Source of the DNA: Anaeromyces robustus
Lineage: Eukaryota; Neocallimastigomycota; Neocallimastigomycetes; Neocallimastigales; Neocallimastigaceae
Direction of reading: 5' to 3'
Assembly (NCBI GenBank): GCA_002104895.1
Contig: MCFG01000316.1
Span: 1-64,000 of the forward strand
DNA: 64,000 nucleotides
Translations under genes and position numbers: made by a program
Shown: one piece after another, positions 1 through 64,000 of the stretch
Position numbering within the stretch: the stretch's first letter is position 1
Layout: the number at the start of each line of letters is the position of its first letter
Notes under the pieces: model-generated
The model's database searches: none
Told to the model about the DNA's origin: nothing
Seen by the model: only the letters and a program-made list of their open reading frames with translations

Positions 1-414
1 GAAAAAGTATGGATTAATGCTCCACCAGCGTTTGCTACTAATGAAAATCAAAAACTTGCTCCACGCAAGTATGGACCATACAAAATCTTGGAAGTGCTAC
101 CTAATGGTAATTATAAAATCGACATTTCGAAGTCACCTTTCCCAAAACATCATCCAGTATTCCATATTTCTGAGTTAGAACCATACATTTCTACTCCAGA
201 AATATTTAAAAACAGGAAAAAATACAAAGAAACTACCGCCGAAATAGTAGAAATAGCCGATTTTAGAACTAACTACAAAGAAAAACGATATGAATATAAA
301 ATTAGGTACAAACATAGGCTAACCTGGCACTGGGTGCCTGCAACAGTTATTGAAAACGACCCACGTTACCAAGAATTATTAATCAATTTCAATAAAAGCA
401 TTCGCAAACATTAA
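1..414 (+). mobile_element. Chromovirus G (Ty3/gypsy): 3' end of pol
   Basis: The reading frame is open from base 1 and ends at 414, so it is the tail of a pol protein that begins outside the window. It shows the integrase C-terminal GPY/F module (RKYGPYKILEV), the usual HPVFHISELEPYI block that ends gypsy integrases, and then a chromodomain-like tail (YKIRYKHRLTWHWVPA). In the family this tail helps direct integration to particular chromatin. The matching polypurine tract and 3' LTR lie at 7008-8350, pushed away by two later insertions (560-1253 and 1293-6439). Only the end is visible, so I cannot judge whether the element is whole. Confidence 0.85.
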
Positions 415-559
415 TTTCAATTTCAATTTACATCAATATATAAAAAATCAATAATATAATCCAAAAAACAATTATCAATAATATTTACTAACACACCATA
501 GACTCATCTCAACAATTCATTTTGAAATTTCAACAAAATTCATAACAAACTTAAATTTC
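415..559 (+). other. Non-coding 3' tail of element G, first part
   Basis: A/T-rich sequence after the pol stop with no coding signal. It continues, after the younger insertions, at 1254-1292 and 6440-7020. Confidence 0.5.
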
Positions 560-1253
560 TGTCAAGACATCAAGTGCAATTGAAATTAGAATTTATAATT
601 TCAATTATTTTGATATATAATATTATTATTTATTATAATAATTATTAATAATTTTTTATGATAATTATATATAATAATTATTATTATAATATTTTATTTT
701 AAATATTATAATTTAAGATTATTTAAATAATCTAATAATATATTTTAATATATATATTATTTATATATATTCAATTATATTGAATAATATATTAATTTTA
801 TTACTATTTAATATCGATATTAATAACTTATTATATTACAAATTATTAATTATATTATACGTTAACGTATCACTTTAAATTAATGTATTAAATTAATGTA
901 TTAATATTTTATATTATATTTTATATTATTATTATCAAACTTACAAAGTATAAAAGAACATAACATAAAGTTATATTTAATGTTCTTTGTAAGGTTATTA
1001 ACACCTGAATTATATAGTTATATTAATATTATCAATATCTTATTTTTAAATAAAATTTACTATTAAAAAGTTAATCTTAAAGTGTTATTATTATTATTAA
1101 ATAAATATTGTGTTATTTGCATTACAATTAATTTAGTTATTATTTAAATATTATTTAATTATAAAAACTATTTAATTATAAAAACTATATAATTAGTCAT
1201 TCGACCTAGTAGACTTATTTAAATTAGAAAATAATCCAGTTGGAAACTTAACA
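560..1253 (+). mobile_element. Solo LTR, family S, copy 1
   Basis: A 694-bp unit from TGTCAAGACATC to GGAAACTTAACA, flanked on both sides by the 5-bp target duplication ATTTC. A second copy, also 694 bp, lies at 49952-50645 with a different duplication (TATCA). That defines it as a solo LTR. A TATAAAAG-type promoter box lies near 950. No internal domain of this family is present in the window. Confidence 0.9.
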
Positions 1254-1292
1254 ATTTCAATTTCAAAAAAAATTTTTTAAAATTTTTCATAT

Positions 1293-2007
1293 TGTAACGA
1301 ATCTCTCAATTAGTAAAATAGTAACCATGGTCTAGTGGTTAGTAACTATGACCATCTGGGCGAACACTCTGGGTTCGACTCACACCTTGTTCCAAATTTT
1401 ATAAAAATTTTATTTTAAATTTATTTATTATAAATTTCTGTATTTTATTCTGTATTTGTTTCTGTATTTTATCTCTGTATTTCTTTATAGAATTACATGG
1501 AATGAAATTAGAAACTTTAAGAAAAAATTATATAATATTTCTTTATTTTTCTATGAGATTCATTTTATAACAAAATATCTTAGTTTCTAGCAATTTTTAT
1601 TATTTTTTATGAACTTTTATTTTTAAAACTATTTTTCCGCAAAAAGTATAAATAGGTGTAAAACTTTTAGTTAAAATATTTTTCTTTGTGCTTTTATTCT
1701 TTTATAACTTTATATATATTAGTAATAATTAATTCATAAGTAGTTTGAAATACTACAAAGATTAGTTATTATTAATTTTTAATAATTAATAAAACTAAAT
1801 TCTAATAAAACATATTTTAAATAAAAATAAAATAAAACTTAAAACTAAATCTTACTAATATATATATCTCGACACCGACCTTTCAGGTTAACAAAGGAAA
1901 GGTGTTCTGATATTGCAATAAGTATCTTTTATTTTAAATTTTATTTTGTTTGTGTTTACCTCAGATTTTGGTGTCAATTGTAATATTGGAACTACCGTTC
2001 CGTTACA
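1293..2007 (+). mobile_element. 5' LTR of element A
   Basis: Starts TGTAACGAATC and ends TTCCGTTACA, so the ends form a 7-bp inverted repeat TGTAACG/CGTTACA. A promoter-like AGTATAAATAGG box lies near 1647. The first 100 bp hold a tRNA-like module, listed separately. No convincing tRNA primer-binding site directly abuts the LTR end (internal region starts ATAAAAGCACCC). Confidence 0.92.
1321..1393 (+). promoter_or_regulatory. tRNA-like module with Pol III A and B boxes in the 5' LTR of A
   Basis: TGGTCTAGTGGTTA (1328-1341) matches the D-arm/A box of Asp/Glu-type tRNAs. GGGTTCGACTC (1371-1381) matches the T-arm/B box. Box spacing is that of a tRNA gene. The acceptor and anticodon arms do not form a clean cloverleaf, so it reads as a tRNA-derived promoter and not a functional tRNA. 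The same module recurs in the 3' LTR (boxes at 5760-5773 and 5803-5813). Confidence 0.8.
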
Positions 2008-3563
2008 ATAAAAGCACCCAACAAAAGAAACACCGCCTGGAACCTTAGTGTCGAAAATTTTGGAATCTGCTACCAATTTTTAGTTTCTACCTTTTATTGG
2101 ATTCTACCGCCTTTTAGAACTACCTTTGGATATTACTTCCTTTAGTCTTAATCTTAGAATATTACTTTTCTTAGTCTCTGGATACTACCTGTTCTAGTAA
2201 TAATCTCCTAATCCCTTGAATACTTCTATCCTAGTTTTTGATTACCAGTTATCTACCTTGTATAATCCTTAGTTTTTAGTCTTGTCTTAGTCTTGTCTAC
2301 TTCTTGTTTACCCTTTGTCTACTTTTCTTGAATAATTCTAGTATCCATCCTATCAAGTATCCTTCTCGAATAAAAATTTTTCTTGATAAAGTAAAAAAAT
2401 AAAGCACCCAGATTCCACCCGTCCTTAGTTTAACCAAGTTCTTAGAACTACCGCCTAGTTTCTCTCCTTAGTCTTGGCCACTTTACTTTGAATTGCCTTT
2501 GAACTACTTAGAAACCTTAGTTATTGGAAATTTTGTACCACTCTAGAATAGTTAAAAAATTTTCCTTGTGTAACATTTTGAAAAATTTTCCTTGTACTAC
2601 CCGAAGATAAAAATAGTGTACCCCATAGCATTTGAAAAAGATTTTGTACTACCTTGCCAGTGATATTTTCGGAAAATTAATAAAATTAAATTAAAAAAAT
2701 TAAATAAATTAAATTAAGTGAATGAATATTAATAAATTAAATAAATTAATATAAAAAAATAAGTGAATGAATAAATTATAGAATAGATAAATTAAATTAT
2801 TTTTCAAAAAAATTTTTTCTAGTCAAAAAAAAAAAAAAAAAAAAAAAAATATATATTTATAAACTTAATAAAATTTTTAATAAGGAGAATCATTCTGAGG
2901 ATCCTTATTTTTATACTGTCTTTTTTCTTTTTATAATTAAATTTCAAGTTTCACATTGGCCCTCGCTGGTAGGCTCAGACGTAAGTCCTACATTCAGCTC
3001 GAGTAAGTTGATAAACTGAAAGAACAGCAGTGTGAAATAGAAAAAATTATTAAAAGAAAAACATCTTTGTAAACTTCTGTGTAATTAAATATCTATTAAA
3101 CTCTTAAGGTAAATTATTTGTAAAATATACTAGGAGCGTTTAGAGCTCATATACAGAGTGTTTGGCGTAAGTAACTAGTTTCTAGTAGGTTAAGAAACTA
3201 TAGTCAATTAGTTACTTAGGTATTGATAAAAGTGGGTAGTGTGAAAAGCACGCTTTCTTGGGGGAAGGAATTGTTGTGTGATAAAAAGCACTGCAATATC
3301 GGACGTTCAAGTTCAATACCTTCGTAAGCTCTGGCAAATAAGGAACTTCAGTCACCGAAGGCTGGAGGTTGGTCGTGAAGGTGAAGCGACTTTAATTATA
3401 TAGTTTTAATATTTATTTCGAGGTCTAGTATATACCTCTAGTTAGTAGCTTTTGCCGGTTTATTTTTAAAGTTGTAAGGCATAAAAAGCGAAATTAAAAT
3501 TTAAATTTACCTTAATAAACAATTTGAATTCCAAGTCGAGACCAATAATAAACTAATCAAACA
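2008..3563 (+). other. Untranslated leader of element A
   Basis: About 1.55 kb with no long frame. It is richer in C and T than the surroundings, has a 26-29-base poly(A) near 2827, and a GC-richer block at 2945-3040 whose ends are complementary (TTTCACA...TGTGAAA), which could form a stem. In retroelements this interval usually carries primer-binding, dimerisation and packaging signals; which bases do so here is not evident. Confidence 0.55.
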
Positions 3564-5408
3564 ATGATGAACGAAGATAATTTTTTCAATTTAAATGTTA
3601 CGTACAAAGATGGATTCGCTGGAGACCGCCGTTTCTTTAAAGGCTTTCTTGCAAAAATGAATTTTGTCTTTATGTTGCAACCAGAAAAATTTTCTGAAGA
3701 TCCAGTTAAGGTTGCATACATCATTTCCAGACTTTACGGTTCTGCAATGAATTGGGCTGCAACTTTAATTGAAAATGTGGACCCATGTTTAGACGACTAT
3801 GAAGCGTTTATATCCAAGTTTAAAGCTACCTTTGGAAATTATGATTCAACCTTCATAGCAAACCAAAAGCTCAGAACCATTAAACAGAAACGTCTTGGAG
3901 ATGTAAGAAGCTATATCCTGGAGTTTAATAAATATGCAGATGACTCTTCTTGGAATGAAGCTGCTAAAATGGATGCTTTTCTCGCAGGATTAAACGACAA
4001 TATTGCAACCAGAATCTTAGAAATGTTTCCTGGACCACAATCCTTATTCTCTCTTCAAACCATAGCTTCTCGTATAGATTTAAGACTTTCTACGCATAAT
4101 CAATATTTTAAATCAAATAATTCAAGTAATCATTCTTTTGGCCGTCATGCTAACTCTTTTCAATTTTCCTCAAGTAAATCTAATGAAACAATAACTCGTG
4201 AAGAAAAAGAAAGAAGAAGAAAAGAACATCTTTGTTTCTACTGTGGATCGAAAAATCATCAAGTTAATAATTGCCCTTTAAAGAATAAAGTGAATGAATA
4301 TGACAATAAACCCTCTTCCAGCAATGCTTTTATTTCTAATCCAGAATCCAAACCAAAATCAAGACCTAGACTTTCTGATGATCCATCTTTGAATGCTCCA
4401 GTTGCCGAATTCAATCTACAAACTTTAAACTCTTCTTGCAATGCTAAATTACTCATCGATTCAGGTTCTCAATTAAATCTTATGGATATACACTTTGCTA
4501 AAGAAAACAATATTCCTTTTGATTCTGATTCTACTTTTCCTGCCGTTTCTGGAGTAGCCGGAAATCAAACAATTTTTGGTAAAACGTTTCCCATCTCGTT
4601 GAAATATAAAAATCACCTTTGTAAAACAGAATTCTATATTGTGGATCTACCTTCGTATTGTGGTATTCTTGGAATAGATTGGCTCGTAACTCACAATCCC
4701 TCTATCAATTTTACAACTAAAGAAATAACTTTCAATTCAAATTACTGTCTTTCAAATTGTTTAATACTCCCAAATTCATTCGTGACGAATTCTCAAAATA
4801 CAAAATCTGATAAATCTTGTAAACCTCATTCTAAAAATAATAATAATCTTGATAATCACTCTGGCAATAAACCTTCTTGTAATACTTCTTGTTTCCACTC
4901 AGAACGTACAAAATCAATTAATTCACAACCTTTGAAAAATAATAATAAACCAACTTATGTTTCTAACTCTTGTGTACTTCCTAGAAAAAATTCTTGTAAT
5001 AATCCTGTTAATCTTAGTACAAATTCTTGTAATCCTGTTAACTCTAGTAATTCTCCTTGTAACTCTGTTAATCTTAGTAACGATTCTTTTAATAATAATT
5101 CTTGTAATAATCTGAAATCTGGTAATCAATCTGTTTCCTCTGGCAATCCTAATTCTTGCTCAAAATCAAATTCTTCAAATCAACCTATTCAAAATATTAA
5201 TTTTTCAAAACCCAATAATCCAATCTTTTCGAAGGAGAGTGTGAATAATAAGAATAAATCAAATTCAAATTTTTATTCAAAATCAATTAAATACAAAAGA
5301 AAACAAAACAACAAATTCAAAGAATTTAAAGTTGATGCATACCTCCCTTATGAAGATAAACCACCTGAAAATTTACCCTGTTATTTTGTTAAAAACAAAT
5401 CAAAATGA
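3564..5408 (+). CDS. Gag-protease protein of element A (614 aa)
   Basis: The single protein of element A. Residues about 5-180 look like a gypsy-type Gag capsid region (e.g. RFFKGFLAKMNFVF, ALL-helix character). At about 223-237 there is a zinc knuckle C-x2-C-x4-H-x4-C (CFYCGSKNHQVNNC), which binds RNA in this family. At about 296 the retroviral-type aspartic protease active site LIDSGSQ appears, with its usual downstream partner ILGIDWL near 368. In autonomous gypsy elements RT would follow. Here an Asn/Ser/Cys-rich low-complexity stretch leads to a basic tail and stop. The start is the first of two adjacent ATG codons after the leader. The frame is fully open, consistent with a young copy. 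The function is inferred from motifs. Confidence 0.88.
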   Translation: MMNEDNFFNLNVTYKDGFAGDRRFFKGFLAKMNFVFMLQPEKFSEDPVKVAYIISRLYGSAMNWAATLIENVDPCLDDYEAFISKFKATFGNYDSTFIANQKLRTIKQKRLGDVRSYILEFNKYADDSSWNEAAKMDAFLAGLNDNIATRILEMFPGPQSLFSLQTIASRIDLRLSTHNQYFKSNNSSNHSFGRHANSFQFSSSKSNETITREEKERRRKEHLCFYCGSKNHQVNNCPLKNKVNEYDNKPSSSNAFISNPESKPKSRPRLSDDPSLNAPVAEFNLQTLNSSCNAKLLIDSGSQLNLMDIHFAKENNIPFDSDSTFPAVSGVAGNQTIFGKTFPISLKYKNHLCKTEFYIVDLPSYCGILGIDWLVTHNPSINFTTKEITFNSNYCLSNCLILPNSFVTNSQNTKSDKSCKPHSKNNNNLDNHSGNKPSCNTSCFHSERTKSINSQPLKNNNKPTYVSNSCVLPRKNSCNNPVNLSTNSCNPVNSSNSPCNSVNLSNDSFNNNSCNNLKSGNQSVSSGNPNSCSKSNSSNQPIQNINFSKPNNPIFSKESVNNKNKSNSNFYSKSIKYKRKQNNKFKEFKVDAYLPYEDKPPENLPCYFVKNKSK

Positions 5409-5724
5409 AAAAGAAAAACTTAAATAATGAATCTCAACTATTAAACCTATTTTATCAATATTTTTATCAAACTTAGTATTATTATTAGTTTAAATCTTAG
5501 TTTAGTTTAGCTTAGTTTAGCTTATTATTATTATTAATATCATGTAAACTTTATTAATATTCATGTATTTTATATTCATGTATTTTTATTAATATCAAAT
5601 TATATTATTTTTACACCTATATAGTATAGTTTTAGTATAGTTTAAAATTTAGTTAAAACTTTTCTTAGTATAGTTTAGCCTAGTCTTAAGATTCGTCTGG
5701 TATCCGAATCCTGAAGGAGGACCA
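5409..5724 (+). other. 3' untranslated tail and polypurine tract of element A
   Basis: Short T-rich tail with the repeated motif TTAGTTTAG, then CGTCTGGTATCCGA and GAAGGAGGACCA directly against the 3' LTR. The same pair of motifs precedes the 3' LTR of the miniature element C at 37,943-37,971, tying A and C to one lineage. Confidence 0.7.
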
Positions 5725-6439
5725 TGTAACGAATCTCTCAATTAGTAAAATAGTAACCATGGTCTAGTGGTTAGTAACTATGACCATCTGGGCGAACACT
5801 CTGGGTTCGACTCACACCTTGTTCCAAATTTTATAAAAATTTTATTTTAAATTTATTTATTATAAATTTCTGTATTTTATTCTGTATTTGTTTCTGTATT
5901 TTATCTCTGTATTTCTTTATAGAATTACATGGAATGAAATTAGAAACTTTAAGAAAAAATTATATAATATTTCTTTATTTTTCTATGAGATTCATTTTAT
6001 AACAAAATATCTTAGTTTCTAGCAATTTTTATTATTTTTTATGAACTTTTATTTTTAAAACTATTTTTCCGCAAAAAGTATAAATAGGTGTAAAACTTTT
6101 AGTTAAAATATTTTTCTTTGTGCTTTTATTCTTTTATAACTTTATATATATTAGTAATAATTAATTCATAAGTAGTTTGAAATACTACAAAGATTAGTTA
6201 TTATTAATTTTTAATAATTAATAAAACTAAATTCTAATAAAACATATTTTAAATAAAAATAAAATAAAACTTAAAACTAAATCTTACTAATATATATATC
6301 TCGACACCGACCTTTCAGGTTAACAAAGGAAAGGTGTTCTGATATTGCAATAAGTATCTTTTATTTTAAATTTTATTTTGTTTGTGTTTACCTCAGATTT
6401 TGGTGTCAATTGTAATATTGGAACTACCGTTCCGTTACA
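5725..6439 (+). mobile_element. 3' LTR of element A
   Basis: 715 bp, apparently the same sequence as the 5' LTR, including the tRNA-like module and the TATA-type box. Followed by target duplication CATAT, which also precedes the 5' LTR. Confidence 0.92.
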
Positions 6440-6730
6440 CATATAAATTAAATAATCAAAAAAATTAAAAAACACTTCAATTTTATTAAAATTTAACATG
6501 CGATCGTTTTACATCTTTATTTCAAAAATTACAATTTTACACTAAAAATCAAAATATACAATATACACACTCAATTATTATCAAAATTAATATGAAAATG
6601 GACTATTAATTATTAAAAATATTCAATTTTATTATAAAATATTCACTATTATTGATATCAATTTTATTATTCAAAAAATAAATTTTTTTTTATAATTTTT
6701 CAATAAAAAATTTTTATTAATTAAAAATTT

Positions 6731-6771
<41 letters not shown>

Positions 6772-7020
6772 AATTTTAAAAATTTTTTTTTCAATATAAA
6801 TTTCCATATATTGCAATATATTCAAAATATATCATTCAATTAAAAATTTTTAAAAATTTAATATCAACTATTTTATATTATATATTTATTATTCAACTTA
6901 TAATATATTCAATTATATTATTTTAACTATAAATTATTTAAAATTATTAATTTCAAACTTTAATTCATATTATTTGGTTATTGACAATCGCCTGGAATTC
7001 GATTTTCTTTGGGGGAGCGA
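6440..7020 (+). other. Non-coding 3' tail of element G, last part, with polypurine tract
   Basis: A/T-rich, including an A run of about 34 near 6730. It ends in the purine tract TTTGGGGGAGCGA (7008-7020), the second-strand primer site abutting the G LTR. Confidence 0.65.
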
Positions 7021-8350
7021 TGTCACGAATATTAGTGGATTTAAAATTGAAATTCACTAACAGATCAATTACATTTAAATTTCGTTATTGACTAAATCAC
7101 TTAAAATTCGATTTTCAATAAAATAAACAAATATTAAAAAGTATTTAAACTGATATTGTAAAGGGTTTGGACAAATTAAATAAATATTAATCAACTTAAT
7201 TTAACCCTTAAGATATTAATAAAAATAATCAGAAGAAAAATAACGATAACTTGCCAAATAATTGAGATTTTCCGTTGATTCTATGCTCATTAGGAAGCTC
7301 TGCTCGAGAGCTACAACATATCTGAATTTCAGCCCATTTGGACCACTGGTTGGCGAGATATTGGACTTTAAAGGTTTACACAATATAAAAATATAATTAA
7401 ATATTTACAAGGATCCATAAATAAATAATTATAATATTTTATATAGATAAAATCTTTTTATTTCAATAATTATATTATAATTTATAATAATAATAATCAT
7501 TCAGATATACAGAAAACGCCTTCAAATAATTTATAAAATATTAATTAGAATAATAATAATAATTTATATAATATATTATTATAATAATTGTTAATTATTT
7601 TTATAAAAATTAGAATAGTTGATTATTATATTAATTTACAGAAATTCTTAGAATTCCAAAAAATCTCAAAAAGATTTAAAATTTACTTAAGATCTTAAAT
7701 AATTAAAAATATCCCATTTTATCTAGAATTAATTATACAGAAAAGATTATAAAAATCCAAAGATAAAAATAATTAATATATAGATAAATAATTAAATAGT
7801 ATACTAAACAATTAAATAATTAAATAGTTAACTAGTTAAATAATTAGAATAGTTATAAATCTAAATCTTAGATTATAATTCTTATCATTAAATTTATTAA
7901 TAGTTTATATAGTTTTATATTAGTTTTATATAGTTAGATTTTTATCAATATTATTTTATTCATATATTTTATTTAAAATTATACATGTATAAATATATTA
8001 TCAATAGATTATAATAATTAAATGTATTAATAATTATTAGATTTAGAAAAAGTATAAATAAGGATTGAAATTACAATTCCTTTTAATCTTTGTAAGATTA
8101 TTAATCTAAAATTGAATTAATGACTTAATAATCTAATTATTATTTAAACTTTTCTTAATTAATTATTAATAAAAAGTATTATTATAAAACTTAATTATTT
8201 TAAAACGTGTTCTTTAATTAATTAATTAATTTCTTGTGTATTAATAAATAAATTTGCCTATTAATTATATATTTGTTTAATTAGTTATTTTGTTATTAAT
8301 TAAACATCTTGACCTGACCATTATTAAACCAAAACTACCCACATTTAACA
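7021..8350 (+). mobile_element. 3' LTR of chromovirus G
   Basis: 1330 bp from TGTCACGAATATTAG to CCACATTTAACA, with a polypurine tract directly upstream. Reverse-strand copies of nearly equal length lie at 48,615-49,946 and 60,201-61,531. A TATA-type box (AGTATAAATAAGG) is near 8050. A GC-richer core at about 7240-7375 is conserved in all copies. G appears to have inserted into the LTR of element L4, which begins directly to the right. Confidence 0.88.
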
Positions 8351-8662
8351 GATATTAATAAAAAGTGGCTGGTATTAATAATAATTTTATAATTTTTATA
8401 ATTTTTATATTGATTTTAATAATAAAATTTATGGTATTAATAATAATATATATATTTAAATTGATATTAATAATTTTTATATTGATTTTTTAGTAATAAT
8501 ATATTGAATATTTATATTAATAATATAATTTAATATTAATAAATTTATATTTGTAATATATATTGGAAATTTTCACTTTAATATAGAATGTAGGAAAGTT
8601 CTACAAGCCACAAATAAAGTAATCTTGATGAAATTAAGATTAATTGTTCATTCTTTATCAAG
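8351..8662 (-). mobile_element. 3' LTR (part) of gypsy fossil L4
   Basis: Read on the minus strand the LTR begins TGATAAAGAATGAAC, directly after a purine tract AGTGGGGGCATC. The same start is seen in family L3 (34,005 and 35,872). The other end is cut by element G, so the rest lies left of the window. Confidence 0.65.
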
Positions 8663-10531
8663 ATGCCCCCACTAAGACTCAAGCTACACTGAAGCTGAGT
8701 TAAACTTGACTATATTCTTCAAGTGAACATTTCTGTTCATTAATATACCAGAAGCAGGATCAGCTAACGTAACAGTATTATATTGTTTCTTGATTACTCT
8801 TAAGAGTTCAACAAAATATGGTTTTAACTTTGTTCGGCTGAAGTTTCTTACTAACACTAAGTCACCAGGTTTAATTCTTTTACCTTGGTTCATACTATTC
8901 TTTTCTTCTCTTCGGGTAGCCCAATACTTAGTTGCATTTTTAATATTAGCTATTAAAATCATTATTAAAATTATTAGAAAACTCATTAAAACCATAATTA
9001 TTATTAAAATTTTTATTATTATTTTTATCCATAATATTATCACTAAAAATATTTGAAAAATTTTTCTCTTCGTCATTAATAACATTATTATTATCATCTT
9101 CATATAGAAAACATATATATTTATCTTCTGTTTCTAATAAATAATCAACTAATACATTTTTATTTAATTCTTCAATTTCATCGTTTATATCTTCTTCTTC
9201 TTCTTCTAATTCATAAACACTTTCAAAGCTTCCAATTTCTCTAACTTCATCAGTCTTTTGATAAAGTATATGCTCTGAAAAGTCCATTATTAATTTTTTT
9301 CTTGCTAAAGCTTTAACACCTATTCATACTTGGAAAATATCATCTTTTTCAACTAATCTAAATATTTCTTTTGAAGTGATATTTCCAATAGTTATTTCTA
9401 TTTCATATAATTTAGAAATAAGTGTCGTATTATTGCAAGCTTGATATAATGTTTCTTTAATAGTAGATATAGGTTTAAACGGAATATTATTTTCAATCAT
9501 GAATTTTTTTGTTATCATATTAATATAAGAACATGAATCTAAATAAACAGTAGTTTCAACATTTTCTACTTTACATTTTGTTTTCACAATTTTATCTTTT
9601 TTAATTGTAGATAAAATAGTTCCTTCATCTTCTACTATTGATGTATATTTTAAGGCCTTTGATAACTCAGTTCTTAATTTTGGATTAATATTAAGCAACT
9701 GTCCAATAGTTATATTAGCGAATTTATTTCCAATATCATCTACTATATTATAATTGTCTTGATTTTCGGCAATTTTTAGTACCTTTGTAGCATTTTCTTT
9801 ATTTTTTTTTTCTGCCTTCTTTTCTCTAGGAAGTTGAATTTCTTTTGCTAATTTTCTTATTTCTTTTGCTCTTTCTTTTTTATTATTTTTCTTAGCTTTT
9901 TCGATTGTAGGTTCATTTATAAATGATGGGTCAAGATATTGCAGACTTTCAGTTTGATTATTAATATTTTCTTTTTCTATATTATTATTTTTATTTTCAC
10001 TTTCTGGTTCCACTTCCATCGATTCTTGTTTATTTGATGGTACTTTTATGGGTTGTGGATTTTCTTTTAAGCTTTCTTTTATTGTTTTCTTATAAGGCTT
10101 ATTGTTATTTGTTTTTCTTGGTCTTCTTTCTGAAACCATTGTTATCTCCTTTTCTTGTTCATTCTTTATTTCTTTTTAATTTTTAGAAGGTGAAATAGTA
10201 GTGAGTATAGTATTGGTTTGATTTATGGGAGTATTCCTTCTCCCATTCATAAGTTTAAAGGATTATTATTTAATTTATTTAATTGTCCTTCTTCTTCCAT
10301 TTTTGCTAAGTCTTTGAAACTATAAGGACAATCTTGTCTTCTGTGCCCATTTTGACCACACTTGTAACATATAGTATAAGGGTTAGAGGGTTTAGAATTT
10401 TTATTGTTTTGATTTAAATATTATTATTATTATTATAATTATTATTATAATTGATTGGGTTATTTCTAGAATTATAGGGATTAAATTATTTCTATTTCCG
10501 TTATTATAATTTCTATTGTTATTAAAATTAT

Positions 10532-10563
<32 letters not shown>

Positions 10564-11180
10564 TTCTCATTATTATAATTATTATTATAATTTGAATTAA
10601 AGTTATTTTTATTACTATATGAATTCCATTGGTTATTCATAAACATAACTACATTATTATTACGATTAGGAGTTTCAATGGCCGTTTCTGCTAATTCTGC
10701 TATTTCTGAAGCTTTTTCAATATCTTCAGGTTTAGCAGTAATTACGAGTTCTAATAAACGGCCAGAAGCAATGGAATCAGCATAATCATTTATAGTAATA
10801 ATTTGTTTAAAATCTTGTTTCAAATTTTTATAATAGTTATTATATCTCCAATTAAAATCCTTTATAGTTCTCCTCTTCTAATTCTTAAAGCTTTTAAATT
10901 AAAACATTTTTCGAGGAGTTATATTTAAATACTTTTCTATTGCTTCTTTTATTTCATCAACAGAAGGGTATTTAATTACTCCGTTTTCTTCTACTTTAAG
11001 GTCGTCTATAACTCCTTTTAATCTTCCTTTAACACATTCTTTTGCCCAAGCGAAGATTTTCTTTTCTTCACTAATGTCGGACAGTTCCATCACTCTTTTA
11101 AATTCTTCTGTCCAACTTTCTATGTCTCTTTCTTGACTACCAAGTCTTGGTAGCATTCTAGAGATTTCACTTATTTTCAT
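8663..11180 (-). mobile_element. Gypsy fossil L4: gag, protease and integrase-tail pieces
   Basis: Read right to left: a Gag capsid piece (10,899-11,180, e.g. DIESWTEEFKRVMEL) and an Asn-rich Gag continuation (10,401-10,823). Then a zinc knuckle CYKCGQNGHRRQDC around 10,320-10,380, a Lys/Glu-rich protein with a protease-like segment (9324-10,139), an acidic piece (8946-9287), and an integrase-tail-like piece (8684-8950, IKPGDLVLVRNFSRTKL). Reverse transcriptase and most of the integrase are absent, so this copy is broken in several places and looks internally reduced. It is older than element A. Confidence 0.75.
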
Positions 11181-11729
11181 TTTTAAATTTTACACTTAGA
11201 AACACAAAAATATAAGAAAAACAGTAATTTAATTATTTTATAGATTAATATTTTATTTATTTATTTTATTAATTAATTATGTTTTTATTTAATTTATAAT
11301 ATCAAGATATAGGAATTTCAATTAGTTTCAAATATTTAATATAAAAAAATTCGTTTATTATATTTGTAATATTTTCTTGAGATTCAGTTTATTAATTCTT
11401 TTATTTTAATTTAAATTTTTAAATAAAAAAAATAAGGTTAGGTTAAAAGTGAAATATAATAAGTAATAAAATTTTTATTAAAAGAAAAATTAATATAGGA
11501 TATTATTAATAATAAGTAATAGAAAATTTATATATGATATTATTTAATGTGTTAAGATAACAATATAAGATTTTAATATTATTAATATTAATATGTAAAA
11601 ATTTAATATATAAAATTTTATTATTAATAAGTTGAAAGGAAATTAATATAACTTATATTAATATTATTTTTATTATATATAAATATATATTCAATATGAT
11701 ATATATAAAAGAGAATATAATAAAAATAT
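11181..11729. other. A/T-rich stretch upstream of L4
   Basis: No gene seen. By position it should be the leader of L4 on the minus strand. It is interrupted at 11,730 by a solo LTR and continues beyond 12,259. Confidence 0.4.
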
Positions 11730-12259
11730 TGTAACGTTTGCTTTTACACAATAGGTTTATAAACAATAAAGTAATTTAAAATAAATATGTTTTGTTAGAA
11801 ATAAGTTTTATTAATTTTAAAGTATAAATATTAATTATTAATTAGTTATTATAATATTTCAAATTACTTATAAACTAATTAATAAAAGCACGAATTTAAA
11901 AATATTTTATTAATGAATTTTACACCTATTTATATTTTTTTTTGAAAATAATAAAAATTTCTAAAAAGTTCTCGAAACTTAAATTTTTTTGATAAAAAAG
12001 AATCTTATGGAAAAAGGATAAATTATAAAAAATTTTTATCCGAAAATTTCTGATTTTATTCTATTAATTTCTATGATAAAGTACAGAAATAAAATACAGA
12101 AATAAAATACAGAAATTAATAATAAATTTTTCTTAAAATAAAAAATTTTTTATAAATTGAGAATGAGTGTGAGTCGAACCCAAGGAGTTCAGCTCGATGG
12201 TCACAGTATTTAACCACTAAACCATGGTTACTAATTTACTGATTATGAGTTTCGTTACA
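11730..12259 (-). mobile_element. Solo LTR of the A group, minus strand
   Basis: 530 bp, ends TGTAACG/CGTTACA, flanked by target duplication AATAT. On the minus strand it carries the tRNA-like module near its start (A box at 12,214-12,224, B box at 12,171-12,181). It is clearly diverged from element A over most of its length, so it is a separate subfamily or an older copy. Confidence 0.85.
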
Positions 12260-13539
12260 AATATATAAAGATATATTTAATATGATATATATAAAAGGAA
12301 TATAATAGAAATAAGAATTGAAAGCAAAAAAATGTAATAAAATATTAAAAGGTTGTTACAAGAAAATTAATTCAAGTTATTATTAAATTAATTCAAACTA
12401 AAAAAAAAATTGTATAAAAGGAATTAATAAGGATAAAATGTTTGTGGGAATTTCAAGAAATTATTAATAAAATTATTTTTATATAAGGTTATATAAATTA
12501 TATATATATATTTTGTGTACATAATATAATTTAATTATATAAAATTTGTATAATTTTATTTCTATTAAGAAAATATTAATTTATAGTTAAAAGAGGTTTC
12601 TAAAGGTTTTATTAATGTATTATAGATTAATCAATTTTTTTTTTTATAAAAAAAAATATTTTATAGATTTATTTACTATAATAATATAATAAGATTATTT
12701 TAATAGGTTGATTATTATTATTAATATTATTATTTTTATTATTGTTTAAATAAAATTTATTAATATTAATATTATCAGGAAAAAAAAATTTTTAATATAA
12801 TTTTTATTTATAATTTAACACAAAATTTAGAACTATTTTAGAATATAGAAATTTATCAATTTATTTATTTATTAAATTTTCAATGAGTTGTATCAGTTTA
12901 TTATATGTGTAATTAAAACTTTGGAATTAATCAGTAGAATATATATATAATTTCTTAATCAGAAAGGAATTTAATTTGTGTAACGGAAATAATTATAATG
13001 AGAACTTTAATTTTTCAAAAATTACAAGATTTTTCACAACCGTCGGAAGTTAAACAAAGGAATGTTCTAAAGAATTATAGTAAAAAAAATTTTTAATTAG
13101 TTTTATAAGTGATTGTGTTGTTAATAATTATTAATAATTTTCACTCAAGCACAGTGACTATAAAGCCTTTCAACCTCATGCTTAGACTCTTATTCAATAT
13201 TTATTAATTTTCGTTACCTAGTTCTGCTCCCGAATCTCTCATCAGGATTTTCAGCCGAACTTACTACTCTCTTGTTGAGAATAAATATTGAACTGTCTAA
13301 GCACCTCTACTCCCGCTTGCTGAGTGTGTGCTTAGTTATTCTCTTATTAAAATTATTTTAATTACTGTTTATATTTCGATTTTTTTCTACTCTATAAACA
13401 GCAACCAATACAATATTAATAAAAAATACTGTTATAATTAAATTTAAATAGCTTGAACAATATTACAAATTATTGAAGTAAGCTATTCTCTTAATTTATA
13501 GAATTCTTATTTAAAACTTTATAAACTATTAATAAATTT
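12260..13539. other. A/T-rich stretch with one GC-richer block
   Basis: No gene seen. 13,140-13,340 is GC-richer and non-coding, and resembles a retroelement leader. Sequence near 12,980-13,080 vaguely recalls an A-type LTR end, but I cannot fix its borders. Confidence 0.35.
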
Positions 13540-13690
13540 AATTAGTTTTATATTATTAGATTTTTATCAATATTATTTTATTCATATATTTTATTTAAAA
13601 TTATACATGTATAAATATATTGGCAATAGATTATAATAATTAAATGTATTAATAATTAATAGTTTTAGAAAAGTATAAATAGGAATAAAT
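13540..13690 (+). mobile_element. Relic of a G-family LTR (promoter portion)
   Basis: Closely parallels 7911-8060 of the G LTR, including TACATGTATAAATATATT and the AGTATAAATAGG box. The rest of the LTR is not recognisable here. Confidence 0.6.
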
Positions 13691-13873
13691 TTAAGTTGAT
13701 ATTAGTAATAAAATATAAATTGATATTAATAATAAAGTATAAATAAGGTTTGATATTAATAATATAAAATAAAAAATTGATAGTAATAAAAAAATTTTTA
13801 ATTGATAAAGTATTTATCATAATAATAAAAAAGATTGATATTAATAAAAATATGAAATAAAAATATTTGTAAT

Positions 13874-13991
13874 TTATTTCTTGTTTTTCAAGTTAAAAGC
13901 TTTGAGTAGTTCAGGACAATTCAAATTTGTTTCAGGCTCCCATGAGGCTTCGGAAAGAGGGTAACCCTTCCATTTTACTATATATTGGGTT
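13874..13991 (-). mobile_element. Chromodomain fragment, probably end of a chromovirus pol
   Basis: Reading leftward, this stretch gives a textbook chromodomain second half: YIVKWKGYPLSEASWEPE followed by a short C-terminal helix and a stop at 13,874-13,876. The aromatic-cage Trp and Tyr residues are present. It differs from the chromodomain-like tail of G (1-414), so it represents another element. A host HP1-like gene piece is a less likely alternative, because no second exon or N-terminal half is visible. Fossil fragment. Confidence 0.7.
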
Positions 13992-14530
13992 TTTCTAATA
14001 TATGTTTATCTAAAATTTCAGGAAGTGTGCATTTCGTAAATGTATTGTGCATTAAAATAACGTATTATTTAAATGTATTATATTGTGGCTTATAAATTAA
14101 ATTAATAAAAATTTAGATTAGATAATAAAATATTCAAAAACTAATCTAAAATTTATATTACATTTCATTAACATTAAAGTAAAAGTATTGCTAAACATGA
14201 AACCAATTTATTAGTGGCATCTTCTTTTTATTAATATTTCTTTTTTTTTATTTAAATTATGAAATAAATAAAATATTAATTTTAGTGAAATTTTAAATTT
14301 ATATTTATAATTCAAGTATTAAACATATATTTCAATATTTTTAAAAGAATATTATTTATTCAAAGAAAAATTTATATAAATGAACGTTTTATTTCCAAAA
14401 AATTATATAAAAATTATATATTTTTTTATACGCCATTTTATATTTACTTATTTATTATTTCTTCATTCATATATATATTACTTGTCATTGGAACAATTTT
14501 TATTACGCCACTTTAACGCCATTTGGTGAA
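13992..14530. other. A/T-rich spacer
   Basis: Nothing recognisable apart from A/T-rich DNA. The last 70 bases are slightly richer in G and C and precede a Gag-like frame. Confidence 0.4.
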
Positions 14531-15573
14531 ATGGAACTATTAGAAGAAGTAAGTGATCCAAAAACTATCTACTATGGTTGCTTATTAAATGTGCAAGGGG
14601 ATGCTCAAAGGCTTATAGAAGATATGAAAGAACTACATGAAGAGAATTCAGACTGTGAGGACACTGAAGAAGATTCTGACTCTGAGTCCGAAGAAGAGGA
14701 AGAAGAAGAAGAAGAAGTTAAGGAAAATAATGAATGGTATCCATCTATTGATAAAATAATTAAATCTTTAAAAGAATTCTATGGGATAGAGGAAGACCAA
14801 AATACCCTGCTACGAGAATTGAAATCTCTTAGGATAGGAAAGAACGAAAAAGTTAAAGAATTTAACATTACGTATAGGACTTTATATACTAAACTAGATA
14901 AAAGAAGAAAATTTATTGGAGTTTTAGATTATACAGACACCCTTAAAGGAAATTATGAAGCTTGGAGAAGGATATCTTTAAAAGACGATTCAATTACTTT
15001 AGAAAAAGCTTATTTATTTATTAGCGGAAAAAGTTGACAGGTTATCCAACCAAAACCAGACCAATGAGAATAGGAATTGGCAAAAACAAAAATCTCTTTC
15101 TTCAGGGTAGATAATAAACGATTATCTACCACTAATATTCCACATAATTCGAAACCAATTACTTGTTTTTATTGTATGGAGACTGGACATTTCCAATCAG
15201 AATGTCCTAAGTTAAAAGGTATTATAGATAGCAATAAGAAAAATATTTTCGCAAGTAAATCTTTAAATTAGGAAATGGGAGAGGAAGCACTCCTAGTAAA
15301 ATATAAATTGCTTCAGAAAACATTAATCCACCCTTAGATCCAAAAAAAAACGTCATTAAACGGAAAGCTGTGGACGATGTTACGGAGCAAAATAAAAACC
15401 AGAGTCAAATTTAAAGACCTAGAATCGTCAGCTATTCCTCTTAACACCCCTGCTATGAAATTAAGTGAAATTCAAAATAATACTCCGAAACAAAAAGGAG
15501 CAACTTTTAATCACTTACACCCATCGTTTATGACAAATCCTACGACGAGAAAAGAGAAGAATAACAACAAAAT
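14531..15573 (+). mobile_element. Gypsy fossil: Gag with acidic stretch and zinc knuckle
   Basis: A 168-residue Gag-like frame with a run of Glu after residue 50 and a helical C-terminal half (LRIGKNEKVKEFNITYRTL). It is followed by pieces containing a CCHC knuckle CFYCMETGHFQSEC (about 15,160-15,205). The part from 15,103 on recurs at 16,213. Broken, several breaks. The protease and RNase H of what may be the same element resume at 17,790 and 18,636. Confidence 0.72.
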
Positions 15574-16211
15574 TGTAAAAGATTGATTAAAATAGATTAC
15601 AACAACAAAAAGAGAAACACAAACACTAAATTAAAAAAAAATACGTTAAATAAATATTTGTTTTATTAAAAGATAAGTTTTATTAATTATTTTAAGAATT
15701 AAAAAATATGAGTTAATAACAATTACATTTTTTCCAAATTACATAAAATTTTCTTGACTATTTATATTTTTTATTAATTATAATATAATATATTATTCCT
15801 ATTTATTTATAATATATTTCTATATAAAACTATCCTAATAAATTTTATTTATTAATAAAATATAAACTATAACTAAATTTAGTAAACTAAAATTACTAAT
15901 TTAAACTAAATACTATTTTATTTGAATTTATTCTATTTATTATTTATTTATTATTTTATTATTAATACTATATTTATTATTTATTATATATTTTTAATTT
16001 AAAAACAATGGAAAATTTCATAAATTAAAAGTGAAAAAATTAATATTTCACAAAATAAATTAATAATTTATTTTGTTTTGAACTTTATTTAATTGATTTA
16101 AATTATTGTTTCAAAATAATTTTACAGAAATATTTTTTGTAATTCAGTTACTTGTAAAGTGGATGAATTTACAATTAAAGATATTATAATGTGGCGCATA
16201 ATATCTTTACA
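15574..16211 (+). mobile_element. LTR of family L5 between duplicated Gag tails
   Basis: Starts TGTAAAAGATTG, ends AATATCTTTACA. A second copy at 43,538-44,131 has perfect target duplications, which fixes the family's ends. Here the flanks do not match as a 5-bp duplication. Instead the same 470-bp Gag-tail sequence lies on both sides. Confidence 0.8.
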
Positions 16212-16212
16212 C

Positions 16213-16685
16213 CAAGGTAGATAATAAACGATTATCTACCACTAATATTCCACATAATTCGAAACCAATTACTTGTTTTCATTGTATGGAGACTGGACAT
16301 TTCCAATCAGAATGTCCTAAGTTAAAAGGTATTATAGATAGCAATAAGAAAAATATTTTCGCAAGACAATCTTTAAATTAGGAAATAGGAGGGGAAGCAC
16401 TCCTAGTAAAATATAAATTGCTTCAGAAAACATTAATCCACCCTTAGATCCAAAAATAAATGCCATTAAACGGAAAGCTGAGGACGATGTTACGGAGCAA
16501 AATAAAAACAAGAGTCAAATTTAAAGACCTAGAATCGTCACTTATTCCTCTTAACACCCCTGCTATGTAATTAAGTGAAATTCAAAATAATACTTCGAAA
16601 CAAAAAGGAGCAACTTTTAATCACTTACACCCATCGTTAATGACAAATCCTACGACGAGAAAAGAGAAGAATAACAACAAAATAT
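16213..16685 (+). repeat. Second copy of the zinc-knuckle Gag tail
   Basis: Direct repeat of about 15,103-15,573, nearly identical, including the CCHC knuckle. Internal-LTR-internal order suggests a tandem element array or an unequal exchange. Confidence 0.85.
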
Positions 16686-16733
16686 AATAAAAATAATAAT
16701 AAAAATAAAATTTAACCTCGAACTTTACCATTT
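16686..16733 (-). mobile_element. End piece of an L6-family LTR
   Basis: On the minus strand it reads TGGTAAAGTTCGAGG, matching the start of the L6 LTR at 59,705. Only this end is present before L7 begins. Confidence 0.5.
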
Positions 16734-17781
16734 TGATAAATAATGAAATTTTTATACTTCTTTTAATTATAATATTAACTTTTAAAAATTCTTATAATTT
16801 TTATTTATTATTATTCTCTATAATTTATTATTAATTTGCTTTAATTATAATTATTTTCTAAACTTCAAATAATTAATAAATTTTAATATTATATTGAATT
16901 ATCATTTAAAATAATTAATAATATTAATAAAAACAATAAGATTATAAAATTATATTCTTAAACAATATCTTTATCATTATTATCTTAAACTAAATCAATT
17001 CATAAAAATTATTAAATAAAATAAGTAAAAATGTATAAAAATAATAATAAAATAAATAATAAAAATAAATAATATTATTAATAAAATTATAAAAATAAAC
17101 AGTTTATTTATTTATAAAGTAAATAAAATTAATTGTTATATCTAATTTAGAAATGTTTGAGTGTAAAGAATAATTAAAAAGTAATTAGAAAGTATTTTAA
17201 AAGTGTTTTTAGAAACTATTTTCGAGTCATTTTATTTAATTAAAATATTTTAGAATCTTTTATTATTTTTACAATATTAATTATAAATTGTTTATATAAA
17301 TTTAATATTTAATAATATTTTTAATTATTTTATTTATTATTTTTATGAATACTTGTATTATTTTATTTATTATTGTAAATAGTTTAATTTTAAAGAAAAA
17401 TATAAATACATGTAAATATTTTTATGTAATTAGTTCTTTACTACTATTTTAAATAAATAGTTTAGTTATATTAAAATATAATAATAAACTAATAGTTATT
17501 AGAATAAATTAGTTAAATTAAAATTTATAATAATAATAAAATAGCTTAGTTAAATTAAATATAAAACTACTATTTAATAAATAATAATAAATTTAATAAA
17601 TTTTAATAAATAAATTTACATTTTTAAACTTAATAATAAAACTTGTGTTTTTATAAAACAATTTTTAGTGTTTAAATTTATAATCTACCTTAAGAATAAC
17701 TTAGACAGTTATTACCAAAAATACATAGGTAATTTCACTTTCTTTTCTACAAAGAATTAAGATCATTACCATTTTGTATTA
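16734..17781 (+). mobile_element. LTR of family L7
   Basis: About 1050 bp from TGATAAATAATGAAA to CATTTTGTATTA. Reverse copies start at 46,542 and 62,984. Both ends resemble the shorter L3 LTR (TGATAAAGAATG... and ...ACCATTTGTATCA), so L3 and L7 are related families. A TATA-type stretch (AAAAATATAAATACATG) is near 17,400. Confidence 0.75.
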
Positions 17782-18063
17782 ACAAGCTACATCTAACTTC
17801 GAATTATCATACGAATTGGATACTGAAGTATTGATCGATACTGACTCTGCCCTTAATTTTATTGATATTGATTATTGTAATGATTATAATAATATTCCAT
17901 ATAGTTGTGATGAAGAACTTCCAAAGATTCTTGGAATAGGTGGTCGTCAAGCTTTATTTGGAATTACAAAACCACTTAATCTTCGCTTTAAAGATCATTT
18001 GTGTAGAACTCGATTCTACGTCACAGATTTACCAGCTTATCATTGTATACTTGGCTTAGACTG
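17782..18063 (+). mobile_element. Gypsy fossil: aspartic protease piece
   Basis: Shows the protease core LIDTDSALNFIDIDYC (normally DTG or DSG) and the C-terminal landmark CILGLD at its end, right where the solo LTR B has inserted. Text of the same element resumes at 18,636. Confidence 0.75.
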
Positions 18064-18635
18064 TGTAACGAACTTAGTGAGAAATTCACTAGGTTGTTGT
18101 AGTATTTCAATAATTAAAATAAAATAAACAAACAAAATAAATAACACAATATTAAAACATAATGTTTATGGATTTATTTTGTATTTTATTTATTATTTAA
18201 ATATTTAATATTTTTCTTATTAATAATGACTCCCAGAGTAAAAATAGTATTAATACATTTCTTTTATATTCAAGACTTATTCTAAATCATTACGTGATTG
18301 GTTTACTTATTTAAATAACAAAATATTTAATTATTTAACTATTACTATAATTAAGTGAATACATAATTAGTATCTAAATAAAATCGTATTTATATCTAAG
18401 TGAACGAATAACTAATATCTAAATAAATCTAGCTAAGTGAATGAATAATTATAGACTAAATAATTCTATTAATAAAATAAGTAAATGAACAAATGTATTA
18501 ATAACTAAATAAATGAATAATTTTCCAAATCAAAAAGGTAAAAGTAGGATTCGAACCAGTGATATCTATGATAAAGGTAGAAGTAGTTACCGTTGAGCCA
18601 CGAAGTTCCTTAATGTCGTTGTTGATACCGTTACA
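18064..18635 (-). mobile_element. Solo LTR, family B, copy 1
   Basis: 572 bp with ends TGTAACG/CGTTACA and target duplication GACTG on both sides. The minus strand carries the tRNA-like module near its start: A box TGGCTCAACGG (18,590-18,600) and B box GGTTCGAATCC (18,547-18,557), which is an exact consensus match. Other copies: 40,088-40,659 and 47,981-48,567. Confidence 0.93.
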
Positions 18636-19415
18636 GACTGGCTCAGAGAACACAATCCAGTTATTGACTTTGTTAATAATAAAATCTCTCTTTTGTTTCT
18701 GATCATTGTCTTACTTATTGTGTAACTTTACCAACCAATGTTCCAGAATTTCTGGAAGAAAATTCTGCTAAAAAACAATAGAAAAAAAAATTTAGTAAGC
18801 TGCTTATAGTTTCACGTTCAACGAAACAAAAAAACATTATTCTGTCTTCAATAAGGAATTATTAATGGTCATTAAAGCCCTGGAACATAATAGATATTAT
18901 TTATTAAATAATTATCTTCCAATTTTTAGTATTAACTGATAACTCACCAACAACTGATATTCTAAATGAACAAAATAAAGAAGTTGTTGATAACCGTAGA
19001 CGTAGATATATTGAACGATTACAACCACCATATAATGTACAACCAATTTATGTAAAAGAAAAACGTAGCAGTATTCCTGATTGGCTATCCAGAGTACATT
19101 TTGTAAAAATACAAGAAGTTAGCAATCATATGGTTAAAGAAACATTAAAATGATCCATTATTCATTTTTAACAAATTAAAAGGAATTTTATAGAAATTTT
19201 ATTATAAACAAATTCATAATTGGTCAAAAGAATTGACTTTACGAGCCAATAAAACATTAACACTATACAAAAAATTATTTCAAACAAATTCATCGATTAA
19301 AAATTCCGATATAATTAAACTTAAGAGTTGTCAAGAATGGCTTTACAAAATTAATAAGGGATATCAATTAATCACAGAATTAGAACACAACTTAATTAAT
19401 AAAACTCTAGAATGA
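18636..19415 (+). mobile_element. Gypsy fossil: RNase H and linker pieces
   Basis: Begins with the post-protease motif DWLREHNP, then RNase H-like text (LTDNSPTTDIL; SIPDWLSRV near 19,080, the usual end of gypsy RNase H), then a linker-like frame 19,233-19,415. Reverse transcriptase is mostly missing. Broken, several breaks; old. Confidence 0.7.
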
Positions 19416-20150
19416 CTAGAATATTAAAAATAATTAACTAAAAAATTATATATTGAATTTTATTAAACCTTATTATAAGTATCAACCAATTATATTGTTA
19501 ATAAAATAGTTATCTATATAATAAATTTAATTTTATATAGTTTAATTAATATCGATAGTTTAAATAATAATATGATCTAAATTTTATAATTAATAATATT
19601 TAAATTATAGTAATCATTAAATTTCGAAAAAATATAAATACATTTAAAATTTCCCAAAAGATTAAGAATCAAGATTTTTCAATTTTTTTGAAATTCAAAA
19701 AAAAAATAATAATAATAAAATATAAATAATAATAAATAAAATATTTTTATAAAAATAAATACCTTTGAAATTACTTATTTCGTTAATATATACTTTTTAG
19801 TAAGTTAATAATTACCGTACAAAGGGAGAAAAATATTAAAGATGATACAACTAACAATACATTAAATTTGTCAACACAAATTTCAATTAGGTTTTAATAG
19901 TATATTTATTATTAAAATAAAGTAAATTGACTAAAAGTCTATATATAGATACAACTAACTATTGAAAAAATATCTCTAATATCTTTATTAAGTTCTCTCT
20001 ATAATTACTAGTTAGATTTTAAATAATTTTATTTTATAGAAAAATAAATGTATTTTAATAATTAATTTATGTGTATACATCACGTGAGTAATTTAGTCTT
20101 TACAAATATAAAAATAGAATCATTGAGTTAATACTTATTTTTTCACAGAC
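19416..20150. other. A/T-rich tail, probable degenerate LTR
   Basis: No coding signal. An AAAAAATATAAATAC box near 19,630 recalls the promoter region of L7-type LTRs. Borders cannot be set. Confidence 0.35.
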
Positions 20151-20760
20151 AAAACCATTTGATATTCAATTTTTATAAAAAAAAAACTAATTATAAAAAT
20201 TTAAAGGGATTAGATCATTGAAAAAATTTTATATCAACTTAAATTAACCCTTGATAAATTTATAAAAATAAAACAAAAAAGAAAAAAAAAAAAATAACGA
20301 TAACTTCTCAAATATTAAAGGATTTCCCTCTGTTTCATTTTTATTTTATGCTCATTGGCAAGCTTTGTTCAAGTACTATAATATTATCTCAAAATTTCAG
20401 CTCATTTGGATAACTAGTTCCGGAGATATTGGATTTTAAAGAATTTTAAATATATAAATTATAATTTAATTATTTTTAGAAGTATAGACAAAATTTTTAT
20501 ATCAATTATTGTATATTTAATCATAATAATATAGAATTAAGAATCAATAATATTTTTAAAAATAATTTTATCTATAATGATTATAATAGTTTTAGATAAG
20601 TTAATAGATTATATAATTATTAATATATTCTAAAGAATTCCTTAGAATTCTAAAAATTTCTAAAAATCTACAATCCTTTTAAGATCATTAAAAATAAGAA
20701 TAATAAATAAAATAGAAAATTAAAAAAGAATATTATATTATTTTTACTGTTTCCAAATAT
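20150..20760 (+). mobile_element. Old relic of a G-family LTR
   Basis: Aligns by eye with 7150-7700 of the G LTR. The stretch 20,290-20,440 (ATAACGATAACTTCTC, TTTATGCTCATTGGCAAGC, TTTCAGCTCATTTGGATAAC) is far better conserved than its flanks. No clean ends or duplication. Confidence 0.65.
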
Positions 20761-23622
20761 TAATAAAAAATTATATAGAAATAATATTTATTCCTCTAAA
20801 AATTCGACACTATATGAAAAGAGAATTCCATTCATTTATTTTGAAATAAAAAAATATATTATTTATTTAACCACATATCATTCATTCATTTATTTATATA
20901 GATAATTTATTTAGTTATTTATTTAATAATATAATAAATATTTACTTAGTTACATTAACACTTTATTAAAATAATAATTAATTTATCCATCAACTTATGA
21001 TAGTATAATTTATTAAATTTATAATTAACCATTCATTTACATACATATAATAATTTATTTATAATATTAAGTACCATTCATTTAATTATAATTTATTTAA
21101 ATATTAATAATATTAATTTATATTAGATAAAATTTTGGAATTTAGTATTAGTTCATTATTATGATTGTTTTTTTTTTTTTTTTTTTTGCAATATACTATT
21201 ATATATAATATATATATATATAATAATAATACTTCAACATTTAATATTTTTTTCTTTTTGTGTTTTTATTAACAAAAAAAAAAATTAAAATTTCATTAAT
21301 ATTAAATACACAAGTTGGTGTTAACTTCAACACCAACTCGTGTATTTAATATAATAATTTAGTGTTATAACTTTAAATATTTTATTGCTAGATTGATACC
21401 TGCCCATAAACAAAAGATATAAAATTATATATCTAGTAAGAATATTTTTTTATTATTATTATTTTTTTTGCATATTTTAATTTTTTAAATAATTTACTAT
21501 TATTTCTCTTAATATTTCTATAATAAATATTTACAATGTAAATATAAATTAATATATTTTAACTCATTTATTCCTACAGATAGGTTTAAATATATAATAT
21601 TAAAATTAAAGGAGTGACATAACTTAAAAATAGTACCATCTTAAAAAATTATATAAATGATTTTATATGAATATTCACTATTGTTAAGTAAATAATTTAT
21701 TTATTTTTTATTTATTTAATTATTTATCTTCATACAGATTTATTTATTTATTTATTTGTTTATTTATTAATAAAATATATATATATATATTAAAATTCTA
21801 TTATTAATTAATGTGAAAAAATGTTTTTAATATAAAAATAAATAAATAAAGTTTTTTTTTTTTTTTTTTGTTTTATTTAAAAAAATTCTCTTAATATATT
21901 GAAATTTAATTTATTATAATATATTAGTGTAATATATTAAATATTTATTTTTTCATCCTTAAAATAAAAAAGAATATCCCATAAAATTATAATATTTGTA
22001 TTATATCAAATTTTAATTTATTAATAAATTAAATAACAAATAATATAAATATATTTCTATAGTATTATATAATATTGTATATATTGAATACATATAAAAG
22101 TTTATTAATTATTAATTATTAATGATAATTACCTGATAATACCTATATAAAAATTAATATATTATTTATTTATTTTATTTATTATTCATTTATTATTCAT
22201 TTTATTATTTATCCTTAAAAAAAAATAATCTTTAAATAATAAATTTTTTTTTTTTTAAAAATAAATAATAATATTAAATAATATTAAATAATATTTAATA
22301 TCATAATTTTTTTATTTCTTTTTTAACTTGTTATTAATAATCATAAATTTTTTATCATAAATTTTTTATTTTGTTTTATATTTATGAGCATTGTTTTTTT
22401 TTCATAAATTTTTTATTTTTTATAATTAATTGTTTTTTGTGATAAAAAAGTATAATTATTATATTTATTTTTTTTTAATTATTTATATTAAAGAATAAAA
22501 TTTAAAAAAAATTTTTTAAAGTTTTTTATTTATTATTTATTGTCAATATTTATATTGCCTTTGATTTTTTTTTTCTTTTTTTTTTTTTAAAAAAAAAAAA
22601 ATTAATAATAAATATATACATACATAGTTATTTTTTTTTTATTTCAAATAAATAAACAAAAAAGGTTGATAATAAATTTGAAAAAATTGATAATTATGAA
22701 TATATATATTTGAAAAATATTACACGTTCTCATTACAAATTATTTTACAATAGAAAAATAATAATGAAATATTAAATATTTATTCAAATTAAAGATTTAT
22801 TAATAAAATAGAATATTTATTTATTTAAAAGAAAGAAAGAAAGAAAAAATTTCTATAAAATTAGAAATATAAAATTCATTATAAAATTACAAAATTACAA
22901 GACTTTTATTATTATCCAATTATTTTAATCAAATAATCAATTTAATATCTTTCAATATTAATAGTTTATAATAATTTTCACAAATTACAAATTAGAAGTA
23001 AAAGTTAAATTTAAAATTTATTAATTTTTTTTTCTGGATATAATAAATAAATCTCTTTTTTAATATAAATTAGGTATATATATATTATAACATATTTTTT
23101 ATAATTATTAAAAATAATTTATAATAAATATTTTTAAATTCAAGTATTTCTAAATATATTATATATATATTTTTAATATATATAGGTTGTTCTACTTCTA
23201 TTGATAATAAATATTTAATTATTCATAATAATTGGAATTCAATTATATATATATTTTTTATTTTTTAATTACATAATATTTTATAAATTGCATATATTTC
23301 AACATATCTCATATTTTTTTGGAAATATTTTTTAATCAATAAAAATACATCAAATTTAATAATATTTATATATTTTATATATTTTATTTTGAATCAAAAT
23401 AATATAAATATAATAATAATAATAATTGGAAAGTTTAAAGAAAAGAAGATAAATAAAGAAGAAAAGAAAATACTTAGATTTCATTATAATAAATATTTTC
23501 ATTATTCAAACTCCAGAATAATAAATAACGATTATAATAATACAATAAAAAATATAGTAGAATAAATAAATCTTCAAATTTAATATAATAATAATAATAG
23601 TAATAAATAATAATAATTAAAA
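20761..23622. other. Long A/T-rich intergenic stretch
   Basis: About 2.9 kb of A/T homopolymers and short repeats with no credible coding frame. It holds one notable hairpin (21,301-21,350). It ends upstream of the small gene at 23,623. Confidence 0.6.
21301..21350. repeat. 22-bp inverted repeat (hairpin) with GC-richer stem
   Basis: Arms 21,301-21,322 and 21,329-21,350 pair over 22 bp with one A-C mismatch around a 6-base loop (AACTTC). The inner stem (AAGTTGGTGTT) is unusually GC-rich for this region. Role unknown: small-RNA precursor, transcription end, or remnant of a small inverted-repeat element. Confidence 0.8.
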
Positions 23623-23984
23623 ATGGCTGTAATAATTAGTATGCCAAAATTTGATATACAGGAATATAAATATTCTCAACTTAATAATGAAAAAGAATAT
23701 TTTTGGGATAGACAAGTATGTATTCTATTTCCACAACTCAATTTTTGTGTTCTTGCAAAAGTAAGTAATTCTGATATAAAAATAATATTTTTAATTAATA
23801 TACATATTATTATCAAATTATGATATCAATAATAATAGTTAACACAATATTTATACTAATGGTTAACTAATATATTTTGATTAAATATTTTTTTATATAT
23901 TAATGTTATTAATAATAGACAATCATATTTGTTGTAATACTTCTTTGGCTCTTTGCTGTACTTTACATTGTTTTGTGTACATAA
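23623..23984 (+). CDS. Small predicted tail-anchored membrane protein (67 aa, two exons)
   Basis: Not a recognised family. Exon 1 (23,623-23,760) gives 46 residues starting MAVIISMPKFDIQEYKYSQ, with a charged, aromatic, soluble-looking character. A phase-0 intron (23,761-23,918; GTAAGT...ATAG, branch-like GTTAACTAAT near 23,861) leads to exon 2 (23,919-23,984). Exon 2 is a single 21-residue hydrophobic segment TIIFVVILLWLFAVLYIVLC-T and stop. With no signal peptide and one hydrophobic helix at the very C-terminus, the layout is that of a tail-anchored protein inserted after translation in the ER or mitochondrial outer membrane. Reading through the intron gives a 66-residue frame without a proper membrane helix, which is why the exon structure is preferred. 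GC content rises clearly over the exons. Function unknown. Confidence 0.72.
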
Positions 23985-25526
23985 ATGATTTTAATTTTTT
24001 TTTATTAGTTTTTTTTTTTTTAATTATTATTTTAAAATAAAAAACAAAAACAAAAACAAAAACAAAAACAAAAACAAACAAACAATTATTATTATTTTTT
24101 TTTTTTACAAAAAGATATGCATATTTTAAATAAGCAGTAGCAATATAATTTGTTATGTATTTTATATATCAATTCTATTATATTTTCAACACATTTTTAC
24201 TTAATATGTAAAAGCAAAATCATTAAAAATTAAATGGTTTAAAATATATAAGTTCAATAATTTTTTTTCTTTCATATTTATTTTTTAAAAATTAAAAGAT
24301 AAAATAAAATTAGAAAAAAATAAAATAAAATAAAATAAATAAAATAAAATAAAATAAAATAATAATAATAATAATAAAAAAGTAAAGTATTAAATATTTA
24401 ATGAAATATAATTCATAAAGTAGATAAATAAATAAAAAAAAAACGATAAAAATAGAATAATATAATATAAAATAGTAAAATAAAGCAAAACAAAACAAAT
24501 AACAATAAAATAAAATAAGATAACAAAATAATTAAAAAATTAATTAATTTGTGTTAGAAAAAAAAAGAAAAAAATAAAATAAAATATTACAATAAAATAT
24601 TTTCACAGTGGAATATTATTGTTACTAATTATTTTATATTGTCCTCAATATATATCATTAAGAAATAATAATAATAATAATTATTATTAATATAAATAAA
24701 TCAATATATCATAATAAAAAAAAAAAAAAATACCTTTTTATATAATTGATTTATTTTATAAAGATAATAATAATAATAATAATAAATAATCAAAAACATA
24801 TTAGAATTAATGATAGAACATCATCATATTAATCATAGTCATAAAAAGGAAATGTTTTTCATAAATACTAAATATTTTAGAGATAGATAATAAGATAATA
24901 ATCATATATATTAGATCTAATTAATACAGAAAGGGAAAATTTATTAATACCTTTTTTTATTTATTATTTATTATTTTTATTTTTTTTTTATAATCATTAA
25001 TTAAATAATTAATTAAAAGGAATATATATATATAAAAAAAAAACAATAAAAAATCAATAAGAAAATAATACAGTTTATAAACACTTTTTTTTTTATATTA
25101 TATATATTTTTTAATAAATTATTATAAATTAATAAATATATATAATTTTATTATTATTATTGTATTTTCTCTTAATTTTACTTATAATCTTTTTATTATT
25201 AATATAATTATTATTTAGAATGAGGATAAAAAAAAGCGGATTTAATTGTAGATTAAATAATTAAATAGGAGAATGTGGTTATTAATCATCCTATAGTAGA
25301 TGATGATATATAATATACCTATCATTTTAACTTTTAATTTATATATTTAAATTTTTTTTTTTTTTATATAGATTATTCTAAAAAAAAGTATAAAATATTT
25401 ATAATTCTTTTTTCTTAAACGAAATATATTTTTTTTTAGCATTATTAATTAATATTAATATTATTAAATGATTCTAATGGACCTTATTATTATACTAAAA
25501 ACATTTGTAATTTATTTATTCCATAA

Positions 25527-25581
<55 letters not shown>

Positions 25582-28500
25582 ATATAAATTTAAATAAATA
25601 AAAAAATTTTTTTTATCATATGAAAATTTTATGTCAAAGAAATAATAAATGAATTTTCTAATTTTTAACATTCAATAATAGAATACAAGAAAAAATTTAA
25701 AAATTAATGTTCTTTTTAAAGATTACTTTATTTTAAAAAATATATCATGATAAATAATTTTTAACAAAAAAACTTTAATAATACAATTTATATTAAAAAG
25801 TTTTCTGATAATTTTTATTATAACTTCAATATATCATTATTATTCCAATAACTTTTTTTTTTTTTTTTTTTTTATTTTAATACATTTTATATTGTTTATT
25901 TAATTCGAATTAATTTGATGACAATTTAACCATTTGATCCTTATTTTTTGTTTTTACTAATTTTAATCTATCATAATTCTTTATCTATAGTATAATAAAG
26001 TATAATAAATTTGACCATATCTCATTTTTTGTTAATATATATAATATCTAAATTCATATTTTTATTTATTTTACATTAATTTTACTCTCATAATAGTCTT
26101 AAAAAATTTTTTTTTCATAAAAAAAATAAAAAAAAAATTTGGTCAAAATAAACAAGAAAATGAAGTATCTATTATTATTATCCTTTATATAAATTCTTTG
26201 AAATAAATAGTAAGAATTTAAATTTATATTTAATAAAAAGAAATGAAATATTATCAAAAAAAATTTTTTTAAGGTATTACTTTGAAGGTAAAAAAAAAAA
26301 AAAAAAAGAAAGTTTGAAAAATAACATTTTCCAGTTATAGTGATTTAATTTATGAAGTGTAGTGTTCCCATCAACTCAATAAATATTAATTTCCTTTCTT
26401 AATTTCATTAATAAATTTTTTTATTAAACAAATTACATCTTTAACTGCCATATTCCTTTCGAATTTCTTTACTTACATAAATATCAAAATGGGATGAAAT
26501 ATCAATTTAATTCATTTTCTGTAAATTCCTAACTATCATTAATATATAGATTAAAAGTAATGAATATTTATTTATGGGAATTTTTTCTTGGTATTTATAG
26601 ATTTCGCTCATATTCTTTCTATCATTAGTAACTTTTAAACCGTCAAATAAATTTTTAAATAATTTTTATCAAAACTAATCTTTTTATTATTTCAAATTAA
26701 ATGAAGTTTTATACATATATTTAATTTACAATTATATTTTTCTTATATATCTGTATAACTTTGTTATATGTTTTAAATATTTATTTATTTTCCTTTTAAT
26801 TAATTAATTAATTAATTAGGTTATCGTGTTCTTTTTTTTTTTTTTTTTTTTTTTTTTCAATATTATCTTTATTTTGTTGTTTTTGAAAACTTTCCTTAAT
26901 AGTTTTTATTAAAAAAAAAAATTACCGTTTTATATGCCGTTTTTTTATATAATTAATGGATTTATATTTAAGTATATCTAATAACATATATTATTTTATA
27001 TTAATTATCATATATTATTATAATATAATATATGTAGGAACATATATTGAAGTTAACTTGTATATTGAAACAATAAATAAAATTTTTTAAAAAAAAATTT
27101 TTTTTTAAAAGATTGCTTGTTTATTATCAATAATATTAATAAAGTAGAATGAAATAATAAATAAATATATTTCAATATAAATCGAATAAATATTATAATT
27201 TTATATTATTTAATTTACTATTTAATAAAAATTTTTTTTTTTTTAAAATAATGGCTGGTCCATTTTTAAATAATAATAAAAAAAACAAGAAATATTTTAT
27301 ATTATTTTTTTAACACTAATAAAGAACGAAAGAAAAAAATTATTAAAATAAAAGCATCATTTTATAATAATAATAAACTAATAATTAATAAATTAGTAAT
27401 TAATTAATTAATGGTTATTTTTTATAATTAAATTTAATCAGTATATTTGACATTTTGTTATAATAAATATATTTTACTTTTTCTTTATTAATAAAATAAC
27501 AAAAAAAGATATCACTAATATAAAACAAAAAATGAATATTATAAAACATGAAATAAAAATGATATTTTTTTTTAACTAAAAAAATTAAAAAAGATTAAAT
27601 CATCATTGTAATTTTATAACGTAATGTCATATTATTTTTATTATCTTTTTATTAATTTCATTTTAAAATCATTTATCTTTTTAATTATTTAAAAAAAAAT
27701 ATTTAATTTACACACTTAAAAAAATTTATTATTATTATTATTAAAAAAAAGATAAATAATATTTTAAATATATATATATATTCCCCAATTTACCGAAGAA
27801 ATTAATATATATTATTAAATTTTAAATAATTATATTATTATTATTTATATTATTATTAGTGAATCAATATTAATTATTATTATCTTTTATTAATAAATAT
27901 TACTTTTCCTGTTAGTCATTCTGTTATATGTATTACAAATACATTACATCTTTAAAATTGTTGTATAAATCCTTCTAAATTAAGAAATATTAAATATTAA
28001 CAAATCAAATTTAAATGAATGCCGATTTTTTTAAAAAGATGTTTCTATTAAAATTTTTAAAAAAATTTTTATAATATATTACATTATATTATACATATAT
28101 TAATTTAATATATCCTTTTAAAATTACTTGTTTACTTTTATTACTAATTTATACTATTGGTTACACCAATTAGGAATATTCATATATTATTTAATATTAA
28201 TATGATACTTGAATACATAGAATAACTTTATCATATTACACAATTATACTATTTATATTAAATTTTATAAAGTTAAAAATGTATATCATATATAAAAATT
28301 CCATATTAATATATATTAATATATATATTATATAATAAACATAATTTTTATAACAAAAAAAAAATTTTTTTTTAAAAATTTTTGACTTTTCTACTATCTG
28401 TAACAATAATAAATATAAAATGAAGTAATGTAATAATTAATACAAAAAAAAAAAGTGTAAAAATCTTCATATTCATATTAGTGTTGAATATAGAAACAGT

Positions 28501-30071
28501 AATAAATGATTTTGGAATTTATAAAATATATTTACAAATTTCAAATAAATTATTTGTATTTCGTTTTTTCTGTTAAGATTATATAATAAATTACTTAAAA
28601 GTTTATTATAATTTTTATATATAATTTTTTAAGTAAATACATAAAAATACTTTATTATGTTAATTTTTTATATCATATATGGATTTATCTAATATTTTAT
28701 TTTTTACTAATTATTTATTATTTATTCATTTATTTATGCTTAATTATTTATATATTAATATATTGATTAATCTATTATATATAAATATCATATATAATAA
28801 TCTTATAAAATATATTTATTTATTTTTTTTTTTTGATATTTTTTCCTTTATTATATTTTGAACGTATCAATTTTAATTGATAAGCGTACAAAAACAATTT
28901 TTTTTTTTTATTACTTCTTTTTTTCTTAATTTCTTTTATGTTAATTAATTTAAATATACTTTATTATATAGGATATAATTTTAATATATTTTGTATTATA
29001 TATATTCCAACATATTCTTATATTAAATTTATATTAATATAATATATATAAAAAATTTATATAAAAAAAGAAAATCTCTGAACTTTAATAAACATTAAAA
29101 AGCAAGCCATAAAATTATTACAAATTAATTTCATTATTATGAGAAAAATTTATTATAATTATGTATTATATAATTAATAAGCCTCATTTTATATTGTAAA
29201 TAAATGTATTAATTTATAACAACAAATGGCGTAATAGCAAATACTTATTATAAAATTTACTATTTATATATTGTGTTTTATTTAATAATATATACTAAAT
29301 GATTATAATAATATAAATTTCATATAAATATAATATATATCTATATATATTAATATATATTAATTTTTCTTTATTTTATCTATTGTTACGTAGTTGAAAA
29401 AACATAAATATTATTGGACATGCTAATAAATAATAAATAGTATAATATAATAGAAAAAAAGAATAATAGGAAAAATATAATAATATATTAAATACTTATT
29501 AAAAAATATATTAAAAAATTTAAATTTAAATCATATATAAAGTAATACTTTTTCTTGATAAAATAAAAATTAAAAAATAAAAAATAAAAAATAAAAAATA
29601 AAAAAAAAAAAAAAAAATAAAAAATAAAAAATAATAATAGATTATATTAAATAAAGGAAAGACAATAAAATCGAAAGAAAAAAAATGAACTAATATAAAT
29701 TATAAATAAAGAAGTGTTATTATTTAAATTAAAAGAAGCATATAAAAAAAACATTTATTTATTAATTTATTCATGTATAAAAAAAACAATCATAATATTT
29801 TAATTTAAGAAATAAATTAAATTAAATTAGTGTTATTTATTGAACAATAATAAAAAAAAATAAAATATAAATTTTGAACATATATTTGTATATATTAAAA
29901 CTTTTTTTTTAATAATTAAACATTATAATATTTATAAAAATATTTCATTAAATAAGTAATAGGAGTTAAAAAATAATTTATATTATTTTTTTTTTCTTTC
30001 GGATAACAAACAAATAAAAAATACAAAAACAAAAACAAAATATTATACATTTAGTAATAAAAATATTAGAA
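23985..30071. other. Six-kilobase A/T-rich intergenic stretch
   Basis: No gene supported on either strand. It contains microsatellites such as (AAAAC)n near 24,045, (TAAA)n at 25,530-25,582, (AAAAAT)n near 29,575, and many A or T runs. The few open frames (e.g. 28,679-28,861) are made of Ile, Leu, Tyr and Phe codons forced by base composition and are not credible genes. Confidence 0.6.
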
Positions 30072-31111
30072 ATGTTATATTTATATATTATATTTATTTT
30101 ATCATTCTTTGAAATGATATCATCAACACCTTTAAATGCTGAGTATTTTGGCACTTTTAAATATACCAATTATACCATAGATGATATAAAAAACTTAAAA
30201 GTGTAAGTTTAAATATAAATAATAGATAAAAAAAAAATATTAATATATATATATTTTTAAATTTATTTTTTTTTTTTTCTTTTTAAAAAAGTATTTTTTA
30301 AAAAACTAGGACTAAATAAACTTTTACAAAATAATTGATTTGATATATTTTATTTATATATAATTAAATATTTAACAGTAAGACATGTAAAACAGATTCT
30401 GACTGTCCAGAGTTAAGTAACGGCTGTGAATTATATACACGTTGGGATGGTATAGAAGATAAAGAATATCACCTTTGTGACATGACTTATATGTGTCACG
30501 AAAATTCAACTTGTTTACTTCTTCATAATACTTCAACGTATTATATTAATATTCAAGAAATAGAATATGGTATTACATTTATTAATAATAATACTCTTGA
30601 ACATAAAGAAGTTCAGAATAATGACAAAATAATTCTTCATTCATGTGACAAAAGTATGTATAAGCATAATTTATGTAAAACAGATACTTGTTTAAATTCA
30701 TCCAATTGTTATTCCAATCTCTGTTATCATGATACGTGTATAAGAAATAAAGATTATCCATCATATATATGTAGAATTGATTGGTCAGAGGAAAAAGGAG
30801 AGCCTATTATGAGTTGTAAATATGCAAATGGTGAAAAATGTTCAATTAGTAGTGACTGTGATCAATTTAATGTATGTGATGATCTTTACGAAGTATGTAC
30901 ATATCCAATGATTGCTGAAAGTCATCATAAAAATAAATTCCCAGATTATGTATTCTTTTTTGGAGTTTCTATGACAGTAATTATCGTAATAGCCTTAGTT
31001 GTTTTAAGTTCTTTATTTGTTATGTCATGCATTTATGTTGCTATAGATGAATTGAAAAATATTTTATTCAATATAACAGACGATTATAGACAATTAGAAA
31101 GTACTAATTAA
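30072..31111 (+). CDS. Cys-rich secretory-pathway single-pass membrane protein (287 aa, two exons)
   Basis: Exon 1 (30,072-30,202) encodes a signal peptide (MLYLYIIFILSFFEMISS) and a short mature start. A phase-2 intron (30,203-30,378; GTAAGT...AACAG) follows, then exon 2 (30,379-31,111). The luminal or extracellular part has about 18 cysteines, several in C-x(5)-C or C-x-(S/T)-D-C spacings (CKTDSDCPELSNGC, CSISSDCDQFNVC), and N-glycosylation sequons (NST, NTS, NNT). A hydrophobic helix of about 25 residues (VIIVIALVVLSSLFVMSCIY) precedes a short cytoplasmic tail of about 28 residues, giving type I topology. Disulfide-rich repeats of this kind are common in surface proteins of anaerobic gut fungi, which I recall only in general terms. 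The start is chosen because it gives the signal peptide in frame with both exons. Starting at 30,482 would lose the signal and four cysteines. Ligand and role unknown. Confidence 0.82.
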
Positions 31112-32634
31112 TCCTAAAATTTTCCAGAATAATAAAATTATTATAATACAAATAAAGAAAAATAAGATAAATAAAAATAAAAAATAATAAATAAATAATT
31201 AAATAATAATAATAATAATAATAAAGAAAAGAAAAAAAAAATAAATCTAAATTAAAAAAATGAATAAATAAAACAAAAATAAAATCAGTCATTCAAATTA
31301 ATGCAAATTTAATATAATATCTATACCATTACCTATTAAAATATCTAATTAAATAATGCATCAATTTTTTAAATAATTTATACAACTTAAATATTTATAT
31401 ATTATAACTGAAAAGTAATTCGAGTTGAAGAATTAATATTAATAATAACTATAAAATTATTTCATACATTATCTTAATTCTATTTAAAATAAAAATAATT
31501 TATTACCACCATTACATAAATTAGATGCAAAGATCTAGTATTTTTTTTTTTTTAAAAAAAAAAAAGTAATAAGAAAAAAGAAAAGAAATGAAAATAATAA
31601 AATAAAATAATTATTTTTTTTTTCCTTTTTGACCTCATAATTTTTAAATAAATAAATAAATAAAATTAATAAGTTTTGAAATATAAATTTATTTAAATGC
31701 TCAATTGACAATTTTCATTTTATATTAATATATATATATATATTTTTTCTTTTTTTCTACAAAATTCATGTAAATTTTTATTTTTATAATATTTTTAAAA
31801 GTATTAGTAAAATTTTAATATTATAGAAAAATGCATATTGTATATATACATATCCTTAATAACTTGATAATTTTTTTCTTTTCTTTTTCTTTTTTCTTCT
31901 TTTTTTTTTTTATAATTGTATATATAAAATTAATTTTATCTTTTTTATTTTATTTTAATATTTATAGAAATTAATAAATAGAAATATATGATAAACAATT
32001 ATTATTCAAATATCATTCAATATATTTTTCTTTTCTTTATCTTTTTCTTTCTATCTTTTTTTTTTTTTTTTATTTTTTATTTTTTTATAACCGTATATAT
32101 AAATTAATTTTTACCTTCTTTTTTTTCTTTTTTGATTATTTTAAAAAAATAAAAAACTTGATTTCAAAAAATAAAATAAACCTATTTTTACTTTAGTTTT
32201 TTATCTTTCCTTTTTTTTTTTTTTTTTTGTTTTGTTTTGTTTACTTACTTATTTGTTTGCTTTTTTTCTTTTTTTTCTTTTTTTCTTTTTTTCCTTTTTT
32301 TCTTTTTTCTTTTTTTCTTTTTTAATAAGTATTTAATATATTATAATATTTTTCTTTTTTCTTTTTTTCTTTTTTTCCTTTTTTTTCTTTTTTTTTTTTT
32401 TTTTTTCTTTTTTTTTTTATTACAAATATAAAAATAGAACATTCTTATGTAATAGTTTTTCCATTTAATTATTAATCTTAAAAAAAAAAACAATTAAAAA
32501 AACAATTTATTCTAGGAAAATACTTAAAAAAAAATAGATTAAATATTTATTAATATAATATATTAATATTTATTTGTTTTTTTAACTATTTGATTAATAA
32601 TGAAAAAAAAATTAAAAAATTGAAAAAAAATAAT
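31112..32634. other. A/T-rich intergenic stretch with long pyrimidine tract
   Basis: No gene. AATAAA-type signals follow the preceding gene. From 31,865 to 32,420 the plus strand is dominated by T and C (TTTTTCTTTTT repeats), forming a nearly unbroken polypyrimidine domain. The open frame across it (32,237-32,431, Phe/Leu only) is a composition artefact. Confidence 0.7.
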
Positions 32635-32716
32635 CGACGGCTGCAGGGTTTGAACCTGCGCAGGCAGAGCCTATTAGATTTCAAGTCTAACTCCTTAACC
32701 ACTCGGACAAACCGTC
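32635..32716 (-). tRNA. tRNA-Ser (TGA anticodon)
   Basis: 82 bases on the minus strand fold as a type II tRNA. The acceptor stem is GACGGTT with its complement and discriminator G. The D-arm is TCCGAGTGGTTAAGG, the anticodon loop CTTGAAA (anticodon TGA, reading UCA), and a long variable arm follows (AGGCTCTGCCTGC region). The T-arm is GGTTCAAACCC. There is no intron. It is the only convincing true tRNA gene in the window; a solo LTR starts 67 bp upstream of its 5' end. Confidence 0.95.
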
Positions 32717-32783
32717 TTCTTGGTTGGAATTTTGCTACGAGCCTCATAGAAATATAGCTTTAAAGTAGATTATGATAATTATA

Positions 32784-33376
32784 TGTAAAGATTTGGAGTG
32801 ACCACTAGGTTATTGTAGGAAATTAATAATAAATAATAATATAATATATTAAATTATTTATAACACTATTGATTATTCACTTAATTAATTAGTAGATTCA
32901 TTTATATAATATATATTTGTTCATTTATTTATGGTTGATATTTATATTTTATTTATTATTAATTGATTGTTAATATCGACTCAAAGAGTCAAATAAAATA
33001 AAATACATGAATTTATATATTCAAAAATCTATTCTAAATTATTACATGATTGGGCAAATTATTTAAAATAAGAATTATATAATTATTTAATTATTATTTT
33101 AATTAAATAAATATAATATTAAGAACTAGATAAATTATTATATTAATTAAGTGAATAATAAATTAATATTTAAATAAATTTATTTCAATGAATACATATT
33201 ATTAATTTAAGTAAATTATTATCTAATAATTGAGTGAATATATTTATTATTAATTAAATAAATAATATTATTCCGAAAGGTAAAGAGTAAGGTTCGAACC
33301 AGAGACAACCAACATAATAATAGAAGCAGGTAGAACTGAGCCTAATTAGTAGCCATAATGGATCCATATCATTACA
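32784..33376 (-). mobile_element. Solo LTR, diverged B family, beside the tRNA gene
   Basis: 593 bp from TGTAAAGATTTGG to CATATCATTACA, flanked by target duplication TTATA. Shares the CACTAGGTT-TTGTAG end with family B. The minus strand carries the tRNA-like module (B box GGTTCGAACC at 33,291-33,300, weak A box around 33,332-33,344). It lies 67 bp upstream of the tRNA-Ser start. Confidence 0.88.
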
Positions 33377-34004
33377 TTATATACCTATGTAAATAAATAT
33401 AAATTTACAATATTAATAATGTAAAATTGTATTATACACATATAATTAATTATTATAATCAATCTACCAATAGTATTAAAGGAAATTAATATAGAATAAG
33501 ACTATAAAATAATAAATTTTAATAAATAAAAATAAATTAGAGAGAGAAAAAAAAAAAAAAAAAATAATTAAGAAAATATAGAGAAATAAATATTTAAATA
33601 GTTATCAAATAGTGAATAATTATATAAAATTTTAAATATATTACTAAGGTAATTAAGCTAAATATTAGGAATATATTAAGAAAATAATATTTATCTTAGA
33701 GAATTACCTTAATAATAATAGTAATAATAATAATAATTAGAACTTAATATTAAACTTATTATAAGAATACAAACATTGTAAAAGATAATTATTATTAGTG
33801 TAGAAAGACTAATAATTAAATAAAATAAATAAACATTACGACTTTAAAACATAAATTCATTTTAGTTATTGTTTATAAAATAATAACGTGTTTAAGTATA
33901 TTTTTTATAAATCTTTATACTAGAATATATTATTTTATATTTAACAACTTGTAGTTTCCCTAAATAAATAAAAATTGATACTATTTGAAAAAGTTGTATC
34001 AATT
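33377..34004. other. A/T-rich host sequence of L3
   Basis: No gene seen. Its last bases and those after 38,634 flank element L3 and share AATT, the probable 4-bp target duplication. It may be an older copia region. Confidence 0.4.
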
Positions 34005-34613
34005 TGATAAAGAATGAAATTTTTAAATAATAAAATAATAATCTATCTGATTTTAAAAATTATCAATATTAAATTAAACATTAAATTATAAAATATTTAA
34101 TTATTTAAAATATTATAAAATAATAATAATTATATTTAATTTATAAATATTAAAAATAAAATAATTATTTAACAATTTATTGTTAAATACTTTAATAATT
34201 GTTTATAAACATAGCTTAATTCTAGAAATTAGTATAAAAATAAATTATAAAATATTCTTTTAAATTTGTTCCTAATTAGCCATAAAAATTAGATAATAAA
34301 TAATAATTAATAATTAATAATATTCTTAGATTAATTTTAAAATATAAAATGGTTACTAATTAGCCTAAATTAGATATTATTAGTAATAATACTTACTAGA
34401 AGTATTATATTAAATTTTTAATAAAATTTCATGTAATAATACATAACAAGATGTATTAAATTAATAATTAATAAATAAAGATTTTTATAATAAAACATAT
34501 TTAAATTTCTTATAAAACAATTTTTAAATTTATTTACTATAATAAATATTTGAATACAGGTAAATATCACTTTCTAAGTCTATTTAGAATTAAGATATTT
34601 ACCATTTGTATCA

Positions 34614-35871
34614 ATGGTGGAGAATCCAAAAACCTACTGTTAGTAGCTAATCTTAAGGCCGGAGGGAAGTATATAATCTTTTCGGTTCCCCAAAAAGATC
34701 ATATATAAATTTATTCAAAAATTAAATTAATATAATAGAATATTTATAAATATTATTAAAAGTTATATAAATAATAATAAAATTACAATAAAAATAATAT
34801 AAAAGAATAATAATATAATAAAATATTTTTTTATAAAATTTTATAATCAAAAATCTATAAAATTAATTATAATAAAATATTAAATAATATATAAAATAAT
34901 ATTCTAATAATTTATTAATAAAATAATAATGTAATCTAGAGAAGGATTAATATTATAAAAACAATTATAATTATATAAAACATTAATATTTAAAAATTAA
35001 AAATTATTTTAAACAAAATTATTATAATTAAAAATAATAAATAGATATAAACATTATAATATATATAAAAATATAAATTAAATTATTATACTATATATTA
35101 GAATATATTGTAGTATATTATCATTTTATATTGTTTAATATATTTTAAAATAGTTTATTATATAAATTTAATATCTGAATTAAATTTTTCATAAACAATC
35201 CATATAAAAATAATTTTTATGAAATATTCTTGTAATATTTTATATCAATATTATGATATATAGTAGTCTATATACAAAATATTATAATATTGCCATTTAA
35301 AGCCGATATCTTATAATATAATATATAATATTATAAAGCCACAATGATAATATAATATATAACAAGCCTATATGTAGAATATTATATTATAAAAATTAAA
35401 ATGAAGAAATTCTGAAGATAGAATCTACAGAAACAATTATTTAATGGAAAAATACTTAATAATCCTAATAGAAAATAATAGTCTTTCTATAAATATTTCT
35501 AGGAAAATATAAAAACAAAATGTGGATACTTTGAAGTGGATAATATCAAATAAACCTTAAATAATAATTAAAATAACGAAATATTATTAAAATAATGTGG
35601 ATAAATTGTGGATACAATTAAAACTAATAACAAAATAATGAGCATTTAAGTCTTATAACTCGGAATAAAAATAAATTAACACTTATGGAAGACATAACAA
35701 ACTTGAAGTTTAAACAATAAATATAACACAAAAAAAAAAAAAGAATAATCTAACTAAAAAGAAGAACAATTAATCAAAGATATATAACTATAAAATTCCA
35801 TTCTTTATAAAAATATAATTTCAATATTAATAACTTCATGGGTCGAAGTTATATCTTAACGCCGGAGGAAT
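34614..35871 (+). other. Internal region of L3, non-coding
   Basis: 1258 bp, A/T-rich. GC-richer blocks lie only at the two ends (near 34,620-34,700 and 35,835-35,870), where priming signals belong. No protein frame above background. Confidence 0.7.
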
Positions 35872-36099
35872 TGATAAAGAATGAAATTTTTAAATAATAA
35901 AATAATAATCTAGCTGATTTTAAAAATTATCAATATTAAATTAAACATTAAATTATAAAATATTTAATTATTTAAAATATTATAAAATAATAATAATTAT
36001 ATTTAATTTATAAATATTAAAAATAAAATAATTATTTAACAATTTATTGTTAAATACTTTAATAATTGTTTATAAACATAGCTTAATTCTAGAAATTAG

Positions 36100-36663
36100 T
36101 GTAACGAATTTCACAATTAATAAAATAGTAACCATGGTCTAGTGGTTAGTCACTATGACCATCTGGGCGAACACTCTGGGTTCGACTCACACTGTTACAA
36201 ACTTTATTAAAATTTTATTTTTTAAATTTTTTTATTATAAATTTCTGTATTTTATTTCTGTATTTTTATTTCTGTATTTTACGTAGAAATTAATAGAATA
36301 CAATCAAAAATTTAAGACAACTTTTATATTAAATTTTTCTAAATTTTTCTATAAGATTTTAATCAAAAGTTTCTAGAAATTTTAAATAACTTTTTACGAA
36401 GAAAACTATTTTTCCGTAAAAAGTATAAATAGGTGTAAAATTTTTTAATGATTAATTCTTCGCGATTTTATTAATTAATTATAAGTAATTCAGAATATTA
36501 CAAAATTAATTAATAAATAAATAAATTTTTACTTTTAATAAATCTAATAAAATAAGTTCTTATAAAACCAATTTTCTTTTCTGATTTACTTTCTGTGTAG
36601 ACCTGTTGGGTCAATCAAAATAATTGTGTAAAATAATTTACTTATTTTTTACAATTTATTACA
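36100..36663 (+). mobile_element. Solo LTR of the A group inside the L3 3' LTR
   Basis: 564 bp, TGTAACGAATTTC...TTTATTACA, target duplication ATTAG on both sides. The tRNA-like module matches element A almost exactly (boxes at 36,135-36,145 and 36,178-36,188), while much of the rest is diverged. Confidence 0.9.
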
Positions 36664-36976
36664 ATTAGTATAAAAATAAATTATAAAATATTCTTTTAAA
36701 TTTGTTCCTAATTAGCCATAAAAATTAGATAATAAATAATAATTAATAATTAATAATATTCTTAGATTAATTTTAAAATATAAAATGGTTACTAATTAGC
36801 CTAAATTGGATATTATTAGTAATAATACTTACTAGAAGTATTATATTAAATTTTTAATAAAATTTCATGTAATAATACATAACAAGATGTATTAAATTAA
36901 TAATTAATAAATAAAGATTTTTATAATAAAACATATTTAAATTTCTTTTAAAACAATTTTTAAATTTATTTACTAT

Positions 36977-38556
36977 TGTAACGAATATGAGTTATTCTCA
37001 CTAGGTTGTTGTAGTAATTAATAATAAATAAAATAATAATATAAAACCATAAATAATTAAGTCGTTCAGTTTAATAGATATTTCAATATATTTTATTCGA
37101 GCTATTCATGTTGTTGTTTTATTTATTATTAATTACTACAACAACCTAGTGAGAATAACTCATATTCGTTACAATGTTGACTCCCGTTGGAAAACACTCA
37201 CTACCTTGTTGTAGTATTCCACTTCCGACGTTCCAAGTTACTAACATTATTTATTTTTATTTTATATTCAAATTATATACTAGAATTTCAAATTATGAAT
37301 CAAAATTGATATTTCCGGTTCTATGAAAAGTAATCTACTAGCGAATATTGGTTATACTACCCTGTGCCATAATTTTGGGAAAACTTCAGTTCACTTTCTA
37401 AACAGGCACTCATCCATCAAGCTTTGAAGGAAAAAATTTTAAATTCACTCATCCATTAAGTTATATCTCGAATTTCATCAAACAAATAATTTCTCCATCA
37501 AGAACTATTCACCTACCTTTTATTAAATCTTTCGGAATACTTCTAGCTACTCTAGTTCTTGAGAAAATTAGTTTTAACCTCCGATGCACTCAGCTGCGAT
37601 CTTTGAAATTTCTTTAAATTTTTAGTTCTAATTCAACCATTCTGGGATACCAACAACCGATCCATCAAGGAATTACTTGTGCCTGCCATTTAGAACCTTT
37701 TGGAGCTCGATGTCGGTTAAAATTCGTTCAAACTCGCTCTACCTTGTGATACTCTACCGCTGAATATACACCTTTATATCTCTGTTATTTTAATATTCTA
37801 TTATATCTTTGTAGATAATATCTTATATATTATTTCTAGGGTTTCTAATACTTTATCTCAATTCTTATCCTCTCTTAGTTATCTACAAATCTCCGGGTTC
37901 CGTTCCCATCTCTTATTTTCTACTCCTGTATATTAGTGATCGTCTGGTATCCGATCTTTAGAGGAGGACCATATAACGATATCAAGAATCGTTATGGTTA
38001 CTAAAGTGGTTCATTGGTACCTGCTTGTAATATCATACTAGTTGTCACTGGTTCAAATCTTACTTTTTACCTTTTCGAAATAATATTTATAATAATAAAT
38101 TAATTAAATGAATGAATCATTAATTTTTAGATAAACTTATAATTTAATTAAATGAATGATAAATAATAAGTTAAATAAATCTTAATTAAGTGAATACACA
38201 TTAATTAACTAAATAAATTATTAATAATTAGCAAATGGATAGATTAATTAATAATTAGATAAATTGTATTTTAATAATAATTAAATATATTTTATTTTAA
38301 ATTATATAACCAATCATGTAATAACTTAGAATAGATTTTGAATATAAAAACTTCATGTATTATTTTATTTTGACTCTTTGAGTCAACATTAACATTTCAA
38401 TTAGTAATAAATAAAATAATAATATAAAACCATAAATAATTAAGTCGTTCAGTTTAATAGATATTTCAATATATTTTATTCGAGCTATTCATGTTGTTGT
38501 TTTATTTATTATTAATTACTACAACAACCTAGTGAGAATAACTCATATTCGTTACA
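36977..38556 (+). mobile_element. Element C: miniature LTR retroelement (TRIM) with a palindromic left end
   Basis: Inserted in the L3 3' LTR with target duplication ACTAT. 3' LTR 37,972-38,556 (585 bp), internal region 37,174-37,971 (798 bp, non-coding), left LTR only 197 bp (36,977-37,173). The left LTR begins with a 57-bp inverted copy of its own right end. The right LTR holds a tRNA-like module (TGGTTCATTGG at 38,007-38,017, GGTTCAAATCT at 38,050-38,060). The purine tract TTTAGAGGAGGACC and upstream CGTCTGGTATCCGA match element A. It cannot encode its own enzymes. Confidence 0.88.
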
Positions 38557-38640
38557 ACTATAATAAATATTTGAATACAGGTAAATATCACTTTCTAAGT
38601 CTATTTAGAATTAAGATATTTACCATTTGTATCAAATTTT

Positions 38641-38830
38641 TGGTACATACTAAAAGAAAAATATTGAAATTTACGTAATGTAAAAAATGTCAATGATTTA
38701 AGCTTATTATAGTAATAAGCTACATTATGCCTACTAAATAGTAATTACAATGTATGATCATACGCCTCAAATCTTTGAACAATTTAATTATTATTAATAA
38801 AATTTATAATAATAAATATGCAAAAGAACA

Positions 38831-38860
<30 letters not shown>
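38641..38860 (+). mobile_element. Relic resembling the R1 LTR
   Basis: 38,687-38,830 follows the start of R1 (47,542 and 61,537) with many differences, sharing TTTAATTATTATTAAT and the ACGCCTCAAATC-type block. Probably a very old copy. An (AAT)n microsatellite follows at 38,836-38,874. Confidence 0.45.
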
Positions 38861-38874
<14 letters not shown>

Positions 38875-38889
38875 TAAATGAAAATATAT

Positions 38890-39350
38890 TTCAAAATAAT
38901 GATAATAAATCAGTATAGTTATATAATTCCGGTGCTGGAGAATATATAACATATGATAATCTTTATTAAAAATCTTTAAGGAAAAACACATTAAATTAAA
39001 ATGCGCGAATAATACGATTTGTAACTTCGAAGGTTATAGAGAATTTAATTTTAAAATAAATAACCATGATTTTACATTAAAACGCGTGTTATATTCAAAG
39101 AAACTGTCTAAAAATATAATAAGTTCATAACAATAAATGAATTTATTATTTCTTCATCATTTAAACGATGATTTTGTAAGTGCAATATTTACATTGTATA
39201 AATTCCATCATATATCCATCATTGATAACGATTGTTTAAAAGAATTTATTGGACAATATGTGGTAGAAAATAATAAAAACAATTCTTATAGCTGATAAAC
39301 ATATAGAAAATAGTAAACGTTATTTATGATATTTTACCTATTTAAACCTA
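38890..39350 (+). mobile_element. Ty1/copia fossil: protease-region fragment
   Basis: Short pieces recall the copia protease and adjacent region: NSGAGEYITYDNL near 38,925 (the family's D-S-G-A active site), then IKLKCANNTICNFEGYREF and FTLKRVLYSKKL. Broken several times; old. Confidence 0.6.
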
Positions 39351-39590
39351 ATACAAATAATTCTGATTATCTTATATTTTAAAAATATATATATATATAT
39401 CTATAATAATTTCTTAAAAAAAAGTAATTTACAATAATGTTTTTAAATATCTATTACTATAATAAATAAAAATATTATTTTATATATATTGATATTATTT
39501 AATATAAATTTATGTATTACATATTAATAGTAATATATCTATTAAATTATTTATATAAATATTTATATTCATTATTTAATTTTTTTTTTT

Positions 39591-39628
<38 letters not shown>

Positions 39629-39767
39629 ATTTAAAAATTAAATACACAATATAAAAGATAAGTTATAATTAAAATACTGTTGATAAAATGATTAAAAAAT
39701 TAATAAAAATATAATAAAATTATATAATAAAGTTAGAAGGTTGTTTAAAAAATATAAAATCAAAATA
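39351..39767. other. A/T-rich spacer
   Basis: No recognisable feature beyond a (TTTA)n tract near 39,595-39,627. Confidence 0.5.
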
Positions 39768-40087
39768 TGACAAAAAATATTTCTGAAACAGATATTAATT
39801 ATATGTAACAAAATCTTGAATATAAAGGTGAAAATAAACAATTTATTTCATACGTTGAAAGGGTTCTTTTGAAAATAAAAAAATATCTTGAAAAAAAAAA
39901 AACCAAAATCTGAAAATTTTAAACCAGATGCATTTACTGAAATTATTATAAAACGTATAAATACACGTAAAGTAAAACCTAATACTCCTGTTGGAATAAT
40001 AGTATCAAAATATATTAAAGAACCAGTTACTCAATCTGCTTTGCGTTATTTTCGTAAACTTTCCGGTGGTAATGAAAATATTAATGG
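39768..40087 (+). pseudogene. Fragment resembling RNA polymerase largest subunit (Rpb1/Rpa1/Rpc1, domain 5 start)
   Basis: An open stretch reads VKPNTPVGIIVSKYIKEPVT followed by Q, a basic patch and a Gly-Gly pair. In the largest subunit of multisubunit RNA polymerases the corresponding signature is V-x-P-G-x-x-V-G-x-(I/L)-A-A-Q-S-I-G-E-P-x-T-Q-M-T-L-x-T-F, at the start of Rpb1 domain 5. Spacing and the V-G-I, I-x-E-P and T-Q landmarks agree, but several normally invariant residues differ, so it is unlikely to be active. The upstream Lys-rich text also fits the segment before that domain. A solo LTR of family B interrupts it at 40,088, and similar-looking text resumes after 40,660. It could be a decayed paralogue or come from a plasmid or large DNA virus; the sequence alone does not decide. 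Confidence 0.5.
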
Positions 40088-40659
40088 TGTAACGGTATCA
40101 ACAACGACATTAAGGAACTTCGTGGCTCAACGGTAACTACTTCTACCTTTATCATAGATATCACTGGTTCGAATCCTACTTTTACCTTTTTGATTTGGAA
40201 AATTATTCATTTATTTAGTTATTAATACATTTGTTCATTTACTTATTTTATTAATAGAATTATTTAGTCTATAATTATTCATTCACTTAGCTAGATTTAT
40301 TTAGATATTAGTTATTCGTTCACTTAGATATAAATACGATTTTATTTAGATACTAATTATGTATTCACTTAATTATAGTAATAGTTAAATAATTAAATAT
40401 TTTGTTATTTAAATAAGTAAACCAATCACGTAATGATTTAGAATAAGTCTTGAATATAAAAGAAATGTATTAATATTATTTTTACTCTTTGAGTCATTAT
40501 TAATAAGAAAAATATTAAATATTTAAATATTAAATAAAATACAAAATAAATCCATAAACATTATGTTTTAATATTGTGTTATTTATTTTGTTTGTTTATT
40601 TTATTTTAATTATTGAAATACTACAACAACCTAGTGAATTTCTCACTAAGTTCGTTACA
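40088..40659 (+). mobile_element. Solo LTR, family B, copy 2
   Basis: 572 bp, TGTAACGG...CGTTACA, target duplication AATGG on both sides. tRNA-like module: A box TGGCTCAACGG (40,123-40,133), B box GGTTCGAATCC (40,166-40,176). Nearly identical to the copy at 18,064 in opposite orientation. Confidence 0.93.
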
Positions 40660-40850
40660 AATGGTTTAAAAGAATTGTATAAAATGACGCATAATAAATT
40701 CGATTTTATTATGGAATGTTCTTCCTTTTGGATTATCAGATACTTCCCCATTCTTCCAATCATTTATTTTGATTTTAGTGTCACGTGTTTTATAGTAATC
40801 ATAATCTGTTTTTTGTTAATTCCAATCTTTTTATAACTGACTTATCAGTT
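40660..40850 (+). pseudogene. Possible continuation of the polymerase-like fragment
   Basis: Text after the B insertion is open for about 60 codons and less A/T-rich than usual. It starts with the target duplication, so it was contiguous with 39,768-40,087 before the LTR arrived. The match to RNA polymerase is weak here. Confidence 0.35.
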
Positions 40851-41340
40851 TCATTGTTTAACTCTAACAGACACTATATAAAAAAATCTAATAATAATAA
40901 TAAATAAATACATATTTTTATTTTTCCTTTCTTTTGTTCTGTTCATTAGTTCTTGTTAAAAGTAACAAGAGGAATTTTTTTATTTTATATAGTAAAAGGG
41001 TTAGGTTTGCATAGAGCTTATATACAGAGTTTAACGAATTTAAGTTATTAATTGTTGGAAAATGAAAGGCTTTTTAAGTTTTGGTTCTTCAAGCCTCTCA
41101 ATTCATGAATTGCAAAAATAAATTTATTACAATTCATGAATTGAGAGGAAAATATAGTTTACCCCGTAAATTTTGAAAATGAATACAAGTGATATTGAAA
41201 GAGAAGAACAAGAAAACGAATCTATTTTAAATGAAAACAGAAAAAGACAAATTGGGAGGCTTGAAGAACCAAAACTTAGAAGAAGAACAGGCTCGGGATT
41301 CTTTTATTAAAGAGTTAGAAGAAAAAACTAAGTAAACATA
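40851..41340 (+). mobile_element. Retroelement leader fragment with large inverted repeats
   Basis: The block GCATAGAGCTTATATACAGAG (20,21-base range near 41,010) recalls the leader of element A near 3140. Two inverted repeats are nested here: 41,094-41,112 with 41,130-41,148 (19 bp), and 41,076-41,097 with 41,256-41,277 (22 bp). A short frame starting MNTSDIEREEQENES (from 41,180) looks like the start of a Gag. Confidence 0.5.
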
Positions 41341-41585
41341 TTTCAAATAATTAAGAAAAAAATATTAATAATTTGGAATATGAAAATAAAAAATTAAATA
41401 TTTATTATAGAGATAGTTGAATTTGAATTTGTTTTAAATTATAATATTCCTATAATCACATAAATCTTTTATATTTTTATAATAAATAAAATTGTTGAAA
41501 ATAATTATGCAATTGATGAATTAAAATATTAAAAGACAAATTGATGTAGAAAATTTATTATGTAATTGTTATTTTTATATTAATT
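41341..41585. other. A/T-rich spacer
   Basis: Nothing recognisable. Confidence 0.4.
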
Positions 41586-42285
41586 GTAACGGAATGGTTG
41601 TTCCAATATTACAATTTACACCAGAACTGAAAATGAACACGAAAACAGAATAAAATTAAAGTAATTATACCTTGTAATATAAGAACACCTTTCCTTTGTT
41701 AACCTGAAAGGTCGGTGTCGAGATATATATATTAGTAAGATTTAGTTTTAAGTTTTATTTTATTTTTATTTAAAATATGTTTTATTAGAATTTAGTTTTA
41801 TTAATTATTAAAAATTAATAATAACTAATCTTTGTAGTATTTCAAACTACTCTTTAATTAATTATTACTAATATATAAAGTTATAAAATAAAAGCACAAA
41901 GAAAATATTTCAACTAAAGATTTTACACCTATTTATACTTTTTACGGAAAAATAGTTTTAAAAATAAAAGTTCATAAAAAATAATAAAAATTGCTAGAAA
42001 CTAAGATTTTTTGATATAAAATGAATCTCAGAAAAATAAAGAAATATTATATAATTTTTTAAAAAATAATAAAAATTGCTAGAAACTAAGATTTTTTGAT
42101 ATAAAATGAATCTCAGAAAAATAAAGAAATATTATATAATTTTTTAAAAAATAATAAAAATTGCTAGAAACTAAGATTTTTTGATATAAAATGAATCTCA
42201 GAAAAATAAAGAAATATTATATAATTTTTTCTTAAAGTTTCTATTTTTATTCCATGTAATTCTATGAAAAAATACAGAAAAAAAA
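41586..42285 (-). mobile_element. Partial A-group LTR with an internal triplicated block
   Basis: On the minus strand this is the right-hand part of an A-type LTR, ending CGTTCCGTTACA at 41,586. It runs leftward through the TATA-type box but does not reach the tRNA-like end. An 85-bp unit is repeated three times (landmark TTGCTAGAAA at 41,991, 42,076 and 42,161); other A copies have it once. Confidence 0.8.
41975..42235. repeat. 85-bp tandem repeat, three copies
   Basis: Three apparently identical 85-bp units inside the A-type LTR, implying recent expansion by slippage or unequal exchange. Confidence 0.88.
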
Positions 42286-42800
42286 CTTTTACTTAATTAT
42301 TTATCTGTGTAAAAAATTTTACACCTCCCCTTCTTTTACTAATATAGGAATGGTCAGGATCATTAACTAAGAGGGAATTAATTTCTAATTCCCATAAAGC
42401 CCCTATAATATCCTTTTTTTCTAATTTGTCTAATTTTAAATTTATAATTAAGCTAACCCTTGGGCTACAGTCCAATAATTGGGCAAAGGTAATATTACTA
42501 GGTGTGTTTAAAAGGTCCTTAGTAATATCATAATCTCCATCTTTAATTTTTAATTTATCCTCCTTATTATTACTATTATTTTTATTAATATTATCAATAA
42601 TATTATTATTAAAATTATTATTATTTAAATTTTTATTGTCATCTTTATTAAAATTACTATTAGAAGTCAGGTGATTAATTTCTTTATTTTTATGTTGTGA
42701 GCCAATATTTTTATTGTCAAAAATTTTTTGATTGGTCGTGATTTTCATATTATTGTTCCTGTTAATTGAATTAACAAGAGAGGCGATGGAATGTTCCAAG
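42286..42800 (-). mobile_element. Gypsy fossil: Gag-protease linker piece
   Basis: A minus-strand frame rich in Asn and Lys, with the stretch NITFAQLLDCSPRVSLII. It parallels NITIGQLLNINPKLRTEL in L4 (near 9700), so it belongs to the same broad Gag-protease type. Truncated on both sides. Confidence 0.55.
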
Positions 42801-43537
42801 GATGAAGACGACTATCATAATATTGATTCAAACATAAGTAAAAATAATTGTTTCGATTCAAACATAATTAATACAGAATCAAGAAATCAAATAAACAATA
42901 AAGATATTCCAAATAAAAATAATAATTTTAATTCTGAACTGATAATGATTAAATTAATTCAATTCTTCAAAATTCTTCTTTTCATCCAATTAACTCCATT
43001 TCATCCGATATTCCATTTAGCTTAACAAGCTATTACCAGTGAAAATAGTGAAAAATGGATTAAATCATATCAGATGAACTAACAACTTGTACAACAATGC
43101 CGTAACATTTGTTAGGAAAATTCCCAAAGGAAGAAAAATCATCAACAAAATGGGTATTTTCTATCAAAAGGGATGAAAATAACCAGATTATTAAATTTAA
43201 GGCTAGACTTGTAGCAAGAGGATTCACTCAGGAATTCGGCATTGACTTTGATCAAACTCGGAAAAAAAAGAAATTAATTCGAATGAAGAAAAAATTACTC
43301 CAGTACTATTTAAAAAAATATATGGTTGTACTGAAGAAGAAATAGATAACAATTTAGATGAAGAATATAGTAAATTTTTAGATTCTATTGAAGGTAATCC
43401 TTATGGTGATTTAGTGGATCAAACTCGGAAAAAAAAGAAAGTAATTCGAATGAAGAAAAAATTACTCCAATACTATTTAAAAAAATATATGGCTGTAGTG
43501 AAGAAGAAATAGATGACAATATAGATGAAGAATATAG
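42801..43537 (+). mobile_element. Ty1/copia fossil: start of reverse transcriptase and a duplicated block
   Basis: The stretch 43,109-43,260 shows the classic copia RT beginning TKWVFSIKRDENNQIIKFKA and VARGFTQEFGIDFDQT. It then gives way to a 167-bp direct repeat (units starting 43,250 and 43,417) with acidic coding text. Broken several times. Confidence 0.8.
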
Positions 43538-44131
43538 TGTAAAGAGTTTGTTAAAATAGATTACAACAACAAATAAAATACACTAACACAAGAATTAAAA
43601 AAAAAACACGTTAATATAAATTTGTTTTATTAAAATATAAGTTTTATTAATCATTTTAAGAATTAAAAAAATATAAGTTAATAACAATTACATTTTTTCC
43701 AAATTACATAAAATTTTCTTGACTATTTATATTTTTTATTAATTATAATATATTTCTATATAAAACTATCCTAATAAATTTTATTTATTAATAAAATATA
43801 AACTATAATTAAATTTAGTAAACTAAAATTACTAATTTAAACTAAATACTATTTTATTTGAATTTATTCTATTTATTATTTATTTATTATTTTATTATTA
43901 TTACTATATTTATTATATATTTTGAATTTAAAAACAATGGAAAATTTCATAAATTAAAAGTGAAAAAATTAATATTTCACAAAATAAATTAATAATTTAT
44001 TTTGTTTTGAACTTTATTTGATTTAAATTATTGTTTCACAATAATTTTACAGAAATATTTTTTGTAATTCAGTTACTTGTGACTGAATTTACAATTAAAG
44101 ATATTATAATATAGCGAATAATATCTTTACA
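43538..44131 (+). mobile_element. Solo LTR, family L5
   Basis: 594 bp, ends TGTAAAGA/TCTTTACA (8-bp inverted repeat), flanked by target duplication TATAG. Inserted in the second unit of the copia direct repeat. No tRNA-like module. Confidence 0.92.
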
Positions 44132-44837
44132 TATAGTAAATTTATAGATTCTATTGAAGGTGATCCTTATGGTGATTTAGTGGATCCTAAGTATTCCCAT
44201 TGGATTAGTATCATAAATATTTCAAAATACTTAAATAATACATTTTAAAATCAAATATAGCAGTCACGGCCAGTTCTATGCTTACTCAGATGCTGATTTT
44301 GAGGGGGGACATCAAAGACAGAAAATCAACATCCGGAAACATTTTCCTTATTGGAAATTCACCAATTTCCAGGACATCCAAGAAACAACGTATCGTTGCC
44401 ACATCTACTGCTGAGGCGGAATACATCAGTACCTCAGAGTGTGCAAAAAAAGGTTTTATGGTTCAGAAATATTTTTTATGAATAATTTAATCAAAAATTC
44501 ACTATTAAAATATTTACGGATAACATGACAAGCAAAATAGCCATGGAAAATGGAGAATTAAATACTAAACTAAAACATATAGCAATAAAATTTTACTTCA
44601 ACAAAGACAACATTAAAAATAAAAGAATATAATTAGAATATAAAGGACAAATGAAATGCTAGCAGACATTTTAACGAAGGACGTAAACGGACCAAAAATG
44701 AAGAAATTTTCTGACCAGATTTTTATAAAATAATTCACTTTTATCTTTATCTTATTTTTATTTTATTTTATTTTATTTTATTTATTATTATATTTTTTAA
44801 AAAACTAAAATTTTTTAAATTTAAGTTTGAGGCGGAA
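44132..44837 (+). mobile_element. Ty1/copia fossil: RNase H end and polypurine tract
   Basis: Contains the copia RNase H signature DRKSTSGNIFLIGNSPIS and ATSTAEAEYISTSECA (44,311-44,440), then ADILTKDVNGPKMKKF, which normally closes copia pol. Purine tract TTTGAGGCGGAA precedes the LTR. Same element as 42,801-43,537; broken. Confidence 0.85.
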
Positions 44838-45166
44838 TGTTAACATTAGTAATATTTTATTTTTAAAATTAGCAATACATTAGTAATTTACGTTCTAAGA
44901 ATATTCATGTAAATGTATATTTATAATAAATATTAGCCACAAATTTTAGTATAAATACATTATGGCTTGATACATTTTATTCATTGTAATTACCTTTTTT
45001 ATTATTTTTAATAAATAAACTTTTTAATAAAACATATCAATAATAAAGTTTATTAATAAAACATATCAATAATAAAGTTTATTAATAAATAAATAGTATT
45101 TAATTATAAAGTTACTACTTATAATATCTTTAATAATTAGTTATAAAATTTTTAATAGTCTTAACA
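44838..45166 (+). mobile_element. 3' LTR of the copia fossil (L8)
   Basis: 329 bp, TGTTAACATTAG...GTCTTAACA (ends TGTTAA/TTAACA). TATA-type box AGTATAAATACAT near 44,950. A short direct repeat ending AATAAAGTTTATTAATAAA lies near 45,045-45,090. Confidence 0.8.
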
Positions 45167-45520
45167 AATTTTAAATTGTAAAAAAGAATAAAATATATGA
45201 AAAATTGAAAGATATTTTGAAAAAAAAACAAGAACAAAAATAATAATTCTTAAAAATATATTTATATTAAATTTATTTTGTATTTAATTTTTGGATTATA
45301 GTAACTAAAAAATTCAATTTTTATTTAAGAATAAAATTTGTTATGAACCTTAAATTTAAATATGATATGATATTTTAATAATGATATTAATATGCTAAGT
45401 TCCTAAATGTATTTAACTTTATTTTTTGATTTCAAAATTTTAATTAAATTTTAATAAAACATATTTAATATTTTAATAATGAAAAAAATTTATTATAAAA
45501 TGTAATAAATACAAGTAAAT
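45167..45520. other. A/T-rich spacer between two copia pieces
   Basis: No feature recognised. Confidence 0.45.
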
Positions 45521-46190
45521 TTATATTTCACTAATTTTTTTAAAAACTTTTTTATTATAAGGGATAAAATTAGAAGTCTCTTGAATATTGGAAGGGGAAC
45601 CAAAATTGGCGGGACTATCCTCAAAGAAAGCAACAGAACGAGATAATATAATCTTGTTATTATTGATATCATAAATTTTGTAAGAGGTATGATTTATATC
45701 GTCATATCCTAAAAATATTCCTGGGAGAGTAGAGTTATTAAACTTCTTTCTAAATTGTTTTGGAACGTAAAAGAAGACTTTACATCCAAAAACTTTGAAT
45801 TTGCTGTAATCAACCTTTTCGTTATTCAATATTTCAAAAGGAATTTTATTATTTATATCTTTATGTGGTAGCCTATTATGTATATAATTGGCGGTAACTA
45901 CAACGTCTTCCCAAAATCGATGGTTCAATTTAGCGTCTTCCAACATGGCATCAGCGTTTGCAATGAGAGTGCCCTGAAGTCTTTCGACTCTTCCATTTTG
46001 TTGAGGGTTATAAGGAACAGTGCTTTCGTGTACTATCCCATTTTCTTCGTAGAATTTGTTAAACTTATTGTTGAAGAATTCTGTACCATTATCTGTTTTT
46101 ATGAACTTAATATTTTTATTATAAATATTTCTAATTTTGTTAAACCATATAATAAAGGTATTCTAAACATCCGCTTTTGACTTAATAAAA
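45521..46190 (-). mobile_element. Ty1/copia fossil: integrase piece, minus strand
   Basis: The frame 45,521-45,946 matches the copia integrase C-terminal half (ANYIHNRLPHKDINNKIPFE, FKVFGCKVFFYVPKQ, GIFLGYDD). Just upstream on the minus strand are DNGTEF-type and PYNPQQNGRVE-type blocks that hold the second Asp and the Glu of the DDE triad. Opposite in direction to the copia piece at 42,801-45,166, so a separate element. Broken. Confidence 0.85.
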
Positions 46191-46523
46191 TATACCCACT
46201 GTAAAGAACAGAAGTCCAACAATAATAATTCTTATGAAACTTAGAAACACCTCTATGAAAAATAAACAAGAATTATTGGACACAAACAAACAACAGGTTA
46301 GTATCAAATAATTTTATTTATTTTATTATTTCTTTGTTAATAAAAACTCGAATTTTCAAATGAGAAAATTCTTGAATATTTATAAACATTATTTTAAAAT
46401 ATTTTAATTACATTATTCATGAGTTATTATATTCTAAATCTAATTGGTCTATTAACCTTTTTATAATAAAATAATATTATCATTTAATACACTTTATAAT
46501 ATATTAATATATAATAAAATAAT
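46191..46523. other. A/T-rich spacer
   Basis: Includes a pair of short inverted repeats (AATAATTCTT / AAGAATTATT near 46,225 and 46,270). No gene. Confidence 0.45.
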
Positions 46524-46541
46524 TGTAACGAAACTCATAAT
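46524..46541 (+). mobile_element. Start of an A-group LTR, cut by L7
   Basis: TGTAACGAAACTCATAAT is the first 18 bases of the A subtype seen at 12,259 (minus). The L7 sequence follows directly, just before the place where the tRNA-like module would begin. Confidence 0.65.
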
Positions 46542-47541
46542 TAATACAAAATGGTAATTATCTTAATTCTTTACAAGAAAGAAAGTGATATTACCTATAT
46601 ATTCTTGGTAATAACTGTCTAAGTTATTCTGAAATTAGTTTATAAAATTTAAACACTAAAATTGTTTTATAAAAACACAGTTTTATTATTAAGTTTAAAA
46701 TATAAAATTTATTTATTAAAATCTTATTAAATTTATTATTAAGTATTAAATAGTAGTTTTATTCTTAACTAAACTATTTTATGTTGATTATATATTTAAT
46801 TTAAGTAATTTATTCTAATATTTATTAATTCATTATTATATTTTATTATGACTAAGCTATTATTAAAATAGTAGTGAAGAATTAATTACATAAAAATAAT
46901 TACATGTATTTATATTTTTCTTTAAAATTAAACTATTTACAATAATAAATAAAATAATACAAGTATTTATAAAAATATAAATAAAATAATTAAAAATTAT
47001 TAAATAAAATAAGTAAAAATGTATAAAAATAATAATAAAATAAATAATAAAAATAAATAATATTATTAATAAAATTATAAAAATAAACTGTTTATTTATT
47101 TATAAAATAAATATAATTAATTGTTATTTCTAATTTAGAAATGTTTAAGTGTAAAGAATATTTAAAAAGTATTTAGAAGGTATTTTAAAAGTGTTTTTAG
47201 AAACTATTTTCGAGTCATATTATTTAATTAAAATATTTTAGAATCTTTTATTATTTTTACAATATTAATTATAAATTGTTTATAATTTATATAAATTTAA
47301 TATTTAATAATATTTTTAAGAATTGATTTAGTTTAAGATAATAATGATAAAGATATTGTTTTAAGAATATAATTTTATAATCTTATTATTTTTATTAATA
47401 TTATTAATTATTTTAAATGATAATTCAATATATTATTAAAATTTATTAATTATTTGAAGTTTAGAAAATAATTATAATTAAAGTAAATTAATAATAAATT
47501 ATAGAGAATAATAATAAATAAAAATTATTAAAATTTTTAAA
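46542..47541 (-). mobile_element. LTR of family L7, minus strand, copy 2
   Basis: Runs from TAATACAAAATGG to where R1 has inserted (duplication TTAAA). Parallels 16,734-17,781 (plus) and 62,984-64,000 (minus). Confidence 0.78.
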
Positions 47542-48609
47542 TGTTAAGGATTTGAATGGATTATAGATATAAGCCACATTATATCTATTAAATAATTATT
47601 ATTAAGCATGTTTATGCGCCCCAAATCCTTAAACAATTTAATTATTATTAATTTTATTAATAATACAGTTGAATATAAATTATACTTTTATTTTATTAAC
47701 AAATTATATTCTTATCTTATATTATTTTTAATATATATTATTATAATTAATATAAATATTAATTTACTTATATTATTGTATTGTTCAATGAAAATGTATA
47801 AAAGATTGATGAAATATGTATTCTTACATTCTTTGTAAGATTATTAACCTAATAATAATCTAATAAAATATAATAATAAAATAATTAAACAATTTTAAAT
47901 AAAGAAACTATATTTATAATAAAACTTATAATAAAATTAATATTAGTGAACACCCTACGTATTAGATTATTGAGCATTTCTGTAACGAACTTAGTGAGAA
48001 ATTCACTAGGTTGTTGTAGTATTTCAATAATTAAAATAAAATAAATTAAAATAAAATAAACAAACAAAATAAACAACACAATATTAAAACATAATGTTTA
48101 TGGATTTATTTTGTATTTTATTTAATATTTAAATATTTAATATTTTTCTTATTAATAATGACTCAAAGAGTAAAAATAATATTAATACATTTCTTTTATA
48201 TTCAAGACTTATTCTAAATCATTACGTGATTGGTTTACTTATTTAAATAACAAAATATTTAATTATTTAACTATTACTATAATTAAGTGAATACATAATT
48301 AGTATCTAAATAAAATCGTATTTATATCTAAGTGAACGAATAACTAATATCTAAATAAATCTAACTAAGTGAATGAATAATTATAGACTAAATAATTCTA
48401 TTAATAAAATAAGTAAATGAACAAATGTATTAATAACTAAATAAATGAATAATTTTCCAAATCAAAAAGGTAAAAGTAGGATTCGAACCAGTGATATCTA
48501 TGATAAAGGTAGAAGTAGTTACCGTTGAGCCACGAAGTTCCTTAATGTCGTTGTTGATACCGTTACAATTTCGACCAAGTTAATCTTTAAACCAAATTTA
48601 AACTTTACA
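47542..48609 (+). mobile_element. Solo LTR R1, copy 1, holding a B-family LTR
   Basis: TGTTAAGGATTTG...AACTTTACA, target duplication TTAAA. About 476 bp without the insert at 47,981-48,567. TATA-type box TGTATAAAAG near 47,795. The ends of its first block are mutually complementary (AAGGATTTG / CAAATCCTT), giving a possible 5' hairpin. Confidence 0.85.
47981..48567 (-). mobile_element. Solo LTR, family B, copy 3, inside R1
   Basis: 587 bp, TGTAACGAAC...ACCGTTACA, duplication ATTTC. tRNA-like boxes on the minus strand at 48,522-48,532 (A) and 48,479-48,489 (B). Confidence 0.93.
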
Positions 48610-48614
48610 TTAAA

Positions 48615-49946
48615 TGTTAAATGTGGGTAGTTTTGGTTTAATAATGGTCAGGTCAAGATGTTTAATTAATAACAAAATAACTAATTAAACAAATATATAA
48701 TTAATAGGCAAATTTTTATAACACAATAAATTAATTAATTAATTAAAAGAACACTTTTTTAAAATAATTAAGTTTTATAATAATATTTTTTATTAATAAT
48801 TAATTAAGAAAAGTTTAAATAATAATTAGATTATTAAGTCATTAATTCTAAGTCATTTAATAATCTTACAAAGATTAAAAGGAATTGTAATTTCAATCCT
48901 TATTTATACTTTTTCTAAATCTAATAATTATTAATACATTTAATTATTATAATCTATTGATAATATATTTATACATGTATAATTTTAAATAAAATATATG
49001 AATAAAATAATATTGATAAAAATCTAACTATATAAAACTAATATAAAACTATATAAACTATTAATAAATTTAATGATAAGAATTTATAATCTAAGATTTA
49101 GATTTATAACTATTCTAATTATTTAACTAGTTAACTATTTAATTATTTAATTGTTTAGTATACTATTTAATTATTTATCTATATATTAATTATTTTTATC
49201 TTTGAATTTTTATGATCTTTTCTGTATAATTAATTCTAGATAAAATGGAATATTTTTAATTATTTAAGATCTTAAGTAACTTTTAAATCTTTTTGAGATT
49301 TTTTGGAATTCTAAGAATTTCTGTAAATTAATATAATAATCAGCTATTCTAATTTTTATAAAAATAATTAACAATTATTATAATATATTATATAAATTAT
49401 TATTATTATTCTAATTAATATTTTATAAATTATTTGAAGGCGTTTTCTGTATATCTGAATAATTATTATTATTATAAATTATAATATAATTATTGAAATA
49501 AAAAGATTTTATCTATATAAATTTTATAATTATTTATTTATGGATCCTTGTAAATATTTAATTATATTTTTATATTGTGTAAACCTTTAAAGTCCAATAT
49601 CTCGCCAACCAGTGGTCCAAATGGGCTGAAATTCAGATATGTTGTAGCTCTCGAGCATAGCTTCCCAATGAGCATAAAATCAAAATGAAGCGGAGGAAAT
49701 CTTCAATATTTGGTGAGTTATCGTTATTTTTCTTCGTATTATTTTTACTATAATCTTAAGGGTTAAATTAAGATGATTAATATTTATTTAATTTGTCCAA
49801 ACCCTTTACAATATCAATTTAAATACTTTTTAATATTTGTTTATTTTATTGAAAATCGAATTTTAAGTGATTTAGTCAATAACGAAATTTAAATGTAATT
49901 GATCTATTAGTGAATTTCAATTTTAAATCCACTAATATTCGCGACA
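48615..49946 (-). mobile_element. G-family LTR, minus strand, copy 2
   Basis: 1332 bp, TGTTAAATG...ATTCGCGACA. The flanks (TTAAA on the left, TATCA on the right) do not match each other, so it is not a simple solo LTR. It abuts R1 on the left and the S solo LTR on the right. Confidence 0.85.
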
Positions 49947-49951
49947 TATCA

Positions 49952-50645
49952 TGTCAAGACATCAAGTGCAATTGAAATTAGAATTTATAATTTCAATTAT
50001 TTTGATATATAATATTATTATTTATTATAATAATTATTAATAATTTTTTATAATAATTATATATAATAATTATTATTATAATATTTTATTTTAAATATTA
50101 TAATTTAAGATTATTTAAATAATCTAATAATATATTTTAATATATATATTAATTATATATATTCAATTATATTGAATAATATATTAATTTTATTACTATT
50201 TAATATCGATATTAATAACTTATTATATTACAAATTATTAATTATATTATACGTTAACGTATTACATTAAATTAATGTATTAAATTAATGTATTAATATT
50301 TTATATTATATTTTATATTATTATTATAAAACTTACAAAGTATAAAAGAACATAACATTAAGTTATATTTAATGTTCTTTGTAAGGTTATTAACACCTGA
50401 ATTATATAGTTATATTAATATTATCAATATCTTATTTTTAAATAAAATTTATTATTAAAAAGTTAATATTAAAAGTGTTATTATTATTCTTAAATAAATA
50501 TTGTGTTATTTGCATTACAATTAATTTAGTTATTATTTAAATATTATTTAATTATAAAACTATTTAATTATAAAAACTATATAATTAGTCATTCGACCTA
50601 GTAGACTTATTTAAATTAGAAATTAATCCAGTTGGAAACTTAACA
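49952..50645 (+). mobile_element. Solo LTR, family S, copy 2
   Basis: 694 bp with target duplication TATCA, highly similar to 560-1253. Confidence 0.9.
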
Positions 50646-50694
50646 TATCACTTTCTAAGCCTATTTAGAATTAAGATATTTACCATTTGTATCA
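50646..50694 (+). mobile_element. Right end of an L3-family LTR
   Basis: TATCACTTTCTAAGCC...ACCATTTGTATCA, the last 49 bp of the L3 LTR. The S solo LTR inserted in it. Confidence 0.75.
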
Positions 50695-52893
50695 AATAAT
50701 TGATGCAGGAAACACGTATATTCATAAACAATAAATATAATTAACTTATACTAAATAATTATTACTAATGAATCAATAAAATTAAAAATAAAATAATCTT
50801 TCGTTTTAACTATTCTTTTATTTATTATTCTTATTTTTAAATACAAATTATTGATCGTTTTATAAAAGAAAGAAAAATTATCCTCCTTTTATAATACATG
50901 AATTTTATTATTATAGTCTTTCGACTATTATTATTATTATTATTTATTTAATTAATCTAATTATTATTATTTATTTTATAATATAATTCTCTATTCTAAA
51001 CATTATTTTCTAAGATTTATTTTAATATTAATTATTATTATTATTATTTATTAATATTTTCTATTCTAATTATTAAATATTTTATTAATCTATTTAGTGT
51101 TTTAAATAAAAATTAAAAATAAATATTATACTTTTATACAGAAATACATTTAACTTCTGTATTATACATTTTATAAATAATTCATTTATTTTATAATTAA
51201 TTTTTATTATTTTATTTATTTTATTTTATTTTAATAATATACAGAATATTTATTTTCTGTATTTGTCCAGGGTTTTTAAGTTGGAGGGAAAGGATAAGGG
51301 AAAAAGGGAAAAGAGTGGATAGTATTATTTAATTATAATTATTTATATATTTATTATTATAAATATTTATTATTATAATTATATTGAAGTATTAAATTTA
51401 TTAAAGGTTAGAATTAGAAATATTAATAATTATTGTTATAAGAATATAAATAAAATGTATTAATAAAGTGTTATAAAATATTTGATATTGATAAAATAAT
51501 TATTATAAGATATTAATAAAATATTATTTAAAATATTATTTATTATATATAAAGTTTATTATAAAATATTAATAAGATTTATTTAAAATATTAATAAAGA
51601 TATAGAATTTATTATAAGATATTAATAGGATTTATTTAATATAAAATATTAATAATATTTATTTATTATAAGAATATTGATAAAATTTATTATAAGAATA
51701 TTAATTATAAAGTATTAATAAAATTTATTTGATATTAATAAAATATTTATAATTTATTTTAAGATATTAATAAAATATTGATAATATAAAAATAATTTTT
51801 AATATAGATAAAATTATTATGTTTTAAGATATTAATAATATTATAAAGAAGTTTTATTAAATGTTAGTTTATATGGGATAAAAGGTTTAAAAATATGGGT
51901 TTAGAAATAATGTGTAAATAAGGGAATATTGTATCATAATTGATAAATAATGGAATTATTAAATCATAATTTCTGGTAAATTTAATATTAAAAATTTACC
52001 ATAAATTTTAACTAAAATAAAATATAATATAAATATTAATTAAACCTAAAATTAAATTAGTCAGTATACTAACTTAATATTATACAAAAATAATTAAGTT
52101 TTCTAGAAAGAAATAAATAAAAGAGAAAAATTATTATAAATATTAATTATAAATTAAATAAAATAATTTCTAGAATAAAATAAATATTAATAAAAATATT
52201 AATAATAAAATTTAAAAGAAAAATAATTTTTAAATAATTAAATAAATCTACAAAAATAATTAAAACTTGTAAATAATTAAAAATTGTAAATAATAAATGT
52301 AAATAGTTAAAAAGTTGTAAATAACAAAATTAATAATTAAAATTATTAATTTAGCTGATAATTATTAAATGATTATTATTCATAAATTAAATAGAAATAA
52401 TTTCTATTTCTTTATTCTTTTATTTCTTTTATATAATAAAAATTATTTTTATTTATCATTTTTATTCTTTATTTTCTTTTCTATAATAAAAATTGTTCTT
52501 TTTATTTATTTTATTATTAAATATTATAAATACTTTAAATTATTGTAAAAATATAAATACATGTAAAAATTTTATAAAAATTATTTCGTTGTTATTAGAA
52601 TAGTAAATAATAACCAAAATATTAAACAATAAAAATGTAATAATAATTTAATAATAATTATAAAACTAATAGTAAAATTAGAATTAGTTAAAATAATAAA
52701 TTTAAATAAATTTATAGAATAATAAAATAATAAATTTAAATAATAAATTTATAAAATAAAATAATAATAAAACAATAAATTAATAAAATAATAAATAAAA
52801 AAAAAAATAAAATAAAATATTAAAAATTAAATAATAAAACGTATTATAATATAATTTTTAGTGTAACCAAATAAAAATTATAATTAAAGAAGT
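50695..52893. other. A/T-rich stretch with a purine tract and possible LTR relic
   Basis: No gene. 51,271-51,312 is an isolated G/A-rich tract (GGAGGGAAAGGATAAGGG and more), like a polypurine primer. 52,530-52,870 recalls the promoter half of L7-type LTRs (AAAATATAAATACATG, TTTTTAGTGTAA). Confidence 0.45.
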
Positions 52894-53160
52894 TTAATAA
52901 ATAAAACTAACAATTGAAGAAATAATTATTAAAAATTTAGTATAATAAGATAATAAACTTAGAAAAGAAATCGACTTTGAATTAGAACTATACAATATTA
53001 AGTAAGTATTCCGAAAATTATTATTCTTGATAAAGCTATTATCACTTTTGAAGGCATTTTTCAAATTAAGATAATAGACGAATTTATCATAATTGTTACG
53101 GTCCATAAAAATTTTATATTGAAGGAAATAATTCACACTATTAACACTTTAATTATAAGA
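52894..53160 (-). pseudogene. Unassigned minus-strand frame (about 80 residues)
   Basis: A frame with mixed composition (MNYFLQYKIFMDRNNYDKFV at its start) that is less biased than A/T noise. I do not recognise it. Its position among retroelements makes a Gag piece plausible, without a defining motif. Confidence 0.3.
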
Positions 53161-53719
53161 AGTATACTATAAAGGATTAAGGGTTTATTTATAACTTTTA
53201 TTAATAATATTAATCACTCGTAAATTTTTATTAAACTATACTAAGTTTTTACTATTACTAATAAATTTATTTTATAAATAATTTATGTAATTATACTAAT
53301 TATAAAAATTATATTAATTATATTGATTATATTGATATCGTTGCAATTATTGATTATTCGTCCTCTATTTATACTTTTTGGAAGAAGCATAAATAAGATG
53401 GCGTAACAAAATAGTGGTTTATTTATTTAATATTTTAATTAGAAATTGAATTAATAATACATTTTAATTATTATTTGTATAAATAATATTATTATATTAT
53501 TAAATTTAATAAAGTATATTTTAATTATATGTAAATTTCTAATTTTTACATGGTTTAGTTTATAATTAGAATCTTTTAGAAATAAATTTTAAATTTAATT
53601 GTGGTTAAATCATATATTAATAGAAAAATTAATTTGCTGGCTTAAGTGGTTAATTCAGTATATAAAAATAAAATATAAGTTCAGTTATAAATTAATTTTT
53701 GTATTTGTAAATATACATT
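53161..53719. other. A/T-rich spacer
   Basis: No feature recognised. A TATTTATACTTTTT box near 53,370 could be a minus-strand LTR promoter. Confidence 0.4.
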
Positions 53720-53865
53720 AATGTAATAAAAATATATAATAAAATATTAATAAAAATATAAGAATAAAAATATAGTGTATAAAATATTGATAATTATACA
53801 GAATAAAAATATAAAATAACATATTTTAAGTTATAAAATAATAATATAAAATAATACATTTTAAT

Positions 53866-54406
53866 ACATTCAATTAATATATAAAATTATTTAATTTATA
53901 TTTATATGTTTATTTATTTTATAATAGAAATTTATTTAATTAATTATTACTTATACATTTAGTTTATTTATTATTTATCTAATTATACATTTAATAATTA
54001 TATTTTTTGTAATAATTTGTCTTAATTATTTACATTATGTATTTAATGAGAATTTTTCTGTATTTTATTTTAAATAATATTTATTAATTTAGTATCGATT
54101 TAGATCATATTTTATTTGTTTAATTTTCCGTGTATTTCCATGATCTAAATCAAATATAGGAAATCGGTATATTAAGGTTTATCCAGAATACTTTATTAAG
54201 TATGTGGTTTTACTTAATATATACGATGACCAATATGAATAGAATATTGGTCGAAAATTTATCTAGTTTTTTCTCCTAATCTTTTTCTAGATAAAATAAT
54301 TGTTAAGATTAGAAAACTTTTCTTATTTAACCTTATTTTAAAAATTATTATAAATAAGGCTCTTGAATTCTTTTTAAGAAATCAAGAGTTATTATTATAA
54401 AATAAT

Positions 54407-54439
<33 letters not shown>

Positions 54440-54655
54440 TTAGAAATAAAATTAATAAAACTATTTAATCATAAAATACATTCAAATAATAAATTTTTAA
54501 TACTTCTATATAACATTCTCACTATAGTTATTTTATAATAAACTCGACTCAAGATAAGTATAAATTTTTATTTTTAAAATTAAACTTAATAGAATAATTT
54601 ATTAAGTTATAGAAAATAATTCTATTTAGAGATAGTTCTTAATAGAATTATTACA
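53866..54655 (+). mobile_element. 5' LTR of element E (clearly alignable part)
   Basis: From here to GAATTATTACA it matches the 3' LTR closely. To the left the two LTRs cannot be aligned by eye, so the true start (perhaps TGTAATAAAAA near 53,720) is uncertain. Contains an (AAT)n microsatellite at 54,404-54,438. Confidence 0.75.
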
Positions 54656-54872
54656 ATAATAACTCTTCTCAAAAGGGGGAAAAGATAGTTTAGAAAATAT
54701 ATTACTATAAAAGGCAACTATAAAAAAAAAAAAAAAAAAAATTTTTTTATAAAAGAAATAATACAATATATTGGAATATATTATTAATATATGCAAAAAA
54801 AAAAAAAAAAAAAAATAAATAAATATATATATTAATTCAAGAAGCTTTATTATTATTTACATTAAAAGATTA
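54656..54872 (+). other. Leader of element E
   Basis: Short, with a purine tract AAAAGGGGGAAAAGATAG and two poly(A) runs. No tRNA-like module and no clear primer-binding match. Confidence 0.5.
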
Positions 54873-56099
54873 TTGATTATAATAGAAAATATTTTTCATT
54901 CATATTACACTGATCTATTTTATTTTAATAATTTTAGAAAAGTACAGTTAGATAAAATGGATTTCAATAGTGAGAGCTCAAGTACTTCAAACACAACTAT
55001 TCAAAATGACACAACTTCAAAGCTTATCACTGCTTTCACCGATTTTCTCCCTGCTTTCTTTTCTCCAGGTGGTGTATTACAAAAAGAAAATGAAGAAAAG
55101 AATAAACAAGGTGTTCTAGAAACTGTAATCCAGTGCGAAGACTTCTTTAAAGAACACCCAGATTCTTTTAGAAATGATGAATCGAAAATCTCTTTTGTAA
55201 TTAATAAGCTTACTGGAACAGCCAGGACTTGGGGTCTTTCTCTCCTTTGCGATGGAACTTTAAAAACTCTCAAGTTCGAAGAATTTAAAATACTCCTTTT
55301 AGACAATTTTGACACGGGTAACGAAGAAAAGCAGAAATATGTCATTATGAATAAACTTTGGGGACTTAAACAACAACGTTTAGGAGGTGCTGCCGAGTAC
55401 ACTATTGAGTTCCGAAGATTGGCTGGACGTCTGGGATGGCCTGATAAAGTACTCATTGACATTATTGGAAAGGGCTTAATCGATCGAGTAAGGGAAGAAT
55501 TTGATAAGATCGAGAAGCCTGATACCTTGTTCAAAGCCACCAATAGTATCATTGGAATAGACAAGAAATGCTACCTTGAGAGCTGCATTCGCAACAAATC
55601 CGGAAGCAATAATAACTATAAATCCTTTAACAAAAGAAGAAAAGAGCTCAATAAAACCGAAAATCACTTAAAGAAAAATAAATTCAAAAAAAATAAATTC
55701 AAAAAAGAGCTCTTATCAGCCAATTATACTCCTTCTGGTGAAACATCCATGACTACCACCTTTTATATTCAAATTAATGGGAAAAATATAAAAGCCAATA
55801 TTCTAATTGACTCTGGCTCAGGTAGAAGTTTTCTCTGCAAGAATTTTACCACTGCCCATAAAATCCCTATTTCTGGGCTATCTTCTCCCATCAACATTCA
55901 ACTCCCAAATAGTAAGAGTATGACTATTAAACAGACAACCAAGCCGCTAAGGTTGAAGTTTATGGATCATACTGAAAACTTTGAATTTTGTATTGGAAAC
56001 CTCTCACTCCAAGGAATAAATGGTATCCTAGGTAGAGATTGGTTAAGCGAGCACAAAATCCCTACATCGACTATACGAAAAATCATATCTACTTCCTAA
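54873..56099 (+). mobile_element. Element E: Gag-protease region
   Basis: The likely protein start is the ATG at 54,957 (MDFNSESSS); the open frame reaches further left without a better start. The Gag capsid part includes TGTARTWGLSLLCDG and LWGLKQQRLGGAAEYTIEFR, typical of fungal gypsy Gag. A Lys/Asn-rich basic segment replaces a visible zinc knuckle. The protease active site LIDSGSGRSFLC lies near 55,806 and GILGRDWL near 56,022. The end of the region overlaps the start of pol in another frame. Confidence 0.88.
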
Positions 56100-59024
56100 G
56101 TAAACACTGTGGATCTCACTGTCCTTCAGCCAATAAAAACAGATTCCTTACTCAATATTCAAATATCTCAGCTCCAATGGTAGAAAACGAATCTACTACC
56201 ATGAACACTACTGACACTACTAACGCAATTAATGACTCAATAATACCTCTAGAATCTATTTCAGAAGACGAGCTACTTGAGGATGTCTGTTGTGCCATGA
56301 TTCAGAACTCCGGAGAAGCTAATCAAGAAGCAAACAATGAAGAAATCATTGAAAAATACTATTCCGACCTTAAAATCGTTTTTGAAAAGAAAAATGCCGA
56401 CAAGCTGCCGCCGCACAGAGAATACGATATTGCCATTGAGTTAATTCTTGGTGGACAACTGTATTTTGGACCTACATATTCTCTTACCGTGAATGAACTT
56501 AATGCCTTAAGAGAATATATTAAAGAAAACTTAAGAAAGAACTTTATAAGGAAATCCAGATCTCCTGCTGGTGCGCCTATCCTTTTTGTCAGGAAACACG
56601 ACGGAACTTTAAGACTTTGCATAGATTATAGAAGACTTAATGCTGTTACAATCCGTAACAGCTATTCAATTCCAAGAATTAGTGACTTAATAGAATCATT
56701 TAAGGATGCCACAATATTCACTCGACTAGATCTCCGTTCGGCTTATAATCTAGTCAGAGTAAAAGAAGGAGACGAGTACTTAACTGCTTTCCGAACACCA
56801 CTTGGCCACTATGAGTATCTAGTAATGCCTTTTGGCCTTCGCAATGCTCCCTCCGTTTTTCAACGCTTCATTGAGGATGTCTTAGATAGTGTTATTGGAA
56901 TCTGCGTCAAGGTATACTTGGATGATATAATCATCTATTCAAAAAGCTTAGAAACCCACATCAAAGATGTAAGGATCGTTTTATCTCTTCTTATAGAAAA
57001 CGGATTATACGCCAAACTAGAAAAGTGTGAATTCCATGTCAAAGAAACCACTTTTCTAGGCTTTACTATTACTACTCATGGGATAACTATGGATAAGAAC
57101 AAGGTGAAATCGGTCTTGGAATGGCCTATTCCAACCAACGTAAGGGAATTACAAAGCTTTCTCGGATTATGTAATTTCTATAGGAAATTCATTAAAAATT
57201 TTGCCAAATACATGGAACCTCTTAGGAAGTTCCTTAAGAAGGGCAATCCGTTCATTTTGGACAATGAAACAGATTGTGCCTTCAATAAATTAAAAAATGT
57301 GTTCAATACCGACGAAGTCCTCATATTTCCGGATCCCGATAAAGAATTTATCGTGGAAACCGATGCAAGCGACTTCGCAATCGGCTGTGTGTTATCGCAA
57401 AAAAGCGATAAAGATAATCTACTTCACCCAGTAGCCTTCCATTCCAGGTCTCTGAATAAAACAGAGATGAACTACGCTATATATGACAAGGAATTACTTG
57501 CCATCATCACTGCTTTCGAGGTCTGGAGGCATCATCTTGAAGGTGCCAGGTTCCCTGTTCAAGTCCTTACCGATCACAAGAATCTTCTTTATTTCAAGAA
57601 GCCTCAACATTTAAATCAACGACAAATTCGCTGGAGCTTATACCTTTCCAAGTTTGATTTCAGAATTGCTTATAGACCTGGTGCTAAAGGCGGTAAACCT
57701 GATGCACTTTCTAGAAGACCGGACTATAAGTTGACTTCTCCGGTAGAGTCAAATACTATTATTAACAAAAATGTTTTTTGTTGCGCTACTAGAGACAATA
57801 ATATTGATATTTTGATTAAGTCTCAAAAAGATGACAAGTATTGCCGTACTATACTTCAAAAAATCAAACAAAATGGAAAAAACTTAAAGAGTTCTTTATT
57901 CAGTTATGTCGAAGGTGTTCTCCACTTTCAGAACAAAATCATTGTTCCATCCTCCTTAAAAGCCAGGTTACTTAAATCCTTCCACGACGCACCTACTAGT
58001 GGTCATCAGGGGGTAGATAGGACTTTTGAAAAACTTCAAAGGAACTACTGGTGGCCTAATATGAAGAAGGATGTACAAAATTATGTTGCTTGCAATATTT
58101 GCTGTAAAAATAAAATTCGGAGACACAAGCCTTACGGTTTATTGCAACCGCTTCCCATTCCTACAAAACCCTGGGAAATTATTGGGGCTGATTTTATTGT
58201 AAGTCTTCCAACTTCTCAAAATTGTACATGTGTTATGGTTGTGTCGGATCATCTAACAAAAATGATCCATTTAATACCCTGTGCTGACGTCCCATCCGCC
58301 GATCTTACCGCTAGAATGATGTTGAACAACGTTTTCAGATATCATGGTTTTCCTAAACTAATTTTATCTGATCATGGTTCACAATTTTCTTCTTTATTTT
58401 GGACTTCACTTTGCTCTGCTCTTCATGCTAAAGCTAGACTTGCCACTGCCCACCACCAGCAGACAAATGGTCAAGTCGAAAGAGCCATCTGTCATTGAGC
58501 AATACATAAGATGCTATTGTTCTACTGCTCAAAGCGAGTGGTGCTTTTATTTACCTCTTTGTGAATTTTCTTACAATAACTCCTTAAATAAATCAACAGG
58601 TAAATCACCATTCTTCGCTAATTATGGTTTTCATCCTAACTCAGTTATTGATGCTCCTCCCTCTCTTCTTAAAGATAGCGCTTCTGCTCTTACTAGAGAT
58701 TGGGCTGCTCACTTCGATGCTCTCCGCCAACATTTAACCAAAGCAAAAGAAGATTTCAAGAAATACGGAGATAGAAGAAAAACTAATGGTCCTAACTTCC
58801 AAGTTAATGACTTAGTTTATTTAAGAAGATATTACTTTACAAATGAACCCTCTAAGAAATTAGCTTCCCAATATTTAGGACCTTTTAAGATCATCGAGAA
58901 GAGAGAAAGAATGAATTACCGTCTTGAACTTCCAGAAAACTTACACCTTCACCCGGTATTTCATATCTCGCAGTTGGAGCCATACGTAAAAAGAAATAAA
59001 GAGTTGGAGGAGCCATCTTCGTAA
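56039..59024 (+). mobile_element. Element E: reverse transcriptase, RNase H and integrase region
   Basis: RT landmarks: RLCIDYRRLNAVTIRNSYSI, TRLDLRSAYNL, FRTPLGHYEYLVMPFGL, and the catalytic VYLDDIIIYSK. RNase H: VETDASDFAIGCVLS, YDKELLAI, LTDHKNLLYF. Integrase: an H-H-C-C zinc region around 57,985-58,110 (GHQGVDRTFEKLQRNYWWP), the DDE core with ADFIVSLP and LSDHGSQFSS, and the GPY/F module LGPFKIIEKRERMNYRLEL near 58,875, closing HPVFHISQLEPYV. This is the standard gypsy order. The region is close to intact with about one break. Confidence 0.92.
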
Positions 59025-59033
59025 AAGGAGCAA

Positions 59034-59687
59034 TGTAAGAAATACTAATTATTTATTAATAATTATATTTCTTAGTCTTTATAATTATTCTTAATAATTA
59101 TAAATATATTTAAATATTAATCAATACATTCAATTAATATATAAAATTATTTAATTTATATTTATATGTTTATTTATTTTATAATAGAAATTTATTTAAT
59201 TAATTATTACTTATACATTTAGTTTATTTATTATTTATCTAATTATACATTTAATAATTATATTTTTTGTAATAATTTGTCTTAATTATTTACATTATGT
59301 ATTTAATGAGAATTTTTCTGTATTTTATTTTAAATAATATTTATTAATTTAGTATCGATTTAGATCATATTTTATTTGTTTAATTTTCCGTGTATTTCCA
59401 TGATCTAAATCAAATATAGGAAATCGGTATATTAAGGTTTATCCAGAAAACTTTATTAAGTATGTGGTTTTACTTAATATATACGATGACCAATATGAAT
59501 AGAATATTGGTCGAAATTTTATCTAGTTTTTTCTCCTAATCTTTTTCTAGATAAAATAATTGTTAAGATTAGAAAACTTTTCTTATTTAACCTTATTTTA
59601 AAAATTATTATAAATAAGGCTCTTGAATTCTTTTTAAGAAATCAAGAGTTATTATTATAAAATAATAATAATAATAATAATAATAAT
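59034..59687 (+). mobile_element. 3' LTR of element E, left part
   Basis: Begins TGTAAGAAATAC directly after the purine tract GTAAAAGGAGCAA and ends in the (AAT)n tract where an A LTR inserted. The right part is 62,750-62,976. Confidence 0.88.
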
Positions 59688-60200
59688 TGTAACGAATCTC
59701 TCAATGGTAAGGTTCGAGGTTATATTTTATTTTTACTTTTATTTTATTTTATTTATATTTATTGTTGTTATTTTTATTAAGAAAAATTTATTCTTTTTAT
59801 ATTTTATGAAATTTTTATAGTTTAAGAATTACATTTTATACTTTAACTAGTTATTTTAATTAAATATTCATTTACTTTAGTTTAATAATTTTAATTGATA
59901 TAATATTTTCTTAATATAGTTATACTTTTTAATAAACATAAATTATTTACAATAATATTTTTAAATTAAAATATTTAATAATAATTATTGATATAAAAAT
60001 ATAATAATAATTTTTAATAAATATATTTCAATATTAATAATTAAGTATTTTTAGTGTAATTTACATCTTCTTAATTAATATTATTAAAAATAAAAATATA
60101 ATAATATATTTAAAAATATTTAAATTAAATAATTGTAATAATTTTATTTAGTTTAATTATTCATTAAAATTTAATAAGGTTAGGAAAACATTTAAGAATA

Positions 60201-61531
60201 TGTTAAATGAGGGTAGTTTTGGTTTAATAATGGTCAGGTCAAGATGTTTAATTAATAACAAAATAACTAATTAAACAATTATATAATTAATAGGCAAATT
60301 TATTTATTAATACACAATAAATTAATTAATTAAAAGAACACTTTTTTAAAATAATTAAGTTTTATAATAATATTTTTTATTAATAATTAATTAAGAAAAG
60401 TTTAAATAATAATTATTAAGTCATTAATTCTAAGTTATTTAATAATCTTACCAAGATTAAAAGGAATTGTAATTTCAATCCTTATTTATACTTTTTCTAA
60501 ATCTAATAATTATTAATACATTTAATTATTATAATCTATTGATAATATATTTATACATGTATAATTTTAAATAAAATATATGAATAAAATAATATTGATA
60601 AAAATCTAACTATATAAAACTAATATAAAACTATGTAAACTATTAATAAATTTAATGATAAGAATTTATAATCTAAGATTTAGATTTATAACTATTCTAA
60701 TTATCTAACTAGTTAACTATTTAATTATTTAATTATTTAGTATACTATTTAATTATTTATCTATATATTAATTATTTTTATCTTTGGATTTTTATGATCT
60801 TTTCTGTATAATTAATTATTATAGATAAAATGGGATATTTTTAATTATTTAAGATCTTAAGTAAATTTTAAATCTTTTTGAGATTTTTAGAATTCTAAGA
60901 ATTTCTGTAAATTAATATAATAATCAACTATTCTAATTTTTATAAAAATAATTAACAATTATTATAATATATTATATAAATTATTATTATTATTCTAATT
61001 AATATTTTATAAAATTATTTGAAGGCGTTTTCTGTATATCTGAATGATTATTATTATTATAAGTTATAATATAATTATTGAAATAAAAAGATTTTATCTA
61101 TATAAATTTTATAATTATTTATTTATGGATCCTTGTAAATATTTAATTATATTTTTATATTGTGTAAACCTTTAAAGTCCAATATCTCGCCAACCAGTGG
61201 TCCAAATGGGCTGAAATTCAGATATGTTGTAGCTCTTGAGAAGAGCTTCTCAATGAGCATAAAATCAAAGCGAAGCGGAGGAAATCTTCAATATTTGGTG
61301 AGTTATCGTTATTTTTCTTCTGATTATTTTTATTAATATCTTAAAGGTTAAATTAAGTTGATTAATATTTATTTAATTTGTCCAAACCCTTTACAATATC
61401 AATTTAATTACTTTTTAATATTTGTTTATTTTATTGAAAATCGAATTTTAAGTGATTTAGTCAATAACGAAATTTAAATGTAATTGATCTGTTAGTGAAT
61501 TTCAATTTTAAATCCACTAATATTCGCGACA
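60201..61531 (-). mobile_element. Solo G-family LTR, minus strand, copy 3
   Basis: 1331 bp, TGTTAAATGAGG...ATTCGCGACA, target duplication GAATA on both sides. Nested in L6. Confidence 0.9.
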
Positions 61532-61536
61532 GAATA

Positions 61537-61999
61537 TGTTAAGGATTTGAATGGATTATAGATATAAGCCACATTATATCTATTAAATATTTATTATTCA
61601 GCATGTTTATGCGCCCCAAATCCTTAAACAATTTAATTATTATTAATTTTATTATTAATACAGTTGAATATAAATTATACTTTTATTTTATTAACGAATT
61701 ATATTCTTATCTTATATTATTTTTAATATATATTATTATAATTAATATAAATATTAATTTACTTATATTATTGTATTGTTCAATGAAATGTATAAAAGAT
61801 TGATGAAATATGTATTCTTACATTCTTTGTAAGATTATTAACCTAATAATAATCTAATAAAATATAATAATAAAATAATTAAACAAATTTAAATAAAGAA
61901 ACTATATTTATAATAAAATTTATATTAGTGAACACCCTACGTATTAGATTATTGAGCATTTCGACCAAGTTAAACTTTAAACCAAATCAAAACTTTACA
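61537..61999 (+). mobile_element. Solo LTR R1, copy 2
   Basis: 463 bp, TGTTAAGGATTTG...AACTTTACA, also flanked by GAATA on both sides and separated from the G LTR only by that 5-bp duplication. The open frame at its start is a composition artefact. Confidence 0.9.
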
Positions 62000-62749
62000 G
62001 AATAATAATAATTTTTAACATAATCAATTATTTTAATTTATTCTTTACCACCAATTAGTAAAACAGTAACCATGGTCTAGTGGTTAGTAACTATGACCGT
62101 CTGGGCGAACACTCTGGGTTCGACTCACACCTTGTTCCAAATTTTATAAAAATTTTATTTTAAATTTATTTATTATAAATTTCTGTATTTTATTCTGTAT
62201 TTGTTTCTGTATTTTATTTCTGTATTTCTTTATAGAATTACATGGAATAGAATTAGAAACTTTAAGAAAAAATTATATAATATTTCTTTATTTGTCTATG
62301 AGATTCATTTTATAACAAATTATCTTAGTTTCTAGCAATTTTTAGTATTTTTTATGAACTTTTATTTTTAAAACTATTTTTCCGCAAAAAGTATAAATAG
62401 GTGTAAAACTTTTAGTTAAAATATTTTTCTTTGTGCTTTTATTCTTTTATAACTTTATATATATTAGTAATAATTAATTCATAAGTAGTTCGAAATACTA
62501 CAAAGATTAGTTATTATTAATTTTTAATAATTAATAAAACTAAATTCTAATAAAACATATTTTTAAATAAAAAATAAAATAAATCTAAAATATAAATTAT
62601 ACTAATATATATCTCGACACCGACCTTTCAGGTTAACAAAGGAAAGGTGTTCTGATATTACAAAGTATAATCACTTTCTTTTATTTTATTTTCGTGTTCA
62701 TTTTCAGTTCTGGTGTCAATTGTAATATTGGAACAACCGTTCCGTTACA

Positions 62750-62976
62750 ATAATAATAATTTAGAAATAAAATTAATAAAACTATTTAATCATAAAATAC
62801 ATTCAAATAATAAATTTTTAATACTTCTATATAACATTCTCACTATAGTTATTTTATAATAAACTCGACTCAAGATAAGTATAAATTTTTATTTTTAAAA
62901 TTAAACTTAATAGAATAATTTATTAAGTTATAGAAAATAATTCTATTTAGAGATAGTTCTTAATAGAATTATTACA
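62750..62976 (+). mobile_element. 3' LTR of element E, right part
   Basis: Matches 54,430-54,655 closely and ends GAATTATTACA. Followed by CATAATC and an L7 LTR. Confidence 0.85.
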
Positions 62977-62983
62977 CATAATC

Positions 62984-64000
62984 TAATACAAAATGGTAAT
63001 ATCTTAATTCTTTATAGGGAAGAAAGTGATATTACCTATGTATTTTCAGAATAACTGTCTAAGTTATTTTCCAGTAGATTGTAAATTTAAACACTAAAAT
63101 TGTTTTATAAAAACACAGTTTTATTATTAAGTTTAAAATATAAAATTTATTTATTAAAATTTTATTAAATTTATTATTATTTATTAAATAGTAGTTTTAT
63201 TCTTAACTAAACTATTTTATGTTGATTATATATTTTAATTTAGTAATTTATTCTAATAATTATTAATTCATTATATTTATGACTAAGCTATTATTAAAAA
63301 TAGTAGTAAAGAATTAATTTACATAAAAATATTTACATGTATTTATATTTTTCTTTAAAATTAAACTATTTACAATAATAAATAAAATAATACAAGTATT
63401 TATAAAAATATAAATAAAATAATTAAAAATTATTGAATAAAATAAGTAAAAATGTATAAAAATAATAATAAAATAAATAATAAAAATAAATAATATTATT
63501 AATAAAATTATAAAGATAAACTGTTTATTTATTTATAAAGTAAATAAAATTAGTTGTTATTTCTAATTTAGAAATGTTTAAGTGTAAAGAATATTTAAAA
63601 AGTATTTAGAAGGTATTTTAAAAGTGTTTTTAGAAACTATTTTCGAGTCATATTATTTAATTAAAATATTTTAGAATCGTTTATTATTTTTATAATATTA
63701 ATTATAAATTGTTTATAATTTATATAAATTTAATATTCAATAATATTTTTAAGAATTGATTTAGTTTAAGATAATAATGATAAAGATATTGTTTTAAAAT
63801 ATAATTTAATAATCTTATTATTTTTTTATTAATGTTATTAATTATTTTAAATGATAATTCAATATAATATTAAAATTTATTAATTATTTGAAGTTTAGAA
63901 AATAATTATAATTAAAGTAAATTAATAATAAATTATAGAGAATAATAATAAATAAAACTAATTAGAATTTTTAAAAGTTAATATTATAATTAAAAGTACT
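62984..64000 (-). mobile_element. LTR of family L7, minus strand, copy 3 (runs to the window edge)
   Basis: Begins TAATACAAAATGG and parallels 46,542-47,541 nearly base for base, continuing past the point where R1 cut that copy. The seven bases before it (CATAATC) match the A-subtype LTR start seen at 46,524 and 12,259. Confidence 0.78.

What the first reader, a model, noticed from the sequence alone, without database searches (positions are those of the whole stretch)
1293..6439. LTRs that carry a tRNA-like Pol III promoter (families A, B, C)
At least nine LTRs in this window end in TGTAACG...CGTTACA or a near variant and have 5-bp target duplications. All that retain the relevant end contain, within about 110 bp of one end, an A box and B box spaced as in a tRNA gene. 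Family A uses TGGTCTAGTGGTTA and GGGTTCGACTC; family B uses TGGCTCAACGG and GGTTCGAATCC; family C uses TGGTTCATTGG and GGTTCAAATCT. The modules differ between families while position and LTR ends are shared, which suggests an old, maintained feature rather than one chance SINE insertion. Plant Cassandra TRIMs hold 5S rRNA promoters in their LTRs; a tRNA-type counterpart with a Gag-coding member is, to my knowledge, unusual.
Basis: partly seen in the sequence, partly recalled or inferred. Interest (0 to 1): 0.9.

Follow-up and report, generated by a model that had tools for sequence, protein, structure and literature searches.

The report
LTRs that pose as tRNA genes
In a likely fungal genome, several families of jumping gene carry tRNA-gene promoter signals in their end repeats, and four other kinds of mobile element sit upstream of those signals at the same spacing they keep from real tRNA genes, so the signals likely work in the cell as RNA polymerase III promoters.

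Summary
Confirmed and extended. The window lies in a 70 Mb, very AT-rich genome (likely an anaerobic gut fungus). Seven LTR types (A1-A5, B, C), plus two found here (D, E), begin TGTAACG and carry A and B boxes at tRNA spacing near the LTR start. The pattern occurs 336 times genome-wide, 0 in the reversed control; 98 of the first 100 (of 155) polypurine-anchored LTR starts keep a module. Carriers include a likely autonomous chromovirus (A3), a gag-protease element (A1) and a non-coding TRIM (B). Five types tested have Tf1-like self-priming sites, predicting a genomic RNA start about 300 bp past the module.

Strongest evidence: a natural integration assay. Termini of four other mobile families (R1-R4) lie 36-41 bp upstream of 27 of 93 module-LTR starts, and of 0 of 45 LTR 3' ends; the same families lie 65-68 bp upstream of 12 of 40 tRNA genes. 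Measured to the A box the distances agree (73.4 and 73.3 bp). The module is very probably recognised as a Pol III gene in vivo; transcripts and benefit are untested.

Non-coding TRIMs with tRNA-like LTRs are published (Helenus, 2024), function unproven. Modules in coding chromoviruses, and the integration evidence, appear new.

The parts
1293..2007 (+). family A1 5' LTR
   Evidence: identical to 5725-6439; TGTAACG...CGTTACA; TSD CATAT at 1288-1292 and 6440-6444
1328..1338 (+). A box TGGTCTAGTGG of the A1 5' LTR (LTR position 36)
1372..1381 (+). B box GGTTCGACTC of the A1 5' LTR
1647..1652 (+). TATAAA, predicted Pol II TATA box of the A1 LTR (position 355)
1688..1697 (+). predicted start of the genomic RNA: 10 nt complementary to the site just after the LTR (self-primer)
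   Evidence: GTGCTTTTAT; same arrangement in A3, A5, B, C
2008..2019 (+). predicted self-priming primer-binding site ATAAAAGCACCC
3564..5408 (+). gag-protease ORF, 614 aa, no reverse transcriptase
   Evidence: Pfam DUF4939, Retrotrans_gag, Ty3_capsid above cut-off; zinc knuckle and protease below cut-off
5713..5724 (+). polypurine tract GAAGGAGGACCA
   Evidence: GGAGGACCA before 155 LTR starts genome-wide
5725..6439 (+). family A1 3' LTR, A box 5760-5770, B box 5804-5813
11730..12259 (-). A3 solo LTR, A box 12214-12224, B box 12171-12180
   Evidence: TSD ATATT
18064..18635 (-). B solo LTR, A box 18590-18600, B box 18548-18557
   Evidence: TSD CAGTC
36100..36663 (+). A2 solo LTR, A box 36135-36145, B box 36179-36188
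   Evidence: TSD ATTAG, ends ATTACA
36977..38556 (+). C element; 3' LTR 37972-38556 with A box 38007-38017 and B box 38050-38059; 5' LTR aberrant, without module
   Evidence: TSD ACTAT
40088..40659 (+). B solo LTR, A box 40123-40133, B box 40166-40175
   Evidence: TSD AATGG
47981..48567 (-). B solo LTR, A box 48522-48532, B box 48480-48489; sits inside an R3 copy
   Evidence: TSD GAAAT
62052..62749 (+). A1-type LTR F with decayed start, A box 62073-62083, B box 62117-62126
41585..42285 (-). A1-type LTR G, 5' part with module lost
560..1253 (+). R2 copy ending 39 bp upstream of the A1 LTR, 74 bp before its A box
   Evidence: TSD ATTTC
61537..61999 (-). R3 copy ending 73 bp before the A box of LTR F
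   Evidence: TSD GAATA
32784..33376 (-). R1 copy ending 67 bp upstream of tRNA-Ser nucleotide 1
   Evidence: TSD TTATA
32635..32716 (-). tRNA-Ser (TGA) gene with R1 upstream
   Evidence: ARAGORN and Rfam RF00005, 59.4 bits

Best explanation
These LTRs carry, in their U3 part, tRNA-type A and B boxes that likely act as a working internal Pol III promoter, because four other mobile-element families lie upstream of the boxes at the spacing they keep from real tRNA genes. Inferred steps: TFIIIC would bind the boxes and place TFIIIB upstream; the integration machinery of R1-R4 would read that complex as a tRNA gene and insert about 73 bp before the A box; Pol III would make a short RNA (roughly 80-100 nt) that is not a tRNA and not the element's genome. 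The genomic RNA is predicted to come from a separate Pol II-type TATA promoter about 300 bp further on, and to self-prime like Tf1. What the carrier gains is untested; I think most likely the module acts as a mobile tDNA, keeping the LTR open or insulated.
For: Boxes at tRNA spacing in nine LTR types; 336 genomic matches, 0 in the reversed control; 98 of the first 100 listed PPT-anchored LTR starts keep a module, 3 of these with a damaged box. R termini 36-41 bp upstream of 27 of 93 module-LTR starts and of 0 of 45 LTR 3' ends (Fisher p 6e-6), and 65-68 bp upstream of 12 of 40 tRNA genes; distance to the A-box T 73.37 (SD 1.22, n=27) and 73.25 (SD 0.83, n=12). Frequency alike, 29% and 30%. All 28 LTR spacers compared and all 12 tRNA spacers differ, so independent insertions. 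Genome-wide pattern scans: 20 of 23 R-type termini upstream of A1/A2 starts and 10 of 11 upstream of B starts at 36-41 bp, partly the same copies. In D, whose A box is 8 bp nearer the LTR end, R lies at 45 and 48 bp, as predicted from the A box, and in a third copy at 27. Self-priming sites in five of five types tested.
Against: No RNA or ChIP data; integration reports factor binding at best, not transcription. The module scores as no tRNA in Rfam. Conservation of the whole module is only moderate, and between B and C hardly above the LTR mean. R at off positions: 27 bp in one D copy, 32 bp in one A3 copy, 34 and 45 bp in two A copies (a further match at 25 bp is no known R). No R-type terminus in the scan of part of family E. 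Two A1 3' ends have a TGTAACG terminus 38-39 bp away; the one inspected is an unknown element without an evident module.
Confidence: 0.82

Rival explanations
1. The fixed spacing comes from LTR ends, not from the boxes: either R elements target LTR edges, or the module LTRs insert next to R ends.
For: Only three insertions test a family with a shifted A box, and one of them is off; in most cases insertion order cannot be read from the target duplications.
Against: Same spacing to the A box at immobile tRNA genes; none at 45 LTR 3' ends; D distances 45, 48 and 27, none in 36-41; one R4 lies in what reads as the internal region just before a D 3' LTR, so it probably came later (its far side was not seen).
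Confidence: 0.07
2. The module is a fossil: a captured tRNA or SINE piece carried along without present function.
For: Kojima (PMC10886601) proposes SINE insertion as origin of Helenus; the cloverleaf is lost; copies within a family are young, so conservation within a family says little.
Against: Boxes are shared by nine types whose sequence between boxes differs widely, at a nearly constant A-B distance of 43-45 bp; R insertions treat them as tRNA genes.
Confidence: 0.06
3. The module makes the genomic RNA of the non-coding members (the model implied for Cassandra and Helenus), with Pol II only in coding members.
For: B is a 1658-bp TRIM without an ORF of 60 aa.
Against: B and C have the same TATA plus 10-nt self-primer layout as the coding members, about 300 bp past the module, and T-runs follow the B box.
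Confidence: 0.1
4. The conserved feature is an RNA or DNA hairpin at the start of U3, and the box resemblance is incidental.
For: A and E types share a 6-8 bp hairpin around the A box; 2 of its 6 predicted pairs show two-sided changes, though one of these is broken in 4 of 13 rows.
Against: B and C do not show it in single-sequence folds yet keep boxes and have R upstream; covariation term is small, -0.27 kcal/mol.
Confidence: 0.05

Closest known systems
Helenus TRIMs (TRIMp3; Kojima 2024, PMC10886601)
   Same: tRNA-like boxes A and B inside LTRs, 5-bp TSD in fungi, PPT, several families per genome, functional tRNA mostly not encoded
   Different: Helenus are non-coding, 311-1263 bp, with primer sites matching host tRNAs; fungal ones are tied to Copia and were found in rusts and a few Agaricomycetes; promoter function unproven. 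Here carriers include gag- and integrase-bearing chromovirus-like elements, priming is predicted to be by the element's own RNA, and insertion evidence supports function
Cassandra TRIMs (5S promoter in LTR)
   Same: Pol III promoter of a small-RNA gene inside an LTR
   Different: 5S rather than tRNA type; non-coding, in green plants; Pol III transcripts are reported (as stated in PMC10886601)
Tf1/Tj1 self-primed elements (Tj1: PMC4600332, abstract and outline seen)
   Same: self-primed reverse transcription
   Different: the abstract mentions no Pol III module in the LTR; Tj1 itself inserts upstream of Pol III genes, whereas no CGTTACA module-LTR end was seen in 250 bp upstream of 40 tRNA genes
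TRE5-A, DGLT-A, Skipper, Ty3 (Pol III-targeted retrotransposons; PMC5391098 and PMC5006619, abstracts and outlines seen)
   Same: R1-R4 look alike in habit: fixed distance upstream of tRNA genes; TRE5-A also hits A/B-box loci without tRNA context
   Different: here the A/B-box loci with insertions are the LTRs of other retrotransposons; distance about 66 bp versus about 47 (TRE5-A), 15 (DGLT-A) or within 12 bp (Tj1)

Membership tests
Helenus (TRIMp3) | tRNA-like sequence with boxes A and B in the LTR | tested here: met
Helenus (TRIMp3) | short element without coding capacity | tested here: not met
   met for B (no ORF of 60 aa in the 514-bp internal part of one copy, total 1658 bp); not met for A1 (gag-protease) and A3 (integrase plus chromodomain ORF in a 7033-bp element)
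Helenus (TRIMp3) | primer-binding site complementary to a host tRNA | tested here: inconclusive
   10-nt self-complementarity found in A1, A3, A5, B, C instead; complementarity to host tRNAs was not scanned
Helenus (TRIMp3) | 5-bp target duplications in fungi | tested here: met
Cassandra | 5S rRNA promoter in the LTR | tested here: not met
   no 5S match up to E 10 in Rfam scans of the window and nine loci; boxes are tRNA type
Tf1-type self-primed chromovirus | element RNA 5' end complementary to the site after the LTR | tested here: met
   10 of 12 nt in five of five types tested, 36-45 bp after TATAAA; 0-2 of 1000 shuffles; the RNA 5' end itself is predicted, not mapped
Tf1-type self-primed chromovirus | integrase with C-terminal chromodomain | tested here: met
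   A3 3' ORF of 390 aa; 85%-identical homologues carry PF00665 and PF00385 (the ORF itself was not scanned with Pfam). A1 and B lack it; the other types were not read whole
tRNA gene | cloverleaf scored by the tRNA model | tested here: not met
SINE | module mobile by itself, outside LTRs | not tested
   searches were anchored on the LTR end

The most novel reading that the evidence does not exclude
Autonomous and dependent chromovirus-like retrotransposons carry a working tRNA-gene mimic in their LTRs that does not make their genomes; each new copy becomes a mobile Pol III landing pad, and four tRNA-gene-targeting mobile families follow them with a precision of a few base pairs, so one set of mobile elements supplies and spreads the safe harbours of another.
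Probability: 0.6. Interest if true: 0.85.

Novelty: new variant of a known kind. Interest (0 to 1): 0.77.

Why it matters
It gives sequence-only evidence that a tRNA-like LTR promoter is recognised in vivo as a Pol III gene, the point left open for Helenus. It finds such modules in coding, likely autonomous elements, where Kojima argued that sharing a long LTR stretch was unlikely, and separates the module from genome production. It also describes an ecological link between mobile elements: one group moves Pol III targets around the genome and another uses them as landing sites. It can be tested in any sequenced relative.

Tried and rejected
Considered and dropped: (1) a real tRNA gene in the LTR (no Rfam or ARAGORN match). 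(2) The module as reverse-transcription primer: the site after the LTR is complementary to the predicted RNA start; complementarity to the module was looked at by eye only, for A1. (3) Module-to-module targeting by the carriers: a B and an A5 solo LTR hit A3 LTRs within 1 bp of each other about 150 bp from the LTR start, and one A1 sits in another A1 LTR, but only about 6 of the 12 flanks flagged as LTR-in-LTR, out of 95, look real, the rest being short AT-rich matches; too few to claim. (4) Terminator analysis: T-runs follow the B box, but are expected anyway at 81% AT. (5) Pair counts for the hairpin: two calls failed on string length and were given up; the RNAalifold result is weak. (6) Overall module conservation as proof: too modest.

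Rows dropped: 2 of 95 flanks that were B 3' LTRs. LTR 3' flanks numbered 48 and 45 (the C end motif was rewritten); both gave 0 hits. My first terminus list took R3's 5' end for R1; corrected on. R4's second end was added only.
Full report
WHAT WAS CHECKED. The window is contig C242 of a 70.17 Mb genome in 769 contigs; the window has 18.8% G+C. The gag and integrase proteins have relatives labelled Orpsp1 and Piromyces sp. E2 among mostly unnamed hits; with the base composition this points to an anaerobic gut fungus (inference; that Orpsp1 is an Orpinomyces code is recalled). The A element 1293-6439 is an LTR retrotransposon with identical 715-bp LTRs, CATAT duplications, a polypurine tract and a gag-protease ORF but no reverse transcriptase.

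THE MODULE. In A, B and C the A-box T lies at LTR position 36 and the B box starts 44-45 bp later; in the new families D and E the A box is at position 28 and the distance 43-44 (for A1, A4, A5 and E4 the script printed a weaker alternative A box further upstream). Five A subfamilies, B and C share, beyond the TGTAACG end, mainly box columns (TGG...A..GGT and GGTTC.A). As a block the module is more alike between A subfamilies (0.78) than the rest of the LTR (0.50), but 42 of 640 windows reach that, and between B and C it is 0.65 against 0.59, reached by 156 of 510 windows, so block conservation alone is weak evidence. Chance is excluded by shuffling (0-9 of 2000) and by 336 genomic matches against 0 for the reversed pattern. 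To sample without asking for boxes, I anchored on the polypurine tract: 155 LTR starts, 111 with strict boxes. Of the first 100 listed, 28 lacked the strict match (lists compared by eye); all 28 were fetched: 13 are family D and 10 family E, both with A/B-box-like modules, 3 are A copies with a damaged box, 2 have lost the module. So 98 of 100 keep a module. It does not score as a tRNA.

CARRIERS. B pairs spaced about 1086 bp form a 1658-bp TRIM; the 514-bp internal part of one copy has no ORF of 60 aa. An A3 element at C56 spans 7033 bp with GGACC on both sides, and the end before its 3' LTR encodes integrase and a chromodomain; its middle was not read, so autonomy is inferred. A1 has gag-protease only. 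In A1, A3, A5, B and C the 12 nt after the 5' LTR are complementary over 10 nt to an LTR segment 36-45 bp past TATAAA; where the primer site differs between types the LTR segment differs with it. This is the layout of Tf1/Tj1 self-priming. It predicts a genomic RNA start at LTR position 369-409, well past the module, so the module is unlikely to make the genome.

NATURAL INTEGRATION ASSAY. I examined 5' flanks of 93 module-LTR insertions, taken from the first 100 of 336 places, B copies and earlier loci, leaving out polypurine-preceded LTRs (2 of 95 flanks dropped). All-against-all comparison showed repeats ending about 38 bp before the LTR. They are here called R1 (593 bp in the window), R2 (694), R3 (463) and R4 (about 1.33 kb). 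All have TG...CA ends; R1, R2 (two copies) and R3 have perfect 5-bp duplications in the window and look like solo LTRs; for R4 no duplication was shown and its class is open. R1-R3 occur in either orientation; R4 was seen with one end only at this spacing. Known R termini lie at 36-41 bp in 27 of 93 flanks; the others seen were at 32, 47, 115, 242, 289, 459 and 485 bp. At 45 genomic 3' flanks of at least 60 bp (median 400) there were none. The 28 spacers compared are all different, so these are independent insertions. R is found at A1-A4, B and C (places matched to by hand).

In 40 tRNA genes picked from the 63 scored hits before their flanks were seen (cluster repeats thinned), R1, R2 or R4 termini lie 65-68 bp upstream of nucleotide 1 in 12; in a 13th, R3 lies 144 bp upstream, about 66 bp before a tRNA-Glu-like gene in between (read by eye). 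The window's tRNA-Ser has R1 at 67 bp. Converted to the A-box T, the distance is 73.37 bp for LTRs and 73.25 bp for tRNA genes. Genome-wide scans for R-type termini gave 20 of 23 at 36-41 bp for A1/A2 starts and 10 of 11 for B, partly overlapping the sample; 20 such junctions, including three for D, were then fetched and most carry a known R. For A1 3' ends, 10 matches: 7 element-internal, 2 a TGTAACG terminus at 38-39 bp, 1 at 27 bp; the one TGTAACG case inspected is an unknown element without an evident module, unexplained. For D, whose A box is 8 bp nearer the end, three matches: 45 (R4, in what reads as the element's internal region, so probably later than the D element), 48 (R3) and 27 (R3). 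For part of E, none.

INTERPRETATION. tRNA genes do not move, so R elements are the likely movers, and they sit at a fixed spacing from Pol III genes. That they treat the LTR module the same way is best explained by Pol III factors assembled there in vivo. The same logic was used for TRE5-A, which hits A/B-box loci without tRNA context (PMC5391098, abstract). What is shown: boxes, spacing, R positions. What is inferred: factor binding, transcription, benefit. I favour a mobile tDNA role (open or insulated LTR).

NOVELTY. Kojima 2024 (PMC10886601: abstract, outline, passages, sections 3.2 and 4 seen) named Helenus, TRIMs with tRNA-like LTRs in rusts, some Agaricomycetes, animals and Selaginella, states that Pol III function is unvalidated, and argues that autonomous partners are unlikely to share a long LTR stretch. 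Of PMC5391098, PMC4600332 and PMC5006619 I saw abstract and outline; of PMC5911963 passages. Searches listed no paper whose title or abstract start describes such modules in anaerobic fungi, in coding LTR elements, or as integration targets of other retrotransposons; listings were capped in some, and subscription papers and preprints are not held. Recalled, not looked up: Pol III transcripts from murine leukaemia virus LTRs, foamy virus LTR microRNAs, and Ty3 profiling of Pol III start sites.

Noticed in passing
window:36977-37173: The 5' LTR of the C element lacks its own start: it begins with an inverted copy of its 3' end, giving long terminal inverted repeats, perhaps a strand-transfer error.
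   Followed up: no
window:47542-50645 and 60200-61999: R3, R4 and R2 copies pile up with 5 bp between neighbours (49946/49952, 61531/61537), as repeated integration at one spot would leave; no A/B box lies within 190 bp of the 50645 end.
   Followed up: partly
window:53839-59687: Separate Ty3-type gag-pol element (gag 54957-56099, pol 56177-58498) with repeats that do not begin TGTAACG; a TGTAACG...CGTTACA element seems inserted at 59688-62749.
   Followed up: partly
L036 (C94:124407) and L041 (C171:101151): A B and an A5 solo LTR inserted within 1 bp of each other at about position 150 of two A3 LTR copies, same orientation.
   Followed up: partly
L132-L171: Many tRNA genes share an upstream motif like TATGGATTTAGAAATAAT...ATATTTAAGG about 10-60 bp before the gene; several tRNA-Arg-like genes closely follow a tRNA-Glu-like gene (types read by eye).
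   Followed up: no
L190 (C249:32004-32319): Unknown element starting TGTAACGGATTGTTACAACAC 38 bp from an A1 3' end.
   Followed up: partly
window:32784-33376: R1, found upstream of tRNA genes, is itself related to family C (77%) and keeps a B box GGTTCGAACC, so a module carrier can also be a Pol III-targeted element.
   Followed up: partly
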